A stretch of 64,000 bases of DNA. Origin: Oxynema aestuarii AP17. GTDB taxonomy: Bacteria > Cyanobacteriota > Cyanobacteriia > Cyanobacteriales > Laspinemataceae. Every line of letters begins with the position of its first letter. Position 1 is the stretch's first letter. Of this stretch, positions 1-64,000 are shown one piece after another. The notes under the pieces are model-generated. The model was not told the DNA's origin, made no database searches, and was given only the letters and a program-made list of their open reading frames with translations. The stretch covers positions 6,191,299 through 6,255,298 of the forward strand of contig NZ_CP051167.1 in assembly GCF_012295525.1 (NCBI RefSeq), read 5' to 3'. The translations under genes were made by a program, and so were the position numbers.

Positions 1-697
1 CGGCGATCCGGCGATCGCCCTCACCGAGGAACAACACGGAACTCACATCGCCGGAACGATCGCCGCCACCCGGGACGGAATCGACGCAACCACCTTTTTC
101 GGTCAGCCCTTTGACGTGACCGGAATCGCTTACGGGGCAACGATTATGCCCGTGCGGGTCTTGGGGGATCGCCAAACCTTCGACGAATTCGATCGCGCCG
201 TCGCCGACGGGATTCGCTACGCCGTCGATAACGGCGCCCGGGTACTCAACCTCAGCTTGGGCAACCTTCCCGGACAACCGCCCACAGAAAACATCGCCGC
301 CGCCTTGCAATACGCCCGCGATCGCGGGGTCGTCGCCGTTATCGCCGCCGGAAACGAGAAAGATCTCGGGGCGTTCGTCCCCGACGATCCGGCAATTCGG
401 GCCGCCCAAGACCTGGCGATCGCCGTCGGCGCCGTGGATCGCGATCGACGGGTCGCCGAGTTCTCCAACCCCGCCAGCAGTCTCCTCGGCGTTTACGATT
501 TCGTCGTCGCCCCCGGAATTGAAATTCGCTCGATCGTTCCCGCTAATGGCTTCTTGTCTTTAGACGGGACCTCGATGGCGACCCCTCACGTCGCCGGGGT
601 CGTCGCCCTCATGTTACAAGCCAACCCCAACTTAACCCCCGCGCAAGTCGAACAGATCCTCGCCGAAACTGCCAATCCGGAAGGGATCCTGGTGTGA
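1..697 (+). CDS. Subtilisin-like serine protease (S8), 5'-truncated
   Basis: The reading frame is open from base 2 to the TGA at 695-697, so the start and the catalytic Asp region lie outside the window. What remains shows the S8 histidine motif (HGTHIAGTIA, about bases 47-76) and the serine motif GTSMATPHVAG near the C-terminus, with an AAGN-type oxyanion segment between them. These are the hallmarks of a subtilase that hydrolyses peptide bonds. Many cyanobacterial members are exported or calcium-dependent, but the signal region is not visible. The first in-frame GTG, at 116, is internal and lies after the histidine motif, so it is not the true start. The gene ends directly against the convergent larC gene with no bases between the stop codons. 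Confidence 0.9.
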   Translation, partial: GDPAIALTEEQHGTHIAGTIAATRDGIDATTFFGQPFDVTGIAYGATIMPVRVLGDRQTFDEFDRAVADGIRYAVDNGARVLNLSLGNLPGQPPTENIAAALQYARDRGVVAVIAAGNEKDLGAFVPDDPAIRAAQDLAIAVGAVDRDRRVAEFSNPASSLLGVYDFVVAPGIEIRSIVPANGFLSLDGTSMATPHVAGVVALMLQANPNLTPAQVEQILAETANPEGILV

Positions 698-2014
698 TTA
701 CTTGCGGGCATACCAAGCTTCTAAGGCACTGCGATGGACTTCCTGCCAGGGGAGACCGCGATCGCGGGCAATTTGGGCGCAGTCCTCGTATTCCGGATGG
801 ACGTTGAGGACCGTTCCGGCGGCGTCGGTGGCGACTTTGAGCTGAATTTCGCCATACCTTGTACTCACTTGATGAAATTCTCGGTTTAAAATCGATCGCA
901 CCTGCAGCGATCGCCGGATGCCCAAAGTCGTCGTTTCTCGGAACATCACCGTTTCGCAAGCGGTTTGGCGATCGCGCGGACAAATCGCCGTCAGCAGGAT
1001 CCCGGTGCGGGATTTCTTCATACCGATCGCCTGAGTAAATACATCGACGGCGCCCGCATCGAACAAGCGATCGCAGGTATAGGCGATCGCCTGGGGCGAG
1101 AGGTCGTCAATTTGGGTTTCGAGGACACAGATCTCCTCCACCTTCGGATCCCGCCCGTCTGAGGGTTCCGTCGCTTCCCCAACCCACAACTGGAGGATAT
1201 TCGGTAAAGCTAAATCGAGAGAACCCGCCCCCAATCCGACCCGGGCGATCGCCATCGGCGGCGGCGGACCGAAGGCTTTCGCTAACCTCACCGCGATCGC
1301 CGCCCCGGTCGGCGTCACCAACTCCTTCTCGATCCCGTTACTGTACACCGGAACCCGGCGGGATTCGAGCAACTTCAGCACTGCCGGAACCGGAACCGCA
1401 AGGCGCCCGTGAGCCACCCACACCGTCCCGCCGCCCGTCGGTAACGGGGAACAGTATAATTCTTCAATTCCCAACCAATCCAAACCCAAACAAGTGCCGA
1501 CAATATCGACGATCGCATCCGTCGCCCCCACCTCGTGAAAATGCACCCGTTCCGGTTCGACCCCGTGGACCGCCCCTTCCGCCTCGGCGAGTTGGCGAAA
1601 CACCGCCAGACTCCAGCTTTCCGCCCGTGGGGGCAGTCCCGCCGCCCGAATCATCTCTTCAATTTCCGGTAAATGGCGCGTCGGGGCCGAATGAGAAGCC
1701 TGGGGGGAATGCTCGTGGTGGTGACCGTGGTGGTGACCGTGGTGGTGACCGTGGTGGCGATCGTGATGATGCTCGTGGTGATGCTCGTCGGGAAGGTCTG
1801 GGGAGACCGTTGCAGTGAGATCGACCTCAAACTTCGTCGCCTGTTGGCCGTTGCGCCGTACCAGCGACGCCGAAAGCTCGTACTCGTCGGCGATTCCCAA
1901 CTGAGCGAGGCGATCGATAAGGTAGTCTAAAGGAACGCCAGCACTGACCAAAGCGCCGAGACACATATCTCCTGCGATTCCCGTCGGACATTGAAGGTAA
2001 GCTATTGTTTTCAT
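698..2014 (-). CDS. larC: LarC-type nickel insertion protein (nickel-pincer cofactor synthesis)
   Basis: This is a DUF111/LarC family protein of about 438 residues. In lactate racemase maturation LarC inserts Ni into the pyridinium pincer nucleotide in a CTP-dependent step. The N-terminus (AYLQCPTGIAGDMCLGAL) and the FHEVGATDAIVDIVG segment are characteristic. Residues 78-102 form a His-rich metal-binding stretch, which in DNA is a short GTGGTGACC-type repeat at about 1715-1790. The ATG at 2014 (MKTIAYLQ) is preferred over one ten codons upstream because it fits the family N-terminus. It is a single uninterrupted frame, unlike the Lactobacillus larC1/larC2 pair joined by frameshifting. No larA, larB or larE is in the window, so the client enzyme is unknown. 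Confidence 0.88.
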   Translation of the reverse strand: MKTIAYLQCPTGIAGDMCLGALVSAGVPLDYLIDRLAQLGIADEYELSASLVRRNGQQATKFEVDLTATVSPDLPDEHHHEHHHDRHHGHHHGHHHGHHHEHSPQASHSAPTRHLPEIEEMIRAAGLPPRAESWSLAVFRQLAEAEGAVHGVEPERVHFHEVGATDAIVDIVGTCLGLDWLGIEELYCSPLPTGGGTVWVAHGRLAVPVPAVLKLLESRRVPVYSNGIEKELVTPTGAAIAVRLAKAFGPPPPMAIARVGLGAGSLDLALPNILQLWVGEATEPSDGRDPKVEEICVLETQIDDLSPQAIAYTCDRLFDAGAVDVFTQAIGMKKSRTGILLTAICPRDRQTACETVMFRETTTLGIRRSLQVRSILNREFHQVSTRYGEIQLKVATDAAGTVLNVHPEYEDCAQIARDRGLPWQEVHRSALEAWYARK

Positions 2015-2072
2015 AAACGCGACTTTAATTAAAAAGGGGAACACTCACCCGTCTCGGTTTGATTTTCCCTAT

Positions 2073-2142
2073 CTGTTGTTTGAAATTTATTGTTTGAGCT
2101 CTATTGTTTGAAATATTGTTTGAAATACTGTTTGAAATCAAT
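2073..2142. repeat. Short direct repeats (TGTTTGAAAT) in the larC/yciO divergent promoter region
   Basis: Five imperfect copies of TTGTTTGAAAT (one reads TTGTTTGAGCT) occur at uneven 11-24 base spacing between the divergent larC and YrdC-family genes. They could be a repeated operator or only a slippage-type repeat. The sequence alone does not decide. Confidence 0.6.
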
Positions 2143-2167
2143 GGCGAATGATTGCGAGGTATAAATT

Positions 2168-2806
2168 ATGGCCACTGTTTACGAACTCCATCCCGAAAAT
2201 CCTCAAGTTCGGCGCGTCGAAGAAATTAAAGAAGCGCTGCAAGATGGGGCAATCTTGCTCTATCCAACCGATACAGTTTACGCGATCGGCTGCGATATTA
2301 ACGTCAAATCTGCGGTGGAACGAGTCAGACAGATCAAGCGACTGTCGAATGACAAACCACTTACATTTTTAAGTCCTTCATTGTCGAATATTGCCGCTTA
2401 CGCGACGGTCACCGATCCAGCGTATCGCATTATTCGGCGTTTGATTCCCGGTCCGTTTACTTTTCTGCTGCCCGCGACCAAGTTGGTGCCGAAACTGGTG
2501 ATGGATCCAAAACGCAAAACGACCGGGATTCGGGTTCCGGATAGCAAAGTTTGTCTGGATTTGCTCGAAGCCTTGGGCAATCCGATTATTTCGACCTCGG
2601 CCCACTTGCCGGACGACGACATGGATCGCAACGGGTATGCCGGGAAAGCGGAACTGTTCGATCGCTTTGACAAGATGGTCGATGTGATTGTCGATACCGG
2701 AGAAGACCCGGGCTATCAGGTTTCGACGATTCTCGATCTGACTGGAGAGGAACCGCAAATCGTGCGCGAAGGCTTGGGAGTCGAAGAGGTCTTTAGCTTG
2801 GTGTGA
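2168..2806 (+). CDS. YrdC/Sua5/YciO-family protein (L-threonylcarbamoyladenylate synthase-like)
   Basis: A 212-residue single-domain YrdC-fold protein. Visible motifs are YPTDTVYAIGCD near residue 33, KRLSNDKPLTFL near residue 57, RRLIPGPFTFLLP and GIRVPD. YrdC/TsaC/Sua5 proteins make threonylcarbamoyl-AMP from threonine, bicarbonate and ATP for the t6A modification of tRNAs that read ANN codons. The short length without a C-terminal Sua5 domain, and the sequence style, are closer to YciO, whose in vivo role is less certain, so the exact enzyme is left open. It is divergent from larC and followed by a clear intrinsic terminator. Confidence 0.85.
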   Translation: MATVYELHPENPQVRRVEEIKEALQDGAILLYPTDTVYAIGCDINVKSAVERVRQIKRLSNDKPLTFLSPSLSNIAAYATVTDPAYRIIRRLIPGPFTFLLPATKLVPKLVMDPKRKTTGIRVPDSKVCLDLLEALGNPIISTSAHLPDDDMDRNGYAGKAELFDRFDKMVDVIVDTGEDPGYQVSTILDLTGEEPQIVREGLGVEEVFSLV

Positions 2807-2836
2807 ACCTGGGGAGTTGGGAAAATATTTTTTGAT

Positions 2837-2862
2837 ACCTGTCCGATGCGGGCAGGTTTTTT
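2837..2862 (+). terminator. Intrinsic terminator after the YrdC-family gene
   Basis: An 8-bp stem (ACCTGTCC/GGGCAGGT, one G-U pair) with a 5-base loop is followed directly by a run of T residues. It starts 30 bases after the stop codon. Confidence 0.85.
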
Positions 2863-3357
2863 ATTTCGTTTCCCCTTTATTTCCCGGTACGGCTTGCCCC
2901 CAGAGGCGATCGCCAGAGAAATATACCTAATGCGGATCGGAGCGGGCGATCGAGATTGCTGTGAACCTTGTCCGGATCGGGGGGGTAGCGATCTGAAAAG
3001 AAACGTTGTGTTTCCCTATCCCAGTTTTCGAGGATAACCGTGTGCCATTTCACCATCTGTTTCCGGGGTGCCGAGCCAGTTCGTCAACTGTCCCTCGAAA
3101 AATAGCTCATTTCCCCGGGATGAAACCCCCTCAAATGCAGACACCGCCGTCTACAGTCCCTTCCTCATCCCTGTCTGTTCTATACCAGTTCGAGAACAGG
3201 CAACCCGGTCGAACTAAAGTTTTCCAAAACTTGGGAGAGTCGAACTATAGAAAGCGGCGATGAATCGAGGCGATTCAACCGACACGCGGACTGTTATCAA
3301 CGTCCCTTGCGGTCTGTCGCTGAATTTTAAAGATGGTGCGTTACCCGAGGCAAAAAC
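2863..3357. other. Intergenic region upstream of hetZ-like gene
   Basis: About 495 bases without a supported gene. Short open frames here have no family motifs and no convincing ribosome site. It probably contains the promoter and leader of the downstream hetZ-like gene, but I see no unambiguous -10/-35 pair. Confidence 0.5.
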
Positions 3358-4629
3358 ATGAACGTCAAAACTGCAAAAACCCCCAGCTACCGAACCAAAA
3401 ATTCTCAAGTTTCCCAAGGACAAGCGACCCCGGCTGAAAGCGATCGAGATGAAAATCCTACCCCCGAACTCAGCCCGGAAACGATCGCTCAAGGGATGAG
3501 TGTCGAAGAACTCACCGAGCAAGTATTCGACGAACTCAGCCAAAAACTGACCAACAAATCCAAGAGTGCCGCAGGCGTGGCCGATCGCATCGCTAAAGAA
3601 GTCGAGCGCATTTGTCAAAAAAGCAATCGCATTCAAAATTCCGGTCAGATCCATTCTTGGCAGTTGACCTTAGCCCGTCACCGGATGCAAAAATGCTTGC
3701 AATACCACAAACTCGGTTCCAAACAAGGACGGGTGGAACTGCACGCCCAACTTAGCTCGATGGTTTACCGTCACGTGGCGCCGATGCACTCTCGCCTGAG
3801 CTTCCAAGCGCGCTACAACTTGATCGAAGATTTCTTGCAAGGGTTTTACATCGAAGTGCTGCGCGCCTTCCGTCGCGAACACGACGTGGCCGAAAATTAC
3901 ACCCCGCGCACCCAGTTGGAATTGGCCGAATATATGGCCTTTACCGAACATTACGCCAAACGCCGGATTACTTTACCCGGTCGGTGCAACCAGCAGTTAG
4001 TGGTGTTGCGCGCTCAAGGATTCGCCCACGGTCAACCGCCGGAAACGTTGGTCGATATCGAACAAGCGGTGGAATATCCCAAGGGTGAAGATGCTCAGAT
4101 TCAAAGTCGCTCCTATGCGGCGCAGCAAGTACGCGAGCAAATGGTGGCGGATACGGTGGATCCTTCGGAAGCGGTCTTGCGCGATCGCGTCATCCAAGAG
4201 TTGGTGCAGTATCTCGAAGCCCAAGGTCAATCGGACTGTGTGGACTATTTGGTTCTCAAACTCCAAGACCTCGCCGCCCCGGAAATCGACGAAATTCTCG
4301 GTTTGACGGCTCGCCAGCGCGACTATTTACAACAACGGTTCAAATATCACGTCGAAAAATTCGCCCGTTCTCATAACTGGAAACTCGTTCACGAGTGGTT
4401 GGGGGCGGATCTAGATCAAAATTTGGGCATGGCTCCCCAACAGTGGGATGAGTTCTGCAAGGCGATTACCGACGAACAACGCCAACTGATCGAACTCAAA
4501 CGCAATGGCAGCAGCGATCGCGAAATTGCCGACGCGATTCGATGCACGCCGAAACAAGTTCAAAAACGCTGGTCTGCCCTTCTCGAATTAGCTTGGCAAG
4601 TCCGCAATACTGAAAATAAAGGGAAGTGA
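3358..4629 (+). CDS. hetZ: HetZ-like regulatory protein
   Basis: A 423-residue soluble protein. After a polar, low-complexity N-terminus (about 55 residues) comes a conserved helical region containing SKSAAGVADRIAKEVERIC, then GSKQGRVELHAQLSSMVYRH and FLQGFYIEVLRAFRRE. The C-terminus has a sigma-region-4-like helix-turn-helix (REIADAIRCTPKQVQKRWSA). This pattern matches HetZ, a DNA-binding regulator of early heterocyst differentiation in Anabaena. Homologues also occur in filamentous cyanobacteria that do not make heterocysts, so the gene does not prove differentiation. It is monocistronic and followed by a strong terminator. The alternative reading is a generic sigma-70-like regulator. Confidence 0.72.
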   Translation: MNVKTAKTPSYRTKNSQVSQGQATPAESDRDENPTPELSPETIAQGMSVEELTEQVFDELSQKLTNKSKSAAGVADRIAKEVERICQKSNRIQNSGQIHSWQLTLARHRMQKCLQYHKLGSKQGRVELHAQLSSMVYRHVAPMHSRLSFQARYNLIEDFLQGFYIEVLRAFRREHDVAENYTPRTQLELAEYMAFTEHYAKRRITLPGRCNQQLVVLRAQGFAHGQPPETLVDIEQAVEYPKGEDAQIQSRSYAAQQVREQMVADTVDPSEAVLRDRVIQELVQYLEAQGQSDCVDYLVLKLQDLAAPEIDEILGLTARQRDYLQQRFKYHVEKFARSHNWKLVHEWLGADLDQNLGMAPQQWDEFCKAITDEQRQLIELKRNGSSDREIADAIRCTPKQVQKRWSALLELAWQVRNTENKGK

Positions 4630-4855
4630 TGGCGAGTGAGATTGTATTTCGGGGCCATCTACACGGTCTCAGTCAACAGGTGGAGGTTGGAGTTGGCAGG
4701 GCACTCATCTGGCCCGCCGGAGGGGAAATCGGGAAGGGGGAATCGGGAGGGTTTCGGGCAGCGCTCTCGGCAACCTACCCCCCGATGCGGTAGGGGAGGA
4801 TCGCGGGAATCCTCAGAACTGTACACGATAACGGGCCGATTCAAAGGCCGAGCCA

Positions 4856-4890
4856 AACAACCAAGCTAAGATCGCTTGGTTGTTTTTTTT
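4856..4890 (+). terminator. Intrinsic terminator downstream of hetZ-like gene
   Basis: An 11-bp perfect stem (AACAACCAAGC/GCTTGGTTGTT) with a short loop runs into eight T residues. It lies 227 bases after the hetZ-like stop, so the transcript may have a long 3' tail or another small unit may end here. Confidence 0.85.
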
Positions 4891-5140
4891 ACTGCCCGCG
4901 ACGGGATTAAATGATTGCATTAAGTGACAAGGACTCGCCTTTTCGGCAGGGGCGATCGCAGACCGTCTCCCGAGGGGAATCGCGCTGTTGCACCGTTTAG
5001 CACTGCCCTGGAATCCCTCTAGGTATTTTGGCTCGGTAGCGACAAACCAGAAAAAATTATTAAAATATGTAAACGCAACGAAAATCCAGTCAGTACCCCG
5101 CTCTAAAGAGACGGGGCTTCGTGCCTCTCCTTTAGTAGGG
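4891..5140. other. Intergenic region with a C-rich hairpin
   Basis: No supported gene. An imperfect inverted repeat around 5097-5117 (CCCCG-CTCT-loop-AGA-CGGGG) lies just before the tandem palindrome array. It might be a decayed mobile-element end, but nothing else of an element is present. Confidence 0.35.
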
Positions 5141-5280
5141 GCGTTTCGTGAAACGCCCCTACGTTTCGTGAAACGCCCCTACGTTTCGTGAAACGCCCCT
5201 ACGTTTCGTGAAACGCCCCTACGTTTCGTGAAACGCCCCTACGTTTCGTGAAACGCCCCTACGTTTCGTGAAACGCCCCT
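5141..5280. repeat. Seven tandem copies of a 20-bp palindromic unit
   Basis: Seven head-to-tail copies of ACGTTTCGTGAAACGCCCCT; only the first base of the first copy differs. The first copy with its left flank makes an 11-bp inverted repeat (AGGGGCGTTTC-GT-GAAACGCCCCT). There are no spacers, so this is not a CRISPR. A related single palindrome occurs at 50211-50234. It looks like recent expansion of a dispersed REP-like palindrome. Confidence 0.95.
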
Positions 5281-5469
5281 ACCCAGCCTAAGCCCTTCGA
5301 GGGCTACGTTATCGGTGAAAACAAATTTCCTCATCGGGAAGTCTTTATGTTTGTAAGCCATAAACGGCGATCGCCTTCCCGGAGCGATCGTCACTGATTC
5401 GTTCACAACAACGAGATTCAGGGGGTTTGAGATTTTCTGTCCGTACACACCAGACTTATAGATAGATTT

Positions 5470-6219
5470 ATGAGTGTCAATCTGACTTGCAGTGCTGTAT
5501 CCTTCGACCCTAGCGTCAAGCAGCATGTTAGCGACCCCTCCCAAGATCGGGGGGCGCTTCAAGAAACTTTCCAACAGATCGACGCGCACAGTTGCCCGCG
5601 ATCCTATAACTTCCACATGCACACCACCGCTTCCGACGGGCGCCTTTCCCCAGAAGCACTCATGCAGCAAGCGGTCGATATCGGTTTGCAAGGGCTAGCC
5701 ATTACCGACCACCACAGTGTTAGAGGGTACCAGATCGCCCGCCATTGGCTCGATCGCCGCGCCCAAGACCCCCGTCACCTCGCCGGGGAATCTGCCGACC
5801 TGCCCCAGTTGTGGAGTGGCATCGAAATTAATGCAGGCATCCTCGATATCGAAGTTCACATCCTCGGATACGGATTCGACCCCGAACACGAGCGGATCCA
5901 ACCCTACTTGAAAGGATATCCCGTGCGGGGCAAAGATTACGAAGCCAAACAGGTCATTCGTGCCATCCAAACCGCAGGGGGTTTAGCCGTTTTAGCTCAC
6001 CCGGCCCGTTACCGACGGCGCAGCCCCTCTCAGTTAATTCCCGAGGTCGCCCGCTTGGGAATCGACGGGATCGAAACCTACTATGCCTACGACAATCCCG
6101 ATCCGTGGCGCCCGAGTTCCAAGCAAACCGCCCAAGTCAAACGACTGGCGCAGCAGTACGACTTATTGCAAACTTGCGGTACGGACACCCACGGACCGAA
6201 TTTGTTGATGCGCTTGTAG
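5470..6219 (+). CDS. PHP-domain phosphoesterase
   Basis: A 249-residue PHP domain (polymerase and histidinol phosphatase fold), a metal-dependent phosphoesterase. Ligand motifs in order: HMHTTASDG (His49, His51, Asp56), ITDHHS (Asp80-His82), GIEI, HILGYG, LAHPARY and DTHG near the C-terminus. The layout resembles the YciV/TrpH group, which includes 3',5'-nucleoside bisphosphate phosphatases and the 5'-3' exoribonuclease RNase AM. The substrate cannot be told from sequence. About 45 N-terminal residues precede the domain and look unstructured. The ATG at 5470 lies about 190 bases after the palindromic array. Confidence 0.85.
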   Translation: MSVNLTCSAVSFDPSVKQHVSDPSQDRGALQETFQQIDAHSCPRSYNFHMHTTASDGRLSPEALMQQAVDIGLQGLAITDHHSVRGYQIARHWLDRRAQDPRHLAGESADLPQLWSGIEINAGILDIEVHILGYGFDPEHERIQPYLKGYPVRGKDYEAKQVIRAIQTAGGLAVLAHPARYRRRSPSQLIPEVARLGIDGIETYYAYDNPDPWRPSSKQTAQVKRLAQQYDLLQTCGTDTHGPNLLMRL

Positions 6220-6334
6220 GGATTTGGGGAGATGGGATCGACTTTCTCCCCACTCCTGCAATGAGCTTGGCGATTACCTCCGAGTGGACTCAGAGCAATA
6301 GAGCGATCGCCGCAGTCGAGCATTTGACAAGTCA

Positions 6335-8005
6335 ATGAGAAGATTTCCTAGCTTTCAGCCACTCCATGCCCACATTTTGAGGCGATTTTTAGCATTTTTA
6401 GCATTTTTGGGAGCATTAGGATTGTTGTTACCCCTCCCCACCCATGGGTTAAGCGTCGATGACGTTCCCAATCCGCAACAAGAATATGGGGGTTGGGTCG
6501 CGGATATGGCTCAGGTTCTCAGTTCCGACACGGAAGCACAAATCGATCGCCTAATTGAGGATTTAGAAGCAAAAACCGGGGCTGAAATGGCCGTAGTTAC
6601 CGTTCCAGAAACGGCACCGTCTCCCTCTCCAAAACAATTTGCTACCGAACTGTTTAATCACTGGGAAATTGGCAAACAAGAAGAAGATAACGGCGTTTTA
6701 TTTTTAACTTCGTTGAGCGATCGCCGGGTGGAAATTGAAACCGGATATGGAATCGAGCCGATCCTTCCCGATGCTGAAGTCGGTAATATTTTAGACCGTT
6801 ACATTCTGCCGAAACTCAAAACCGATGATTTTAATGGCGGCATTTTAGCTGGAACTCGCGCGATCGTCGAGAAATTAGAACAAGAATTACTATTTTCTCA
6901 AGCAGAATCTCAAGCAGAAATTAATAAGATTGCAGACAGCGATCGCTCTACAACGGTTTTGCGATCGCCGCTCGCCTGGATACGAACCATGGGCGCTGGC
7001 GCGATCGGGATTGCTAGTTCGATCGCGATCGCTCGTAAATTAGCCAACAACAATCGAATCGAACCCACCGGGCGATCGCGCTACAAAAACGATTCAGGAA
7101 AGGAAAATTCTCAAGGATCTTTTTTCTATCGCGCCAATTTTATCGCCGTTTTTTGTTTCACGATTTTAGTCAACTCTTTATTTCCAAATTTAGCTAATTT
7201 TTGGTTTATTTTAATCGCCTTTCTCCTTTTAGCTTGGATTGCCAAAACTTACAGCTTTATTCCGGGATTTGAAGTTTTCGTAGGAACCATAGTAGCGACG
7301 AGCATAATTTATGTCTTTTTAAATGGCTTGATCGAACCCTTGTTCGGCTCTACATGGGCAAATTTTATGTTTTACCCCTTAATTAATGCTACCTTCGCGA
7401 GTTTTCCACTCTCAAGCTTACTCGATCCTAAAAAATCCTTTTTAACCAATTCAAATAAAAAATATCGCTGCAAAAAATGCGATCGGCTCATGGAACCTGT
7501 AGATTGGCAAACTCTAACAGCTTATTTAAGCCGACCTGAAAAAGTAGCCGTAGATTTAGGCAGTCTCAAAATAGAAGGGTGGCGGTGTTCCCAGTGTAGC
7601 GCCTCATTTGAATTACCTTTTCATATTTGCATCGATCGCCTTCCCGATGAACGCGATCGCTTTAAATGCTGTCCGAACTGTCAAGAATTAACGATGGTTG
7701 AAGACTATAAAACCACCGTTATGCCGACCGATTCACAGCCGGGAAAACGTAGATTAATCACGGAATGTCATTGTTGCGACTATAAACAAGAGCGCGAAAT
7801 CACGATTCCCCCTTACTCCCATTCTCACCGTTCCCATGGGACAAGTTCGAGTCGCACTCACCGCAGTGGTTCCAGTTATACCGGGGGCATTTTTGGCGGC
7901 GGATTTGGTGGCGGTTCTGGTGGCGGTGGTGGCGGCGGTTCCAGTGGTGGCGGTGACTTTGGTGGTGGGAGTTCCGGTGGCGGCGGTGCAGGCGGAGATT
8001 TCTAA
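6335..8005 (+). CDS. TPM-domain membrane protein with zinc-ribbon clusters and Gly-rich tail
   Basis: A 556-residue envelope protein. A signal-type hydrophobic N-terminus (about residues 15-38) is followed by a TPM domain (YGGWVADMAQVLS to about residue 185, with VETGYGIEPILPD-like motif), several hydrophobic helices around residues 265-365, then at least four Cys pairs (CKKC, CSQC, CCPNC, CHCC) suggesting zinc ribbons, and a tail made almost only of Gly and Ser. TPM proteins of the YgcG type are common; plant and cyanobacterial TLP18.3 relatives act as acid phosphatases in photosystem II repair. The Gly-rich tail is typical of YgcG-like proteins. The function of this one is not known. Confidence 0.75.
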   Translation: MRRFPSFQPLHAHILRRFLAFLAFLGALGLLLPLPTHGLSVDDVPNPQQEYGGWVADMAQVLSSDTEAQIDRLIEDLEAKTGAEMAVVTVPETAPSPSPKQFATELFNHWEIGKQEEDNGVLFLTSLSDRRVEIETGYGIEPILPDAEVGNILDRYILPKLKTDDFNGGILAGTRAIVEKLEQELLFSQAESQAEINKIADSDRSTTVLRSPLAWIRTMGAGAIGIASSIAIARKLANNNRIEPTGRSRYKNDSGKENSQGSFFYRANFIAVFCFTILVNSLFPNLANFWFILIAFLLLAWIAKTYSFIPGFEVFVGTIVATSIIYVFLNGLIEPLFGSTWANFMFYPLINATFASFPLSSLLDPKKSFLTNSNKKYRCKKCDRLMEPVDWQTLTAYLSRPEKVAVDLGSLKIEGWRCSQCSASFELPFHICIDRLPDERDRFKCCPNCQELTMVEDYKTTVMPTDSQPGKRRLITECHCCDYKQEREITIPPYSHSHRSHGTSSSRTHRSGSSYTGGIFGGGFGGGSGGGGGGGSSGGGDFGGGSSGGGGAGGDF

Positions 8006-8055
8006 CTCAAAAATAGACATACAGCACTTCGCGATCTGATGAGGTACAGTGCCCG

Positions 8056-8117
8056 ATCCCCCTTTCCCCCCTTCGCCCCCCTTTCAAAGGGGGGTTGGGG
8101 GGATTTAGGGGGATCTA
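8056..8117. repeat. C/G-rich inverted repeat between convergent genes
   Basis: Contains CCCCCCTTT-C-AAAGGGGGG followed by TTGGGGGGATTTAGGGGGAT. It shares blocks with the element at 22404-22466 and sits between the convergent TPM gene and the hybrid kinase, where it may also act as a bidirectional terminator. Confidence 0.75.
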
Positions 8118-8180
8118 AATGGCTTGCAGAGCAGAGGAAAATGCTGTAGCACCCCAATCTTAAAAACTGGAAAAATTTAA

Positions 8181-9443
8181 CTATTCAATGGGCAATTCAA
8201 TGATAAAAGTAGCCCCCGTGTCTCCCTCACTTTCACAATAAAGGCGACCGCCATGCTTTTCGACGACAATTTGATAGCTGATGGACAGTCCCAGTCCGGT
8301 TCCTTTCCCGGGGGGTTTGGTGGTAAATAAATAATCAAAAACGTGGGTTTTCACTTTCTCGGGAATCCCCGGTCCGTTATCCGAGATGCGAATTTGAACT
8401 CGCTTGTTTTCGGGAAGTTCGCAGGTTGAAATCGTAATGATATTAGGAGATTCGAGCATCTCGTCCCAAGTTCGTTTATCGCTATATTCGTCTAACGCAT
8501 CGATCGCGTTGGCGAGCAAATTCATAAAGACTTGGTTGAGTTGTCCCGGATAGCAAATCACTGCGGGTAATTCGCTATATTCTTTGCAAATATCGATATC
8601 TGGACGGAATTCGTTCGCTTTTAAACGATGTTTTAAAATCAATAAGGTACTGTCGAGACCGTCGTGGAGATTAAAGGCGACTTTAGTGGAAATATCGGCG
8701 CGCGAAAAGGTTCTTAATGAATTGCTTAAGTGATAAATGCGATCGGTTCCTTCTTTCATGGAGGCGACGAGTTCGGGAACGTCGGCGACGAGGGATTCAA
8801 AGTCAACTTCGTGAAGTTTGGCGCTAATTTCTTCGCCGGGATCCTTAAATTTATCTCGATATAACTCGATCACTTCAATCAGTTCGCTGATATAATCTTC
8901 GGCGATCGCCACATTTCCTGCAATAAATCCGACAGGATTATTCATTTCATGAGCGACTCCAGCAATGAGCTGACCGAGAGCGGACATTTTTTCACTTTGA
9001 ATTAATTGGGTTTGAGCTTGTTGGAGTTGATATTGACTGTTGCGTTGCTGTTGAACCTGCTCTAAGGCGCGATTCATCGTAATTTCTAAATCTTCAAAAT
9101 CGATCGGCTTGTTGAGAAAATCAAACGCCCCTCGATTCATCGCCGTTCTGATATTTTTCATATCTCCATAAGCCGACAGAACGACGGTTTTAATGACATG
9201 ACCGAGATCGTGAATTTTATCGAGTAAAGTCAGACCGTTCATTTCCGGCATATTAATGTCAGTAATGACGACCTGAATATCCGGCTCTTCTTCAATTTGT
9301 TTTAAGGCTTCAACCCCATTTTGAGCAAAAAAGAATTCGTATTCGTTTTTACGCAATTTTCGCCTGAACTGTCGGCGAATCAGACTTTCGAGAGAGGGTT
9401 CGTCATCGACAAATAAGATTTGCGGGGCTTTTTGCTCTTCCAT
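8181..9443 (-). CDS. Response regulator-histidine kinase hybrid (REC-HisKA-HATPase)
   Basis: A 420-residue soluble protein with a reversed hybrid layout. An N-terminal receiver domain (VDDEP; phosphoacceptor Asp62 in VVITDINMP) is joined by a coiled coil (about 125-155) to a HisKA domain with His165 in AGVAHEMNNP, and a C-terminal ATPase with DNGPGIP and GKGTGLGLSI. It likely receives phosphate from a partner kinase at its receiver and then acts as a kinase itself. The start is 26 bases downstream of the stop of the CHASE2 kinase, so the two are probably co-transcribed and may form one relay. Confidence 0.88.
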   Translation of the reverse strand: MEEQKAPQILFVDDEPSLESLIRRQFRRKLRKNEYEFFFAQNGVEALKQIEEEPDIQVVITDINMPEMNGLTLLDKIHDLGHVIKTVVLSAYGDMKNIRTAMNRGAFDFLNKPIDFEDLEITMNRALEQVQQQRNSQYQLQQAQTQLIQSEKMSALGQLIAGVAHEMNNPVGFIAGNVAIAEDYISELIEVIELYRDKFKDPGEEISAKLHEVDFESLVADVPELVASMKEGTDRIYHLSNSLRTFSRADISTKVAFNLHDGLDSTLLILKHRLKANEFRPDIDICKEYSELPAVICYPGQLNQVFMNLLANAIDALDEYSDKRTWDEMLESPNIITISTCELPENKRVQIRISDNGPGIPEKVKTHVFDYLFTTKPPGKGTGLGLSISYQIVVEKHGGRLYCESEGDTGATFIIELPIE

Positions 9444-9469
9444 GTCTATATTGTTGAAGATCGATTAAA

Positions 9470-11647
9470 TCATTTTTTAGGTAAAAAGATAATGAATTCC
9501 GTATGAGAATCGACTTCGCTTTTAACCTGAATGTCTCCTTGATGGGCTGCTACGATCGTATCATAGGCGATCGACAAACCCAAACCCGTCCCTTCTCCGG
9601 GGGGTTTTGTGGTAAAAAAGGGATTGAAGATTTTATCGAGAAATTCGTCAGAAATTCCGACACCATTATCGCGAATATGGATTTCAATACCGCTTTCTAA
9701 GTTAACCGTTTTAACGATAACCAAGGGGACGAAACTGTCCCCAATTTTTTTCTGCTTGGCATAAGCAGCATCGCAGGCATTGGTTAGAATATTTAAAAAG
9801 GCACGACTGATATATTGAGGAACCACATAGAGTTCGCCAATCGAATTATCGTAGTCGGTTTCTAAGGTCATTTCAAAGCTTTTGTCGCGAGCTTTGAGAC
9901 TGTGATAAACTAGCTCGATGCTTTCTTTAAGAAGGGCATTAATATCGGTAGCTTCCCGATGACCCGTTTCATCATTCTGGGCGTGCATCAACATCCCTTG
10001 AATAATTTTTTCAATTCTTTGTCCGTGGCTGCTAATATCGGTTATACTTTCTTTGAGTTCTCCGAAAATATCGTTAATTTCTTCGACGCATTCTTCTTCT
10101 AAGTATTCTAATTGAGGTTCTAATTCTTCTATAATTTCCTCGGTTAATTCAACCGAAATACGGGCGAAGTTATTGACGAAATTAAGTGGATTTCTGATTT
10201 CGTGAGCAATTCCAGCAGCGAGGGAACCCAAATAAGCCAGTTTTTCTTGAGCGATCATTTGCTTTTGGGCGGCGGTCAGTTTTTCCAGGGTATGTTCTAA
10301 TTGTTGGTTTTTCTCTCTTAATTCAAAAGTGCGCTGTTCGACTTTTATTTCTAACGTTTTAGCGTAGTCTTCGATGCGTTTGTGGGAGAGTTTTAAATTA
10401 TCCCAAAGGGTGTATCCGGTGTTAACAATTGTGGCGGCGACGAGGGAAAAAAAGGCGGGAATAATGGGAATCCACCAACTGCTGAGAAAGGAGAGATAAC
10501 CGATCGCCAGGAGGCTCGTGCTGGCGATCGCGATCCGAGTGCCCGTCCGTGGAAAAGAGATTTTAGCGAGCTCGTTTTCATAGTACCACTGACAGATAAT
10601 CGTGGTTCCGATCGCACTCCAGGCCAAAATCCAAAGCCATTCGAGCAGTTCGGGCCAAGTTTTCAATTGAGATCGCCCTTCCAAGGCTCCGGCAATAATT
10701 TGACTGGTTAAATTGGCATGAACTTCGACCCCGGCCATCGCTTCGGGAAGCCCCATAAAATCGCTACTGTAAGGGATCAATAAATAGTCTTTTAAACTTT
10801 CGGCAGTCGAACCGATTAAGATAATGCGATCGCGGAAAAAATCCGAAGGAATACGCTCTTCTAAGACTTCAAATAAAGACACGCGATCGAAGGTGTGACT
10901 CGGTCCTCGAAAATTCAATAAAACTTGATAACCGCTATCTTCCGCTCCCACATAGCCGCCGTCGTGGGAAGAAAAGGGAGAAAATGAAGTTTTTCCCAAA
11001 ACAATGCGGGTTTCTCCCTCCAGTTTCGGTTCGATTCCCCGCTCTTTTAAATAAATCCAAGCCAACCGAAAAGCTAAACTATAAATAATATTGCCATTTT
11101 CATCATCTAAGTACAAAAAAGCCCGTCGAATCTTGCCATCGGCATCCCAGGGAAAATCGTTGGCGGCGACGCGATCCAAACGCGCGAGAACGGGAGGCGG
11201 GGCGACCCCTTGACGGTTGCGATCGCCCACCGCTTTTCTAATACCAATTAAATTTGGGGTCGATTCAAAAACTTCAACTAATTCATCGTAACCGGGGTCT
11301 ACGGGTAAGTCGCGATAAATATCCAAGCCGATCGCGGCGGGATTTTGGGCTTTAATTTTATTGAGTAATTGCGCCAACAAGCGATCGGGAATCGGCCAGG
11401 TTCCGACTTGGCGCAAGTCCGATTCGGTAATACCGACGATCGCGATGCGTCGGTCCGGATCTTCCAAAGGGCGCCAATCAAACCAGCGATCGAACAAAGA
11501 CAATTCCAACATTTGAAATAAACCGATCGCCCGTAACACGATCAAAGTTATCCCCACCGTCGGGGCGATCGCTAGAATCCGGCGCCATTGTCCTTGTTGC
11601 GCTCGCAATTTTTTCCACATACGACCCAGGCTAAAATTGGCACTCAA
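9470..11647 (-). CDS. CHASE2-domain sensor histidine kinase
   Basis: A 725-residue membrane receptor kinase. There is one N-terminal transmembrane helix (about 26-46), then an extracytoplasmic CHASE2 sensor (about 50-325; AIVGITESDLRQVGTWPIPD, AAIGLDIYRDLPV, ILIGSTAESLKD), and three closely spaced helices (about 337-410). After these come a coiled coil (about 420-465), HisKA with His482 in AGIAHEIRNP, and an ATPase with DNGVGIS and GEGTGLGLSI. CHASE2 senses an unknown external ligand. This gene is third in an apparent operon after DUF928 and the TPS-CHAT exoprotein (197-base gap) and before the receiver-kinase hybrid. Two adenylate cyclases in the window carry the same sensor type. Confidence 0.92.
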   Translation of the reverse strand: MSANFSLGRMWKKLRAQQGQWRRILAIAPTVGITLIVLRAIGLFQMLELSLFDRWFDWRPLEDPDRRIAIVGITESDLRQVGTWPIPDRLLAQLLNKIKAQNPAAIGLDIYRDLPVDPGYDELVEVFESTPNLIGIRKAVGDRNRQGVAPPPVLARLDRVAANDFPWDADGKIRRAFLYLDDENGNIIYSLAFRLAWIYLKERGIEPKLEGETRIVLGKTSFSPFSSHDGGYVGAEDSGYQVLLNFRGPSHTFDRVSLFEVLEERIPSDFFRDRIILIGSTAESLKDYLLIPYSSDFMGLPEAMAGVEVHANLTSQIIAGALEGRSQLKTWPELLEWLWILAWSAIGTTIICQWYYENELAKISFPRTGTRIAIASTSLLAIGYLSFLSSWWIPIIPAFFSLVAATIVNTGYTLWDNLKLSHKRIEDYAKTLEIKVEQRTFELREKNQQLEHTLEKLTAAQKQMIAQEKLAYLGSLAAGIAHEIRNPLNFVNNFARISVELTEEIIEELEPQLEYLEEECVEEINDIFGELKESITDISSHGQRIEKIIQGMLMHAQNDETGHREATDINALLKESIELVYHSLKARDKSFEMTLETDYDNSIGELYVVPQYISRAFLNILTNACDAAYAKQKKIGDSFVPLVIVKTVNLESGIEIHIRDNGVGISDEFLDKIFNPFFTTKPPGEGTGLGLSIAYDTIVAAHQGDIQVKSEVDSHTEFIIFLPKK

Positions 11648-11844
11648 GGCGATTGGACTCGTGAGCCGTTCAATCCCATTTTGATTCTAAGGCTCAAATT
11701 TGAAAGGGTCGAACGGCTCACAACTTGCCTCTGGACTGAATATAGCCGCTCGAAATCGGAGATCGCTCCCCATCACTTCCCTGAAAGACCCCTCGCTCGC
11801 TTCTCCGACGAGGAATCGAAATTCCCCAAGGGAGTTCCAACCCC

Positions 11845-14800
11845 TTACCAAGGGCTACCAATGGTCGTAAACCCGGCCCAATAATAGGGATGTGTCAAAG
11901 TTTTAAGATGGCTGCCACTAAATTCGGGGGGTAAGGGAATCGTACCGAAACTGCCGACGAGTTGACCGTCCTTGAGATACAATTCGCCGCTTAACATCGC
12001 GATTTGGGCTTCCCGTAAAGCTTGCGCTTTAAGTGGGACCGATCGCAACGAATGATAAAACTCGCTCATCAGTCCCAGGGTTCCGGTATCGTTGGCATAC
12101 CAGAGACTGGCGATCGCCGATTTGGCGCCGGACTGCACCGCCAACCCCGCAAAGCCAAATTCCGCCTCGCGATCGCCTAAAGCCGTGCGACAGGCGCTGA
12201 GGACGAGCAATTCCACCGGGGGATCGTGCCACGGTAAGGCGGGAATGTGATCGAGGCGTAACTTTTTATCCCATAACTGGAGATACGACTCTTGGATCTG
12301 ACCTTTACTAAATTGCCCGTGAGTGGCGAGGTGGACGATTTGATAAGGAAATTCCTGCCGTTGTTCCTTCAAATTTTCTAAAGTGACCGCTTGATTGAGG
12401 AAGCTTTTCCCGGGCCAGATATTTTCGGCGATCGTGCTAATTTCCAGAGGAACTGCAGGTAAGGGGGGCTGATCCTGGAATTGGGAAACCCCCATCGCCA
12501 AGATTGACGCATTGTTTAACGACTGGTAGCGGGTATCGACCAGATGCAAACTGGGAATCAAACTGAGATTGTAGCGTTCCACTAAGAAGCGATCGCCATC
12601 GTGCAAGGCGGCGAGGGGAAGACTGCGTAAATGCTCGTCCATGCTGAAGATCAGCGTATCGATCTCCAACCGTTCTAAATCGTCGGCGAGGGGGGCGAGC
12701 ATCCAGTTGTAAAGTTGTTGGGACGGTTCGAGATAGCGGTCCGTGCGCCGTTGGATCGGACTGACGATGCGATCGAGGAACGTCCGAACCTCTTGCAAGA
12801 GGCGAATTTTGGGCGCCTCGACGATGCGCTTGTAAATGGGATCGCCGACGAGGGGCACGAGAACCACTTCTAAATAGTCCGATCGCGCGAAAGTATAAAT
12901 AATCGCCGAGCGATCGCCCGTCAGTTCCGCCATTTCTTGCTGGCGCAGTTGCATCGCCGGAAAAGACAGATAAGGATTGGTCGTTTTGACCCCTAAAAAG
13001 CTCTCGAACTCTTCGCTGTAGAAGCGATCGAGGGTTTCGATCGCCCCGGGAATATCCCCTCGGTCGAACAAGTTTTCGATCTCGCTACGGGTTGTCAATC
13101 GCAGAACCGGGCGATTGGTCAAATTGTTGTTGACCCGATCGCCGAGAACCCCACGATCGCCCATCTCGCGATCGCCCCACGAATTCCCCTGAGTTGACCC
13201 ACTCGGATAACTCGGATCCACCTGTAAAATCTGCTCCGGTTGCACCGCATTCGGTCCTTGGGCGATCGGCGGTTGGGCCACGGGGTTGTTCGGTGGCGGT
13301 TGAGCCGGATTTTCCGGTGCGGGGTTCGGATTGGAAGGCAACGGAAACAGGGCATCCACTGGAATCGGCGCATTCGGGTCGATCCCGCCGATCTCCGGAA
13401 TCGATCCATTTTCCGGGCGATCGCCCCTCGCCCTCTCCGGAAGGGGGGACGTCTCGGGAATCGGAGGAACGCTCACTCCCTCTATCGGTTCCGGACTTAC
13501 GGGGTTGGGCGCTTGAGATCCGATCGTCGGGTCGATCTCGCGATCGAGCGCCACGGGGAAATCAGCCCGTTGGGGTGGCGTCCCGTCGTTGTCAATCGGG
13601 GAATCGCTAGAGGAATCCTCGGTTTCCGACAGGGGGGCAATATCTGGCGCAGGTTCAATTTCTATCGGTGGAGGAATCGGAATTGTCGGTTCGGGAGTCT
13701 CGTTATCGGGAGTCTCGTTATCCGGATTCTCGTTATCGGGCGTCTCGTTATCGGGCGTCTCGTTATCGGGCGTTTCGTTATCGGGCGTTTCGTTATCGGG
13801 CGTCTCGTTATCGGGAGTCTCGTTACCAGAATTCCCATTGCCCGGAGTATTGGGCGTTGGGGGTTCCTCAATATTAAATACCCCTGCGGTTCCGGTGGCC
13901 GTATTACTCGGCAAATCGATATTTACCGGGGTCGTGTAAGCGTCGTAATTGAGATAGTCGTTGCCATCGCGACCGTCGATCGTACCGCTAAGGCGCGCGC
14001 CGTCACTAAACACAAATAAATCGTTGCGGTTTCCGGCGACTAAGTTTTCGATATTTTCAAATCGTAAACCGTTGGCATAGCCGCTCACGGTGCCACTGTT
14101 GAGACCAGACAGGGTCCAGGTCGTATCCCGATCGCCGCCGAAGAGCGTGTCGCCGCCTCGGATGAGTACCGGGAGGTTGAAGGGGTCGCTGGTTCCCAGA
14201 CGCACGTCTGCGGTCGAGTCGGCAGTCCCGATCGCGATTTGCTCGAACCCGGAGGCGATCGCACTCAAGGTATTGCCGGAGAGTTGCAAGGCGTCGGAAT
14301 TGCTCGCCGTGGTTCCCACTTCGATATCGCGATCGCTTGGGGGTTGGAAAGAGACTTGTCCGGTTCCCGTCACTGAATTGGCACCGCCAGACAGGGCGAT
14401 CGCGTTGGCAATTAAGCTTAAATCCGAAGCAACAACATCCCCTGCAACGTCGATCGTTCCCGTGTTGGCGTCGATGGCGATCGCTCCGGCGACGCCTTCC
14501 TCACTTCCGGCGAGCAAGTCTCCGGTCTCGATATCTCCCCCTTCACTATCGAGGGAGATATCGCCGCCAATTCCCGACAGCGAACTCGAATCGAAGATCC
14601 CCGTGATGACTTCGATCGTGCCATCTCCCCCGGCGGATACGGCGATCGCCCCCCCGGTTCCGGCGCCACTCGAATTTGAAGTCAGATCGCGAGTGCGAAT
14701 ATCCCCATTACCCGTCCTCAAGGTAATGGCACCGCCATCCCCCGCTTGCGAACTCGAATCGAGAACGCCGGGGTTGATTTCGATCGCCCCGTCTCCGGTC

Positions 14801-16776
14801 GTTTCCAAGAGAATCGCGCCCCCAGATCCGTTATTGGACGTCGCGGTGAGGTCGTTGTTGGCGATATTAATCACCCCATTTTCCGTACTCAGGGTAATGG
14901 TTCCGGCGTCGCCATCTTCCGCGCTAGTATCGATCGCCCCCGACGCTTGCAAGCTAATCTCGCCGCTTCCCGTGGTAGACAGGTTAATCTCGCCGCCGGA
15001 GTTGTCCCCTGTTGCGGTAGCGATCAGCTCCCGCGCCGTGACGTTGCCCGAACTGCCGATTAAGGAGAGATTTCCCGCGTCTGCGTCTTCGAGGGCGGTA
15101 TTAATGATGCCGACTTCAACGCTGACCCCCGAAATCGTCAAATCTCGCCCTTGGGTATTGATTTCGCTATTTTGATTCATCGAGAAAGCGCCTTCGCCGG
15201 ACTGGTCCGCATCGGCGGTAAAGACGATCGACCCGCCGGGAACGAAGGTCAAATCGACGTTATTGGCGATCGTAATATCATTGGTGGCTTCGAGAATAAT
15301 ATTGCCGGATAACTGTTCGAGGGTAGAGGCGCTAATGTCGATATCTTGATTTTCGCCATCTTCCTCCGTACCGAAGAAATCGTCTGCCAGGATTTGTGGG
15401 GGTTCCTGACTCAACGCCGCATCGACCCCGTCCGAACTGTCGCCACTGACGATCGTAATATTTCTCGGATCGAGCAGGAGCGTCCCCCAGAGGCCCTCGG
15501 GGGCGCTCAAATCGGCGCTCCCGTTAAAAATGAGCCGTTCTTTGCCGGAAATTTCCACAAAGCCGCCATTGCCGCCGTTGCCGACCCCCCGGGCTTCCAC
15601 GGTTCCGCTAAAGCGGGTGAGATCGTCGGCCCAGATGATAATCCGACCGCCATCTGCACCGGAATCGGCGCCCGCGATCGCGTTAGCTTTGACCGTCGAA
15701 TTCGAGCCGATCGCACTCTGGCGGGCTGTGGGGAGGGTGCCGCCGCCGCGCAAGTCGCCCCCGATCCAGATGTCGCCACCTCCGGCGATACTCGAAGCAT
15801 CGATCGCCGCGTCCAAGACGCCGACGCGATCGCCCAACACCTGAATCGCGCCGGGGGCGATCGTCCTTTGGGTATGGGCGACGCTGAGATGACCCGAGGC
15901 GATCGTCATCCCCGCTTCCGGCGTAATTTTAGCCGTAGAACCGCTCAAACTCACGGTTCCGTCCGGATTGAGGCGAACCCCGGTAGCGTGGCTCAACTGG
16001 CCTCCCGTCAGTAATTCGGCCAGATCGGGAGGGGTCAACAGAGGGTTTGCGACCCCTTGAGTGTCGAGGTCCAAGCTCAAGACCATCCCGGTTTGACTGA
16101 GGCGGACGATGCCTTCCCCGGGAACTGCAGCGAGAGAGATTTGACCCCCCGGGGCGCTGAGGGTTCCGGTATTGATGACCGTGGCGCCGCTCAAGCTGAG
16201 GGTGGCTCCCGGAGTGACCGCCAAGTGACCTGCATTGAGAGTGACCCCGGGGCGATCGCGATCGAACGCAAAGGCATTGGGCGAACCGAGCAGACGGTCG
16301 AAAACCGGAGCCTGGGAAACATCGAACCAGCCCCCCTCAAAGCCAATCCCCGTGGCAGTGGTGGCAAAAAAAGACGCCGGAACGTCCAAACGGGCTTGAG
16401 ACCCGAAGACAATTCCGGCAGGATTGAGCAAATAGAGATTAGAATTGCCCCCGCTCACTTGAAGCAATCCGTGGATAACCGAGGGATCGCCACCGACCAC
16501 CCGAGTTAAGATGTTGCGAATCTGGGGATCCGACAAAAAATTGGCTGTTTGACCCGGATCTAGCCCAAACTGCTCGAAACTGTGAAACAGGTTGGCACCG
16601 TCAGGCGATCGCCTGCCGCCATCAATATCAAAACGGTTGCCGTCAGGGGTAACGACAGTTCCCGTACCGTCCGCCGCCGGGATCGGAGTTTGCGTCCGTC
16701 CCGGTGCGGCCCCTAAAAGAGTCAAACAAATCGGTAAAGTCCACAACCAACGGTGATGGGTTACCCGTGACGACAC
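11845..16776 (-). CDS. Giant TPS exoprotein fused to a C-terminal CHAT protease domain
   Basis: A 1643-residue protein. A signal peptide (about 1-28) leads into a two-partner-secretion (filamentous haemagglutinin N-terminal) domain with NLFHSFEQFGL, NILTRVVGG and NLYLLNPAGIVFGSQARLDV. A long Gly/Ser/Thr-rich beta-helix region of degenerate repeats follows. Next is an acidic NETPD pentapeptide linker (DNA about 13693-13830), then a Pro-rich stretch, and finally a CHAT caspase-like domain with catalytic His1486 (HLATHGQF) and Cys1529 (LVLSACRTALGD). TPS domains direct export through an outer-membrane TpsB pore, which is not in this window. The DUF928 gene ends 7 bases upstream, so they are an operon. 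Export of a CHAT protease is an inference from the domain order. Confidence 0.9.
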   Translation of the reverse strand: MSSRVTHHRWLWTLPICLTLLGAAPGRTQTPIPAADGTGTVVTPDGNRFDIDGGRRSPDGANLFHSFEQFGLDPGQTANFLSDPQIRNILTRVVGGDPSVIHGLLQVSGGNSNLYLLNPAGIVFGSQARLDVPASFFATTATGIGFEGGWFDVSQAPVFDRLLGSPNAFAFDRDRPGVTLNAGHLAVTPGATLSLSGATVINTGTLSAPGGQISLAAVPGEGIVRLSQTGMVLSLDLDTQGVANPLLTPPDLAELLTGGQLSHATGVRLNPDGTVSLSGSTAKITPEAGMTIASGHLSVAHTQRTIAPGAIQVLGDRVGVLDAAIDASSIAGGGDIWIGGDLRGGGTLPTARQSAIGSNSTVKANAIAGADSGADGGRIIIWADDLTRFSGTVEARGVGNGGNGGFVEISGKERLIFNGSADLSAPEGLWGTLLLDPRNITIVSGDSSDGVDAALSQEPPQILADDFFGTEEDGENQDIDISASTLEQLSGNIILEATNDITIANNVDLTFVPGGSIVFTADADQSGEGAFSMNQNSEINTQGRDLTISGVSVEVGIINTALEDADAGNLSLIGSSGNVTARELIATATGDNSGGEINLSTTGSGEISLQASGAIDTSAEDGDAGTITLSTENGVINIANNDLTATSNNGSGGAILLETTGDGAIEINPGVLDSSSQAGDGGAITLRTGNGDIRTRDLTSNSSGAGTGGAIAVSAGGDGTIEVITGIFDSSSLSGIGGDISLDSEGGDIETGDLLAGSEEGVAGAIAIDANTGTIDVAGDVVASDLSLIANAIALSGGANSVTGTGQVSFQPPSDRDIEVGTTASNSDALQLSGNTLSAIASGFEQIAIGTADSTADVRLGTSDPFNLPVLIRGGDTLFGGDRDTTWTLSGLNSGTVSGYANGLRFENIENLVAGNRNDLFVFSDGARLSGTIDGRDGNDYLNYDAYTTPVNIDLPSNTATGTAGVFNIEEPPTPNTPGNGNSGNETPDNETPDNETPDNETPDNETPDNETPDNENPDNETPDNETPEPTIPIPPPIEIEPAPDIAPLSETEDSSSDSPIDNDGTPPQRADFPVALDREIDPTIGSQAPNPVSPEPIEGVSVPPIPETSPLPERARGDRPENGSIPEIGGIDPNAPIPVDALFPLPSNPNPAPENPAQPPPNNPVAQPPIAQGPNAVQPEQILQVDPSYPSGSTQGNSWGDREMGDRGVLGDRVNNNLTNRPVLRLTTRSEIENLFDRGDIPGAIETLDRFYSEEFESFLGVKTTNPYLSFPAMQLRQQEMAELTGDRSAIIYTFARSDYLEVVLVPLVGDPIYKRIVEAPKIRLLQEVRTFLDRIVSPIQRRTDRYLEPSQQLYNWMLAPLADDLERLEIDTLIFSMDEHLRSLPLAALHDGDRFLVERYNLSLIPSLHLVDTRYQSLNNASILAMGVSQFQDQPPLPAVPLEISTIAENIWPGKSFLNQAVTLENLKEQRQEFPYQIVHLATHGQFSKGQIQESYLQLWDKKLRLDHIPALPWHDPPVELLVLSACRTALGDREAEFGFAGLAVQSGAKSAIASLWYANDTGTLGLMSEFYHSLRSVPLKAQALREAQIAMLSGELYLKDGQLVGSFGTIPLPPEFSGSHLKTLTHPYYWAGFTTIGSPW
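13693..13830. repeat. 15-bp coding repeats encoding the NETPD linker
   Basis: About nine tandem copies of a 15-base unit (plus strand GTCTCGTTATCGGGC with small variants) lie inside the TPS-CHAT gene. On the minus strand they encode repeated Asn-Glu-Thr-Pro-Asp. Copy number is likely to vary between strains. Confidence 0.95.
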
Positions 16777-16783
16777 GATGGTT

Positions 16784-17569
16784 TTACTCCTGAGTGCTTT
16801 GATTGCGAGCGACGAGCGGTTCTTCTGAAAATTCGCCGAGATCGACAGAATTTAAAAGTTGCTGCCAGCGTTCGGCCAAGTTAGAATCTTCGGGATTTTC
16901 TTGACGCAGTTGCGCTAAACTGGCCAAAGCTTCGTGCCAAATCCCGTTTCTAGCATAAATAGACGGAATTTCGTCGGGCTGGGCATCCTCTAAAGCTGCC
17001 GTCAGTTCCATAGTCGCTTCCGTGCGTTCGATCCAGCCATCGACAAACAAATCGCCACTGCGATCGTTCGGATCGCAAATCGTGACTAAATACCAGTGGT
17101 ACATTTCCCCAGTTTTCAGCGCTTCGACGTTTTCTGACGGAAGTTGCAAGCTCACAATTCCGGATTTGACGGGGGCTGCAAACGTCGTTTGATAGATGAC
17201 TTCTTCGTCATTTTTGTCGAGTAAGGTAAATTCTAGGGTTTGTTCCGAGGCGCCCGGAACGTACCAGAAGAAGGTCGGATGTTCCGATACGGTGAGCGCT
17301 AAGAATTTTTCGGGAATCAAAGGCGTCAGTGTCTTTGCCCCTTCTTCATAGTTACCGCAGCCTCGGGTTCCCCCTTCAGCCGTTGCTGGCGGTGCCCCCC
17401 GGTTCGGTGGCGAAAAGGCTTCGCTGACCAACCAACTGTCGGACGGTCCCGGGCGAGTATTGACCGACTGCGCTTGTGCTGGCAAGATTGAAGACGCTGC
17501 CAGTGGGATCGTTAACAGTACCCCGATCGGAATCTGGGCGATCTTTTTGATTGAACGTTTCCGAATCAT
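16784..17569 (-). CDS. DUF928-family secreted protein
   Basis: About 261 residues from the ATG at 17569. This start puts a clean signal peptide at the N-terminus (basic IRKRSIKK, then a hydrophobic core ending PAQAQS); longer starts add 28 residues that do not fit. Landmarks shared with the second DUF928 protein at 34292 are a Cys-rich start of the domain, the PTFFWYVP strand, a mid-domain Cys (TICDP), and the C-terminal helix segment YARNGIWHEALASLAQLR. The family is cyanobacterial and of unknown function. Position, 7 bases before the TPS-CHAT exoprotein, suggests a periplasmic or surface partner or chaperone for it. Confidence 0.85.
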   Translation of the reverse strand: MIRKRSIKKIAQIPIGVLLTIPLAASSILPAQAQSVNTRPGPSDSWLVSEAFSPPNRGAPPATAEGGTRGCGNYEEGAKTLTPLIPEKFLALTVSEHPTFFWYVPGASEQTLEFTLLDKNDEEVIYQTTFAAPVKSGIVSLQLPSENVEALKTGEMYHWYLVTICDPNDRSGDLFVDGWIERTEATMELTAALEDAQPDEIPSIYARNGIWHEALASLAQLRQENPEDSNLAERWQQLLNSVDLGEFSEEPLVARNQSTQE

Positions 17570-18062
17570 GATTGTCACTCTCTTCCTGAAGAAAATACAG
17601 GTGGAGCTATCCGGCCAAAAGCCTCCAGAATCTGGATTTTGGCATGAGGACACCCCCTTATATACTCAGTCTAATCGATCCAACTCTTGAGTCGCCAGTG
17701 GCTTATTTTTACTGCTCTAAAAGTAATTAGACGTTCGTAAAAACATTAAAGTTTCATAAAATTGATGGCGTTTAAGTTCGTGCAAAGGCGATCGCGCGAT
17801 ACCAGGGGTTATATGGTGGAGCCAATTTCGAGCCAATTTTGAGCTAATTTCGAGCAGATTTTGAATGGGCACGGTGCGATCGCCGAGGGACTTGTTCCCA
17901 GTAGAAATGACCCGTTCACTTGCTCGACCGTTCTACCTTCCGAGAAGCAACGGCTCAATTGTCTATCGAATGCGAACGAGGTTGATGGTTTAAGGGGAAT
18001 TCGATCGGAACGCTGGCTGGGCGCGATCGCCCATAATATTCATTTGCCAAGCAGAAATCGCC
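17570..18062. other. Divergent promoter region between DUF928 operon and membrane protein
   Basis: About 490 bases, with an AT-rich block at 17695-17765 and degenerate AATTTCGAGC/AATTTTGAGC repeats at 17824-17860. It should hold the promoter of the DUF928/TPS-CHAT/CHASE2 operon on the minus strand. No gene is supported. Confidence 0.5.
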
Positions 18063-19565
18063 GTGCAACCGAGCCCAACCGACCGCCAAAATCGAGCCAA
18101 AACTCCCACGATTTCGATGGGGTGGCTGGCTAAATTGGTCGCCCTTCTTGCCTTAGTTAATTTCCTTTTAGGACTGTTTAATTTAACTTACATTCCCCTA
18201 CGAGATTTTTATATCAAACACGTCCCCGATCTCGTCATCTTTTACGATCCGATGAAAGGGATCGAACCCCATCGCGACACGCAAACTTATCTGAAAACAG
18301 TCGATTTGTTGACGGAAGAATTGACAGGCGATCGCTCCGATTCTGGCTCCGATAAAATCGAACTCTTATTCGCTTCTCTCCGGCAGCAAACGGTCAAATT
18401 AATTGAAGAAAATCCCTTTGCCGTTCCCTCAAGACTTCCCAGTTTTGCCAAAATTCAACGCGAAATTGAAGATCGGATGAACGTGGACTCGGCAAAAGTT
18501 GCCTTCGCACAATTCTGGACGCGCCAGCATTTCAACCAAGCCGGATCCCTGCAAGAACTACAATTTTTTGACCGCCGCATCCGTCCCTTAATGGACGCCA
18601 ATTATTTTCGCAACGTCGATGTTTACGGGCAATTCATCGATGAATTTTGGCGGGTCGATATCTTTTTCATGGCCTTTTTTGCCGTCGAATTCTTCACCCG
18701 TACCTTTTTCCGCTATCGCCGCGAAACCGATCTCAAGTGGTTTGACGCGGTCTTGCGGCGCTGGTACGACATCTTTTTATTTGTTCCATTTTGGCGCTGG
18801 TTGCGGGTGATTCCGGTCCTGGTACGCTTGCAACAAACGCAATTAGTGGACTTCCGGCGCGCTTTAGTGCAGATGACCCGCGAACCGGGGGCGCAATTGG
18901 CCGATCGCCTCGCCAAATTTGCTATGGTACGCTGGATCGACCAAATGCAGTCAGCCGTTGCCACTGGCGAACTGGCGCGCGCTTTACTGTCGCCACAACC
19001 TTACATCGCCGTCAACGAGGTCAACGAAATCCAAGCGATCGGCGATCGCCTCTTGGAATTGACCATTTACAAAGTTTTACCCCGCGTCCAACCGGAAATC
19101 GAAGAGTTACTCCACTACAGCATCGAAAGTGCCTTAAAAGATTCCGATTTTTATCAAACCTTGCAAAATATTCCCGGAATCGGCACCTTACCGGAAGACA
19201 CGATCGAAACCCTCGCCAACAACCTCGCCGACACCACGATTAAAGTCTTAGCCAATTCCTACAGCGATCTGGAAGGTCGGGCAATTTTCGAGACCCTTTC
19301 CAAACAGTTCGGCGCTTCTTTACGGGAAGAACTGCGCGCCAAAGCCACTCGCGCCGAACTCGAAAGCCTCTTGCAAGACTTATTAGAAGAACTGAAATTA
19401 AATTACGTGGTCAAATCCACCGAAACCAGTCCCGAAGCGATTCTCGACGAAGTAGAGCAAATGGATCGCATGGCGGAAAATTCCTCTCTTCCCGGCGCGA
19501 TGACGACCCCTTCCACCAGGCGATCGCGCGATCGCCCCTCCAACTCGGACGATCTCGATCTTTAA
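18063..19565 (+). CDS. Unrecognised membrane protein
   Basis: About 500 residues from a GTG at 18063, or 482 from the ATG at 18117 (MGWLAKLV), which starts right at the first hydrophobic helix. I do not recognise a named family. Visible are one N-terminal transmembrane helix (about 22-45), a mainly helical soluble part, then two hydrophobic segments around residues 198-217 (IFFMAFFAVEFFTRTFF) and 233-256 (FVPFWRWLRVIPVLVRL). The last is Arg-rich and loosely recalls ion-channel S3/S4 helices, though no pore motif is present. A charged C-terminal helical domain follows. It converges on tldD with a 6-base gap. Confidence 0.7.
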   Translation: MQPSPTDRQNRAKTPTISMGWLAKLVALLALVNFLLGLFNLTYIPLRDFYIKHVPDLVIFYDPMKGIEPHRDTQTYLKTVDLLTEELTGDRSDSGSDKIELLFASLRQQTVKLIEENPFAVPSRLPSFAKIQREIEDRMNVDSAKVAFAQFWTRQHFNQAGSLQELQFFDRRIRPLMDANYFRNVDVYGQFIDEFWRVDIFFMAFFAVEFFTRTFFRYRRETDLKWFDAVLRRWYDIFLFVPFWRWLRVIPVLVRLQQTQLVDFRRALVQMTREPGAQLADRLAKFAMVRWIDQMQSAVATGELARALLSPQPYIAVNEVNEIQAIGDRLLELTIYKVLPRVQPEIEELLHYSIESALKDSDFYQTLQNIPGIGTLPEDTIETLANNLADTTIKVLANSYSDLEGRAIFETLSKQFGASLREELRAKATRAELESLLQDLLEELKLNYVVKSTETSPEAILDEVEQMDRMAENSSLPGAMTTPSTRRSRDRPSNSDDLDL

Positions 19566-19571
19566 TGGGCC

Positions 19572-20984
19572 TCAATGGGCGTCGCCACCGACGACCACAT
19601 TGCGAATCCGCAAACTCGGACCGCCACAACCGACGGGTAAGCCACTTTGTCCGCCTTTTCCACAACCGCCGGACTCGTCCCAATAAAAATCATCGCCGAT
19701 CGCCTCGATATCGGCCAGGGTACTGAACACGTTCCCGGAAAGGGTGACATCGCGCACGGGTTCGGCTAATTTCCCGTTGCGAATCATCCACGCTTCCCCA
19801 GCGCTGAAGGTAAACATTTCGCCGTTGGTCATCCCCCCGAGCCAGTTGCGGGCGTAAACTCCTTTTTTAATGTCGGTAAACAGGTCTTTGACCGGGGTAC
19901 TACCCCGTTCGATCCAGGTGTTGGTCATGCGAACCAGGGGCGGATATTGATAGTTGAGACAGCGCGCGTTTCCGGTGGGGGCTTCTCCTAATTTGCCTGC
20001 GGTTTCGCGCGAGTGCAGCCGTCCGGCTAAAATTCCATCTTTAATCAGTTGGGTGGTGGTGGCGGGGGTGCCTTCGTCGTCGTAGAAGTAGCTGCCGCGA
20101 TGTCCCGGCGGGGCGGCGCCATCGAAAATTTGTAATTCCGGCGGACCGAAACGGCGTCCGAGAGTCATTACTTCGAGTAAGTCGGGATTTTCGTAAGCCA
20201 TATCGGCTTCGGAGAGATGCCCGAAGGCTTCGTGAACGAACAGTCCGGTGAGGATCGGATCGATGACGACGGTGTAGGTGTTACCTCGGGCGGTGGGCAA
20301 ACTGAGGGCGTCTACGGCGCGTTGGGCGGCGCCGCGCACTTGGTCGTCGAGGGCGGTGAGGTCTTGGTAAGCTTTGCGCGATCCGGTGGTTTCTCGTCCG
20401 GTTTGCACGGTTTCGCCATTGCGGGCGGTGGCGGCGAAGCGCATTTCCATGTCTACCCAGGATTGATCGATCGCCGTTCCTTCGGAGGTGAACAGGAGGA
20501 TGCGTTGGGCGCTATCGGCGTAGCGGACGGAGGTGGTGGCAATCCGAGGATCGACGCCGCGCAAAATGGCGGTGTAGCGATCGCACAGGGCTTTTTTGTC
20601 GGCGAGGGGGATTTGGCGCGGGTGAATGCCACTGATGGGCATCTGGCAGGTGTCGCGGATGGCTTCAATGGGGGCGAGTAAGGTTTCTTCTTCGCCGACT
20701 AGGCGGGCGGCGGCGATCGCCTCTTCGACGCGATCGCTCAAACTCCCTAGGTGATTGAAGCTGGCAAATCCCCACCCTCCTCGATAACAGGCCCGGACTT
20801 GTCCGCCAATGGCTACCCCTTCGCTGAGGGTTTCAATTTTGTCTCCCCGTAAAAAAATATCGGTTCCTTCGGATTCTTCCAGACGAATCGCCAAGTAATC
20901 GACGCGGGAGGAGTAGCGCGCGATCAGATCGTCTAGTAAGTTTTTGGCATCGGCTATCGAGGTAGACATGAGAAGGGGTAGCAC
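19572..20984 (-). CDS. tldD: TldD-family metalloprotease
   Basis: A 470-residue TldD/PmbA family protein. The zinc site is HEAFGH (HExxxH) in the middle of the protein, with the conserved downstream GSYFYDDEG, RCLNYQYPP-like and NWLGGMTNGEMF blocks and the C-terminal GGCGKGGQ. With its partner TldE, TldD forms a heterodimeric protease known from peptide antibiotic (microcin, gyrase inhibitor) maturation and CcdA degradation. TldE is not in this window, though cyanobacterial pairs are often unlinked. Initiation could also occur at MSTSIADAK five codons in. Confidence 0.92.
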   Translation of the reverse strand: MLPLLMSTSIADAKNLLDDLIARYSSRVDYLAIRLEESEGTDIFLRGDKIETLSEGVAIGGQVRACYRGGWGFASFNHLGSLSDRVEEAIAAARLVGEEETLLAPIEAIRDTCQMPISGIHPRQIPLADKKALCDRYTAILRGVDPRIATTSVRYADSAQRILLFTSEGTAIDQSWVDMEMRFAATARNGETVQTGRETTGSRKAYQDLTALDDQVRGAAQRAVDALSLPTARGNTYTVVIDPILTGLFVHEAFGHLSEADMAYENPDLLEVMTLGRRFGPPELQIFDGAAPPGHRGSYFYDDEGTPATTTQLIKDGILAGRLHSRETAGKLGEAPTGNARCLNYQYPPLVRMTNTWIERGSTPVKDLFTDIKKGVYARNWLGGMTNGEMFTFSAGEAWMIRNGKLAEPVRDVTLSGNVFSTLADIEAIGDDFYWDESGGCGKGGQSGLPVGCGGPSLRIRNVVVGGDAH

Positions 20985-21106
20985 TCGACGGGATCGAGTC
21001 TATTTTCTTACAAAATGTCCTTTTTTGCTCCCCCGTTCGGGGACGATCGCCCGGGAACGCTCCCCGGGATGGGGATCTTGGTAACTCCTGATGTCGTCGG
21101 CTTCTT

Positions 21107-22129
21107 TCAGCGATCGCGTAAAAATTCGGCGATCGCGCCGAGGGGTAAGATGCGGCGGGCGGCGTCGATTTCGGCGGCGGCTTTGGGCATTCCGTAGACG
21201 ACACAATCTTCTCGGGATTGGGCGATCGTGTACCAACCGCGATCGCGCAGTTGTTTTAAACCCTCGGCCCCGTCTCGACCCATTCCCGTCAGCAAAATTC
21301 CCACTCCCATCGCGGGCCAATGTTGAGCGAGACTGGCGAACAATACGTCCGCCGAGGGACAGTAAGGACAATTGAGGGGTTCGCGACGGTAGTTTAGGGT
21401 CAGGTCGGCGCCGACGATCGCGTGTTTGGGCTGCCCCGCAATGTAGACTTTACCCGGTTCGATCGCCTGTCCGGACTTCAGCATGACGACGGTCAACGGG
21501 GTGCGATCGTCTAACCAGCGAATTAGTCCCGGGGCGAATTGTGCCTCGATATGCTGGACGACGACGATCGCCGCGCGAAATGTTTTGGGTAATTGTGAGA
21601 GGATCGTGGAGATCGCCTGGGGACCTCCGGTAGAGGCGGCGATCGCGACTAGAGGCGGCAGCAGATCGGAACGAACGACCGTTGCGCGGCTTCTTCCCGT
21701 CCCCGGACGGGCGATCTCGCAAGCACTCGGCATTTTTCCTAGCAGTTTGGCGATCGTGGCGATTTTCTCCAACAGGGCGATCGCGCCGGGAGAATCTTCC
21801 GAGGTCGCCAAACTTGGCATTTTGACCACGTCGAGCGCCCCGTGACCCATCGCCGCAAACACTTGTGAGACATTCGTGTCGATACTCGCCGTAACGATTA
21901 ATACCGCACAAGAAAACTGCCGGACGATTTGCGCCGTCGCCTCTACCCCATTGAGGACGGGCATCTGCAAATCCATTAAAATCAAATCCGGTCGCTTTTG
22001 CGAACATTTCGCGACCGCCTCCGATCCGTTGCCAGCAATCCAAATAATTTCATAGTGTGGTACTTTACCCACAATGCGGCGTAAGGCTTCTACCGCTAGC
22101 ACCATATCGTTGACGATCGCTATTTTCAT
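21107..22129 (-). CDS. wspF: WspF-like CheB methylesterase with receiver domain
   Basis: A 340-residue CheB. The receiver domain has VNDMVLAVEALRRI, typical of the WspF branch, and phosphoacceptor Asp53 (LMDLQMP). The methylesterase domain has Ser166 (AIAASTGGP), His193 (VVQHI) and the acidic residue in GMGRDGAEG near residue 285. It removes methyl groups from the Wsp receptor and provides adaptation when phosphorylated by the WspE kinase. It is last in the chemosensory operon, but 415 bases of repeat-rich sequence separate it from wspE, so it may have its own promoter. Confidence 0.9.
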   Translation of the reverse strand: MKIAIVNDMVLAVEALRRIVGKVPHYEIIWIAGNGSEAVAKCSQKRPDLILMDLQMPVLNGVEATAQIVRQFSCAVLIVTASIDTNVSQVFAAMGHGALDVVKMPSLATSEDSPGAIALLEKIATIAKLLGKMPSACEIARPGTGRSRATVVRSDLLPPLVAIAASTGGPQAISTILSQLPKTFRAAIVVVQHIEAQFAPGLIRWLDDRTPLTVVMLKSGQAIEPGKVYIAGQPKHAIVGADLTLNYRREPLNCPYCPSADVLFASLAQHWPAMGVGILLTGMGRDGAEGLKQLRDRGWYTIAQSREDCVVYGMPKAAAEIDAARRILPLGAIAEFLRDR

Positions 22130-22346
22130 TGACTGGAAAGGACGGGGCGATCGTTATTGTAGTCGAGGGAGTGAGAAGAGAGTAGGGTCGTCTCTCCCGA
22201 TTCCCCATTCCCAATTCCCTCGGAGACTGTTTATAAAATAAACATCAACAGCCCGGTTTGAGAGGAGGCAATTGCCGGGACATCAAACGATAGATGGCTG
22301 CCTTCTCGTTACCCCAACTCTCTCGAAGTTTCTCTTGTGTCCTGTA

Positions 22347-22373
22347 GGGGTTTGGTGACCAAACCCCTACTAC
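22347..22373. repeat. 27-bp palindromic REP-like element
   Basis: A perfect 13-bp inverted repeat around a single central base (GTAGGGGTTTGGT-G-ACCAAACCCCTAC). It belongs to the same style of dispersed intergenic palindrome as 5141-5280 and 50211-50234. Confidence 0.9.
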
Positions 22374-22403
22374 AGCAGTTTTCGCTGTTGGGCGGTACAT
22401 TTC

Positions 22404-22466
22404 GATCCCCCTAAATCCCCCTTTCAAAGGGGGATTTAGGGGGATTTTTAAGGGGGGTTGGGGGGA
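22404..22466. repeat. Long palindrome of the CCCCCTAAATCCCCC type
   Basis: The left arm ATCCCCCTAAATCCCCCTTT is mirrored exactly after a single base, followed by AAGGGGGGTTGGGGGGAT. It shares blocks with the element at 8056-8117. It lies between wspE and wspF on an otherwise tightly packed operon. Confidence 0.9.
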
Positions 22467-22544
22467 TATTTGCCTCTTGTCCCCCATGACCGCGCCAATT
22501 GCTGTAATTTTTTTTAATATTTTCTCGATCGACCATCTCTAAAT

Positions 22545-24845
22545 CTAAAATCTCTCTTCCCCCGATCCTCCAATCGTGTCGATGACGGCATTAACAAAAG
22601 TGTTGTCGTGAAAACTGCTTTTAGTTAAATAATAATTGGCGCCGACTTCCAAACCTAAAAGCCGATCTTCTTCTCGTTCCTTATACGAAACAATAATTAC
22701 CGGGATCGATTGAATTTGAGGATGGGATTTCATTTGTGAAACTAATTCAATGCCATTCATGCGGGGCATATCGACATCGGTAATCACTAAATCGTAAGCC
22801 TCTGAGATTAGGGCATTCCAGGCATCGACGCCGTTGACGGCGACATCGACGCGATAACCGCGATTTTCTAATAGTTTGCGTTCCATTTCGCGAACGGTAA
22901 TCGAATCGTCAACGACTAAAATATGTTTGCAAACAGATTCGGCAATCGTTGACGGTTCGCGGTTGAAACTATTGAATTCTCCGCTAGCGAGTACTCCGCT
23001 AGCGAGTAAGGTTTCGATGGAGCGTAATAAATCTTCGACATCGACAATTAAGAGGGGGGAACCGTCTTCCATTAAAGCGGCAGCACTGATATCGCGGATT
23101 TTGCCGAGGCGCGGATCGAGGGGTTTGACGACGATATCCCGTTCGCCGATCGCGCGATCGACGACTAAACCGTAAGTGTGGGATCCGGTGCCGATAGAAA
23201 TAACATCGAGTTCTTGCCGATTTGCGTGAGGGGCGATCGCACGATTCGAGTCCAATTCTAAAACGCGATCGGCGCCGATCAAACTAATATTTTGGCCGTT
23301 GAGATGGATATATTGCCGATTTTCAACCCAAGAAATCTCTGAGGGAGCAATCCGTAAAATACAGTTAATTCGGGTGAGGGGAAAAGCATAAGGTTCCCCG
23401 GCAATTTCGACAAGTAAAGTACGAATAACCGATAACGTTAACGGTAATTGAAACTGAAAACTCAAGCCGCCGTCGGGATTGGCAAAGGCTTTTAACGATC
23501 CGGAAACCTGTTGCACCATTGTTTTCGCCACGTCTAAACCGACGCCGCGACCGGAAATTTCCGTGACTTCTCGGGCGGAAGAAAAGCCGGGTAAAAATAG
23601 AAATTCGATCAGTTCGTTTTCGCTTAACTGGCGCGACATTTCCGGGGTGACCAGTTCTTTTTCGACGATACTGCGGCGCAATTGCTCGAAATCGAGACCG
23701 CGTCCGTCGTCGGAGACGAGGATCGAGAGCATTCCGGCGCGATGGGTGGCTTCGAGGCGAATCCGTCCTTCGGGGGTTTTCCCTTTTGCCAACCGTTCCT
23801 CCGGCGGTTCGATCCCGTGGTCGATCGCGTTGCGAAGCAGTTGGGTTAAGGGAGCTTGCAGTTTGTCGAGGATATCGCGATCGATGGGGGTGGATTGACC
23901 GATAATGTCTAATTTGACTTGTTTGCCGAGATCTTTGGCTAAATCGCGGACGGCGCGGGGAAAATTGGCGGTTCCTTCGCGAAAGGGACGCATTTGGGCG
24001 GCGATCGCCTCGCGGTAAAGTCGATCGCACAGGCTGGAAAAGCGACCGGAGAAGCGATCGAGTTCTTCGAGGCGATCGTTTAAGGTGTCGCTGCACTGGT
24101 GGGCTTGTTCTCGGGCGCTGACGAGGGCTTCGCGGTTGATGCCCCCGTGACGATCGCGATCGCAGCTTGTCTCTAATTGCTCTAACAGTTGGCACAGTTC
24201 GAGTTGGCGGGTTTTCAGTTGCAGTAGAGAGTTGGCAAAGGGCTGCAGCCAGTTGGACTCGATCAGGGATTCTCCCGCCAATCCCATCAAGCGGTTGAGA
24301 TTGTCCGCACTCAAGCGCACGACCCGTTCCCCCGTCGCCGTCGCGGAATCGTTGGTTGGCTTCGTTTCGACGGTTTCAGCGTCGATCGCGCCCCCTGGGG
24401 TGCTTTCTGGCGGGGCGATCGCCGCTTCCGACTCGTTCAAAATTGCGGCAATTTGCGCTTCTTGTCGTTCGATCTCTCCCTGACGGTCCGCCAACCAGCG
24501 ATCGAACTCGTTTTCGTCCACCTGACTCATGGCGAGCAACAAATCGCCCCCCGCGAGGAGGCGATCGATCGCTGCCGAATCGAGGGCGATCTGTCCTTTC
24601 TGTACGGCGACGAGGCAATCTTCTAGGACGTGGGCGATTCGCACCGCCGGATCGACTTGCACGATCCGGGCTGCCCCTTTGATCGAATGGGCCGCCCGGG
24701 CGATCGCGGCGAGGGCTTCGCGATTTTCGTCTAATTCTTCTAGTTTTAAAAGATTTTCCGTTAAAACCTGCACTTGGGTCTCGACTTCCATGCGAAATAA
24801 ATCGCGCATGGACATCTGGCTCAAATCTCGGTTCTGTTCGCTCAT
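22545..24845 (-). CDS. wspE: WspE-like hybrid CheA kinase (Hpt-HATPase-CheW-REC)
   Basis: A 766-residue chemotaxis kinase. It opens with MSMRDLFRMEVETQ, then an Hpt domain with His53 (RAAHSIKGAAR), dimerisation and ATPase domains (LLRNAIDHGIEPPEER, DDGRGLD, GRGVGLDV), a CheW-like regulatory domain, and a C-terminal receiver (VVDDSITVRE; Asp in LVITDVDMP). This Hpt-to-receiver fusion is the WspE layout. It should phosphorylate WspF and an output regulator in response to the WspA receptor. Its ATG overlaps the WspD stop in an ATGA, so translation is coupled. Confidence 0.93.
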   Translation of the reverse strand: MSEQNRDLSQMSMRDLFRMEVETQVQVLTENLLKLEELDENREALAAIARAAHSIKGAARIVQVDPAVRIAHVLEDCLVAVQKGQIALDSAAIDRLLAGGDLLLAMSQVDENEFDRWLADRQGEIERQEAQIAAILNESEAAIAPPESTPGGAIDAETVETKPTNDSATATGERVVRLSADNLNRLMGLAGESLIESNWLQPFANSLLQLKTRQLELCQLLEQLETSCDRDRHGGINREALVSAREQAHQCSDTLNDRLEELDRFSGRFSSLCDRLYREAIAAQMRPFREGTANFPRAVRDLAKDLGKQVKLDIIGQSTPIDRDILDKLQAPLTQLLRNAIDHGIEPPEERLAKGKTPEGRIRLEATHRAGMLSILVSDDGRGLDFEQLRRSIVEKELVTPEMSRQLSENELIEFLFLPGFSSAREVTEISGRGVGLDVAKTMVQQVSGSLKAFANPDGGLSFQFQLPLTLSVIRTLLVEIAGEPYAFPLTRINCILRIAPSEISWVENRQYIHLNGQNISLIGADRVLELDSNRAIAPHANRQELDVISIGTGSHTYGLVVDRAIGERDIVVKPLDPRLGKIRDISAAALMEDGSPLLIVDVEDLLRSIETLLASGVLASGEFNSFNREPSTIAESVCKHILVVDDSITVREMERKLLENRGYRVDVAVNGVDAWNALISEAYDLVITDVDMPRMNGIELVSQMKSHPQIQSIPVIIVSYKEREEDRLLGLEVGANYYLTKSSFHDNTFVNAVIDTIGGSGEERF

Positions 24846-25573
24846 AGCATTCTGTGGGCGATCGCTTCAAATAAGAGGCGATCGTCTAAATAATTGACTT
24901 TGCGATCGTGCCAGTTGACGATCGCCCGGGTGTAACTGTGGCTGGCGCAGGCGATCGCGGCGGGGGTGGTTTCCAATTGAACGGCGCAGGTGCGATGAAT
25001 CCCGTAAATTTCATCGACGGGAAACACCCACAAGCCGCGATCGCTCTCGACGACGACCAAACGCGGATAAATCGCCAACCCTTCGCGATCGGAGATCTCG
25101 CAAGAGTGCAACTGCAACACGGCGTTGAGGGACACACACGGCAGCAATTCACCGCGAATGTTGACCAACCCTAAAAATAAGTCGTCGCTGCGGTGGGGAA
25201 CCGTGCGGATCGTTCGGGGAGTGGCGATTTCGTGCAGTAACTCGGCCCGCAATGCCAGCCATTCCCCCCCCAACCGGAAAATCGCGATTCTGCTTGGCAG
25301 AGGCACTCCCGTCGCCCCGATCGCCGTATCCCGTTCCTCTGGCGCGACGGTCGGCGCCTGTTCTTCCGTCGATCTTGGTTCTGACTCAGATTGCCACCCT
25401 TCCCCCGCCAGCGATCGCGTCCACTCCTCAACATAGTCATCCGCAGGCGGGCGATCGAACAGTTGGCGCCCCCCTTGTGAATAAATGGGGCAGTTATGGC
25501 AGTGAATGACGCGATCGAGTTCTTGACACGAGCGATCGCCATCGATACCAATTATTTTCCAGCAATTCTCCAT
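24842..25573 (-). CDS. wspD: WspD-like CheW adaptor with Cys-rich N-terminus
   Basis: A 243-residue CheW-family scaffold. The N-terminus CWKIIGIDGDRSCQELDRV followed by CHNCPIY is the signature extension of WspD: four conserved Cys residues, possibly metal-binding. The CheW domain runs from about residue 95 to the end (FRLGGEWLALRAELLHEI; LVNIRGELLPCVSL). It links the WspA receptor to the WspE kinase. The stop overlaps the wspE start by four bases (ATGA). Confidence 0.9.
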   Translation of the reverse strand: MENCWKIIGIDGDRSCQELDRVIHCHNCPIYSQGGRQLFDRPPADDYVEEWTRSLAGEGWQSESEPRSTEEQAPTVAPEERDTAIGATGVPLPSRIAIFRLGGEWLALRAELLHEIATPRTIRTVPHRSDDLFLGLVNIRGELLPCVSLNAVLQLHSCEISDREGLAIYPRLVVVESDRGLWVFPVDEIYGIHRTCAVQLETTPAAIACASHSYTRAIVNWHDRKVNYLDDRLLFEAIAHRML

Positions 25574-25663
25574 GAAGGGATTTTAGAGTTTTTTAGAGTT
25601 TTTTAGATTGAGGGAATTGGGAACGACCCGCCTACTCCCTACTTTTCGTTCCCCCTTCCCCCT

Positions 25664-27421
25664 TCACCCCGACAACTTAAACCGCGCGATCTCCCCTTGC
25701 AAACCTCGCGCCGCATCGTTCAACTGTTCGATCGCCCGATTCGTATCGCTCAATGCTTGGGCCGTTTGACCGGACGCTTCGCTTAACTGCACCATTGCCG
25801 CACTGATTTGACGGGCGCCTTCCGACTGTCCCTCCATTCCTTGACTGACCGATTCAAAACGGGGGGTCAAACTTTGCACTCGTTCGATAATTTCGCTCAT
25901 TTGGGCGCCGATGACTTGGATATTTTCCACGGCCCGGGCGACTTCTTTGGTGAATTTATCCATTTCCATCACACCCGTGGAAACGGCGGATTGCATATCT
26001 TTAACCATTTGCTCGATATCGAGGGTGGCGATCGCCGTACTGTCCGCCAGACGACGAATTTCGCGGGCGACCACGGCAAAACCACTGCCGTATTCTCCTG
26101 CTTTTTCCGCTTCGATCGCCGCGTTGAGGGAGAGCAAGTTCGTGCGATCGGCCACTTTAGTAATGGTCGTTACAATCCCGTCGATCCGATTGGCTTTTTC
26201 GCCGATCGCGCCGAGTTTGGCGGCGATCGAACTGGTTCCTTGCGAAAGTTGTCGCATCGTTTCTTCCATTCCCAATAAGTCTTGCTGACCGTTTCCGGCG
26301 GCGATCGTGGTTTGATGCGAAAGTTCTTTCACTTGTTCCATGGTCACGACTAATTCCGAGGCGGTGGCTGCAATTTGTTTCGCCGTGGCAACGACTTGAT
26401 TGGTCGAAGCAACTTGTTGAGTGACCGTAGCTTCTAACTGTTTCCCCGAGGCGGCGATTTGAGTAGTAGAACTGGTAATTTGAATCCCGGAATGTTGGAC
26501 TTGTCGGATCAGAGAATTGAGTTTGCGCGTCATGTTATAAAATGCACTTTGCAATCTGCCGATTTCGTCGGGAGAATCACTCACTCGTACTGATGTTGTC
26601 AAATCTCCTTCGGCAATTCTTTCGGCCACTCTGACAATGCTAATAATTTTATTGCCGAGGGGTTTGGCGATCGTCCGACTGAAATACCAGCCTAAAATTA
26701 TGGCCGTGAGCGGTCCGATCAGCATCCCGAGAACTGCCCAAGACCGGGTTTGTGCGATCTCTGCGCTGGCATCTTCACTGACTTGTTCGACTAAATCTTC
26801 GTTGAGCGATAAAATGTTGTCCAAAATTTCTTCAGTTTTATGAAACGCGGGTTCGACTTCATCGATATGAAATTGATTCAAGCGATCGAGTACTTCATTG
26901 GCTGCTCGCAATTTCACCATTTCCGGAGAATTTTCTTGGTTATTGGCAATCAGTTCGGCGATTTTCAATCCCGGCGCTCTGGGTAACCCGTAAGCTTGAT
27001 ATTCTTCATGAATTTCAAGAAACTGTCGGTCGGCGTTTTTCCACTGTTGCAAAACGAGCAGGAAATCTTGAAAAATTTCTTGTTGTCTTTCGGGGATTTC
27101 TAAGTTTTGGTATTGTTCCAATCCTTCATTAATTTGTTGGTAAGCCCGTTCGATCCGGTCTAATTCTTCTTTGCGGATGGCTGCATCGAGTCGCGGATTG
27201 GTGAGGTTTCTTTCTGAGGATTGAATTTGGGTTTGTCCTTCGTTGACTTTCCATAAGGATAAAACGGCGGGCGAGGCGGTATCGGTGAGCAAACTGAGGC
27301 GATCGCTCAACCGATGGTTACCCATCCAACCGAATAAGGCAACGATGAAAATAATCAATCCCATAAATGTAAATGCTGCAATCATTCTCGATTGCAAAGA
27401 CATTCGTTCCAACATATTCAT
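25664..27421 (-). CDS. wspA: WspA-like methyl-accepting chemoreceptor
   Basis: A 585-residue receptor. There are two transmembrane helices (about 13-33 and 229-248) flanking a four-helix-bundle periplasmic domain, then a HAMP domain (SRTIAKPLGNKI...RVAERIAEGDL) and a long signalling coiled coil. The hairpin tip reads RTNLLSLNAAIEAEKAGEYG, followed by GFAVVAREIRRLADSTAIAT. The tip and the following DIEQMVKDMQSAVSTGVMEM segment are typical of WspA. In Pseudomonas WspA responds to surface contact or envelope stress. Gaps of 90 bases to wspD and 328 bases to the upstream wspC mean it may also be transcribed from its own promoter. Confidence 0.9.
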   Translation of the reverse strand: MNMLERMSLQSRMIAAFTFMGLIIFIVALFGWMGNHRLSDRLSLLTDTASPAVLSLWKVNEGQTQIQSSERNLTNPRLDAAIRKEELDRIERAYQQINEGLEQYQNLEIPERQQEIFQDFLLVLQQWKNADRQFLEIHEEYQAYGLPRAPGLKIAELIANNQENSPEMVKLRAANEVLDRLNQFHIDEVEPAFHKTEEILDNILSLNEDLVEQVSEDASAEIAQTRSWAVLGMLIGPLTAIILGWYFSRTIAKPLGNKIISIVRVAERIAEGDLTTSVRVSDSPDEIGRLQSAFYNMTRKLNSLIRQVQHSGIQITSSTTQIAASGKQLEATVTQQVASTNQVVATAKQIAATASELVVTMEQVKELSHQTTIAAGNGQQDLLGMEETMRQLSQGTSSIAAKLGAIGEKANRIDGIVTTITKVADRTNLLSLNAAIEAEKAGEYGSGFAVVAREIRRLADSTAIATLDIEQMVKDMQSAVSTGVMEMDKFTKEVARAVENIQVIGAQMSEIIERVQSLTPRFESVSQGMEGQSEGARQISAAMVQLSEASGQTAQALSDTNRAIEQLNDAARGLQGEIARFKLSG

Positions 27422-27749
27422 TGGCAGAAATAATTTGAAGACAAATAAAAATTACAGCCTCCAAAATGGAGGATGGCTTGGCTTGAGCGTCGGCGTGCGA
27501 TCGCACCCCTGTAAACCAGCGATGGGCTAAATTACCGATCGCAGCCATTGACGCAACAGTCAGTTTCCCGAGGAACGGCGATCGCCCATCAGAATATTAC
27601 CTTTCCCTTACTCAATCAAATCCCTCTACTTGGCAATTTTCGATCTTAGCAATTCACCCAGAAATAAAAACTGCGATCCCTTCAGTGCTTTCACGGAAAC
27701 GATCTCGTGAGAATACACCTTATCGTTTTGAGAAAGTTAATGATTTTAC
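27422..27749. other. Gap inside the Wsp-type operon, upstream of wspA
   Basis: 328 bases with no supported gene. It contains a small 6-bp hairpin at 27458-27472 (CCTCCA-AAA-TGGAGG) and AT-rich stretches. An internal promoter for wspA on the minus strand is likely but not demonstrated. Confidence 0.45.
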
Positions 27750-28994
27750 TTAAGATTCTAGCAATCGATCGATTCTTTGACGCAATAACATTGCTTTACG
27801 AACATTTCCCCGTTTTTCCGCCAAAAGCTTTAAGTGAACGAGGGCTTCGTAGGAGTGCGGCGATAGATAAAGCGCTTTCTCAAAACAGCGTTCTGCCTCG
27901 TCTTCGCATCGTCGGGAGGTATGAATTTCGCCGCAGAGTAGGTAAGCTTCGGCACTGGTCGGCTCTTGTTTTAAGTAGCTCAAGCACAAATTGAGAGCGG
28001 TTTCTAAGTCTCCCGCATTGGCAAGATCGCGAATGCTCGATAGGGACTGGGGTTGAGGTTTGGGGAGGTTCGACGAGGGGGGACGGGTGAAGCGATCGCC
28101 CGATTTTAGCGGGGCTGAGGGGCGCCGTGGCGGGGTCGCCTGCGAACGCGCGGTTGTCGTTGGTGGCGGTGGTTTGACGTCGTGGCGGTCTACTCGGCGA
28201 TACGCGAAGCACAAGGGTTCGCGAAGGGGGGCGAAACGAGGGGCGTGACTGGAGACGATCGCCGTTTCCGACGAACCGACGAATAACAGCCCTTCCGGTA
28301 AGGTGAGCGCTTCTAAAACCTGTAGTAGGCGAAGACGGGCACTTTGATGGAGATAAATCAGTAAATTGCGGCAGAAAATAACGTGATAAGGGGTTTGACG
28401 GTATTGAAATAAAGGTTCGAGGGGATTACTTCGGTAAAATTGCACCCGATCGCCGATCGCCGCCGCCAGTTGGTAGCCGTCGGCGGTTTTTTCAAAGTAA
28501 CGATCGCGCAGGTCGAAGGACTGACCGCGAAAGGCGCGATCGCTGTAAGTCCTTCGGCGCGCCCGATCGATCGCCCCTTGACTCAGATCGATCGCCTCGA
28601 TCGTAAAACGTTCTCGACTCAACCCCGCTTCGCATAAAGCGATCGCGATCGAGTAGGGTTCTTCTCCGGTGGAACAGGGTAAGCTGAGCAGCCGCAAAGC
28701 TTCCCCGGACGGGCGATCGCGCCATTGCCTGCGGGCGTAGTGTTGGAGACCGTCGAAGGCGTGGCGATCGCGGAAAAACCAGGTTTCCGGAACCACCAGC
28801 AGTTCGATCAAGGCTTGCCATTCCTGGCGCGAATGTTGCAACTGTTGCCAGTAGGTCGGCAGATCGGCGATCGCGCCGTCGCGCATCCGTCGGGCGATCG
28901 CGCGATCGAGGCTGGTATCGCCCAAGGTGGCGAGATCCCAACCGAGTTGTTGACCGAGTAATGCGGCGACGCGATCGCGGATCGAAGCGCTCAT
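27750..28994 (-). CDS. wspC: WspC-like CheR methyltransferase with C-terminal TPR
   Basis: About 414 residues from the ATG at 28994, chosen because it overlaps the wspB stop (ATGA) and starts at the CheR helical domain (MSASIRDRVAALLGQQ); longer starts would run through wspB. The SAM-binding site shows LPCSTGEEPYSIAIAL, with FCRNLLIYL further on. A Pro-rich linker leads to a TPR-like helical region (residues about 320-410). It methylates glutamates of the WspA receptor using S-adenosylmethionine. CheR with a TPR tail is the WspC layout. Confidence 0.92.
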   Translation of the reverse strand: MSASIRDRVAALLGQQLGWDLATLGDTSLDRAIARRMRDGAIADLPTYWQQLQHSRQEWQALIELLVVPETWFFRDRHAFDGLQHYARRQWRDRPSGEALRLLSLPCSTGEEPYSIAIALCEAGLSRERFTIEAIDLSQGAIDRARRRTYSDRAFRGQSFDLRDRYFEKTADGYQLAAAIGDRVQFYRSNPLEPLFQYRQTPYHVIFCRNLLIYLHQSARLRLLQVLEALTLPEGLLFVGSSETAIVSSHAPRFAPLREPLCFAYRRVDRHDVKPPPPTTTARSQATPPRRPSAPLKSGDRFTRPPSSNLPKPQPQSLSSIRDLANAGDLETALNLCLSYLKQEPTSAEAYLLCGEIHTSRRCEDEAERCFEKALYLSPHSYEALVHLKLLAEKRGNVRKAMLLRQRIDRLLES

Positions 28995-29452
28995 CGGTTC
29001 GAGTCGTCGAACAGGGCTGCGATCGCCGGATCGCACAACAGGCGATCGACCCTCAACGGTCGCACCGTACCGCGATCGCACAGGATCGTCTGTTCCAGAT
29101 ACGGCACCTGTTCCAGGTGAATCGGGCGATCGACCCATCGGGCCTCTTTCGGAACGGACCAGGTTTCCGTCACTTTGGGGGCGATCGCCCCTAACAGGCG
29201 TCCCCGGGTCGAAGGGGATTCGACCTCCAGCACGATCGTCCGACTGCTGTATGCTACCGGGGTAGGCGTTCCTTGCAACAATTGCGCCAGATCGAGCACG
29301 GCCACGATCGTACCGCGATAGTTGAACGATCCGGCCACGAATTCGGGGGCTTGGTGAATCTTACTCACGTTGACTCTCGGAATCACTTCCACCACCGAGG
29401 CGCAGTCGATCCCGTACTGCTCGCCACCCACCCGGAAGAGTAACAGCATCAT
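28991..29452 (-). CDS. wspB: WspB-like CheW adaptor
   Basis: A CheW-domain protein of about 153 residues beginning MMLLLFRVGGEQYGID. The start at 29452 shares one base with the stop of the small upstream gene (TGATG), which indicates translational coupling; the adjacent ATG at 29449 is equally possible. The core has FVAGSFNYRGTIVAVLDLAQLL. It should scaffold the WspA-WspE complex. The stop overlaps the wspC ATG. Confidence 0.88.
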   Translation of the reverse strand: MMLLLFRVGGEQYGIDCASVVEVIPRVNVSKIHQAPEFVAGSFNYRGTIVAVLDLAQLLQGTPTPVAYSSRTIVLEVESPSTRGRLLGAIAPKVTETWSVPKEARWVDRPIHLEQVPYLEQTILCDRGTVRPLRVDRLLCDPAIAALFDDSNR

Positions 29453-29706
29453 CAGGATTGTTCTTCTTTTTCTTTGAGCAGTAATTCTTCTTTTGAATCC
29501 GACCAATAGGCGCTATAAGTCCACGTTTCTCGCCCGTTTTTCTGTTCTACCGACCATCGGAAAATTGCCGCCTTGGGATCGACGCCTACTTCAATTAATT
29601 TCGCTCCCATATAATATTCCATTTGCCGTTTTTTCATGTCTTTAAACCCGGAAGCGCGGTTGCTTTCCCAAGATTGAGACATGTGTGCTTGGGTTGGTCT
29701 CGCCAT
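29452..29706 (-). CDS. Small hypothetical protein coupled to the Wsp-type operon
   Basis: An 84-residue soluble, highly charged protein; I recognise no family. It has a YYMGAKLIEVGVDPKAAIFRW core with several aromatic residues and an acidic C-terminal tail (LLLKEKEEQS). The stop codon shares one base with the wspB start, so it is probably the first gene of the chemosensory operon and real. Its job may be linked to Wsp signalling, but this is only inferred from position. Confidence 0.65.
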   Translation of the reverse strand: MARPTQAHMSQSWESNRASGFKDMKKRQMEYYMGAKLIEVGVDPKAAIFRWSVEQKNGRETWTYSAYWSDSKEELLLKEKEEQS

Positions 29707-30072
29707 CGTTGAAACTGTCTTTTCTCCTTGAAGTCGAATTAGTTTACCCCGTGTTTTTCGCCAATGACTGCATAGTTCAATACGAAAAAGCGAGGGGTTT
29801 TAAACTCATTCAAAACTCCATCATTATATCGCCATTTGTCAAGATTCCCTGTCTTTTGCCGATCGCCACAGCCGATCGCGGTTTAAATGGGCGATCGCTG
29901 GGTTGAGAACGGGGAAATGTCTAAAATACACATAAAATCTGAAAATACCCGCAATTTTAACCAAAAATACCGTTTTTTCACCCGGCGATCGTCGAGGGGC
30001 GATCGCGATCGTGTGTCCGCTCCCCGTAAAAGGGGAATAATTGCACAGAACCGAGTTTTCAACCACCGATCC
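29707..30072. other. Divergent intergenic region between Wsp operon and TPR gene
   Basis: About 365 bases. It should contain the Wsp operon promoter (minus strand) and the TPR gene promoter (plus strand). HIP1 octamers are common. No further gene is supported. Confidence 0.45.
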
Positions 30073-30699
30073 ATGCACGATCTCTACTCCCTCGAAACCC
30101 AACTCGACGACTGGAATGCCGTCATTCGCTCCCATCCGCGCGACCCCAAAGCCTATCTCGGACGGGGGATGATTTACTTTAAACTCGCCCGGATTGAAGC
30201 CTCCCTCGCCGACTTCGATCGCGCCGAAAAGCTCGACCCCAAACTCTCACCTTACCTGTGGCAGCGCGGTCTTTCTTTATACTATGTCGAAGACTTCGAG
30301 GGCGGCGCCCGACAATTCGAGTCCGGTCTGACCGTCAATCCCGCCGATGTCGAAGAAACCACCTGGCGTTACTTGTGTTTGGCGCGCCTCCACGGCCCCC
30401 AATTCGCCCGCGAGTCCCTGCTTCCCGTGGGCCGCGACCCGCGCCCCTTCATGCACCGGATTTACGCCCTCTATGCCGGGAAGCAAACCCCCGCCGACTT
30501 GCTCGCCGCCAGCGAAGGCGAAGACTCTCGCAGCCAATTTTACACCCAGCTTTACCTCGGACTCTATTATGAAGTCCACGACGACGGCGATCGCGCCCGC
30601 CGTTATATTATTAGTGCTACCCGCAATTATATGCAAAGAGAATATATGTGGTACCTTGCCTGCGTCCACCAGCAACTGCGGGGCTGGACTTCTGAGTAG
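30073..30699 (+). CDS. TPR-repeat protein
   Basis: About 208 residues from the ATG at 30073 (MHDLYSLETQ), which begins at the first helix; an upstream start would add a 62-residue basic segment rich in HIP1-encoded residues. TPR-type helical pairs are visible in PRDPKAYLGRGMIYFKLAR, ASLADFDRAEKLDPKL and YLWQRGLSLYYVEDFEGGAR, followed by a region resembling lipoprotein NlpI-like TPRs. It is likely a protein-interaction scaffold. It lies 94 bases upstream of the TMEM143-like gene on the same strand. Confidence 0.75.
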   Translation: MHDLYSLETQLDDWNAVIRSHPRDPKAYLGRGMIYFKLARIEASLADFDRAEKLDPKLSPYLWQRGLSLYYVEDFEGGARQFESGLTVNPADVEETTWRYLCLARLHGPQFARESLLPVGRDPRPFMHRIYALYAGKQTPADLLAASEGEDSRSQFYTQLYLGLYYEVHDDGDRARRYIISATRNYMQREYMWYLACVHQQLRGWTSE

Positions 30700-30793
30700 G
30701 AAAAGGTCAAAATTCAGCAGGAGGGAATCGAATCGAGGCGATCGCGCCGACTCCCTCCAGTATCGACCCGACTTTCCAGGGAAATATTGCAAT

Positions 30794-32119
30794 ATGGCAA
30801 CTTACGAAGACCGGGAAGCCTTTATCCCCTACCGACGTACCGATTTAATCGAATTATGCTTGCAAGATGGCCAATTGCCCGAGGGCGATCGGCAAAAATT
30901 TCGCGAATTCTGCACGATCCTCACCGCTTACTATCATTTTGAACTTCACCAACTCTTAGAACGATTGAAAGACCGCTTCGCCCCTTTCAATCCCGATGCC
31001 GATACCAAATTCATCGACTCCCCGGACGCCGCCCAATTAAAAGAGATGGAATACGGCTTAGTTGAAGACTTAAAAACCTTGTTAAAACGCGCCAATTACG
31101 TTCCCCTGTCTCCAGAAAGTTTGCAACGGGCATTTCGAGAAAAATCGTTGATCGAATTGCAAACTGATGTCGATTTTGACGACTTCGATCAAATGGTCTG
31201 CTACTGTCGCGGCGACATTTATAAAATGGCAACCATTCGTCAATTGTTTAGAAGTGTTCAAAAAACAATCGACATTTTTGAACGCGTCGTTCTGCTCTTA
31301 AAATTCAAAGACGAAGACTATTTTATCCGCAAAAAACGACGCCCGGAAAAACTGAACTTTGAGCCAGGTAAAATGTACGTTTACTATTATAAAAATATTC
31401 CTAAATTCGATCTGGAATTTTTATTCCCCAACGTCAAAATCAGCATGACCTGGAAAGACCGCATTCTCCTGGCGGTTCCGGCGATCGGTGCGGCAATTCC
31501 TTTGATTTTAAAAGTGTTGCCTCATTTATTGCTGATTGTCACTTTAATTTTGCTCCTCGTCGGCGGTCTTCCCGGCTTAGAACATTTAAAACCCAACGAT
31601 CGCCAACTGCAAGATGTGATGCCTGTTTTAGTAGCAGTTTTGTCTCTGGCGATCGCCTTCGGCGGCTTTGCCTTCAAACAATACAACAGTTATAAAAACA
31701 AAAAAATTAAGTTTCAAAAAAATGTCACAGATACCCTCTTTTTTAGAAATATGGCCAGCAATTTGAGCGTCTTTCAGGCTTTAATTGATGTGGCAGAAGA
31801 GGAAGAATGCAAGGAAATTATTTTAGTTTACTACCATTTACTCACCAGCGAAAAACCACTCACCCCAGAAGCCCTCGACGATCGCATCGAAGAGTGGATG
31901 GAAAAAAATTTTGAAACCAAAATCGATTTTGATATTAACGGACCGTTAGATAATTTAAGCGGTTTGCACGCCCAACTCACTCCCGAGGGAGAAATTGACG
32001 GGGAATCTCAAGAGGTTTCGTTACTACGTTACGACCGTGCGGGATGTTGTCACGTATTGCCTTTAGATCGAGCAAAAGCGGCGATCGATTGGATTTGGGA
32101 TAATGCATTCGTGTATTAA
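30794..32119 (+). CDS. TMEM143/DUF3754-family membrane protein
   Basis: About 441 residues from the ATG at 30794 (MATYEDREAFIPYRR). A longer in-frame extension upstream overlaps the TPR gene and is not credible. The N-terminal 220 residues are soluble and end with RRPEKLNFEPGKMYVYYYKNIP. Then come two hydrophobic blocks, about 225-262 and 277-297, separated by a short polar loop, and a C-terminal soluble domain (NMASNLSVFQALIDVAEEEECKE). This matches DUF3754, which is related to eukaryotic mitochondrial TMEM143. The function is unknown. Confidence 0.75.
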   Translation: MATYEDREAFIPYRRTDLIELCLQDGQLPEGDRQKFREFCTILTAYYHFELHQLLERLKDRFAPFNPDADTKFIDSPDAAQLKEMEYGLVEDLKTLLKRANYVPLSPESLQRAFREKSLIELQTDVDFDDFDQMVCYCRGDIYKMATIRQLFRSVQKTIDIFERVVLLLKFKDEDYFIRKKRRPEKLNFEPGKMYVYYYKNIPKFDLEFLFPNVKISMTWKDRILLAVPAIGAAIPLILKVLPHLLLIVTLILLLVGGLPGLEHLKPNDRQLQDVMPVLVAVLSLAIAFGGFAFKQYNSYKNKKIKFQKNVTDTLFFRNMASNLSVFQALIDVAEEEECKEIILVYYHLLTSEKPLTPEALDDRIEEWMEKNFETKIDFDINGPLDNLSGLHAQLTPEGEIDGESQEVSLLRYDRAGCCHVLPLDRAKAAIDWIWDNAFVY

Positions 32120-32237
32120 ATAGCAACAGCCAACCCATTGATATCGAAATTTATCGAATATCGCATTCGAGAATCATGGCGTTTCTGCAATCCAGTGAGT
32201 CACAATGGAACTGTTGCTTTGTCTACGTTGAACCTTT

Positions 32238-34175
32238 ATGACTCGATGGTGGCGCGACTGGGATAAGATCGTCCCAGTACTATTCGCTCAAGCAGAAGTG
32301 ACCGTCACGCTTTCGAGTGTGGCGATCGCCATTTTGCTGTTACTCTCCGGCAAAATGGGTGCGTTACAATCTTTAGAATTAGTTATTTATGACTACTTAA
32401 TTCGCTGGCAAGGCGATCGCGGTTTTGACGATCGCGTGCTGGTAGTTGGGATTTCCGAAGCCGATATTAACTTTATTGAAAAATGGCCTCCATCCGATCG
32501 CGTTATCGCTCAACTTTTAAGGGAACTTCAGCGCTACGATCCGGCGGCGATCGGGTTGGATTTTATGCGCGATATTCCCTATTCTCCCGGTCATGAAGAA
32601 TTGGTTGCCGAACTAGCAAAACCTAATGTTTTTGGAATTCGTTATGTCGGTAACAATCCCAGCGAAAGCACTTCGCCACCGCCGAGTTTGCCGGGCGATC
32701 GCGTCGGCTTTAACGATGTAGTGACCGATCCCGATGGCGTGGTTCGCCGCACTTTAATGTTTACTTCCAACGGTCAACAAAATTTTCTTTCTTTATCCTT
32801 AAGATTGGCATTATTTTATTTGAAAAATTATAATATTACTCCAAAACTGAATGAAAAGAAAGTGTATCAACTCGGTCATGTTCCTTTAGAAAAACTCACT
32901 CAAACCTGGGGTGGTTATCAAACGATCGATCCGGGAGGCTATCAAATTTTACTGGACTATAGAGACCTCGATCCCGTTCCAGTGGTGTCAATGCAAGCCG
33001 TTCTCGAAGGGGCGATCGAACCGTCGGCGATCGCGGGTAAAATTATTTTAATCGGTCCGGTGGCTCCGAGTGTTAAAGATGTATTTTTAACGCCCTATAG
33101 CGCTACAGTCAACGGCAATCGGAAAATGCCGGGGGTCTTGATTCACGCCCAAATGGTCAGCCAATTTCTGAGTGCAGGTCTCGACGATCTCGCCCCCGTT
33201 TCGAGTTGGCCCGAACCTGTCGAATGGGTGTGGATTTTGGCCGCTTGTTTGTTAGGCGGAGCGATCGGTTTAAAAGTTAGTAACCCTTGGCGGTTGACCG
33301 CCAGCGCGATCGCCCTAGGATGCGTTTTTTTTGCCTTCGGTTTGTTGTGCTTTCTACAGAGAATTTGGATTCCGATTGCCACCCCGATCGTCGGGGCATT
33401 GTCCGCCGGGGCGATCGCCGTAATTTATCAACTCCAACAAGCACGAAAGCAGCAAAAAATGGTCATGAATTTACTGGGACAACAAACTTCTCCCGAGATT
33501 GCTTCGGCCCTGTGGGACCGGCGCGATCGCTTGTTAAAAGCCGGAGTTTTACCGGGAGAAACGGTCACAGTTACGGTGTTTTTTAGCGATATTAAAAACT
33601 TTACGACCATCTCGGAACAACTCCCCTCAGAAAAGTTAATGGTTTGGCTCAATGAATATCTCGACGCCATGACCGATATCGTCATCGACCATCAAGGTAT
33701 TATTAATAAGTTTATTGGCGATGCGATTATGGCCGTTTTTGGCGTTCCAATTCCGCGAACGACCGAAGCGGAAATTAGCGAAGACGCGAGGCGATCGGTA
33801 CGTTGTAGTTTGGCGATGCGCGAACGCTTACAACAGCTAAATTCCAGTTGGAAAGAGCGCGGTTTTCCCATCATTCAAATCCGGGCGGGAATTTTCACCG
33901 GTCCAGTTACCGTTGGCAGTTTAGGCGGCAAGAAACGATTAGAATATGGAATTATTGGCGATAGTGTCAATATTGCTTCTCGCCTGGAAAGTTCGTTTAA
34001 AGATCGTCAAGTTGATAATTGCCGTATTTTAATTTCTGGAGAAACTTATCATCGCTTAAAAAGTGAAATTGAGGTCGAATCCTGGGGGGCAATGAATCTG
34101 AAAGGAAAAGAAAAAGAAGTTGAGGTTTATCGAGTCATCGGGCATAAAATAGAGCGCCTATCAGAGGAGCCGTAA
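32238..34175 (+). CDS. CHASE2-domain adenylate cyclase (class III)
   Basis: A 645-residue receptor cyclase. One N-terminal helix (about 20-40) precedes a CHASE2 sensor (VLVVGISEADINFIEKWPPSD, AAIGLDFMRDIPY, IILIGPVAPSVKD). Three helices (about 330-400) follow, then a class III cyclase domain with metal-binding Asp residues in FFSDIKNF and INKFIGDAIMAVFG and transition-state NIASRLES. The Lys in NKFIGD and the Asp in IIGDSVN specify adenine, so the product is probably cAMP. It is followed by a DUF928 gene 116 bases on, the same partner family found with the CHASE2 kinase at 9470. Confidence 0.92.
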   Translation: MTRWWRDWDKIVPVLFAQAEVTVTLSSVAIAILLLLSGKMGALQSLELVIYDYLIRWQGDRGFDDRVLVVGISEADINFIEKWPPSDRVIAQLLRELQRYDPAAIGLDFMRDIPYSPGHEELVAELAKPNVFGIRYVGNNPSESTSPPPSLPGDRVGFNDVVTDPDGVVRRTLMFTSNGQQNFLSLSLRLALFYLKNYNITPKLNEKKVYQLGHVPLEKLTQTWGGYQTIDPGGYQILLDYRDLDPVPVVSMQAVLEGAIEPSAIAGKIILIGPVAPSVKDVFLTPYSATVNGNRKMPGVLIHAQMVSQFLSAGLDDLAPVSSWPEPVEWVWILAACLLGGAIGLKVSNPWRLTASAIALGCVFFAFGLLCFLQRIWIPIATPIVGALSAGAIAVIYQLQQARKQQKMVMNLLGQQTSPEIASALWDRRDRLLKAGVLPGETVTVTVFFSDIKNFTTISEQLPSEKLMVWLNEYLDAMTDIVIDHQGIINKFIGDAIMAVFGVPIPRTTEAEISEDARRSVRCSLAMRERLQQLNSSWKERGFPIIQIRAGIFTGPVTVGSLGGKKRLEYGIIGDSVNIASRLESSFKDRQVDNCRILISGETYHRLKSEIEVESWGAMNLKGKEKEVEVYRVIGHKIERLSEEP

Positions 34176-34291
34176 AATAAGATCGAATGGGGCGATCGCG
34201 AAACCTTGGTTATCTCCATGGCGTCTAAAATTAAATCGCGTGTCTAAAATTGAAATAGTCATCCCCATTATTTTTGTAGTAGCAAGTACCT

Positions 34292-35020
34292 ATGTTTCGA
34301 CAACAGTTTTATAAACCTGCTACCTTAGCAATCCTCGTATCGAGTTTTTCCGGGCTACTTTTAGGGATTCCCCAACGGGCGATCGCCGAGGATGTCATTC
34401 CCGATATTGACGGCGGCCCTAGTGGGGTAGAACCTGCCGGACCCCGCAGCGATTGTTTCGGGTCTCAAGATTTACCTTTCACGGCATTAATGCCCGTGAC
34501 GGAGAAAAATGTTACCTTAACCAGCTCTACAAAACCGAGTTTCTTTTTCTACGTTCCCACGTCAAAAGCAAAAACTGCTAAATTTATTTTATGGGATGAA
34601 AATCGAACCGTCATTTATACCCATACGATCGCCGTCGAAAATCGCTCGGGAGTGATAGAAGTTCCCTTAGAAAATCCCGATTTCGATCGCGATTTAAACG
34701 TCGGTAACAGTTATCGTTGGTCGTTTTCACTCATTTGTTCCGATGACGATCCTGCCGAGAATGCAACGGTCCGAGGATGGGTTCAACGGATCGACGTCAA
34801 ACCCGATTTAGCCACCCAACTCGACAATGCATCGCCACGCGATCGCATTAATTTATATGCTAATGCGGGAATTTGGCACGAAACGATCGCTACTTTAGCC
34901 CACTTACTCGAAACCGATCCACAAGATTCCATCTTACAAAGTCAATGGATTGACTTGCTCACCTCGGTCGGCTTAAATGAAGATCTCGCCGAAAAATCTT
35001 TAGTTTCATTTGGCAACTAA
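34292..35020 (+). CDS. DUF928-family secreted protein (second copy)
   Basis: A 242-residue protein with an N-terminal signal peptide (about 1-32, ending RAIAED). The DUF928 landmarks match the copy at 16784: Cys near the domain start, PSFFFYVP, mid-domain Cys (LICSDDDP), and YANAGIWHETIATLAHLL near the C-terminus. Only the family relationship is clear; the sequences differ enough to be old paralogues. It sits directly downstream of the CHASE2 adenylate cyclase on the same strand. Confidence 0.85.
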   Translation: MFRQQFYKPATLAILVSSFSGLLLGIPQRAIAEDVIPDIDGGPSGVEPAGPRSDCFGSQDLPFTALMPVTEKNVTLTSSTKPSFFFYVPTSKAKTAKFILWDENRTVIYTHTIAVENRSGVIEVPLENPDFDRDLNVGNSYRWSFSLICSDDDPAENATVRGWVQRIDVKPDLATQLDNASPRDRINLYANAGIWHETIATLAHLLETDPQDSILQSQWIDLLTSVGLNEDLAEKSLVSFGN

Positions 35021-35249
35021 GCCCGGATTTCCTCTCAACATCAATCCTTGCGAAGCATCGCCAATAACCCTAATCTCCCCTTGCGACCTGCGGGCAACTA
35101 TTCACCGAAAAGCGAGGGGATCAGACCCTTGAAGAAACATCGACTCGCCAACGGCGATCGTTATTTTGTCCATAGGGTTTCGCAAGTGGGAATCCTTGCT
35201 ATATGCTGGTGCAAGTATTCGCGATCGCCTTTCGCCCTATTCTTGCACC

Positions 35250-37061
35250 ATGTTTGGTTGTTCGTTCCCTCAATGGTTCGCCACTCCAATTGACAAAACC
35301 CCTCGTAAAATCTCTATTTTTTGGTTTTGTCTCGCCCTAACTTTTGCCGGATTTTACGGATTTCTAGGCTGGAAAGAAGCCTTTAGTGCAGAATATGTAG
35401 TGCAAGATGACGCCCGCCAACATGTTTTTTGGATGGCGAGATTCCTCGATCGCGGCTTGTTCCCCAATGACCTCATTGCCGATTATTTTCAATCCGTCGC
35501 CCCTTTAGGTTATCAAGGGTTTTATTGGTTTTTCGCCCAACTGGGCATCGACCCCATTTTATTACATAAAATCCTGCCCTTTTTCTTAGGATTAGTCGCG
35601 ACCGCCTTCGCTTTTGGCGTCACCTTAGAACTGTTTCCAATTCCCGTTGCCGCCTTTAGCAGCACGTTACTGCTCAATCAGAGTTTGTGGATGCAAGATG
35701 GCTTAATTTCCGCCACACCTAAAGCATTTATTTATACCTTATTTTTAGCATTTTTATATTACTGGCTGCGACGCCATCTTCTCGGGGTAGCCGTGGCGAT
35801 CGCCCTAGTAGGTTTATTTTATCCTCAAGGGGTATTAATTGCGACGGGAATCTTTGTTTTATCTCTCTTTTTTTATCAAAATAAAAAGCTTAAAATTACT
35901 CTAGACATTTCCAATTACCGCCTCAGTTTTATTGGTTTTTTCGTCGCTTTTCTGATTTTACTCCCTTATCTGTTCTCTGTTTCTGAATTCGATCCCACCA
36001 TTAGCCTCACTCAAGCCAAACAATGGCCGGAATTTTTAGAAAACGGTCGCACTAAATTTTTTGTTAATGATGCTTGGGCATTTTGGTTGCACGGACGCAG
36101 TGGAATTGGTTTATCGGCAGCTTTGACGCCAATTTTAACGGTAATGGGCTTCTTTTTACCCGTTTTTTTGGCGTTTCCTCGTCAGTTTCCGTTAGCGGTT
36201 CGCGTTCGCAACAGCCGCATTTTTCTCGATTTGGCGATCGCCTCTCTGGGCTTATTTATTCTCGCTCATTTAACCTTATTTTCCTTGCATTTACCCAGTC
36301 GTTACACCCAACATAGTTTACGTTTAATTTTGACAATTGCGGCGGGGATAAGCTGGGTCATTTTATTCGATGCTTTCTGGCAGTGGACGCGCGATCGCTC
36401 CGTCAAAAAGCAATTTTTTAATTTAACTATTACTCTATTTTTTCTAGTCTTTTTAACCTATCCTCAATGGGCGATGAGTAATTTTCCGTGGACATATTAC
36501 CAAATTGGAGAACAACCCAAACTTTACCAATTTTTTCAAGATCGACCCAAAGATACTCTGATTGCTTCTCTTTCTGAAGAAGCCGATAATTTACCGACAT
36601 TCGCACGGCGATCGATTTTAACCAGTCGCGAATATGCCATCCCGTTTCATTTAGGCTATTACCAACGGTTGCGCGATCGCACCAATGCCTTGATTGAGGC
36701 ACAATACAGCCCTAATTTATCGACCGTTCAGGAATTTGTCAAACGCTATAAAATCGATTTTTGGTTGGTCGATAAAGGTGCATTTACTCCCGGTTATCTC
36801 GCTTACAATCGCTGGTTAATTCAATATCCGGCGACTCGGGAAGCGATCGCCGATCTGGAAAAAGGAGTGATTCCAGTTTTATCGACTTTATTCGATCGCT
36901 GCGGGGTGTTTGAAAATGAAGGAGCGATCGTCTTGCAAGGGCAATGCTTGCTGAATGAAAAAGAAGCAACGATCGGGATAAAACCCTTATTTCAATCCCA
37001 ACTTTTTGCGGATTTCAGTGGCCAGAATAAAGAGCAAGGGCGTCGCGATCGTTCCAGTTAA
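35250..37061 (+). CDS. Polytopic membrane protein, GT-C glycosyltransferase-like
   Basis: About 603 residues from the ATG at 35250 (MFGCSFPQWF); an upstream start adds 28 residues of HIP1-rich sequence. Roughly ten transmembrane helices fill residues 20-430, and the C-terminal 150 residues are soluble. The first loop carries VVQDDARQHVFWMARF with an acidic pair, as in GT-C glycosyltransferases that use polyprenyl-linked sugars; an acidic first loop is their usual catalytic feature. No sub-family can be assigned. The last 75 bases overlap the end of the convergent CarS-like gene. Confidence 0.65.
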   Translation: MFGCSFPQWFATPIDKTPRKISIFWFCLALTFAGFYGFLGWKEAFSAEYVVQDDARQHVFWMARFLDRGLFPNDLIADYFQSVAPLGYQGFYWFFAQLGIDPILLHKILPFFLGLVATAFAFGVTLELFPIPVAAFSSTLLLNQSLWMQDGLISATPKAFIYTLFLAFLYYWLRRHLLGVAVAIALVGLFYPQGVLIATGIFVLSLFFYQNKKLKITLDISNYRLSFIGFFVAFLILLPYLFSVSEFDPTISLTQAKQWPEFLENGRTKFFVNDAWAFWLHGRSGIGLSAALTPILTVMGFFLPVFLAFPRQFPLAVRVRNSRIFLDLAIASLGLFILAHLTLFSLHLPSRYTQHSLRLILTIAAGISWVILFDAFWQWTRDRSVKKQFFNLTITLFFLVFLTYPQWAMSNFPWTYYQIGEQPKLYQFFQDRPKDTLIASLSEEADNLPTFARRSILTSREYAIPFHLGYYQRLRDRTNALIEAQYSPNLSTVQEFVKRYKIDFWLVDKGAFTPGYLAYNRWLIQYPATREAIADLEKGVIPVLSTLFDRCGVFENEGAIVLQGQCLLNEKEATIGIKPLFQSQLFADFSGQNKEQGRRDRSS

Positions 37062-37538
37062 AATGAGATGGAATGGAAAGCGAAAATAAAGCCACCACAG
37101 CAGCAAGGTTCCATAGGTCGAATCCATGTGATCTACCAGATAAAATAGCCAATTGCTTTCATCTCCCGGGGGAATATTTAACCGTCGTTTGACGAAAGAA
37201 TTGGGCAATTCGGCTAAATTAAAGATAAATCCCACTAAAAGTCCGTATTCGATCCAGTTGAAATCGGAGAACGAAATTAAGGGATCCGACGGCCAACCGA
37301 TCGCCCGTTCTAGCAGTTGCAAAAGCCCGACACTGACCGCATGAGTTAACGGCAAACTGACCAAACCTCGCCAGCGTTTATTTTTGCCAAACCAATCGAT
37401 TTGAATCGGTCGATTTAAGGGTTCAAATAGAGGCGTTTTCCATAAAAATGACTCGAAAACTCCGGCAATAAACAAGGCCAGCAATAGCCAAACTAAATTT
37501 AAACTATCCTGTAAAATTAAAGTGGGGTATGTTTCCAT
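36987..37538 (-). CDS. CarS/DUF46-like CDP-alcohol synthase
   Basis: A 183-residue integral membrane protein with about five helices. It has the CDP-archaeol synthase pattern: RPIQIDWFGKNKRWRGLVSL (the usual GKNKTWRG motif), FNLAELPNSFVKRRLNIPPG and LVDHMDSTYG. Relatives transfer CMP from CTP to a lipid phosphate. The membrane-lipid neighbourhood (lipid kinase, CDP-alcohol phosphatidyltransferase) supports a lipid role, though the true substrate in a bacterium is unknown. Its 3' end overlaps the convergent GT-C-like gene by 75 bases. Confidence 0.75.
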   Translation of the reverse strand: METYPTLILQDSLNLVWLLLALFIAGVFESFLWKTPLFEPLNRPIQIDWFGKNKRWRGLVSLPLTHAVSVGLLQLLERAIGWPSDPLISFSDFNWIEYGLLVGFIFNLAELPNSFVKRRLNIPPGDESNWLFYLVDHMDSTYGTLLLWWLYFRFPFHLILTGTIATPLLFILATEIRKKLGLK

Positions 37539-37585
37539 TAATATTCACCGATCGCCCTACCATTTTTCAAATCAATGAGGTGCAA

Positions 37586-37652
37586 CGGCGATCTTCCTAA
37601 ATCCCGCTTAAAAAAGGGGGATTTTACTTGACTCTACCCTGAAAAAGGGGAG
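37586..37652. repeat. Degenerate CCTAAATCCC-type inverted repeat
   Basis: A decayed version of the palindromes at 22404 and 8056: CCTAAATCCCGCTTAAAAAAGGGGGATTTT can form only an imperfect stem. It lies in the divergent region between the CarS-like gene and the lipid kinase. Confidence 0.5.
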
Positions 37653-37702
37653 TGGGAGGGATCGTCGATGGACTTCATCAATCTAGGAAATGCTGTAAAT
37701 TC

Positions 37703-39034
37703 ATGTCCGACCCGTTAGTTTATCCCAAATCTGGCCGTAGATCGCAAAATTGTCCCCAACAAACTCACCTAAAGTTAACTGAAAACGGTTTAGTTTGGCA
37801 GGAGAACGGCAATCGTCAATCCCTCAGTAGCGACGAGATTCTCGGAGTGGAAAAGATGTCGGGAAATCCCCTCGGTTTTGTCGTTTCCGCCTGTCCGACG
37901 ATCGCCCGCCGTTCCTGGGAGCCTCGCCGATCGCCTCGAACGAGAACTTTATATAAAAAAGCGTTTATTTGTAAGTCCGAAGCCCAGCGATCGCGGTGGG
38001 TCGGGGCGATCGCTGCCGCATTGCCGGACAACCCCCGGCGCCGATGGTGGGTGGCGGTCAATCCAGTGAGTGGGCGGCGTCGGGGTTGGCAAATTTTCGA
38101 GCAAGTCCGTCCCGTTTTGGAAGCGGCGGGGGTGCAGTTGACGGCGATCGCCACGACCCACCCGGGACACGTGCGAGATTTAGTAAGAAATATTGATTTA
38201 TCACAATATGACGGGCTGGCCCTGGTCGGCGGCGACGGCATCGTTCACGAGGCGATCGCCGGATTGGCGAGTCGCGAGGACGCCGAGAATGCCCTCAAAA
38301 CCCCGATCGCGCCGATTCCGGCTGGAACGGGGAACGGACTGTGCAAAGCCCTCTTAGACGCCGCCACAGAAGCTTACGACCCGATCGCGGCGGCGCTGGC
38401 GATCGCCAAAGGACGGCCCCGACCCCTCGATTTGGCGGCGATCGCCCATCGCGGACGGCGCTATTATAGTTTGTTGTCCCTGTCGTGGGCGATCGTCAGC
38501 GAGGTGGACATTCATTCGGAACGGTTGCGATTTTTGGGGTCGTTGCGCACGGATTTATACGCGATTTGGCAAATTTTAAAATTGCCAACTTATCGCGCCC
38601 GCTTCTCATTTCTACCCTACGATCGCGCCAATTTATTAACCGAAAATCACTTAAAAAATAGCCAAACTCTAGAAAAAGATTGGCAAACCATCGAGGCAGA
38701 ATTTATCGTATTTTGGGCGATGAACGTGCCGTGGAGTGCCTACAATTTAAAACCCGCACCCTTAGCCCATTTAAGCGACGGGGCGATCGATGTCGTAGCC
38801 ATTCGGCGCGGGGTATCTCGCTGGCAAGTGTTACGGGCTTTTTTAAAATGTGCCACGGGGGATCATTTGACTTTACCCGGGGTCGAATATTATAAAGTAG
38901 CGGCGTTTACTTTAGATCCTTTCGTTCAAAACAGTATCATTTCACTCGATGGCGAAGCGATCGCCGCCGATTCAGTCAACATAGAAGTTTTACCGGGAAA
39001 GGCGCGGGTGATGAGTTTGGAAACGACGATTTAA
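37703..39034 (+). CDS. Diacylglycerol/sphingosine kinase-family lipid kinase
   Basis: About 443 residues from ATG 37703 (MSDPLVYPK). The catalytic domain begins near residue 130 with WWVAVNPVSGRRRG, followed by LALVGGDGIVHEA (nucleotide-binding GGDG) and PIPAGTGNGL. The N-terminal 115 residues resemble the PH-like domain of sphingosine kinases. The enzyme should phosphorylate a lipid such as diacylglycerol with ATP. It is the middle member of a lipid-headgroup neighbourhood between the CarS-like gene (divergent) and the CDP-alcohol phosphatidyltransferase 207 bases downstream. Confidence 0.88.
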   Translation: MSDPLVYPKSGRRSQNCPQQTHLKLTENGLVWQENGNRQSLSSDEILGVEKMSGNPLGFVVSACPTIARRSWEPRRSPRTRTLYKKAFICKSEAQRSRWVGAIAAALPDNPRRRWWVAVNPVSGRRRGWQIFEQVRPVLEAAGVQLTAIATTHPGHVRDLVRNIDLSQYDGLALVGGDGIVHEAIAGLASREDAENALKTPIAPIPAGTGNGLCKALLDAATEAYDPIAAALAIAKGRPRPLDLAAIAHRGRRYYSLLSLSWAIVSEVDIHSERLRFLGSLRTDLYAIWQILKLPTYRARFSFLPYDRANLLTENHLKNSQTLEKDWQTIEAEFIVFWAMNVPWSAYNLKPAPLAHLSDGAIDVVAIRRGVSRWQVLRAFLKCATGDHLTLPGVEYYKVAAFTLDPFVQNSIISLDGEAIAADSVNIEVLPGKARVMSLETTI

Positions 39035-39071
39035 TGAGTTTAAAATGAGCGGCGATCGCCCTCTCCAGATG

Positions 39072-39142
39072 GGCGCGAGATCGGCATACGGTTGCCGAAG
39101 ATCGAACCATGCAAAGCCTTACCCATTCTGCCACTTGCGCCA
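39072..39142 (-). other. tRNA-like relic or small structured element
   Basis: On the minus strand the element opens GGCGCAAGTGGCAGAATGGG and TAAGGC, like a tRNA acceptor and D-arm 5' half, and ends in CGCGCC that can close a seven-base acceptor stem with one mismatch. A GGTTCGATC block resembles a T-loop but lies too far from the acceptor, and no anticodon arm can be built. It also folds as TCGGCA/TGCCGA hairpin. This is at most a degenerate tRNA. Confidence 0.3.
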
Positions 39143-39241
39143 ATGAGTTGACGAATCCTAAAAGCCATCGCTATGATATGTTCGTTTTCCATTTAGGATA
39201 GTCTCTTGAATACGGAATCTTCGACGACAGACCCCGATCGA

Positions 39242-39868
39242 ATGCAGGGGGAGGGCGATCGGGAGAGTTTGGAAAAAACGATCGCCCGTCCTCGCTCGTT
39301 TATAGAAAAAACTATTAAAAATGTTACGGTAAAGATTGCCGAAACTTTAGTTAATTTATCTTGGATTACGCCCAATCGAATTACGGTGGTTTCGGCGGCG
39401 ATCGGCGGACCGTTTGCGGCTTGGCTGATTTATTCCGGGTATGGGTCGATCGCCGTCGCCGCCATCCTTTTAAGCGGTCTTTTAGACGACCTCGACGGAG
39501 ATTTAGCCCGGGTACGAGGGGTCAGTTCTCCTGAAGGCGCGATCCTCGATAGCGTTCTCGATCGCTATGTCGATGTCTTCCTGATTTCCGCCCTGATTTT
39601 ACTCGATCCGACCCGACATTTAATCCCTGGTTTGCTCGCGTTATTGGGAACGACAATGGTGCCTTACATTCGGGCGAGAACGGAAGCCGAAGGCAAAAAC
39701 TCGATCGCCACGATCGGCGATCGTACTACCCGCTTTATCCTGTTAATTGTCGGTCTCTTGTCGGGACAAATTTTGCCATTATTAATTATCTTAGCCATTA
39801 TCTCCAACTTGGCTGCTTTTCATCGGTTATTTTTCGCTTTAAAACCGGAAAAATCGGCATCAGTCTAA
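39242..39868 (+). CDS. CDP-alcohol phosphatidyltransferase
   Basis: About 208 residues from the ATG at 39242; a TTG at 39206 could extend it by 12. The family signature D-x2-DG-x2-AR-x8-G-x3-D-x3-D is complete (DDLDGDLAR, then GAILDSVLDR). Roughly six helices follow. These enzymes displace CMP from a CDP-lipid with an alcohol to make a phospholipid such as phosphatidylglycerol phosphate or phosphatidylinositol phosphate. The headgroup cannot be read from sequence. The position beside lipid-kinase and CarS-like genes suggests one pathway. Confidence 0.9.
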   Translation: MQGEGDRESLEKTIARPRSFIEKTIKNVTVKIAETLVNLSWITPNRITVVSAAIGGPFAAWLIYSGYGSIAVAAILLSGLLDDLDGDLARVRGVSSPEGAILDSVLDRYVDVFLISALILLDPTRHLIPGLLALLGTTMVPYIRARTEAEGKNSIATIGDRTTRFILLIVGLLSGQILPLLIILAIISNLAAFHRLFFALKPEKSASV

Positions 39869-40019
39869 TTCCTCTCGCTGACTTTTTTAGGGTTGAAATT
39901 GACTTCGGCTACGCCCACGTTTCCCAATCCCCCGACGCGATCGATAGCCTTAACGGTATAAAGCGAAACAAGAATTAAAATTCAACTCTAGCACGGTATG
40001 ACTCCTCACGCCGACGGGG

Positions 40020-40039
40020 CGATACGCCGGAGGCGTCGC
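40020..40039. repeat. Palindromic CGATACGCCGGAGGCGTCGC repeat copy
   Basis: This 20-base block is repeated as its exact reverse complement at 58558-58577. It contains ACGCC-GGAGGCGT symmetry. It lies upstream of the MFS gene. Confidence 0.85.
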
Positions 40040-40114
40040 GAGTGCGAACGCGTCTTGGTTTGCCCCTTCACTCCCCCAGCTTCGAGTCAGATCACCTACC
40101 AGCAGCCCCAGATC

Positions 40115-41440
40115 ATGCAAACTTTTCTGCTCATTTCTTTCGGACAACTCGCCTCACTCATCGGTTCGGGACTGACCCGATTTGCCCTCGGCGTCTGGGT
40201 TTTCCAGACTACCGGGTCCGTGACCCAATTTGCCCTGCTCAACTTATTTAGCTACTTACCGACGATCGCGATCTCCCCCTTAGCCGGAGCCCTCGTCGAT
40301 CGCTGGGATCGTCGCTGGGTAATGATTTTGAGCGATTCTGCCTCCGGTTTGGGAACCGTGGCGATCGCCTTACTCATTTATAACGACGGGTTGCAAATTT
40401 GGCATATTTATGCAGTCGCCTGCGTGAGTGCCTTTTTTAGCGCCTTCCAATGGCCCGCCTATGCGGCGGCGACCACCGTACTCGTTCCCAAACAGCACTT
40501 AAGTCGGGCGAACGGCGTCGTTCAAATCTCCAAAGGGGCCGCTAAAATTGCCGCCCCAGCGTTATCCGGCTTCTTACTTCTGACGATTCAACTGCAAGGA
40601 ATTGTCCTCATCGACATCATTACTTTCCTGTTTGCGGTGGGAACTTTACTCGCGGTTCAATTCCCGAAACCAGAGAAACTGCCGCATTCCGAGGAACCCT
40701 ACGGCTGGCAACATTTAATTGCCGAAACCAAACAAGGATGGCACTATATCGCCCAAAGACCGGGAATGTTAGCCCTGGCTAGCTTTTTAACCGTTCCTTA
40801 TTTTTCCCTCGGCGTTCTCGATGTTTTATTTTGGCCGTTTGTGCTGACCTTTACCACCAGTGCAGATTTGGGGTTAATTTTATCTTTTGGCGGTTGCGGT
40901 TGGCTGGTCGGTAGCGTCGCCATGAGTACCTGGGGCGGTCCGAAACCTCGGATTTACGGCGTGTTGCTGTTCGTCGCCTTTCAAGGAACCCTGTTGTTAT
41001 TCGGTTGGGTTCGACCGACGGTTCCCATTGCCGCATTTGGGGTATTTGTTTATTTATGCGCTTATCCGATTGTGGTCAGTTCCAGTCAGACGATCTGGCA
41101 TCAAAAAGTGCCGACGGACTTACAAGGTCGGGTGTTTGCTTTGTTGCAAGGGATGGAAAAAACGGCGGCAATTGCAGCGTATACGATCTCGGGTCCGTTG
41201 GTGGATAAAGTCCTCAGTCCGATGTTATCTCCCGGTGGCTTACTCGCCGATAATGTCGGTCGCTTTGTCGGCGTGGGAGAAGGGCGAGGAATGGCGTTCT
41301 TGTTTATTTTAATTGGGGTGTTGAATTTGGTGGCGACGGGGATAGCCTATCGATATCGACGATTGCGACGGTTGGAGTTAGAAATTCCCGACGCGATCGC
41401 CGACGAGGACGAATCGGCAGCGATGGAAGTGGTGAATTAG
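40115..41440 (+). CDS. MFS transporter, DHA3/EntS-like exporter
   Basis: About 441 residues and twelve predicted helices from the ATG at 40115 (MQTFLLISFGQLASLIGSGLT); an upstream frame would add 39 charged residues. The helix 2-3 loop has the MFS signature AGALVDRWDRRWVMI. The family (MFS_3) exports siderophores such as enterobactin, drugs and other small molecules by proton antiport. A phosphopantetheinyl transferase follows 101 bases downstream on the same strand, which would fit export of a peptide or polyketide, but no synthetase is in the window. Confidence 0.85.
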   Translation: MQTFLLISFGQLASLIGSGLTRFALGVWVFQTTGSVTQFALLNLFSYLPTIAISPLAGALVDRWDRRWVMILSDSASGLGTVAIALLIYNDGLQIWHIYAVACVSAFFSAFQWPAYAAATTVLVPKQHLSRANGVVQISKGAAKIAAPALSGFLLLTIQLQGIVLIDIITFLFAVGTLLAVQFPKPEKLPHSEEPYGWQHLIAETKQGWHYIAQRPGMLALASFLTVPYFSLGVLDVLFWPFVLTFTTSADLGLILSFGGCGWLVGSVAMSTWGGPKPRIYGVLLFVAFQGTLLLFGWVRPTVPIAAFGVFVYLCAYPIVVSSSQTIWHQKVPTDLQGRVFALLQGMEKTAAIAAYTISGPLVDKVLSPMLSPGGLLADNVGRFVGVGEGRGMAFLFILIGVLNLVATGIAYRYRRLRRLELEIPDAIADEDESAAMEVVN

Positions 41441-41470
41441 CAAGAAATCAAGATTTCTGGGAATTCTATA

Positions 41471-41503
41471 AGAAACCGGGTTCGTTCGCTTGACCCGGTT
41501 TCT
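41471..41503. terminator. Stem-loop after the MFS gene
   Basis: An 11-bp perfect inverted repeat (AGAAACCGGGT/ACCCGGTTTCT) with an 11-base loop lies 30 bases after the stop. There is no U-run, so intrinsic termination is uncertain. Confidence 0.5.
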
Positions 41504-41541
41504 CAATGGCGACTCTAACCTCTAAACTCTAAAATCCAATC

Positions 41542-42294
41542 GTGGTTAACCGAAAAAGCCTCTGGCGTCGGGCGGAGTCGGCGTCGATTTTATCTCAAAA
41601 TGAAGTTCATGTTTGGCGGGCTTCGTTGGATTGTGGTGACGAAACCCTCGATCGCCTCGGGTCTTTGCTGTCCGAGGACGAGTGGCAACGGGCGCGCCGT
41701 TTTTACTTCGATCGCGATCGCCGTCATTTTATCGCGGCGCGGGGTTTGTTGCGAACCCTGTTAGCCCGTTATTTGGGTTGGGATCCGAGTTTGCTGGCGT
41801 TTGGCTACACGGACAAGGGGAAACCATCCCTGGTCACCACCAGTCCGGGGGGATTGCTGCAATTTAATCTTTCCCATTCTTACGGGCGGGTTCTCTACGC
41901 CCTCACGTTGGGTCGGGAGGTCGGGGTCGATCTCGAATATCTGCGTCTGGTGAAGGTGGATGCGTTGGCCCAGCGTTTTTTCAGCGATCGCGAGGCGGCG
42001 GCGATCGCCGAGGAACCCGAAACTGAAAAACAAACCCTCTTTTTTAAACTGTGGACCGCAAAAGAAGCCTATCTCAAAGCCACGGGAGAAGGGTTGGCGG
42101 GACTGTCTCGGGTCGAACTGGAGGTGACGGGCGATCGCCAGGTTCGACTCAAACAGATTGCCAACAATCCCTATTTGACGTCTCTGTGGTCGCTGTATTG
42201 CCTCGATCCGGAAGACGGTTATCTCGGCGCGATCGCGGTTCGCGGCGATCGCCTCGAATTGAGTTGCTGGGAGTTCGACGGCAATTTTCGTTAA
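41542..42294 (+). CDS. 4'-phosphopantetheinyl transferase (Sfp/HetI family)
   Basis: A 250-residue enzyme that transfers the phosphopantetheine arm of CoA to a conserved Ser of carrier proteins. Motifs: RGLLRTLLARYLG near residue 73, KGKPSL, FNLSHS, GVDLEY (Mg-binding), and FFKLWTAKEAYLKATGEGL (the W-x3-KEA motif). The length is that of Sfp-type rather than AcpS-type enzymes. In cyanobacteria the Sfp type also serves fatty-acid synthesis and, as HetI, heterocyst glycolipids. The target carrier protein is unknown. Confidence 0.92.
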   Translation: MVNRKSLWRRAESASILSQNEVHVWRASLDCGDETLDRLGSLLSEDEWQRARRFYFDRDRRHFIAARGLLRTLLARYLGWDPSLLAFGYTDKGKPSLVTTSPGGLLQFNLSHSYGRVLYALTLGREVGVDLEYLRLVKVDALAQRFFSDREAAAIAEEPETEKQTLFFKLWTAKEAYLKATGEGLAGLSRVELEVTGDRQVRLKQIANNPYLTSLWSLYCLDPEDGYLGAIAVRGDRLELSCWEFDGNFR

Positions 42295-42347
42295 CGTCGT
42301 CTGCAACGATACACCTCTCATCCCTCCCCAAAAACGACCCGTTCTCT

Positions 42348-43871
42348 CTATCTTGCGGCCAGGATCTGCCTCACCGCCGTTAAAGCGGAATAACTTACCC
42401 CCGCCGTTCCTTCGCCGGGATGGGTGGAATCTCCCACCAACCAGAGATGGGGAATTGGGGTACGGGTGGCGAAACCGAACGGCCCGAAGGTCGAAATTCG
42501 TTGTCCTACCCCGCCGACGATGCCCCGATCGCGCCCGGTGAAGCGGATGAATGTGCGGGGGGTTGCCGCTTCTCGATGGATAATATTATCTGAAGTTAGA
42601 TCGAAATATTGCGCCAAGCGGGCGATCGCGCTGTCTGTATACTCCTGTTTGAGGCGATCGTAATCCTCGCAGGCTTCCCATCGTCTCACATCGGTGAAGG
42701 AGGACGCGGTAATCGTCGCCATTCCGGCAGGCGATCGCCCGTCCCCGGGACGACTCACGGAAACGAATAACGAATTATTCTCCCCAATCGGGCCATCTTC
42801 TTCGTAAAGGAATTGCAAATGAGGCGGACAATTTTCGGGGATCGCCGTTTCTTTAACGCCCAAATAGATGACAAAAGCGCCGGATGGTTCGATTAACTTT
42901 TCAATCCGACGGCGATAAACCCGTTGTAACAAAGTTTCTTCTGTTTCGCGATAATCGAGCAGTTTAACTAAGTTTTGAACGGTGACATTGGCGACAATTT
43001 CATCGGCAGACTCGGTTCGCACTTCTCCGGTTTTGCGATCGCGAACCAGTACCGAACTCGCCCCGTGACCGTTGACGGTAACTTGTTTGACCGTATGACC
43101 CATGAACAGTTCGCCGCCGTATTTTTCCAGTCCTTCCACGAGGCGATCGCTCAACACCTGCATACTCCCTTTGAGATGGAATAAGCCTTGCGGAGCATGA
43201 GAAACCCCCAACGCCGTCGCCGCATATAATAAAGCCGTTTCGTCGCTATCGACTTGGGAATAGAGTTTGAGTTGTAAATCTAAAAAAGTTTTGAGTCGTC
43301 GATCTTTTGCCAATCCAAACCAACGCAAAGCATCGCCGACGGTCATCAAGGTAAATGGAAAAGTCAGCGCCGTATCCAATCGCATCGCTTTGATTAATTG
43401 CCAAACATCCCAGGTATTTCGTGGCGGCAATACCGGATCGCGAGTTTGGAACGCCCAACTGGCTTTAAATAAGACTTGCATCAACTGCCAGAAGGGTTCG
43501 CTACCGGGAAATTGGCGCTCTCTTTCCGCACGAGCGCGATCGCGATCGCGCCACACGCAAATCGGTTCGGTTTCCCCCGGCAAAAACACCGCACAGGCGG
43601 GATCGCACGCTGTCGCTTCCGGGACTTCGACCCCCAGTTCGGCGAAAATGCGGTGGTGAATGCCACCGGGTTCGAGTCCGGCGACTTGGGTCGCACCGAC
43701 ATCAAAGATAAATCCCCGCCGTTGGAAGGTAGACGCACAACCGCCGGGAACGATCGCCCCATCGTAAACGCTCACTTGATAGCCGCGACGGGCGAGGAGC
43801 GCTCCGGCAGTCAAGCCGCCAATTCCCGCTCCAATAACGATCGCGCGCGGTTTGTGATTTATCGTTGCCAT
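42348..43871 (-). CDS. crtD: CrtD-like carotenoid C-3',4' desaturase
   Basis: About 507 residues from the ATG at 43871 (MATINHKPR). There is an N-terminal FAD-binding Rossmann motif (VIGAGIGGLTAGALLARRGY) and the C-terminal LWLVGDSTHPGEGTAGVSYSA of phytoene-desaturase-like oxidoreductases. The text between, such as GGCASTFQRRGFIFDVGATQ and LPPRNTWDVWQL, is that of cyanobacterial CrtD, which introduces the 3',4' double bond of myxoxanthophyll-type carotenoids. The alternatives are CrtISO/CrtH or CrtO, which share the fold. It is divergent from the M16 peptidase. Confidence 0.72.
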   Translation of the reverse strand: MATINHKPRAIVIGAGIGGLTAGALLARRGYQVSVYDGAIVPGGCASTFQRRGFIFDVGATQVAGLEPGGIHHRIFAELGVEVPEATACDPACAVFLPGETEPICVWRDRDRARAERERQFPGSEPFWQLMQVLFKASWAFQTRDPVLPPRNTWDVWQLIKAMRLDTALTFPFTLMTVGDALRWFGLAKDRRLKTFLDLQLKLYSQVDSDETALLYAATALGVSHAPQGLFHLKGSMQVLSDRLVEGLEKYGGELFMGHTVKQVTVNGHGASSVLVRDRKTGEVRTESADEIVANVTVQNLVKLLDYRETEETLLQRVYRRRIEKLIEPSGAFVIYLGVKETAIPENCPPHLQFLYEEDGPIGENNSLFVSVSRPGDGRSPAGMATITASSFTDVRRWEACEDYDRLKQEYTDSAIARLAQYFDLTSDNIIHREAATPRTFIRFTGRDRGIVGGVGQRISTFGPFGFATRTPIPHLWLVGDSTHPGEGTAGVSYSALTAVRQILAAR

Positions 43872-44062
43872 TGAGATCGAAGCCTTTACATTTGTTAACA
43901 ATCTCCTTAATAATAAAAGAGTCGGTACAGACGAAGCAGGTTCGTCCCGTCCTTTCCCCTTGGGATCTGCCACCTTAGCGAGCGGCAAACCCCCGGAAAA
44001 CGGCAACTTTCGTGCAGACTGTTTAACATAGATCGAAGGATCTTCAATATCACCACTGACGC

Positions 44063-45370
44063 ATGACCTCAACCCTCGTTAATTTCTCCTCGCTCCCCCG
44101 TTTGAACTTCCCAACGGTGCGCCAACTGCCGAATGGTTTGACCGTCGTTGCCGAGCAGATGCCTGTCGAAGCGGTGAATTTAAGTATCTGGGCCAACGTC
44201 GGTTCGGCGATCGAGTCCGACCCCATTAACGGTATGGCACACTTTTTAGAGCACATGGTGTTTAAAGGCACCGAACAACTGGCAAGCGGGGAGTTCGAGC
44301 GACAGATCGAAGAGCGCGGAGCGATTACCAATGCGGCCACCAGCCAGGATTACACCTATTTCTACATCACTTGCGCCCCCAAAGATTTTGCGGATCTCGC
44401 ACCGTTACAAGTCGATGTCGTCGTCAATCCGAGCATTCCCGACGAGGCATTCGAGCGCGAGCGCTTGGTCGTTTTAGAAGAAATTCGCCGGGCTCAAGAC
44501 AATCCGCGACGCCGAACCTACTATCGTTCGATGGAAACCGCCTTTGACGTGCTACCGTATCGCCGTAGGGTACTCGGTCCGGCGGAAGCCGTGGCGGCGC
44601 TGACCCCGCAGCAAATGCGGGATTTTCATGCGACCTGGTATCGACCGCGATCGCTGACGGCGGTAGCCGTCGGCAATTTGCCTGTAGAAGAATTAATCGA
44701 CGGCGTGGCGGAGAGTTTCGATCGCCACTACCAAGCGCGTTCCCCTCGCCACGACGATCGCGCGATCGCCCCAGTGAGTCACGAACCGGAATCCCCCTTT
44801 GAAACCGTCGTCCGTCGCGAGTTCGTAGACGAGAGCTTGCAACAAGCGCGCTTAGTGATGATGTGGCGCGTTCCCGGGGCGATCGATTTTGAAGATACTT
44901 ATGCCTTGGACGTGCTGGCCTCCATTTTGGGGCGCGGTCGCACGACCCGCCTAATTCAAGACTTACGGGAAGAGAAAGGATGGGTATCCGGTCTCTCCGT
45001 GAGTAACATGAGCCATCGTTGGCAGGGAACATTCTATATTTCCGCCCAACTCCCGAGTGAGAACATCGAGAAAGTCGAAGAGGCGATTCTCGGACACCTG
45101 CGCCAAATCGCCGAGGAAGGCGTCACCCCCGCAGAAATCAATCGCATCCGAACCCAAGTGGCCAATCGCTTTATTTTCAGTAATGAAACCCCGAGCGATC
45201 GCGCCAGCTTGTACGGTTACTATCAATCGATGCTCGGCGATTTGACCCCGGCGTTGAACTATCCGGCGCGCATTCAAGCGGTCACCAGCGAGGACCTGCA
45301 ACAAGCGGCCCGTCAATATTTATCGCCGCAGGGGTATGGGGTGGTAGTGATGAAGCCGACGGAAGGCTAG
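44063..45370 (+). CDS. M16-family zinc peptidase
   Basis: A 435-residue M16B peptidase resembling mitochondrial processing peptidase beta. The inverted zinc motif HxxEH is intact (His60-Glu63-His64 in HFLEHMVFKG) and the third ligand lies at Glu139 or Glu140 (VVLEEI). The second, non-catalytic half contains LDVLASILGRGRTTRL and the Arg/Tyr-rich C-terminal region. These enzymes degrade or process small peptides; cyanobacterial ones are related to the chloroplast stromal processing peptidase. No second M16 gene is adjacent. It is divergent from crtD. Confidence 0.92.
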   Translation: MTSTLVNFSSLPRLNFPTVRQLPNGLTVVAEQMPVEAVNLSIWANVGSAIESDPINGMAHFLEHMVFKGTEQLASGEFERQIEERGAITNAATSQDYTYFYITCAPKDFADLAPLQVDVVVNPSIPDEAFERERLVVLEEIRRAQDNPRRRTYYRSMETAFDVLPYRRRVLGPAEAVAALTPQQMRDFHATWYRPRSLTAVAVGNLPVEELIDGVAESFDRHYQARSPRHDDRAIAPVSHEPESPFETVVRREFVDESLQQARLVMMWRVPGAIDFEDTYALDVLASILGRGRTTRLIQDLREEKGWVSGLSVSNMSHRWQGTFYISAQLPSENIEKVEEAILGHLRQIAEEGVTPAEINRIRTQVANRFIFSNETPSDRASLYGYYQSMLGDLTPALNYPARIQAVTSEDLQQAARQYLSPQGYGVVVMKPTEG

Positions 45371-45471
45371 GGAGTCGGAGGGGAAAAGGCTTTGCTGAAT
45401 CAAGATATCAATCGAAGAGCCATCCTAGGGGCGAAAAATTTTTCGTCCCCAATCCCTCAAGCTCAACTCCC

Positions 45472-47490
45472 CTAATCGGCCAAAACTTGATAAATTCTGA
45501 CAGGTTTTTGACGACCTTTGAGCATGACGCTGCCTAAATATTGGGCGGGAAATTTCCCCTCGATATGTACGTAGGTTTCCTCGCCGATTAAAATGCGACA
45601 AATGCCGCCGTCGATTTCCTTGTTGTAGCTTTCGAGACGGGCGGCGACATTGACACTATCGCCAATCGTCGTATAATCTTCGCGTTCGGCACTGCCGAGA
45701 CTGCCGATGACGACGGTTCCCGTGGAGATTCCGACGCGCATATTGACAATGGGGCGACCTTCCGCGTGCCACTTGCGGTGGAGCGATCGCAACTTCTTGG
45801 CCATGTCTACCGCACAAGTGACCGCCGCGATCGCATCGGCGGCGATCGCCTCGGGAGTCGATCGCGGGATGGGGACGCCGAAGACCGCCATCACCGAATC
45901 GCCGATAAACTTATCGACGACGCCGCCATGTTCCAAGACTAACCCGGCCATTTCCTCCATATACTCGTTAAGCCATAACATCAACGTTTCCGGGTCGCTT
46001 TCTTCCGCCAGAGAGCTGAAATTTTTGATATCGGTAAATAAAACCGTCGCCTGGACTTTTTTCGCCATCAGACGACCTTCTTTAAGCAATTCGTGGCGAT
46101 CGCGCCAAATCGCCTCGGCAATTTGCGGGGTAACGTGACGCCCGAATAAATTCATCACCAATTGGCGGTCTTCCCGTTCCTGGTTGGCGATATAAGCGAC
46201 GATCGCGATTGTCGAAGCGCTCAAACCGAGTAACGGCGGGGCGAGTGGAATCCACCACCCCTGTAGGAACAGCCAAAAACATCCCGCCGTTAACCCCACC
46301 GCCAACAGGGGAACGATAACGACGATCCGACCGATGCGACCGAGCGACCAACTGGCAATCGCGCCGACGGCGCACCAAGCGGCGATCCAGGCAACCTCGT
46401 AGAGATCGGGCCACACCCGAATTAAGGGGCGATCGTCGAGGGCCGCACTGATAATCTGACTGGTCAAATTCGCCTGAATTTCCACCCCAGTCATCCGTTG
46501 GGGAGAACCGATGAAGTTAAAACTATAAGGGGTCTCGAAAAAATCGTTTAAACTAACCGCAAGCGGGCCGATCAGCACCACGCGATCGCGCGCCCAATCC
46601 GGGGGCAACGTTCCCGAGAGCAAGTCCGACAGCGAAACGATCTCGAACGAGCCCGCCCCGCCGCGAAAATTCAATAAAACTTGATAGCCCCCATCGTCGG
46701 CGCGCACGTAAGGGCCATCATTGGCTTTAAACTCGCGAAAGACGGCGTTACCGAGTTGCATCCAGCGAGAATTAATTGCCGCCGCCTCCGGGGTCACCCC
46801 CTGCTGTTCCAAATACAGCCAAGCCAGTTTGAGACCCAAACTTTCTAAAAATCGACCGTCGGGGGTTTTTAAAAACAAAACCGCCCGCCGAATTTTGCCA
46901 TCCCCATCTTGGGGGACGTCGTTAGAACCGACTTGGTTGAGCTGTTGGAGAACTGTAGGGGCCGCCACCGCTTCTCCAACGTCGTCGCCGACCGCCTTCT
47001 CGATGCCGATCAAATTGGGGGTAGACTCGAACAGTTCCACCAGGCGTTCGTGACCGGGAGGGACGGGTAAATTGCGGTACAAGTCCAATCCGATCGCCGC
47101 AGGTTCGTCTTGTTTGAGTTTGGCGATCGCCTCGGCGAGGACGGCGTCGGAAATCGGCCACTGTCCGAGGCTATTAATATCCGCTTCCGTAATCCCGACG
47201 ATCGCCACGCGCTTGTCCTGGGGTTCGAGGGGGCGCAGTTGGAACAAGGCATCGAGGGCGAGCCATTCTAAAGGTTGTAAGACCCCAGCAAAGCGCAAAG
47301 CCACCACGACGATCGCCACGCCGGGGGCCGTCATCCAGACCCCACGCCAGTCCCAAACTGCCTTGACTATTTTTGCCCACGGCATCCCCACATCCCTCGA
47401 TTTTGAACGGGAAACTCGCAAATGGGGGAACCACTTTTCCAGTACCATAAATTTCGGCGATCGCGCTTGGGATGGTGGAAGCTTCTGCAT
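45472..47490 (-). CDS. CHASE2-domain adenylate cyclase (second copy)
   Basis: A 672-residue paralogue of the cyclase at 32238. It has an N-terminal helix (about 54-72), a CHASE2 sensor (VAIVGITEADINSLGQWPISD, AAIGLDLYRNLPV, VVLIGPLAVSLND), three helices (about 365-440) and a class III cyclase domain (LFTDIKNFSS, VVDKFIGDSVMAVFG, TTIGDSVNVAARLES). The Lys in DKFIGD and Asp in TIGDSVN point to ATP as substrate. A later start at 47385 (MPWAKIV) is possible. It starts 30 bases after the stop of a TPS exoprotein gene, so the two are likely co-transcribed. Confidence 0.92.
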   Translation of the reverse strand: MQKLPPSQARSPKFMVLEKWFPHLRVSRSKSRDVGMPWAKIVKAVWDWRGVWMTAPGVAIVVVALRFAGVLQPLEWLALDALFQLRPLEPQDKRVAIVGITEADINSLGQWPISDAVLAEAIAKLKQDEPAAIGLDLYRNLPVPPGHERLVELFESTPNLIGIEKAVGDDVGEAVAAPTVLQQLNQVGSNDVPQDGDGKIRRAVLFLKTPDGRFLESLGLKLAWLYLEQQGVTPEAAAINSRWMQLGNAVFREFKANDGPYVRADDGGYQVLLNFRGGAGSFEIVSLSDLLSGTLPPDWARDRVVLIGPLAVSLNDFFETPYSFNFIGSPQRMTGVEIQANLTSQIISAALDDRPLIRVWPDLYEVAWIAAWCAVGAIASWSLGRIGRIVVIVPLLAVGLTAGCFWLFLQGWWIPLAPPLLGLSASTIAIVAYIANQEREDRQLVMNLFGRHVTPQIAEAIWRDRHELLKEGRLMAKKVQATVLFTDIKNFSSLAEESDPETLMLWLNEYMEEMAGLVLEHGGVVDKFIGDSVMAVFGVPIPRSTPEAIAADAIAAVTCAVDMAKKLRSLHRKWHAEGRPIVNMRVGISTGTVVIGSLGSAEREDYTTIGDSVNVAARLESYNKEIDGGICRILIGEETYVHIEGKFPAQYLGSVMLKGRQKPVRIYQVLAD

Positions 47491-47520
47491 CGAGCATAAC
47501 CTCGCTCCTGGGATTCTCTC

Positions 47521-50052
47521 TCAACGGCGATCGGTGTGACATACCCCTTCTAGGGGATCGAATGGGTTCCCGGGATGCGATCGGTTTCCTAAAACTACCC
47601 CACCTCCTGCGGTTTTTATTATCCCCCGGGCTTCTCGGATCGGATCCCCCACTTGCCAAGTCCGAGGGCTGGCGCTGGCGACCTCCTGCGCCGAGTGAGC
47701 CCCTTGAGTGGGAGTTGGCGACGACACCCCGGCGATCGCGCTGAGATCGAAGCGATCGCGCGCCGCGCCGTAAGGAGTCGCGGGCAATCCCCCGATTCCG
47801 GTCACGGTAAACCGACCTTGTCGGGCATTGCGACGGGCCAGACAACTATCGGCGACTACACGTTCGGAGCCCACGAACGCCGTCGCCAAACTTTCGAGAT
47901 CGCTTTCTAGCTGAACGTCCGGAGTTTTGATATTCACCGAACCGCTAAACTGCGCCCCCAATTCCGACGTCGCCGTAATATCGCTTTGGGGGGTCTGTTG
48001 AGGGCGTTGGCGCGCCCCGAAAATCCCCGAGGCAGAGATTTCCACCCGACCGCCGAAGCCCTCGCGGGCGTTGGCGGTAATATCGCTATTCTCCAAAGCG
48101 ATTAACGTGTCCGTGGCGATCGCGATATTGCCCCCGTCGGTATTGCCCGCATTCGTTGCAATTCGACTGCCCCCGCGCAAGGCGATCGCCTCGGCGAGGA
48201 GGTCGATATTGCCTCCCTGACCGGAGACCGTACTCGCATCGATCGCCCCCCCTCGATTCAACTCGATCTCGTTGGCGGCGATCGTCAAGCGTCCCGCATC
48301 CCCGCTTCCCAAGCCAGAAACTGCGACTTCGCCGCCGCGATCGACTGTCAGGCGCCCGGTCTCCAAGCGAACTTCCCCGGAAGGTCCGACTCCCTCCGAA
48401 CTGGCAATAATCCCACTGACAAGTACGCCGTCGAGTTGGGAACCGCTCACGAGAATCGATTCCGGGGCGATCGCCGTCAAATTCGCTCCCCGCCCCGGCG
48501 ACGCCGTAGACGAGGAGACCACCGCCCCATCGAGAACGATCAACCGGGGAGTTTCCACCCTTAATTCGCCGGAATTGCCCACGGCCCCGGCAAAGGAATT
48601 CGACGCCAGGGCGGAACGACTTTGGAAATTGGCCGAAATCCCCGCCACTTCCACTGATTCCCTCGCCCGCACGGTCAGATTCCCCGCCGTGCCCGCACCA
48701 AAGGTTGAAGTGGCGATGTAACCGCCGTCGCGGATGCTCAAGCGTCCGGTTTCCACGATCGTATTCCCTGCCGGACCCCCTGCAAATGCCCCCGCATTTA
48801 ACGAACTCGACGCAAAAATTTCGACCTCGAACCCCTGACGAAACTCGCCCCCCGGCGCCGCACCGACCACCTCTAGGGAATCCGTCGCCCGCAGCGATAA
48901 ATCGCCACCGGGTCCGTCGCCGAAATTCGACGCCGAAATCCGGGCGCCCTCGCGGACGATCGCCCGTCGCGCCCGCACGTCGATATCCGGAGAGGCCCCC
49001 GGTCCGAAACTGCTGGCAAATAAACCGCTATAGGTCGGCTGGTCGATCGCCGTTTTCCCTACCAGTTCTAAGGTATCCGCCGCATAGACCGAAAGCGTCC
49101 CGCCGGGAACCGGACCCAAGGTATTGTCGAGCAGTTGGGAACCGTCGGTGAGGAGAATGCGGTTCCCCCGCACTTGAAGATCGCCGCCTCCCGGACCGCT
49201 CGCATCGACCACCGCCAGATTCTCTAAGGTAATATTGCCGTAGCCCGTCGGCGTACCCGCGCTTTCGTAATCGATCGCCCATCCCGCCGGATCGGGGACG
49301 ATGGAGACGACCCCCTCGCTAGCGATACTGCCGAGTTCTACCCGTCCTTGGGGCGCTTCGATGACGGCGCCATCGAGGACTAAATCGCCGCCGATCAGGG
49401 CTAAAGTGCGACCCGGCGCCATTTTTAACCCCGACGGCGAATTACTACGAATGGGGGCTTGCACGCCGTCGGATAAAATCGTACTGTTGCCCGGTCCGCC
49501 CACGGCGATCGCCCCGTTCGCCCCCGGACTGCCGAATCCCAAGCCCACGGGAACGCTGGACGTCAAAATCGGCGTCGCCGTCGTCGCGCCAACGGCCCCA
49601 AACTCACTCCCGTCGGCAAATACGAAGCGGTCCGCCGTGGTCGCCACGAACGAACCGCCCACATTTAAACGGGCGTTAGCACCGAAGACGATGCCCTGGG
49701 GATTGAGCAGAAACAGATTCGCGAGTCCTTGAGTGGCGATCGCCCCGTCAATGCGTGAGATCTGTCCCCCACTGACCCGGGTAAAAATATTCTCGACTGT
49801 CGGCCCATTTTCAAACACCGCCGTGACATTCGCCGGAACTGAAAACTCGGCGAAACTGTGAAATAGATTGGTTCCCCGCGCCGTCCCGCCGTCAATCGAG
49901 AGGCGATCGCCCACGGCGGTCACTCGGGAATTCTCCGGTAAACTGCGATCGGGAATCACTTGTGTCGTCCCCGGTACCGCGATCGCGATCGTGGCGATCG
50001 TCGAAGTGCTAACGCTGACAAGATTGATAAGATTTATCTTTTGCATCACCAT
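47521..50052 (-). CDS. TPS-domain exoprotein (filamentous haemagglutinin type), 843 aa
   Basis: A signal peptide (about 1-30) and TPS domain (NLFHSFAEFSVP, NIFTRVSGGQ, NLFLLNPQGIVFGANARLNV) lead into a long right-handed beta-helix built from irregular repeats with GGxxxxxT/A blocks. The last 150 residues match the C-terminus of the 1193-residue paralogue at 52420: SDITATSELG, SCLARRN, FTVTGIGGLP, IREARGI. The TPS domain needs an outer-membrane TpsB transporter, not present here. It is the upstream partner of the CHASE2 cyclase. Confidence 0.9.
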   Translation of the reverse strand: MVMQKINLINLVSVSTSTIATIAIAVPGTTQVIPDRSLPENSRVTAVGDRLSIDGGTARGTNLFHSFAEFSVPANVTAVFENGPTVENIFTRVSGGQISRIDGAIATQGLANLFLLNPQGIVFGANARLNVGGSFVATTADRFVFADGSEFGAVGATTATPILTSSVPVGLGFGSPGANGAIAVGGPGNSTILSDGVQAPIRSNSPSGLKMAPGRTLALIGGDLVLDGAVIEAPQGRVELGSIASEGVVSIVPDPAGWAIDYESAGTPTGYGNITLENLAVVDASGPGGGDLQVRGNRILLTDGSQLLDNTLGPVPGGTLSVYAADTLELVGKTAIDQPTYSGLFASSFGPGASPDIDVRARRAIVREGARISASNFGDGPGGDLSLRATDSLEVVGAAPGGEFRQGFEVEIFASSSLNAGAFAGGPAGNTIVETGRLSIRDGGYIATSTFGAGTAGNLTVRARESVEVAGISANFQSRSALASNSFAGAVGNSGELRVETPRLIVLDGAVVSSSTASPGRGANLTAIAPESILVSGSQLDGVLVSGIIASSEGVGPSGEVRLETGRLTVDRGGEVAVSGLGSGDAGRLTIAANEIELNRGGAIDASTVSGQGGNIDLLAEAIALRGGSRIATNAGNTDGGNIAIATDTLIALENSDITANAREGFGGRVEISASGIFGARQRPQQTPQSDITATSELGAQFSGSVNIKTPDVQLESDLESLATAFVGSERVVADSCLARRNARQGRFTVTGIGGLPATPYGAARDRFDLSAIAGVSSPTPTQGAHSAQEVASASPRTWQVGDPIREARGIIKTAGGGVVLGNRSHPGNPFDPLEGVCHTDRR

Positions 50053-50210
50053 TCTACCCTTACTCGCTCTCGACGAACGATCGCACTCTGGCGACGAGTC
50101 GGGGTAGATGCACGTCCTACACGTTCGTTCGCCAATCCAGGAACCCGCCGCAAATCGATGTCTAAATAGATATCTAAATTAATTCTACAGTCGATTTCGG
50201 CGGATAAAAT

Positions 50211-50234
50211 AGGGGCGTTTCGCGAAATGCCCCT
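50211..50234. repeat. Single REP-like palindrome related to the 5141 array
   Basis: AGGGGCGTTTC-GC-GAAATGCCCCT, an 11-bp stem with one mismatch around a two-base centre. It differs from the unit at 5141 by the central dinucleotide and one stem base. Confidence 0.85.
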
Positions 50235-50263
50235 ACTCTCACTGTCATTTCGAGCGCTCTCGA

Positions 50264-52297
50264 TTAGGGGCGCGATCGCTCGAAATGAGGATAGACCGCT
50301 TTTTCAAAAAATTCCCGAACTTGCGGCGAACACTTCGCCACTAAATCCCGATAATCCTGCCGAACTGGAATCGAGTAAAGAGCAGTCCGTGGCGCAATTT
50401 CCGGCAACCAAGTGCTATGAATGCTAATCCCCAAATTCACTTGAGGATGGGCCAGCTTGCAGCGCGGTCCGGCGTTTAAATCTGCCGCATCGAACAGCCA
50501 AACCTCGCCGTGTTTGACCGAGTCTTCGTCATTATAAACCACCACGCAAGCGAGGTAACCCCCGTCTGCTTCTCCTTCACTATCTTTGCGGGGAATAAAC
50601 TGCGGCGAATTGGCAAAATATCCCGGCGGGAACTGATAAGAATCGACGATCGCGAATGCCTCTTTCGAGGTTGTATCTAACCGACATAAATTTGTTTGCA
50701 GTCCTTCCCCTGTAATTTGTTTGACCTCCTCGACCGGAATTTCCCGATAGTCGTAACCTGCATACATATCGAGCATGAATTCAGTCAATAATTCCGGCCA
50801 ACATCCCCAGGAAATCCAATAAACGGATTCGAGTTTGTTCGGCGGTAAAACGCCATTGTAAGCGTAAAGTGCCGTCGCCCAGGTATATTGTCGGTCGTAA
50901 AAACAGTGCGATCGCTCCTCGTCGATGCGACCCGTTTCGCCGTCGATCGCGTAGCGACCCACCCAGTTGACATCCGTACTGCCGACGGGCATCCCGACGA
51001 AGGTGTGAGGGTTGTCCGCCGCCCGTTCGGTGCGATCGCAATCCCGCACCCATTCCGACGGGTCCCAGGCGCAATTATGGGCCGTGTGGAGGATAATCTT
51101 ACCCTCGGGATTCTCGTAATCGACGAGGAAATGAGCGGCTTCTCGTTTGAGCTTGACTTTGCGGGCGGTGACCGTATCGCGATCGCCCGTTAAATCTTGA
51201 CGGCGAATAATATAAATCGGCGTATCTTTCAACTGGGGCGTATCGATAATGTTGCGTAATTGACTATCTAAATCCAGATTCCGGCGAAAGGGATAATTGA
51301 GCAGTTGTTCCAGCCCAATTTTAAACGCCGTATCCATTAAAATGACATAATCTTCCGTGACGCCCAACTGATGCAAACTTTGTTGAATTTCCACCGCTCG
51401 GCCATTGGGTAAAACGACCTTCCAGGATTTTAAATCTTGCTCGCAGCCGTCCCAGCGAAGCAGATATAAAAATCCCTCGAATTTACCGTGCAGAATTGGT
51501 TTTAACAGCCATTCAATAAAACGAGTGGCGGCCATTACTAAACGGGCGATCGCGTACTTCAACCATTTAATTGAAATATGCTTAGTCCAGTCGTAAGCAA
51601 TTATCTTCGCAAATAAGCTGAAGAAAGAAAACGACCAATTGACTGCAAAAAATTCGTCGGTTTTGGGGTCGAAAAAGCTGTGAGCGCCCGTGAGGGCTAA
51701 TTGAAAGGGAACGTTATTCATGCCTAGGGGCAAATCCGCCGCCTTCCATTCGTCGGTGCGTCCGATGGGGGTTGCGACTTCCAGGGTCGCCGGGTCGATT
51801 TCATAGGGGCGTCCGGCGTCCCAGGTCACCGCCAGTCGCCAATGTTCCTCATCCGATCGCTTGATGGGGACAAACGCCGTATTGATTTCGTTGCGGAATC
51901 CCAAGGGGAACGACAGGCGGGCCAGTCCGAGATTGTCAAAGCCTAAATTCGCGTCGGGATTGCCGGGAGTGCTGGCTAAATCGGCATAATAACAGGGGGT
52001 TTTGGCGAGGCGGGTTTTGAGGTGGACTTCTCCGGGGCGATCGAAGTCGAAACGGTAAATCAACCCGTCTCCGTTAAAGAGGGAATTGCCGCCGCCGGAG
52101 GTAAACACGGCGTTGGGAGATTGCGGTTTGGCGGCGACGGACCCGGCGGCGGTAATCAGAAAGGCGTGACCGTACAAATCCGAGGGCAGTTCGCCTTCAA
52201 TGACATCGAGGCGCACGTCGATTTCCTCGGCGCCGAGGTTCATCAAGCCTTCGGGGAGGGGGGCGCTGGTGCAAGGGTCGCGCGGAACTTGACTCAT
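50264..52297 (-). CDS. Carotenoid oxygenase family protein with insertion
   Basis: About 677 residues from the ATG at 52297 (MSQVPRDPC). A seven-bladed-propeller Fe(II) dioxygenase of the RPE65/CCD family; the four iron ligands appear in TGAHSFFD, the REAAHFLVDYE region, LHTAHNCAWD and SIHSTWLPE. The family cleaves carotenoids or apocarotenoids, and some members cleave stilbenes. The protein is roughly 180 residues longer than typical cyanobacterial apocarotenoid oxygenases, partly through a basic, hydrophobic insertion around residues 235-285 (WLKYAIARLVMAATRFIEWL) that could sit in the membrane. Substrate unknown. Confidence 0.85.
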   Translation of the reverse strand: MSQVPRDPCTSAPLPEGLMNLGAEEIDVRLDVIEGELPSDLYGHAFLITAAGSVAAKPQSPNAVFTSGGGNSLFNGDGLIYRFDFDRPGEVHLKTRLAKTPCYYADLASTPGNPDANLGFDNLGLARLSFPLGFRNEINTAFVPIKRSDEEHWRLAVTWDAGRPYEIDPATLEVATPIGRTDEWKAADLPLGMNNVPFQLALTGAHSFFDPKTDEFFAVNWSFSFFSLFAKIIAYDWTKHISIKWLKYAIARLVMAATRFIEWLLKPILHGKFEGFLYLLRWDGCEQDLKSWKVVLPNGRAVEIQQSLHQLGVTEDYVILMDTAFKIGLEQLLNYPFRRNLDLDSQLRNIIDTPQLKDTPIYIIRRQDLTGDRDTVTARKVKLKREAAHFLVDYENPEGKIILHTAHNCAWDPSEWVRDCDRTERAADNPHTFVGMPVGSTDVNWVGRYAIDGETGRIDEERSHCFYDRQYTWATALYAYNGVLPPNKLESVYWISWGCWPELLTEFMLDMYAGYDYREIPVEEVKQITGEGLQTNLCRLDTTSKEAFAIVDSYQFPPGYFANSPQFIPRKDSEGEADGGYLACVVVYNDEDSVKHGEVWLFDAADLNAGPRCKLAHPQVNLGISIHSTWLPEIAPRTALYSIPVRQDYRDLVAKCSPQVREFFEKAVYPHFERSRP

Positions 52298-52419
52298 AAG
52301 AGGTTTGGGAGGATACAACAACTCGTCTTAATTGTCGTCGCGCGATCGCCGATCGTCGAGCAAAGTTGGGGAAAATTGAAGCAAAATTGCAACAGAATGG
52401 AAGCCGATCGCCCGTCCGA

Positions 52420-55400
52420 CTATAAACCGCTCTCTCCAACGCGGTCGCAGACGTCGGGATCGAGTAATTCGGGGGCGATCGCCCGTGGGGAGGTTCCCAA
52501 CACGGTGCGTCCGTCGGCGGTGGTCGCGATGCCCCGGGCTTCGCGGATCGGTTGGCCGATTTTCCAGGTCGTTTCGCGAGCAGATCCGGAACTCAAAGGG
52601 GGTCTCTGGCGCGAATTCGAGGCATTGTCTCCAATTCCCCGAATCGGGCTGAGGTCGTAGCGATCGCTCGTCGCACCGTAAGGATCCTCGGGTAAGCCCC
52701 CGGTTCCGGTCACCGTAAAGCTGCCACTGTCGCGGTTGCGGCGCGCCAAACAGCTTTCGGCGACCAATTGTTCCGCATTGACGAACTCCGTAGACAGTTG
52801 GGTTAAGGCGTCGAGTAAGTTCACTTCGGGGGCGTTAATTTCGACAGTTCCGCCGAACTCCGGCCCGAGTTCGGAACTGGCGGTGATATCGCTTTCGGGG
52901 GTTTGGACTTCCCGGAAGGCGGTGCCGAAAATGCCGGAGGCGGCGATCGTGACCCGTCCCCCGCGTCCTTCCCGGGCGTTGGCGGTGATGTCGCTATTTT
53001 CGAGGGCGATCAAGGTATCGGCGGCGATCGCGATATTCCCGCCGTTACTGCTACCCGCATCGGTGGTAATCTGACTGCGATCGCGCAATTGGATCTGGCG
53101 CGCCTCTAGAGTCAAGTTACCGCCACTCCCCGCCGCCGTCGCCCCGTTAATCTGTCCGCCATTCTCCAGGCGAATCATTTCGGCGTCTACAAATAAGGTT
53201 CCCGCATCTCCCGCTTCGACGCTGTTGACGGAAATTTGGCCACCATCGCGCACGATCAAATCGCGAGTATTGACTTGCAAGTCACCGCCGCGTCCGGTCG
53301 CCTCTTGGGGCAGTAAATCGCTGCCGGAGGTGGCAAATAAACCACTGGGGCGAAACCGACCTTGAGATGCACTCCCACTGATGGCGATCGACTCCGACGC
53401 ATTGACACTCAAGGTTCCCCCGTTGCCCGATCCTTCCGCCGAAGCAAAGGCCCCGGCCCCGTCGCGCAGGATCAGCCGTCCGGTGGAAATCGTCAGGGAT
53501 CCCGCATCCGCCGCGCTGAAGGTGGAGGTTCCCAAGGCACTAGAGACCCGTCCATCCGGGGCGATACCGCTCAATTCCACCGATTCCGAGGCGGTGACGG
53601 TCAAATTGCCCCCGGAACCGCCGAAGGGAATCACCCCATCGCGGGTATTGGCGCCGCTATTGGTGAGCATTTGACCCCCGTCTTCGAGGCGAACCCGGGC
53701 GGTGGCGATCGCGATGTCCCCGGCGGCCCCAGTCGAACCGATCGTGTTCGTGAAAATCCCCGTCGGCGTCAAGCTTCCGGGAGGGGTCGATCGCACGTCC
53801 ACGCTGTCCGTGGTGCGGATTTTGACTTGACCTCCCGGCGACGGACCGAAGGTGACCGTGGAAACGCTGGCCCCGTCGCGAATCACCAGGCGTCGGGCGT
53901 CGAGTTCGAGGTTTCCCGCCCGACCGTTGGCGAGGGTGGCCCCGAATAAGCCGGATCCGACGGCTTCGACGGTTCCGGAGGCGGCGATCGTTAAATTGCC
54001 CCCACTTCCTTCACCAAAGGTACTCGTGGAAATGGCGGCCCCGTCGAGTAAGCTCAAATCCCCGGTTTGAATGTGGATATTGCCGGAATTGCCGGAACCC
54101 GCCGCCCCGGTAAAAATCCCGTTCCTCAGTTGGGCGAGGCTCAGTTGTCGCGACAGGGCCGCCCCGATAAATTCTCGTTGAAAGCTCTCGAATCCAGACC
54201 CCCGTAGGATGATACTCTCCGTGGCTTCGATGTTGAGGTCGCCGCCATTTCCGGTAGCAAAGGTGCGTACGGAAATTAAGGCCCCTTCCCCCAGGGTCAG
54301 GCGTCCGGTGCGCAGGGTGGCGTCCCCTCCATCTCCGGCCCCGGTGGTGTCCGAGAGTAAGCCACTGGCAAAGCGGCGATCGCCCGAGGTCCCTTCGACG
54401 GCGATCGCCTCGGATGCGCTCACATTCAGGGTTCCCCCCGCTCCACTGCCTTCGGTACTCGTCGAAATCACCGCCCCGTCGCGCACCAGCAACCGCCCGG
54501 TTTCTAAGGTTAAATTCCCCGCGTTCCCCGTCACTTCACTCGTCCCAAACCGTTCTCGAAGGGCGTCGGGGCCGTCGGTCGCCGCCGTTTGCAAGCTGCT
54601 GGCTAAGGTCCCATCCGGCGAGGTGCCGATCGCCTCGATCTCCTCGCGCGCCCGCACGGTCAAATTGCCTGCATTGCCCGCACTGCGGGTTCCCGAGACG
54701 ACGACGGCTCCCTCGCGCACCTGCAATCGTCCGGTTTCGACGGTCAAATCTCCCGCATCCCCCCGTCCTAAGGTCGCATTGACCAAACCGAGCAGTTGTG
54801 CGTTGAAATTGCCCCCGACCAATTCCACCGATTCGGTCGCCCTCACGGTCAAGTCTCCGCCCCGCCCGGTGGAACTGGTGGTGGCGGAAATGACCCCGTC
54901 GTCTACGAGAACGGTTTGCGCGTCTACGGTCAAATGACCCGCATCCCCCGAACCCACGGTTTGGGAGGAAATTCGACTCGGTTCGCCGTCGCTGGGCGAT
55001 CGCCCCACGAGGCTCAATCCTTCCCTGGCGTAGAGGTTCACCGGTTGCCCCGCCGTCCCTCCTCTGGTGAAGGACACCACCTGGGAACCGTCGCGGATCT
55101 CGACGTTGCGCCCGCGCACGGCGATCGCCCCGCCACCGTCTCCCGTGGCGTCGATCCGCGCGCGATCGATCGCCCGGATATCCCGATATTCCAAGCTTTC
55201 TGGCTCTGGGACTTCCCCGCCAAGCGGCCAACTCCCGGCGGCGATCGCCGTCAGTTCGATCGCCCCTCCCGGCGCACTCAAACGTCCCCCATCGAGCCGG
55301 ATCTCGCCGCCGATCGCCCTCAATTCCCGTCCCGGACGGACTTGTAAGCCAACCGGGTTCCCCTCGGCGTCCGCCGCCACGGAACGGTTGACGATCGCCC

Positions 55401-56001
55401 CGGGATCGGACCCGAACCCCAAGCCGATCGGCACTCGGTTACTTAAAATCGCCCCATTTTGCGGGTTGCTCGCACTATAGGTAAGGCGATCGGCAAATTG
55501 AATCTCGCTGGCGGTGGTGGCGACAAAGGAACCGCCGAGATCCAAACGGGCGTTTGCTCCAAATACGATCCCGTTGGGGTTGAGTAAAAATAAGTTGGCG
55601 CTACCATTGGCACTCATTAAACCGTCAATCGTAGAGATAGAATTCCCCGTAACCCGAGTAAAAATATTTTGAATATCTAACCCATTGTTAAACCAAGCTC
55701 CGGTGTCCCTCGGTACGGAAAATTCGCTGAAACTATGAAATAAATTGTCCCCCGATCTGGTTCCTCCCTCCAATATGAGACGATCGCCTTCCGGGGTTAC
55801 TGTCGAAGGATTGACTAAACTATTGTCCGGTACGATTTGCGCGTTTAAATTGCCCTTTCCTACGGTAAAAATGGCGATCGTAACGGTGGCGATCGCCGTT
55901 CCACAAGTTCTCCAACTTTGCAGTGAGTTTCCCCAACCCTCGGCAATGTTATCGTTCGGCTGTTTGTTAAAGCACATCATCTTAAAATAACTAGATTTCA
56001 T
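52420..56001 (-). CDS. TPS-domain exoprotein (filamentous haemagglutinin type), 1193 aa
   Basis: The N-terminus has a signal-type hydrophobic segment (about 33-50). The TPS domain is clear (NLFHSFSEFSVP, NIFTRVTGNS, NLFLLNPNGIVFGANARLDL), followed by a very long beta-helix with about 25-residue repeats of the form AGNLTVxTGRLxVRDGAVISxST. The C-terminus repeats that of the 47521 paralogue (SCLARRNRDSG, FTVTGTGGLPEDPYG, IREARGIATT). A shorter start at MCFNKQPND is possible. It is unlinked to any cyclase gene and is preceded by 530 bases of AT-rich sequence. Confidence 0.9.
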   Translation of the reverse strand: MKSSYFKMMCFNKQPNDNIAEGWGNSLQSWRTCGTAIATVTIAIFTVGKGNLNAQIVPDNSLVNPSTVTPEGDRLILEGGTRSGDNLFHSFSEFSVPRDTGAWFNNGLDIQNIFTRVTGNSISTIDGLMSANGSANLFLLNPNGIVFGANARLDLGGSFVATTASEIQFADRLTYSASNPQNGAILSNRVPIGLGFGSDPGAIVNRSVAADAEGNPVGLQVRPGRELRAIGGEIRLDGGRLSAPGGAIELTAIAAGSWPLGGEVPEPESLEYRDIRAIDRARIDATGDGGGAIAVRGRNVEIRDGSQVVSFTRGGTAGQPVNLYAREGLSLVGRSPSDGEPSRISSQTVGSGDAGHLTVDAQTVLVDDGVISATTSSTGRGGDLTVRATESVELVGGNFNAQLLGLVNATLGRGDAGDLTVETGRLQVREGAVVVSGTRSAGNAGNLTVRAREEIEAIGTSPDGTLASSLQTAATDGPDALRERFGTSEVTGNAGNLTLETGRLLVRDGAVISTSTEGSGAGGTLNVSASEAIAVEGTSGDRRFASGLLSDTTGAGDGGDATLRTGRLTLGEGALISVRTFATGNGGDLNIEATESIILRGSGFESFQREFIGAALSRQLSLAQLRNGIFTGAAGSGNSGNIHIQTGDLSLLDGAAISTSTFGEGSGGNLTIAASGTVEAVGSGLFGATLANGRAGNLELDARRLVIRDGASVSTVTFGPSPGGQVKIRTTDSVDVRSTPPGSLTPTGIFTNTIGSTGAAGDIAIATARVRLEDGGQMLTNSGANTRDGVIPFGGSGGNLTVTASESVELSGIAPDGRVSSALGTSTFSAADAGSLTISTGRLILRDGAGAFASAEGSGNGGTLSVNASESIAISGSASQGRFRPSGLFATSGSDLLPQEATGRGGDLQVNTRDLIVRDGGQISVNSVEAGDAGTLFVDAEMIRLENGGQINGATAAGSGGNLTLEARQIQLRDRSQITTDAGSSNGGNIAIAADTLIALENSDITANAREGRGGRVTIAASGIFGTAFREVQTPESDITASSELGPEFGGTVEINAPEVNLLDALTQLSTEFVNAEQLVAESCLARRNRDSGSFTVTGTGGLPEDPYGATSDRYDLSPIRGIGDNASNSRQRPPLSSGSARETTWKIGQPIREARGIATTADGRTVLGTSPRAIAPELLDPDVCDRVGESGL

Positions 56002-56532
56002 CCCCTACACCCTTCTTTAACATTGTCATTGTTTTGAAGCCGGATAACCTTTTTTCACTGAAATTGTTTCCTCAACTGATTCACCCTAGTGATTTAATTA
56101 AATTCTGCCTCAAACCAGTTATTTGTATTTGTTGTTATGGTTGTGAAATAGGGAGTCCTCAAGCTATTGAAACAATCGATTCTCAAGTTCGTGAGGGAGC
56201 TTACTGACTTAGTACATCCCCTTGCAAACCGGAATCACAGCTTAGATCGGTAGATTGGAACTAGAACATTGACAGGAGAATTCATCACTCTCGATCGGGT
56301 CTCGATCGCCTTTCTCGATGGACTTACTCCACCTGTCATTCCTGCATCAGTAAAAATACACTCACTCTTTTAAATACAGGAAAATATAGACAATAACTGT
56401 ATTCTTTTGGTTTTATTTTGATATTATTTTGTATTCTATTTTGTTACTTTAGCGAATTGATGTTACTAAATTACTGATTTTGTTGGCAATTTAGGATTTT
56501 TGTAGGGAGTTTCTAATTTTTGTTGTATTTTT
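56002..56532. other. AT-rich region upstream of the 1193-aa exoprotein
   Basis: About 530 bases, much more AT-rich than its surroundings (especially 56340-56530) with few HIP1 sites. It lies between the stop of the K+ channel gene and the start of the exoprotein, both on the minus strand. It should hold the exoprotein promoter. I see no gene. Confidence 0.5.
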
Positions 56533-57600
56533 TTATTCCCTGTTATCTTTTACATTATGTTTTTGAGCCTCTTCTGTACTTTGTTTCCCATCCCCCTCCG
56601 GATGAGAATCGTTGAATTCAGGTAAATTCAATCGATCGACAGTATTCAAAAAGAGAATTTTAGCCAATTCAAACACCCGATCGCGATCGCCCGCCACGTC
56701 CCCTAACTTTTCCTCGGCAATTTGCAGACATAATCGCATTAAATCCGCCGATTCGTTGACGTAACGCGCGATCGCTTCCCGTTCGTTTTGTCGATGTTCT
56801 AAATCCTCCAGGGATAGCGACGGATGTTGTTTGCGCTTGTGTACTTCTTCCGAAAATCCCGATGCAATAATCCCCGCCGGAAGTGCAAACAAACCAATCC
56901 CAACAAACGCCAATACCGCCCCGAAAAACTTACCAATCGGCGTGACCGGATAAATATCGCCATACCCCACCGTTGTCAGGGTGACCACTCCCCACCACAT
57001 CGCCGCCGGAATGCTGGGAAAGGCGATCGGTTGGTCGCGACTTTCGGCAAAAAACATGATTGTCGATGCAAAAATAAGTAAAATAATAACGGCAAAAATC
57101 GTCATAATCAATTCGTCTTTCTTGGCTTCTACTGCCCTTAAAATCGTTTGCAAAGCTTCGGAATAACGAATGAGTTTTAACAGTCGTAACAGTCGAAAAA
57201 TTTCGATAAATTCGAGAGAACTGCGATCGGGAAGTGCCACCATTAAATAAAACGGTAAAATTGCCATTAAGTCGATAATAGCTAAGGGAGTTTGGGCGTA
57301 ACGCAAGCGCCCCCACACCGGATCCGCGTAACGCGGATCGACGGTACAAGACCAAATTTGTAAAAAGTAGAGAAGTGTAAAACAAGTTACGGAAAAAATT
57401 TCAATTTCATCGACAAATAGTTTGACATTGGCTGAAATTGAATGAGAAGTGCCTAAAATAAATGCAGTGACATCGACAATCACGAGCAGACTGACCAGCA
57501 GATCGTCGAGTAAGCTGAGGCGATCGTCGTCAGTGGAAAATTCAAGAATTTCATAAATACGTCGTTGCAAATGAGGTAAAAAATTTCGATGTTTTTTCAT
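56533..57600 (-). CDS. Voltage-gated potassium channel (Kv-type)
   Basis: A 355-residue six-helix ion channel. S1-S3 fall at about residues 30-120. The voltage sensor S4 (FRLLRLLKLIRYSEAL, about 135-150) has spaced Arg/Lys residues. The selectivity filter is TVGYGD (residues 210-215), and an S6 helix (about 225-250) ends the pore. A long charged C-terminal tail without a recognisable CNB domain follows (about residues 255-355). It probably conducts K+ across the plasma membrane in response to voltage. Confidence 0.9.
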   Translation of the reverse strand: MKKHRNFLPHLQRRIYEILEFSTDDDRLSLLDDLLVSLLVIVDVTAFILGTSHSISANVKLFVDEIEIFSVTCFTLLYFLQIWSCTVDPRYADPVWGRLRYAQTPLAIIDLMAILPFYLMVALPDRSSLEFIEIFRLLRLLKLIRYSEALQTILRAVEAKKDELIMTIFAVIILLIFASTIMFFAESRDQPIAFPSIPAAMWWGVVTLTTVGYGDIYPVTPIGKFFGAVLAFVGIGLFALPAGIIASGFSEEVHKRKQHPSLSLEDLEHRQNEREAIARYVNESADLMRLCLQIAEEKLGDVAGDRDRVFELAKILFLNTVDRLNLPEFNDSHPEGDGKQSTEEAQKHNVKDNRE

Positions 57601-57742
57601 ATTTTTACGCTCGATCGATAAATCCCTGCGCGGAGGCGCGATCGGCGATCGTTGACCCTCCTGTTTTAATCAAAAATGTTATCATAAAAGATAAATCATC
57701 GAATGATAATTCTTTTTCAAGTTGGAATTTACGGATTCGTGA

Positions 57743-58525
57743 ATGGAAAAATACCCTACGACTTACTCCCAGGCTCAAGTCCTTAAAGATCTGGCAATTT
57801 CGATCGCCGGATTGTATTTCTCCTATCCCGATAAAGCTAATGTGTTGCAAGATGTCAGCTTACATATTTTCAAAGGCGAACGAGTAGGATTAATCGGCGC
57901 CAATGGTGCGGGAAAAACAACGTTATTTTTATCAATTTGTGGCATTCTCAAGCCAAATTCCGGCAAGATCTCGGTGTTCGATCGCCCAGTAGTGACCGGA
58001 GAATTTCGCCCGGAAATTGGCTTAGTCTTTCAAAATCCTAACGACCAACTGTTTTGTGCGTCGGTCTGGGACGATGTGGCGTTCGGTCCGCAAAATATGG
58101 GACTTTCGGCGTCAGAAGTCGAACGCCGAGTGCAAGAAGCGTTAGGGATTGCAGGAGTGGCGGATTTGGTTCATCGTCCCCCCCATCATCTGTCTGGCGG
58201 ACAAAAACAAATGGTCGCGATCGCGGGAATTTTGGCGATGCAACCGCAATTGGTGATGTATGACGAACCGAGTGCAAATTTAGATTTGCGATCGCGCCGT
58301 CGTATTATTAATTTTCTCCAATCTTCGCCGCAAACCCTATTAATTTCTTCCCACGATTTAGAATTGATTTTGCAAGTGTGCGATCGCGTCATTTTAATGG
58401 ATGAAGGTCGGATTATTGCCACAGGAAAACCCGAGGAAATTATGGGCGATCGGCAATTAATGGAATCTTGCGGATTGGAAAAACCGCATTCCCTGATTCC
58501 GCATTTCCATTCCGATGAGAAATAA
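57743..58525 (+). CDS. CbiO-like cobalt/nickel ECF ABC transporter ATP-binding protein
   Basis: A 260-residue single ATPase domain. Walker A IGANGAGKTT (about 51-60), Q-loop FQNPNDQLF, ABC signature LSGGQKQMVAIAG, Walker B LVMYDEPSANLD and H-loop ISSHDLELI. The FQNPNDQLF segment with its S/T-V-x-DDVAFG follow-up is typical of the ECF/CbiO subfamily that energises cobalt, nickel or vitamin uptake. The membrane partners (CbiM, CbiQ) are not adjacent, so it may serve an unlinked complex. The first 20 residues are an unusual N-terminal extension. Confidence 0.88.
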   Translation: MEKYPTTYSQAQVLKDLAISIAGLYFSYPDKANVLQDVSLHIFKGERVGLIGANGAGKTTLFLSICGILKPNSGKISVFDRPVVTGEFRPEIGLVFQNPNDQLFCASVWDDVAFGPQNMGLSASEVERRVQEALGIAGVADLVHRPPHHLSGGQKQMVAIAGILAMQPQLVMYDEPSANLDLRSRRRIINFLQSSPQTLLISSHDLELILQVCDRVILMDEGRIIATGKPEEIMGDRQLMESCGLEKPHSLIPHFHSDEK

Positions 58526-58557
58526 GACGGGTTCGATGGCGATCGCGCCTTCGCGAA

Positions 58558-58577
58558 GCGACGCCTCCGGCGTATCG
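58558..58577. repeat. Second copy of the CGATACGCCGGAGGCGTCGC palindrome
   Basis: GCGACGCCTCCGGCGTATCG, the exact reverse complement of 40020-40039, after a GCGCCTTCGCGAAGC palindromic segment. It lies between the ABC ATPase and the small membrane protein gene. Confidence 0.85.
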
Positions 58578-58691
58578 CCGTTCGTCCCTCCCGATCTCTA
58601 GCAAAAATGAAGAATATGTTATGTCCGCAGGCGATAAGTTCGCTTTTCGACTTTAATGTAATCGTAACTCCCCCTCTATGGAGGTCAACCA

Positions 58692-59066
58692 ATGGATTGG
58701 ATGAGTATTATTATCACCTGGCTAGTGATTGCGATTAGCTTGTTGATTATCTCAAAATTACCGACCGGGGTTGAAATTGACGGTTTCGATCGGGCTTTAA
58801 TTTCGGCGGCGGTTTTAGGCGCCTTAAATGCCTTCCTCCGGCCACTTTTACAGATTTTAGCCCTTCCGGTCACGATTCTGACCCTGGGGATTTTCGCCTT
58901 GGTCGTCAATGCTTTAGTGTTTGGATTAGCCGCTTATCTCGTTCAAGGATTTCGCTTGCGTTGGGGCTTTTGGAGTGCCTTAATTGGCGCGATCGCCCTC
59001 ACGTTCATTCGTTCGATTTTGGAACAACTTTTACAGAATTTTGGCGTTCCCGGAGTCACTTCGTAA
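58692..59066 (+). CDS. Small phage-holin-family (DUF-type) membrane protein
   Basis: A 124-residue protein with four closely spaced hydrophobic helices and very few charged residues. It carries the LPTGVEIDGFDRALISAAVLG and NAFLRPLLQILALPVTILTLG segments typical of the 'mycobacterial phage holin superfamily IV' family. In most bacteria this is a chromosomal membrane protein unrelated to phage lysis. No phage genes surround it. Function unknown. Confidence 0.85.
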   Translation: MDWMSIIITWLVIAISLLIISKLPTGVEIDGFDRALISAAVLGALNAFLRPLLQILALPVTILTLGIFALVVNALVFGLAAYLVQGFRLRWGFWSALIGAIALTFIRSILEQLLQNFGVPGVTS

Positions 59067-59229
59067 GAGGTGAGGATCGGAAAATTTCGTCAATTTTCTA
59101 TGTTTTTCCAAGCAGTTAAGTAAATTTGCTAATTGCTGGCGGTGTTTCCCGTCGGGGTTGGTTTGAATCATCGTTCAGGGAATGGCGATCGCCCGCGATC
59201 GCCGACAAGCTGACCCCGACTCAATCTCG

Positions 59230-59280
59230 ATTTTAGATGTTAGATTTTAGATGTTAGATTTTAGATGTTAGATTTTAGAT
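59230..59280. repeat. 14-bp tandem repeat ATTTTAGATGTTAG
   Basis: Three complete copies and one partial copy with no mismatches. It lies between the holin-like gene and the caspase-WD40 gene. Confidence 0.95.
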
Positions 59281-59369
59281 TTGCATACTGGCGATCCCCT
59301 ACTTCAACAAAGCTTCAATACTCGATCGCCGATTGGTGTTTCCCTCACCAGTCAGCATTTTTTGAGCTA

Positions 59370-59413
59370 AACCCGGTATTTTGACGACGAGTTGGGTCGT
59401 AAAATACCGGGTT
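59370..59413. terminator. Long stem-loop downstream of the caspase-WD40 gene
   Basis: An 18-bp stem with one bulge (AACCCGGTATTTT-G-ACGAC paired with GTCGT-AAAATACCGGGTT). It lies about 40 bases beyond the caspase-WD40 stop. No T-run follows on the minus strand, so a role in 3'-end stability is as likely as termination. Confidence 0.5.
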
Positions 59414-59452
59414 GGCGGGAGGGCGATCGGGGTGAGTAAACCGAGGGCAATT

Positions 59453-61789
59453 TCAGCGCCAAATTTTAATCGTTTGGTCCCAACTCGCACTCACCATTGT
59501 TGTTCCATCTGGAGTCATTTCGATCGCAAAAATATCGCTCACGTGATCGGTCAGCGTCCCTTTGAGATCGCCACTATCTAAATCCCAAATTTTAATCGTG
59601 TTGTCGTCACTTCCACTGAGTAAAGTTTGACCGTCGGGAGTGACCGTCACCACGGTGACTAAATCCGTATGACCCCGGAGGGTATTTTGCAATTCCCCAC
59701 GGTCTAAATCCCAAATTTTAATGGTTTCGTCCCAACTTCCACTCACCAACGTTTTTCCATCGGGAGTAATGGCGATCGCCCGTACCAAGCGCGTATGTCC
59801 GGTGAGAGTTTGTCTCACTTCTCCCGTGGCGACATCCCAAAGTTTAATCGTCGCGTCGCCACTACCACTGACGAGGGTTTGGCCGTCCGGTGTATAAGCG
59901 AGCGCTCGCACGCGATCGCGGTGTCCTTCGAGAGTCTGTTCTAACGCCCCAGTCCGGGCGTTCCACAGGCGAATGCGACCGTCGTCGGAACCACTGGCGA
60001 GGGTTTGACCGTCGGGACTGTAGGCGATCGCGTAAATCGCACCCCCTCTCGGATCGAGGGTATTCGACACCATCCGACCTTTGAGGTTCCAAATATAGAT
60101 CGTTCCGTCGTCACTCGCACTGGCGAAGCTTTTGCCGTCTGGGTTGACGACGATATCTCTCACGATATCTCGGTGCGCGGTTAGGGTATCGAGTTGTTTA
60201 CCCGTGTTCAGATCCCAAAGTAAGATCTGATTGTTCCAGTCGCCACTGACCAGTAATGAAGAGCGCGGCGCGATCGCCAATCCTTGCACGGGGGCCTCAT
60301 GTCCGGTCAGGGTCTGCGGTTCGGCGGTCGGAATCGTAAAGGGAACGGGGGTTCCAGTAAAGGCGGGGGGGAGGGGCGATCGCGGGGCTGTACCGTCGGG
60401 GGAACTCGGTGAGGGCGAGGAATCTGGTGTCGCCGTCGCCCGGGGTGGCGAGTCGTTTGTAAAGTCCCACGCCGGAAAGATCGAATCGAGATGTTCCAGA
60501 AAGCTCAAGTAAGGAGGGAGATCCACCGGGGAGGCGGTCGGTTTGGAAATATAGCCCCACAGCCAAATAATGCCTGCAATTGTAGCAACAACGATCGCCC
60601 CTTCAGTCAGCAAAAATAGGGGGAAGTCGCGATCGCCGTCGGTTCTTTTAAGTTTGGCTTCGATCGCGCCGATCTCCGCCTCGGTCAGGGCGAGAATATC
60701 CTGGTAGAAATAATGCAGCTTTTCGTCAGTTTCTCGTTTCAGCGATCGCTTTTCCCGGGCGATCGCCCCTTGCAATGCTTCTCGATAGCGATCGAGCTTT
60801 TCTTGGCGTTCTTGATAAGGAATTAAAACCTTTTCACGAATTTTCTGGGCAATTTCTGGCTTTATGCCGCAATTTTCGCGAGTAATTTCTAAGCTTCTCC
60901 AACCGAGTCGCCCGATTTGACCGCCGCGACGCCGCACGAAGTTTTCTACTGCTTCGCGATAGGTCAGTTCTGGTGTTGGAATCGGTGCTTGACTGAGGAC
61001 GATGTTCGTCGCTTCCGGTAAGGCGTAGAAGGCGGGAGGATTGGCAGGAGTAAAAATTTGCATTTTATTTGCAATGTAATCGTGCAGTTCTCCCAGGGAA
61101 ATTTGGCCGTCGCCGTCGCGGTTGGCGCCTCCGGTTTCGATACCTTCGATCAAATAATAAGTATAAGGAGAACAGCCGGATTCTCTAACTTTACCCCCGT
61201 AACGGAAGCGGCGAATCGCTTCGCGATCGATCGCGAGATCCGTACAGAAGCGATCGTCCGCCTCGAAGTGCGTCGAAGCGGTCAGAACGGCTTTCCCGTA
61301 ACCGCCGAGTTGCTGTTTGAGGTCGAGGCGATCGCGTGGGGAATCTCTAACTGATTCCCCCAATTCGGTGTAGCAACAATCGAGGACGATCGCCTGCTGT
61401 TGTGCCGGACTGGTATACAAGAGCGCTTGTAAAAAGTCTGCTGGAACCGCCGTGGAGGAAAGGTCGGCGACGTCAGTATTGCGAGTCGTGAAATAAAGTT
61501 TACCTTCACCATCGGCGATCGCATGTCCGGAGAAGTATAATAGTACCAGATCTTCCGGCTGGCGATCGCGCAATAACCATTCGATCCCGACGCGAATTTC
61601 CTGCAAATCCGGATCGAGCAGTTGTTGAATATTTTCAGGCTCGAATCCCCCGAGATCTTGGCGTTTCAGGATCTCCGCGATCGCACGAACGTCATGACAT
61701 GCCGTGGGTAGCGGTTCCAAAAAACTATCGACTCGTGTCTTTGGCTGTTGAGAGAGACTCACCCCGATTAATAAAGCCACCTTAGTCAT
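59453..61789 (-). CDS. Caspase-family protease with WD40 propeller (orthocaspase-like)
   Basis: A 778-residue protein. The N-terminal caspase p20-like domain has catalytic His89 in LYFSGHA and Cys138-Cys139 in VLDCCYTE. An EF-hand-like loop (NRDGDGQISLGEL, about 223-235) follows. Then come a basic coiled-coil (about 310-380), one transmembrane helix (about 391-414), a Pro-rich linker, and seven WD40 repeats (about 485-778, each ending with a GxxDxTIxIW block) forming a closed propeller. The lone TM helix should put the protease and propeller on opposite sides or anchor one to the membrane. Orthocaspase-WD40 proteins are common in cyanobacteria and are linked to stress or cell death. The usual CHSG after the catalytic Cys reads CYTE. 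Confidence 0.9.
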   Translation of the reverse strand: MTKVALLIGVSLSQQPKTRVDSFLEPLPTACHDVRAIAEILKRQDLGGFEPENIQQLLDPDLQEIRVGIEWLLRDRQPEDLVLLYFSGHAIADGEGKLYFTTRNTDVADLSSTAVPADFLQALLYTSPAQQQAIVLDCCYTELGESVRDSPRDRLDLKQQLGGYGKAVLTASTHFEADDRFCTDLAIDREAIRRFRYGGKVRESGCSPYTYYLIEGIETGGANRDGDGQISLGELHDYIANKMQIFTPANPPAFYALPEATNIVLSQAPIPTPELTYREAVENFVRRRGGQIGRLGWRSLEITRENCGIKPEIAQKIREKVLIPYQERQEKLDRYREALQGAIAREKRSLKRETDEKLHYFYQDILALTEAEIGAIEAKLKRTDGDRDFPLFLLTEGAIVVATIAGIIWLWGYISKPTASPVDLPPYLSFLEHLDSIFPAWDFTNDSPPRATATPDSSPSPSSPDGTAPRSPLPPAFTGTPVPFTIPTAEPQTLTGHEAPVQGLAIAPRSSLLVSGDWNNQILLWDLNTGKQLDTLTAHRDIVRDIVVNPDGKSFASASDDGTIYIWNLKGRMVSNTLDPRGGAIYAIAYSPDGQTLASGSDDGRIRLWNARTGALEQTLEGHRDRVRALAYTPDGQTLVSGSGDATIKLWDVATGEVRQTLTGHTRLVRAIAITPDGKTLVSGSWDETIKIWDLDRGELQNTLRGHTDLVTVVTVTPDGQTLLSGSDDNTIKIWDLDSGDLKGTLTDHVSDIFAIEMTPDGTTMVSASWDQTIKIWR

Positions 61790-61844
61790 TGGTGTCCCGA
61801 TACTTCAATAGTTTAGTGATGCTATTTTCGTGACATCCTCCCGA

Positions 61845-61867
61845 CGCTCACCCTAACGGGTAGAGCG
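61845..61867 (-). repeat. Right-end hairpin of the IS200/IS605-type element
   Basis: CGCTC-ACCC-TAAC-GGGT-A-GAGCG forms a stem-loop containing the end of the tnpB reading frame. Such hairpins at the 3' edge of tnpB belong to the element end and to the TnpB-associated guide (omega) RNA scaffold. Confidence 0.6.
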
Positions 61868-63093
61868 CGGGCGTCCCTTCCTCGCGGTTGGGTTTTCCTG
61901 CTTCATCGGGGTTCCTAAGCAACCTTCCGACCCAGGCAGTATCACCGTCTGTCCAACGGCTACAAGACCGCGCTGCATGACCACTTGAGCCGCAGCAACA
62001 TCCCAGTCTGTCGCATATCCACACTCATCGCAACGATGAACCCGTTCGCTGAGTTCCTTCTTCCCAGTATGCGCCCCACACTGAGGGCAAGTTTGACTGG
62101 TCCCGTTGGGGTCAACCTTGGCAAAGTAGACGCCACGCTTCCAGGCAACCCACTTGAGGATTTCCAAGAAGCTTCCCCAAGCAGCATCCAAACAATGCTT
62201 GGCCAAGATCCCGCGACTGGTCATCTTGAGGTTCAAATCCTCAGCAAAAATCATCCCAGCATGGTCACAAAGCTGGTGAGCCGTCAGGAAATGGAACTCA
62301 CGGCGCTGTTGTGGATATGCTCGTGCAGTTGGCGAATCTTGGCTTGAATCTTCCGGTAATTAGCCGAACCCTTTTTCTTGTTTCTCAATTTACGTTGCAG
62401 CCATCGAAGCTTGCCTTGCAAATCCACGAAAAAGCGAGGGCGTTCTACCAATTCTCCCGTCGATCCAGCCAAGAACTTTTCCAGTCCCAAATCTATGCCA
62501 ATCGGTTCACCGTGAGGCATAGATTTGGGACGGAAAGATCGGCTTGCAGAATCAATTGAGCATACCAACCAGACGGCTTGAAGACGACCCGTACCCGCTT
62601 GAGTGCAAATCCTTCTGGGATAGGTCGATGCAGGTTAATGGGCATGGCTCCAATTTTCGGCAGTTCGATTTCAAACTCGTTGACGGGGTTCGATTTGAAC
62701 TGCGGAAAGACAAACGAGCGATACTGACCAAACTTTTTGAATCGAGGAAATCCAAATCCTCTTTTCTGCACGAACTTAAAACGACTTATCCAGCCGCTTC
62801 AAGGCATCTTGCAAGACCTGAGAATGAACTGCCTTCAGTTCTGGGATCTCATCTTTCGCTTTGGTCAGTGCATTCTGCTGTTTGTAATAGTCGGGATAGG
62901 GTGCATCGGCAGAAATGATATATTCCTGCTTGATACTACAAGCATTGACCGGACATTTACGCGAGCCGATCCAGTCCTTGCGCTCTGCCAAAGCGTAGTT
63001 ATAGACGCGACGACATTGCTCCAACCAGTCGAGCATTTGAGCTTCCTGGTCAAGTCCTGGATAGATTCGGTAGTTGTAGGTCAAGTTCAACAT
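61853..63093 (-). pseudogene. tnpB: Decayed tnpB of an IS200/IS605-family element
   Basis: Four fragments of one TnpB lie in order but in changing frames. The N-terminal helix-turn-helix (MLNLTYNYRIYP; 62776-63093) and the beta-strand domain (PINLHRPIPEGFALKRVRVV; about 62493-62771) come first. Next is the RuvC first Asp (GIDLGLEKF) with the coiled RNKKKGSANYRKI segment (to about 62284). Last are the RuvC Glu (IFAEDLN), the zinc pair CPQC/CDEC and the last Asp (ATDWDVAAAQ; 61853-62254). About three frameshifts break it, so no full protein is made. RuvC Asp/Glu/Asp and zinc Cys codons are still present. No tnpA is adjacent. Confidence 0.9.
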
Positions 63094-63098
63094 ACCTA

Positions 63099-63131
63099 TA
63101 GTCTAACTGATTTGCGCTTTCCGTTAGACTA
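63099..63131. repeat. Inverted repeat upstream of tnpB (possible left end)
   Basis: A 9-bp stem TAGTCTAAC/GTTAGACTA with a 15-base loop sits 5 bases upstream of the tnpB start. It may be the element's left-end hairpin, but boundaries were not fixed. Confidence 0.4.
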
Positions 63132-63245
63132 CAGGTAGTGTGTCGATTTTCGGGGTATTGAACCCCTCAATCGACGCGGGGAGTCCGTGGATCCCAACAC
63201 TGACCTTTCAGGTACGGCGCGGGACTTATCGCTCCCCGAACCCCT
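63132..63245. other. Structured intergenic region of unknown role
   Basis: Two nested stems are visible: GTCGATT...AATCGAC with an inner GGGG/CCCC (63141-63174), then CGGGGAG...CTCCCCG with inner TCC/GGA and ACCT/AGGT pairs (63176-63239). This is more pairing than expected by chance. It could be a small RNA, part of a mobile-element end, or a 5' leader. It matches no RNA family I can name. Confidence 0.4.
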
Positions 63246-63388
63246 CAAAAGTTAAACTGTCACTAAATCCGTGCAATTGGCAAGAGCGATCGCGGTAGTG
63301 TTTAACTTTGATAACAAATCGGGATATTCCCCGTGATTTTGCTTGGACAACACGAGCACCTCGTGACTCCTATATATTTTAAAAGCAA

Positions 63389-63424
63389 TTTTAAAAGCGA
63401 TCGCCCCCGGAAGAGCGATCGCCT
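63389..63424 (-). terminator. HIP1-built terminator downstream of gnd
   Basis: Two HIP1 octamers (63397-63404 and 63415-63422) pair as an 8-bp stem with a 10-base loop, followed on the minus strand by TTTTAAAATTGCTTTT. This makes a plausible intrinsic terminator about 40 bases after the gnd stop. Confidence 0.6.
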
Positions 63425-63461
63425 CGATCCTTGCTACAACTAATCAGAAATCATCGGCCAA

Positions 63462-64000
63462 TTATTCATTCACTTCCGACCATTCCGTATGGAAAAACTC
63501 GCCGCGCGGTTTGTCCAAGCGTTCGTAAGTATGGGCGCCGAAATAATCCCGTTGCGCTTGGGTCAAATTTTGCGGGAGGCGATCGCGCCGATAGCTGTCA
63601 AAATAATCTAAAGACGCACTAAACGCCGGAACCGGAATCCCAGCATAATTCGCTGTCGCCAACACCTCGCGCCATGCCTCCTGACGGTCTAAAATCGTCT
63701 GCTTGAACTCCGGCGCTAACAGCAAATTCGGCAAACTCGGATTATCCTTAAACGCCGACTTAATCTTGTCCAAAAATCCCGCACGGATAATACATCCACC
63801 CTTCCAAATCCGGGAAATTTCACTCAGATTCAAATTATAATTAAAATCCGCCGACGCCTTCGCCAGCAAACTCATCCCCTGAGCGTAAGAACAAATCTTA
63901 GAACAGTAAAGCGCATCGCGAACCTTATCCACAAATCCCTTGACATCCCCGTCAAACTTAAACGTCGGTCCGCTTAATTGCTGCGACGCCGCGCCCCGTT
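63462..64000 (-). CDS. gnd: 6-phosphogluconate dehydrogenase, N-terminally truncated by window end
   Basis: About 179 residues of the C-terminal all-helical domain are in the window, ending at the TAA at 63462. Typical 6PGDH blocks are ALYCSKICSYAQGMSLL, IWKGGCIIRAGFLDKI and the final RRDRLPQNLTQAQRDYFGAHTYER. The frame stays open to base 64000 (SGPTFKFDGDVKGFVDKV upstream of the first internal GTG). The enzyme oxidises and decarboxylates 6-phosphogluconate to ribulose 5-phosphate with NADP+ in the oxidative pentose phosphate pathway, the main dark carbon route of cyanobacteria. Confidence 0.95.
   Translation of the reverse strand, partial: RGAASQQLSGPTFKFDGDVKGFVDKVRDALYCSKICSYAQGMSLLAKASADFNYNLNLSEISRIWKGGCIIRAGFLDKIKSAFKDNPSLPNLLLAPEFKQTILDRQEAWREVLATANYAGIPVPAFSASLDYFDSYRRDRLPQNLTQAQRDYFGAHTYERLDKPRGEFFHTEWSEVNE

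Follow-up and report, generated by a model that had tools for sequence, protein, structure and literature searches.

The Wsp system is the textbook example of surface sensing through c-di-GMP. In Pseudomonas, its genes stand in the order A-B-C-D-E-F, with the GGDEF output WspR directly downstream. A survey of 2021 regarded Wsp as exclusive to the beta- and gammaproteobacteria and as having only two outputs (PMC8552884). The order BCADEF without WspR was published in 2016 for Phormidesmis priestleyi (PMC4971617). For the ACF-class, or CheR-TPR, clusters, varied multidomain regulators with histidine kinase, GGDEF, phosphatase and mononucleotidyl cyclase outputs are described in the accessible part of a further survey, which there singles out no common Wsp-type receiver as a marker of unlinked partners (PMC3447774).

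The window analysed here is a stretch of 64,000 nucleotides from Oxynema aestuarii AP17. Its 186 sites of the HIP1 motif (GCGATCGC), against 3.4 expected, support a cyanobacterial origin. The original prediction had recognised six Wsp hallmarks at 21107-29706 and, indeed, Pfam analysis of the six products identified all six genes, in the order B-C-A-D-E-F and with open frames and their domains present; only the interval overshot the 5' end, at 29506, by about 200 bp. The block comprises the following features:

28991-29506 (ORF; likely start ATG at 29452), minus strand: wspB, stand-alone CheW coupling protein (Pfam CheW, 72.5 bits)
27750-29138 (ORF; likely start ATG at 28994), minus strand: wspC, CheR methyltransferase with C-terminal TPRs (Pfam CheR, 128 bits)
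25664-27421, minus strand: wspA, membrane chemoreceptor, 4HB_MCP_1-HAMP-MCPsignal (Pfam)
24842-25573, minus strand: wspD, CheW (Pfam, 63 bits) with an N-terminal extension bearing four cysteines, the mark of WspD
22545-24845, minus strand: wspE, hybrid CheA kinase, Hpt-HATPase-CheW-REC (Pfam)
22130-22544, no strand: wspE-wspF gap of 415 bp with two perfect inverted repeats (20-bp arms at 22405-22445, 13-bp arms at 22344-22370)
21107-22129, minus strand: wspF, REC-CheB methylesterase (Pfam CheB_methylest, 192.5 bits; Response_reg, 58.9 bits)

The operon is a genuine Wsp-type (surface-sensing-like) chemosensory system with all core parts, namely an MCP with HAMP (WspA), two CheWs, a CheR-TPR whose TPRs are weak (residues 371-428, under the Pfam cut-offs), a CheA-REC hybrid and a CheB. 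NCBIfam gives its products generic chemotaxis names only, wspF reaching 408.5 bits against NF009206 (cut-off 342). The four N-terminal cysteines of WspD (CWKIIGIDGDRSCQELDRVIHCHNC) form a motif found across phyla in 93 of 96 WspD and none of 86 WspB proteins, counted in a loosened form, as a stricter pattern overlooked true WspDs. The wspC start overlaps the wspB stop by 4 bp, and wspE overlaps wspD by 4 bp; the block is not gapless, with 328 bp between wspC and wspA, 90 bp between wspA and wspD and the 415 bp before wspF. Scanning the operon for promoters and terminators returned sites no commoner than in shuffled sequence. That WspA might sense surface or envelope perturbation, as in Pseudomonas, is only an analogy.

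The gene order had been read correctly, though not its description as altered, since BCA(A)DEF is the normal cyanobacterial pattern among the loci examined, wspB coming first in other cyanobacteria too. The A-B-C-D-E-F order dominates outside the phylum and occurs in none of the cyanobacterial loci examined; likewise, the window operon, with its BCADEF order, does not show the wspA-B-C-D-E-F synteny used as a criterion in the 2021 survey (PMC8552884). The order is thus usual for cyanobacteria, not peculiar to this genome, and already known.

Grouping with Pil/Tfp-type systems, the placement that was to count against the original prediction, was not found in the WspE tree, a quick search with SH-aLRT as its single support measure. 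Support was 100 for all Wsp, including proteobacterial WspE, and 98 for the cyanobacterial Wsp, and the window WspE fell within the Wsp clade. Six other CheAs lay outside, among them the E. coli CheA and four further ones sampled from this genome; a branch with support of 100 separates the window WspE from two long CheAs of the genome (2.54 and 3.21 Mb), which were called Pil-type from size and context.

As the original prediction had stated, WspR is absent: the window has no WspR-type receiver, and no receiver-GGDEF follows wspF. The Wsp-linked response regulators nevertheless offer a handle on the output, as they have in common one distinctive receiver that can be recognised all the way from WspR to the cyanobacteria. 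In the fetched loci, these receivers scored 159-229 bits, all others staying at or below 54. The Wsp-type receiver comes joined to a GGDEF domain, a class III cyclase, a PP2C phosphatase or a histidine kinase, and this common receiver behind four output classes is new here. All 116 collected examples carry an enzymatic output, and most adjoin wspF. Among 386 cyanobacterial genomes, 23 encode the receiver, all of them among the 28 with WspD, and none of the 358 without WspD does so (Fisher 1.6e-32, kinship being ignored). It is not strictly required, because some cyanobacteria have wsp genes without a detectable Wsp-type receiver (genomes G118, G193, G255, G262 and G278, as well as G395, which has only wspA-D-E); in G278, wspE is interrupted. 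As a separate observation, one cyanobacterial Wsp clade has no Wsp-type receiver and is adjoined by genes for pentameric ligand-gated channels.

A search of the complete, single-contig genome (100% complete) revealed one Wsp-type receiver (C1:1640282-1640647), fused to HisKA and HATPase_c, both confirmed, and not to GGDEF. It belongs to a protein, here called REC-HK, that lies 1.78 Mb from the operon around the chromosome:

C1:1639283-1640755 (L154:9284-10756), minus strand: REC-HisKA-HATPase_c protein of about 490 aa, proposed output, outside the window

This receiver scored 184-191 bits with models built without this genome, and 209.8 bits in a whole-genome ranking whose model included it, the next best reaching 79. 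The nearest solved structures are those of WspR (3bre, 143.9 bits; 3i5a, 139.5 bits), followed by PleD (77.5 bits). In the 386-genome scan it is the most diverged of 25 receivers (191 bits, against 206-231 for the others). In another member of the window genome's family (G386, L367), the B-C-A-D-E-F block is followed directly by a REC-HK. The receiver-only tree of all 116 proteins has too few columns to place the Oxynema receiver, and a smaller careful tree grouped it, with modest support (80/93), with the linked copy of that relative and not with its unlinked paralogue. REC-HK was found linked to none of the wsp genes here, so the case for its pairing with WspE is one of homology and uniqueness. 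The kinase module has dozens of paralogues in this genome at 55-70%, which leaves the receiver as the one diagnostic part.

We therefore consider it probable that this Wsp-type array has the unlinked REC-HK, not WspR, as its cognate regulator and hands its signal on by a histidine-kinase phosphorelay. The assignment draws on domain content, WspE phylogeny, the identity and uniqueness of the receiver and the REC-HK linkage in the family member. The missing output is best explained by REC-HK in place of WspR, and the signal is therefore probably a phosphorelay and not c-di-GMP. The suggestion that the output lies elsewhere or is different has thus most likely proved right.

An output through c-di-GMP, for which WspE would phosphorylate a GGDEF protein such as the REC-GGDEF at 4694018 or 3249750 (beside another CheA), is unlikely. 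GGDEF loci number more than 30 in this genome, and some of them combine a receiver with a length like that of WspR; in one cyanobacterium, Pseudanabaena 'Roaring Creek' (L216), wspF is immediately followed by a Wsp-type receiver-GGDEF. Here, however, no GGDEF protein carries a Wsp-type receiver. Those of WspR length were rejected for receivers of the wrong type, the two at 4694018 and 3249750 scoring 70.6 and 38.9 bits against 209.8 for REC-HK with the model that includes its receiver (191 with an independent model).

Still less probable is an output through cyclic AMP or GMP, either from an unlinked REC-cyclase at C1:102276 or from the cyclase near the operon, of a kind that the original prediction had named among its examples:

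32238-34175, plus strand: CHASE2-class III nucleotidyl cyclase (Pfam CHASE2, 218.8 bits; Guanylate_cyc, 96.6 bits; no Response_reg)

Receiver-cyclase fusions rank with the most frequent outputs linked to wsp across the cyanobacterial loci examined, one such fusion coming from the same family (G229, L134), and Phormidesmis is reported to have a class III cyclase where WspR would stand (PMC4971617). The neighbouring CHASE2 cyclase was rejected, as Pfam finds no receiver in it and the wsp-linked cyclases elsewhere are receiver fusions. The protein at 102276 came out on top in the whole-protein search for a WspR equivalent, matching a wsp-linked REC-cyclase at 51%, yet its receiver signature does not agree; this receiver is of an ordinary type, with 53.8 bits in the ranking that included the Oxynema receiver and 50 bits with an independent model, with which it was the only other candidate scored.

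Least probable of all is a decaying or sink system without a dedicated output, in which WspE would feed nothing beyond its C-terminal receiver and WspF. The cyanobacteria that retain wsp genes without the receiver, the interrupted wspE of G278 and the inverted repeats in the window's wspE-wspF gap fit such a state, but each of the six window genes has an open frame and its domains, a Wsp-type receiver protein is retained in the genome, and the relative G386 has one in operon linkage.

The kinase phosphorelay through REC-HK, "WspH-like" and not dependent on c-di-GMP or on the neighbouring CHASE2 cyclase, is most likely, because the sole Wsp-type receiver of the genome resides in REC-HK and a family member has an operon-linked REC-HK. 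The array would consist of the receptor WspA, the couplers WspB and WspD, the hybrid kinase WspE and the methylation pair WspC/WspF. A signal at WspA would alter the autophosphorylation of WspE, which may then pass phosphate to the conserved receiver of REC-HK; the phosphorylated receiver would switch the attached histidine kinase, and this in turn would send the signal on to a further response regulator. WspF would act as a competing phosphate acceptor and reset WspA methylation against WspC. We infer the phosphotransfer from WspE to the receiver, as well as the kinase's control and its target downstream.

Homologous wsp operons with four output classes and one receiver were found in cyanobacteria, alphaproteobacteria, deltaproteobacteria (as named), Planctomycetota, Verrucomicrobiota, Elusimicrobiota and others. 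On a wider view, to which we lean no more than we doubt it, the Wsp array might be one pan-bacterial module in which the receptor-kinase core and the receiver are fixed and the output enzyme (diguanylate cyclase, class III cyclase, PP2C phosphatase or histidine kinase) was exchanged repeatedly, the counts of output switches being minimum estimates by parsimony, from trees in which many forks are weak. The window lineage would then use a kinase phosphorelay via an unlinked partner, and one cyanobacterial clade would have lost the receiver while pentameric ligand-gated channels joined its operon. By its receiver alone, a Wsp operon's partner can be identified even without linkage, as happens here, and cyanobacteria with naturally different outputs on one array would be a good system for studying kinase specificity under a changing response.

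Compared with Pseudomonas Wsp/WspR, the window shares the six components, with the Cys-rich WspD, the CheR-TPR and the hybrid CheA, and the REC-HK receiver is homologous to that of WspR (3bre, 143.9 bits); it differs in its B-C-A-D-E-F order and in having an unlinked histidine kinase. The Phormidesmis priestleyi BC1401 cassette matches the window operon in its six genes and their order, likewise without WspR in place, but carries a class III adenylate cyclase at WspR's position and a cNMP-binding gene upstream (PMC4971617), whereas the window has no response regulator after wspF, and a receiver-histidine kinase without linkage to the operon is the candidate output. Burkholderia WspH (PMC8552884) also joins a Wsp-type receiver to a histidine-kinase module instead of GGDEF, and the two receivers are 53% identical; WspH adjoins wspA on its 5' side, unlike the unlinked REC-HK, and the kinase parts match at 22% over 119 aa, the two proteins probably being independent fusions. 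The Laspinema-type relatives (G386 and Laspinema sp. D2d, L159) have the same order and a related REC-HK, the G386 copy grouping with the Oxynema one in the receiver tree; there, REC-HK directly follows wspF, and further Wsp-type receivers, in a long hybrid kinase and a second REC-HK, lie elsewhere.

The original prediction of a Wsp operon was borne out: all six genes are open on the minus strand of the window in the order wspB-C-A-D-E-F, with the following domains by Pfam:

wspB, minus strand, CheW
wspC, minus strand, CheR and weak TPRs
wspA, minus strand, 4HB_MCP-HAMP-MCP
wspD, minus strand, CheW, the second one of the operon
wspE, minus strand, Hpt-HATPase-CheW-REC
wspF, minus strand, REC-CheB

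WspD opens with CWKIIGIDGDRSCQELDRVIHCHNC; across many phyla, 93 of 96 WspD proteins share a four-cysteine opening of this kind, whereas none of 86 WspB proteins has one. Overlaps of 4 bp join wspB to wspC (with likely internal starts) and wspD to wspE, while 415 bp separate wspE from wspF. This gap holds two perfect inverted repeats (window 22344-22445), one with 20-bp and one with 13-bp arms and each with a 1-nt loop; they may represent REP-like elements or small mobile ones. The window displays 186 HIP1 sites versus 3.4 expected, in agreement with cyanobacterial DNA.

Phylogenetic analysis of 89 kinase cores, with support given as SH-aLRT only because a quick search was used, placed the window WspE within the clade of all Wsp kinases (100) and within the cyanobacterial Wsp clade (98). 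Four further CheAs encoded by the window genome fell outside, as did those of E. coli and a planctomycete, and a placement with non-Wsp (for example Pil-type) systems did not occur. The gene order, first taken as altered, does differ from that of Pseudomonas but is not special in the phylum: cyanobacterial loci revealed BCA(A)DEF or BACADEF and never ABCDEF, the dominant order elsewhere, and BCADEF is unusual only relative to Pseudomonas. Order and absence of WspR are the already known part of the finding, as a cyanobacterial BCADEF cassette without WspR was reported for Phormidesmis priestleyi in 2016 (PMC4971617); there, unlike here, a class III cyclase gene occupies the position of WspR.

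Full WspD was detected in 28 of 386 cyanobacterial genomes, including the window genome; six further weak matches were other CheWs. In 30 neighbourhoods, the gene 3' of wspF usually encodes a response regulator with a cyclase, histidine kinase or SpoIIE/PP2C phosphatase output. The receivers of these regulators are strikingly similar, with stretches such as VLLIDDQ..IGEAVRR and GANDYLVKLPD.VELIARIRYHS, and are, judged by sequence, homologous to the receiver of WspR. A model of this Wsp-type receiver, built without the window genome, identified exactly one in that genome (C1:1640282-1640647, minus strand, 191 bits; C1 being its single contig). Under a first model that included it, it scored 209.8 and the next best 79.1; against solved structures it matched WspR (143.9 and 139.5 bits) ahead of PleD (77.5). 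It forms part of a REC-HisKA-HATPase_c protein (REC-HK), in which inspection revealed the receiver acidic pair, phospho-acceptor Asp, Ser/Thr and Lys as well as the kinase H-box. No wsp genes were found at the REC-HK locus, 1.78 Mb from the operon on the 6.36-Mb replicon, treated as circular; an output elsewhere or of a different kind had been anticipated.

At C1:3245057-3250235, genes for a further chemosensory kinase and a CheB-like protein adjoin a divergent REC-GGDEF gene whose receiver is of the ordinary type, possibly a second, non-Wsp chemosensory system with c-di-GMP output.

Applied to loci from an 84,980-species collection (best 80 loci of a receiver-based search) and plasmid records, the model gave 159-229 bits for Wsp-type receivers versus at most 54 for all others in the fetched loci. 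All 116 Wsp-type receivers from sources including these carried an enzymatic output: 41 PP2C, 31 GGDEF, 23 class III cyclase and 21 histidine kinase, hybrid forms counted. In O. aestuarii, where the only Wsp-type receiver is joined to a kinase, c-di-GMP is unlikely as the output. Most of the 116 receiver genes lie directly 3' of wspF, some before wspA or on contigs without visible wsp genes. Parsimony requires at least 12 output changes on the WspE tree, 8 of them within cyanobacteria; both figures are minima, and many forks of this tree are weak. The 23 of 386 cyanobacterial genomes with a Wsp-type receiver all belong to the 28 with WspD (Fisher 1.6e-32, uncorrected for relatedness); the other five are three with a variant operon (B-A-C-A-D-E-F), G278 with an interrupted wspE, and G118.

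Within the family of the window genome (n=14), WspD occurs in 12 genomes and the Wsp-type receiver in 11 of these 12. In G386 (L367), the window gene order recurs with a REC-HK about 750 bp after wspF, and the window genome's receiver clusters with this copy (80/93), not with the second, unlinked REC-HK of G386. In G396, too, REC-HK lies apart from the wsp genes, and this REC-HK comes closest to the O. aestuarii protein (60%). A receiver-cyclase takes the place of REC-HK in G229 (L134); a cyclic mononucleotide output in the window genome itself, with its REC-HK, is quite improbable. G395, essentially one contig, retains only wspA-D-E and lacks the receiver; that the complete O. aestuarii operon, with a Wsp-type receiver in its genome, has no output is very improbable. 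Output therefore differs and moves within one family.

Further loci displayed other arrangements. In G278, no Wsp-type receiver accompanies the wsp operon and wspE is interrupted (L126:10633-13456, two frames of 672 and 286 aa; L326:8671-10572), as if the system were decaying along with loss of its output. A cyanobacterium with a WspR-like output is Pseudanabaena sp. 'Roaring Creek', where a Wsp-type receiver-GGDEF lies 3' of wspF (L216:9848-10990). A single operon has two Wsp-type receivers, on either side or after it, in Methylococcaceae and a relative (L171, L217, L223; PP2C plus GGDEF) and in Deltaproteobacteria HyVt-30 (L157; class III cyclase plus PP2C), which suggests one kinase with two outputs. 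In Verrucomicrobiota (L187, L192, L175, L178), the protein encoded 3' of wspF is a long hybrid histidine kinase that begins with the Wsp-type receiver; in L187 this REC-HK also contains an Hpt domain and additional receivers. Dispersed wsp genes were seen in G143 (L118, L298, L327) and G105 (L123, L299, L328), with wspD alone between sugar-epimerase-like and ABC ATPase-like genes, wspE elsewhere, and receiver-PP2C plus wspF at a third site.

The B-A-C-A-D-E-F variant of G193, G255, G262 and G131, whose WspE form one clade (100), has no adjoining Wsp-type receiver; G131 carries one elsewhere, with the set of its second wsp operon. Each locus has one or two adjoining genes for membrane proteins of about 350 aa of the pentameric ligand-gated ion channel family:

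L110:4064-6237, channel gene(s)
L112:12301-13362, channel gene(s)
L115:3734-4795, channel gene(s)
L114:1812-3897, channel gene(s)

A profile of these proteins hit chains of GLIC and of GABA-A receptors (best E 3.6e-7). Among the 386 genomes, this subfamily (>560 bits) occurs only in these four, the next channels reaching at most 215 bits; as the profile was built from these same proteins, high scores are expected, and the informative point is the confinement to genomes with the variant.

Most likely, the WspA array would signal to WspE and WspE to the receiver of REC-HK, which would switch the attached kinase to act on a further response regulator; we infer phosphotransfer at every step, with WspC and WspF providing adaptation. 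A literature search of limited coverage returned no prior use of the conserved Wsp-type receiver to unite these systems across phyla or to locate an unlinked output, and no cyanobacterial Wsp operon with a histidine kinase as its output. Varied outputs of ACF/CheR-TPR clusters are already described (PMC3447774), and WspH is known as well (PMC8552884). The logic of the proposed pathway is WspH-like, and the receiver of Burkholderia WspH is similar to that of REC-HK (53%), but the kinase part is distant (22%), and the O. aestuarii system is therefore probably not an H-system by descent.
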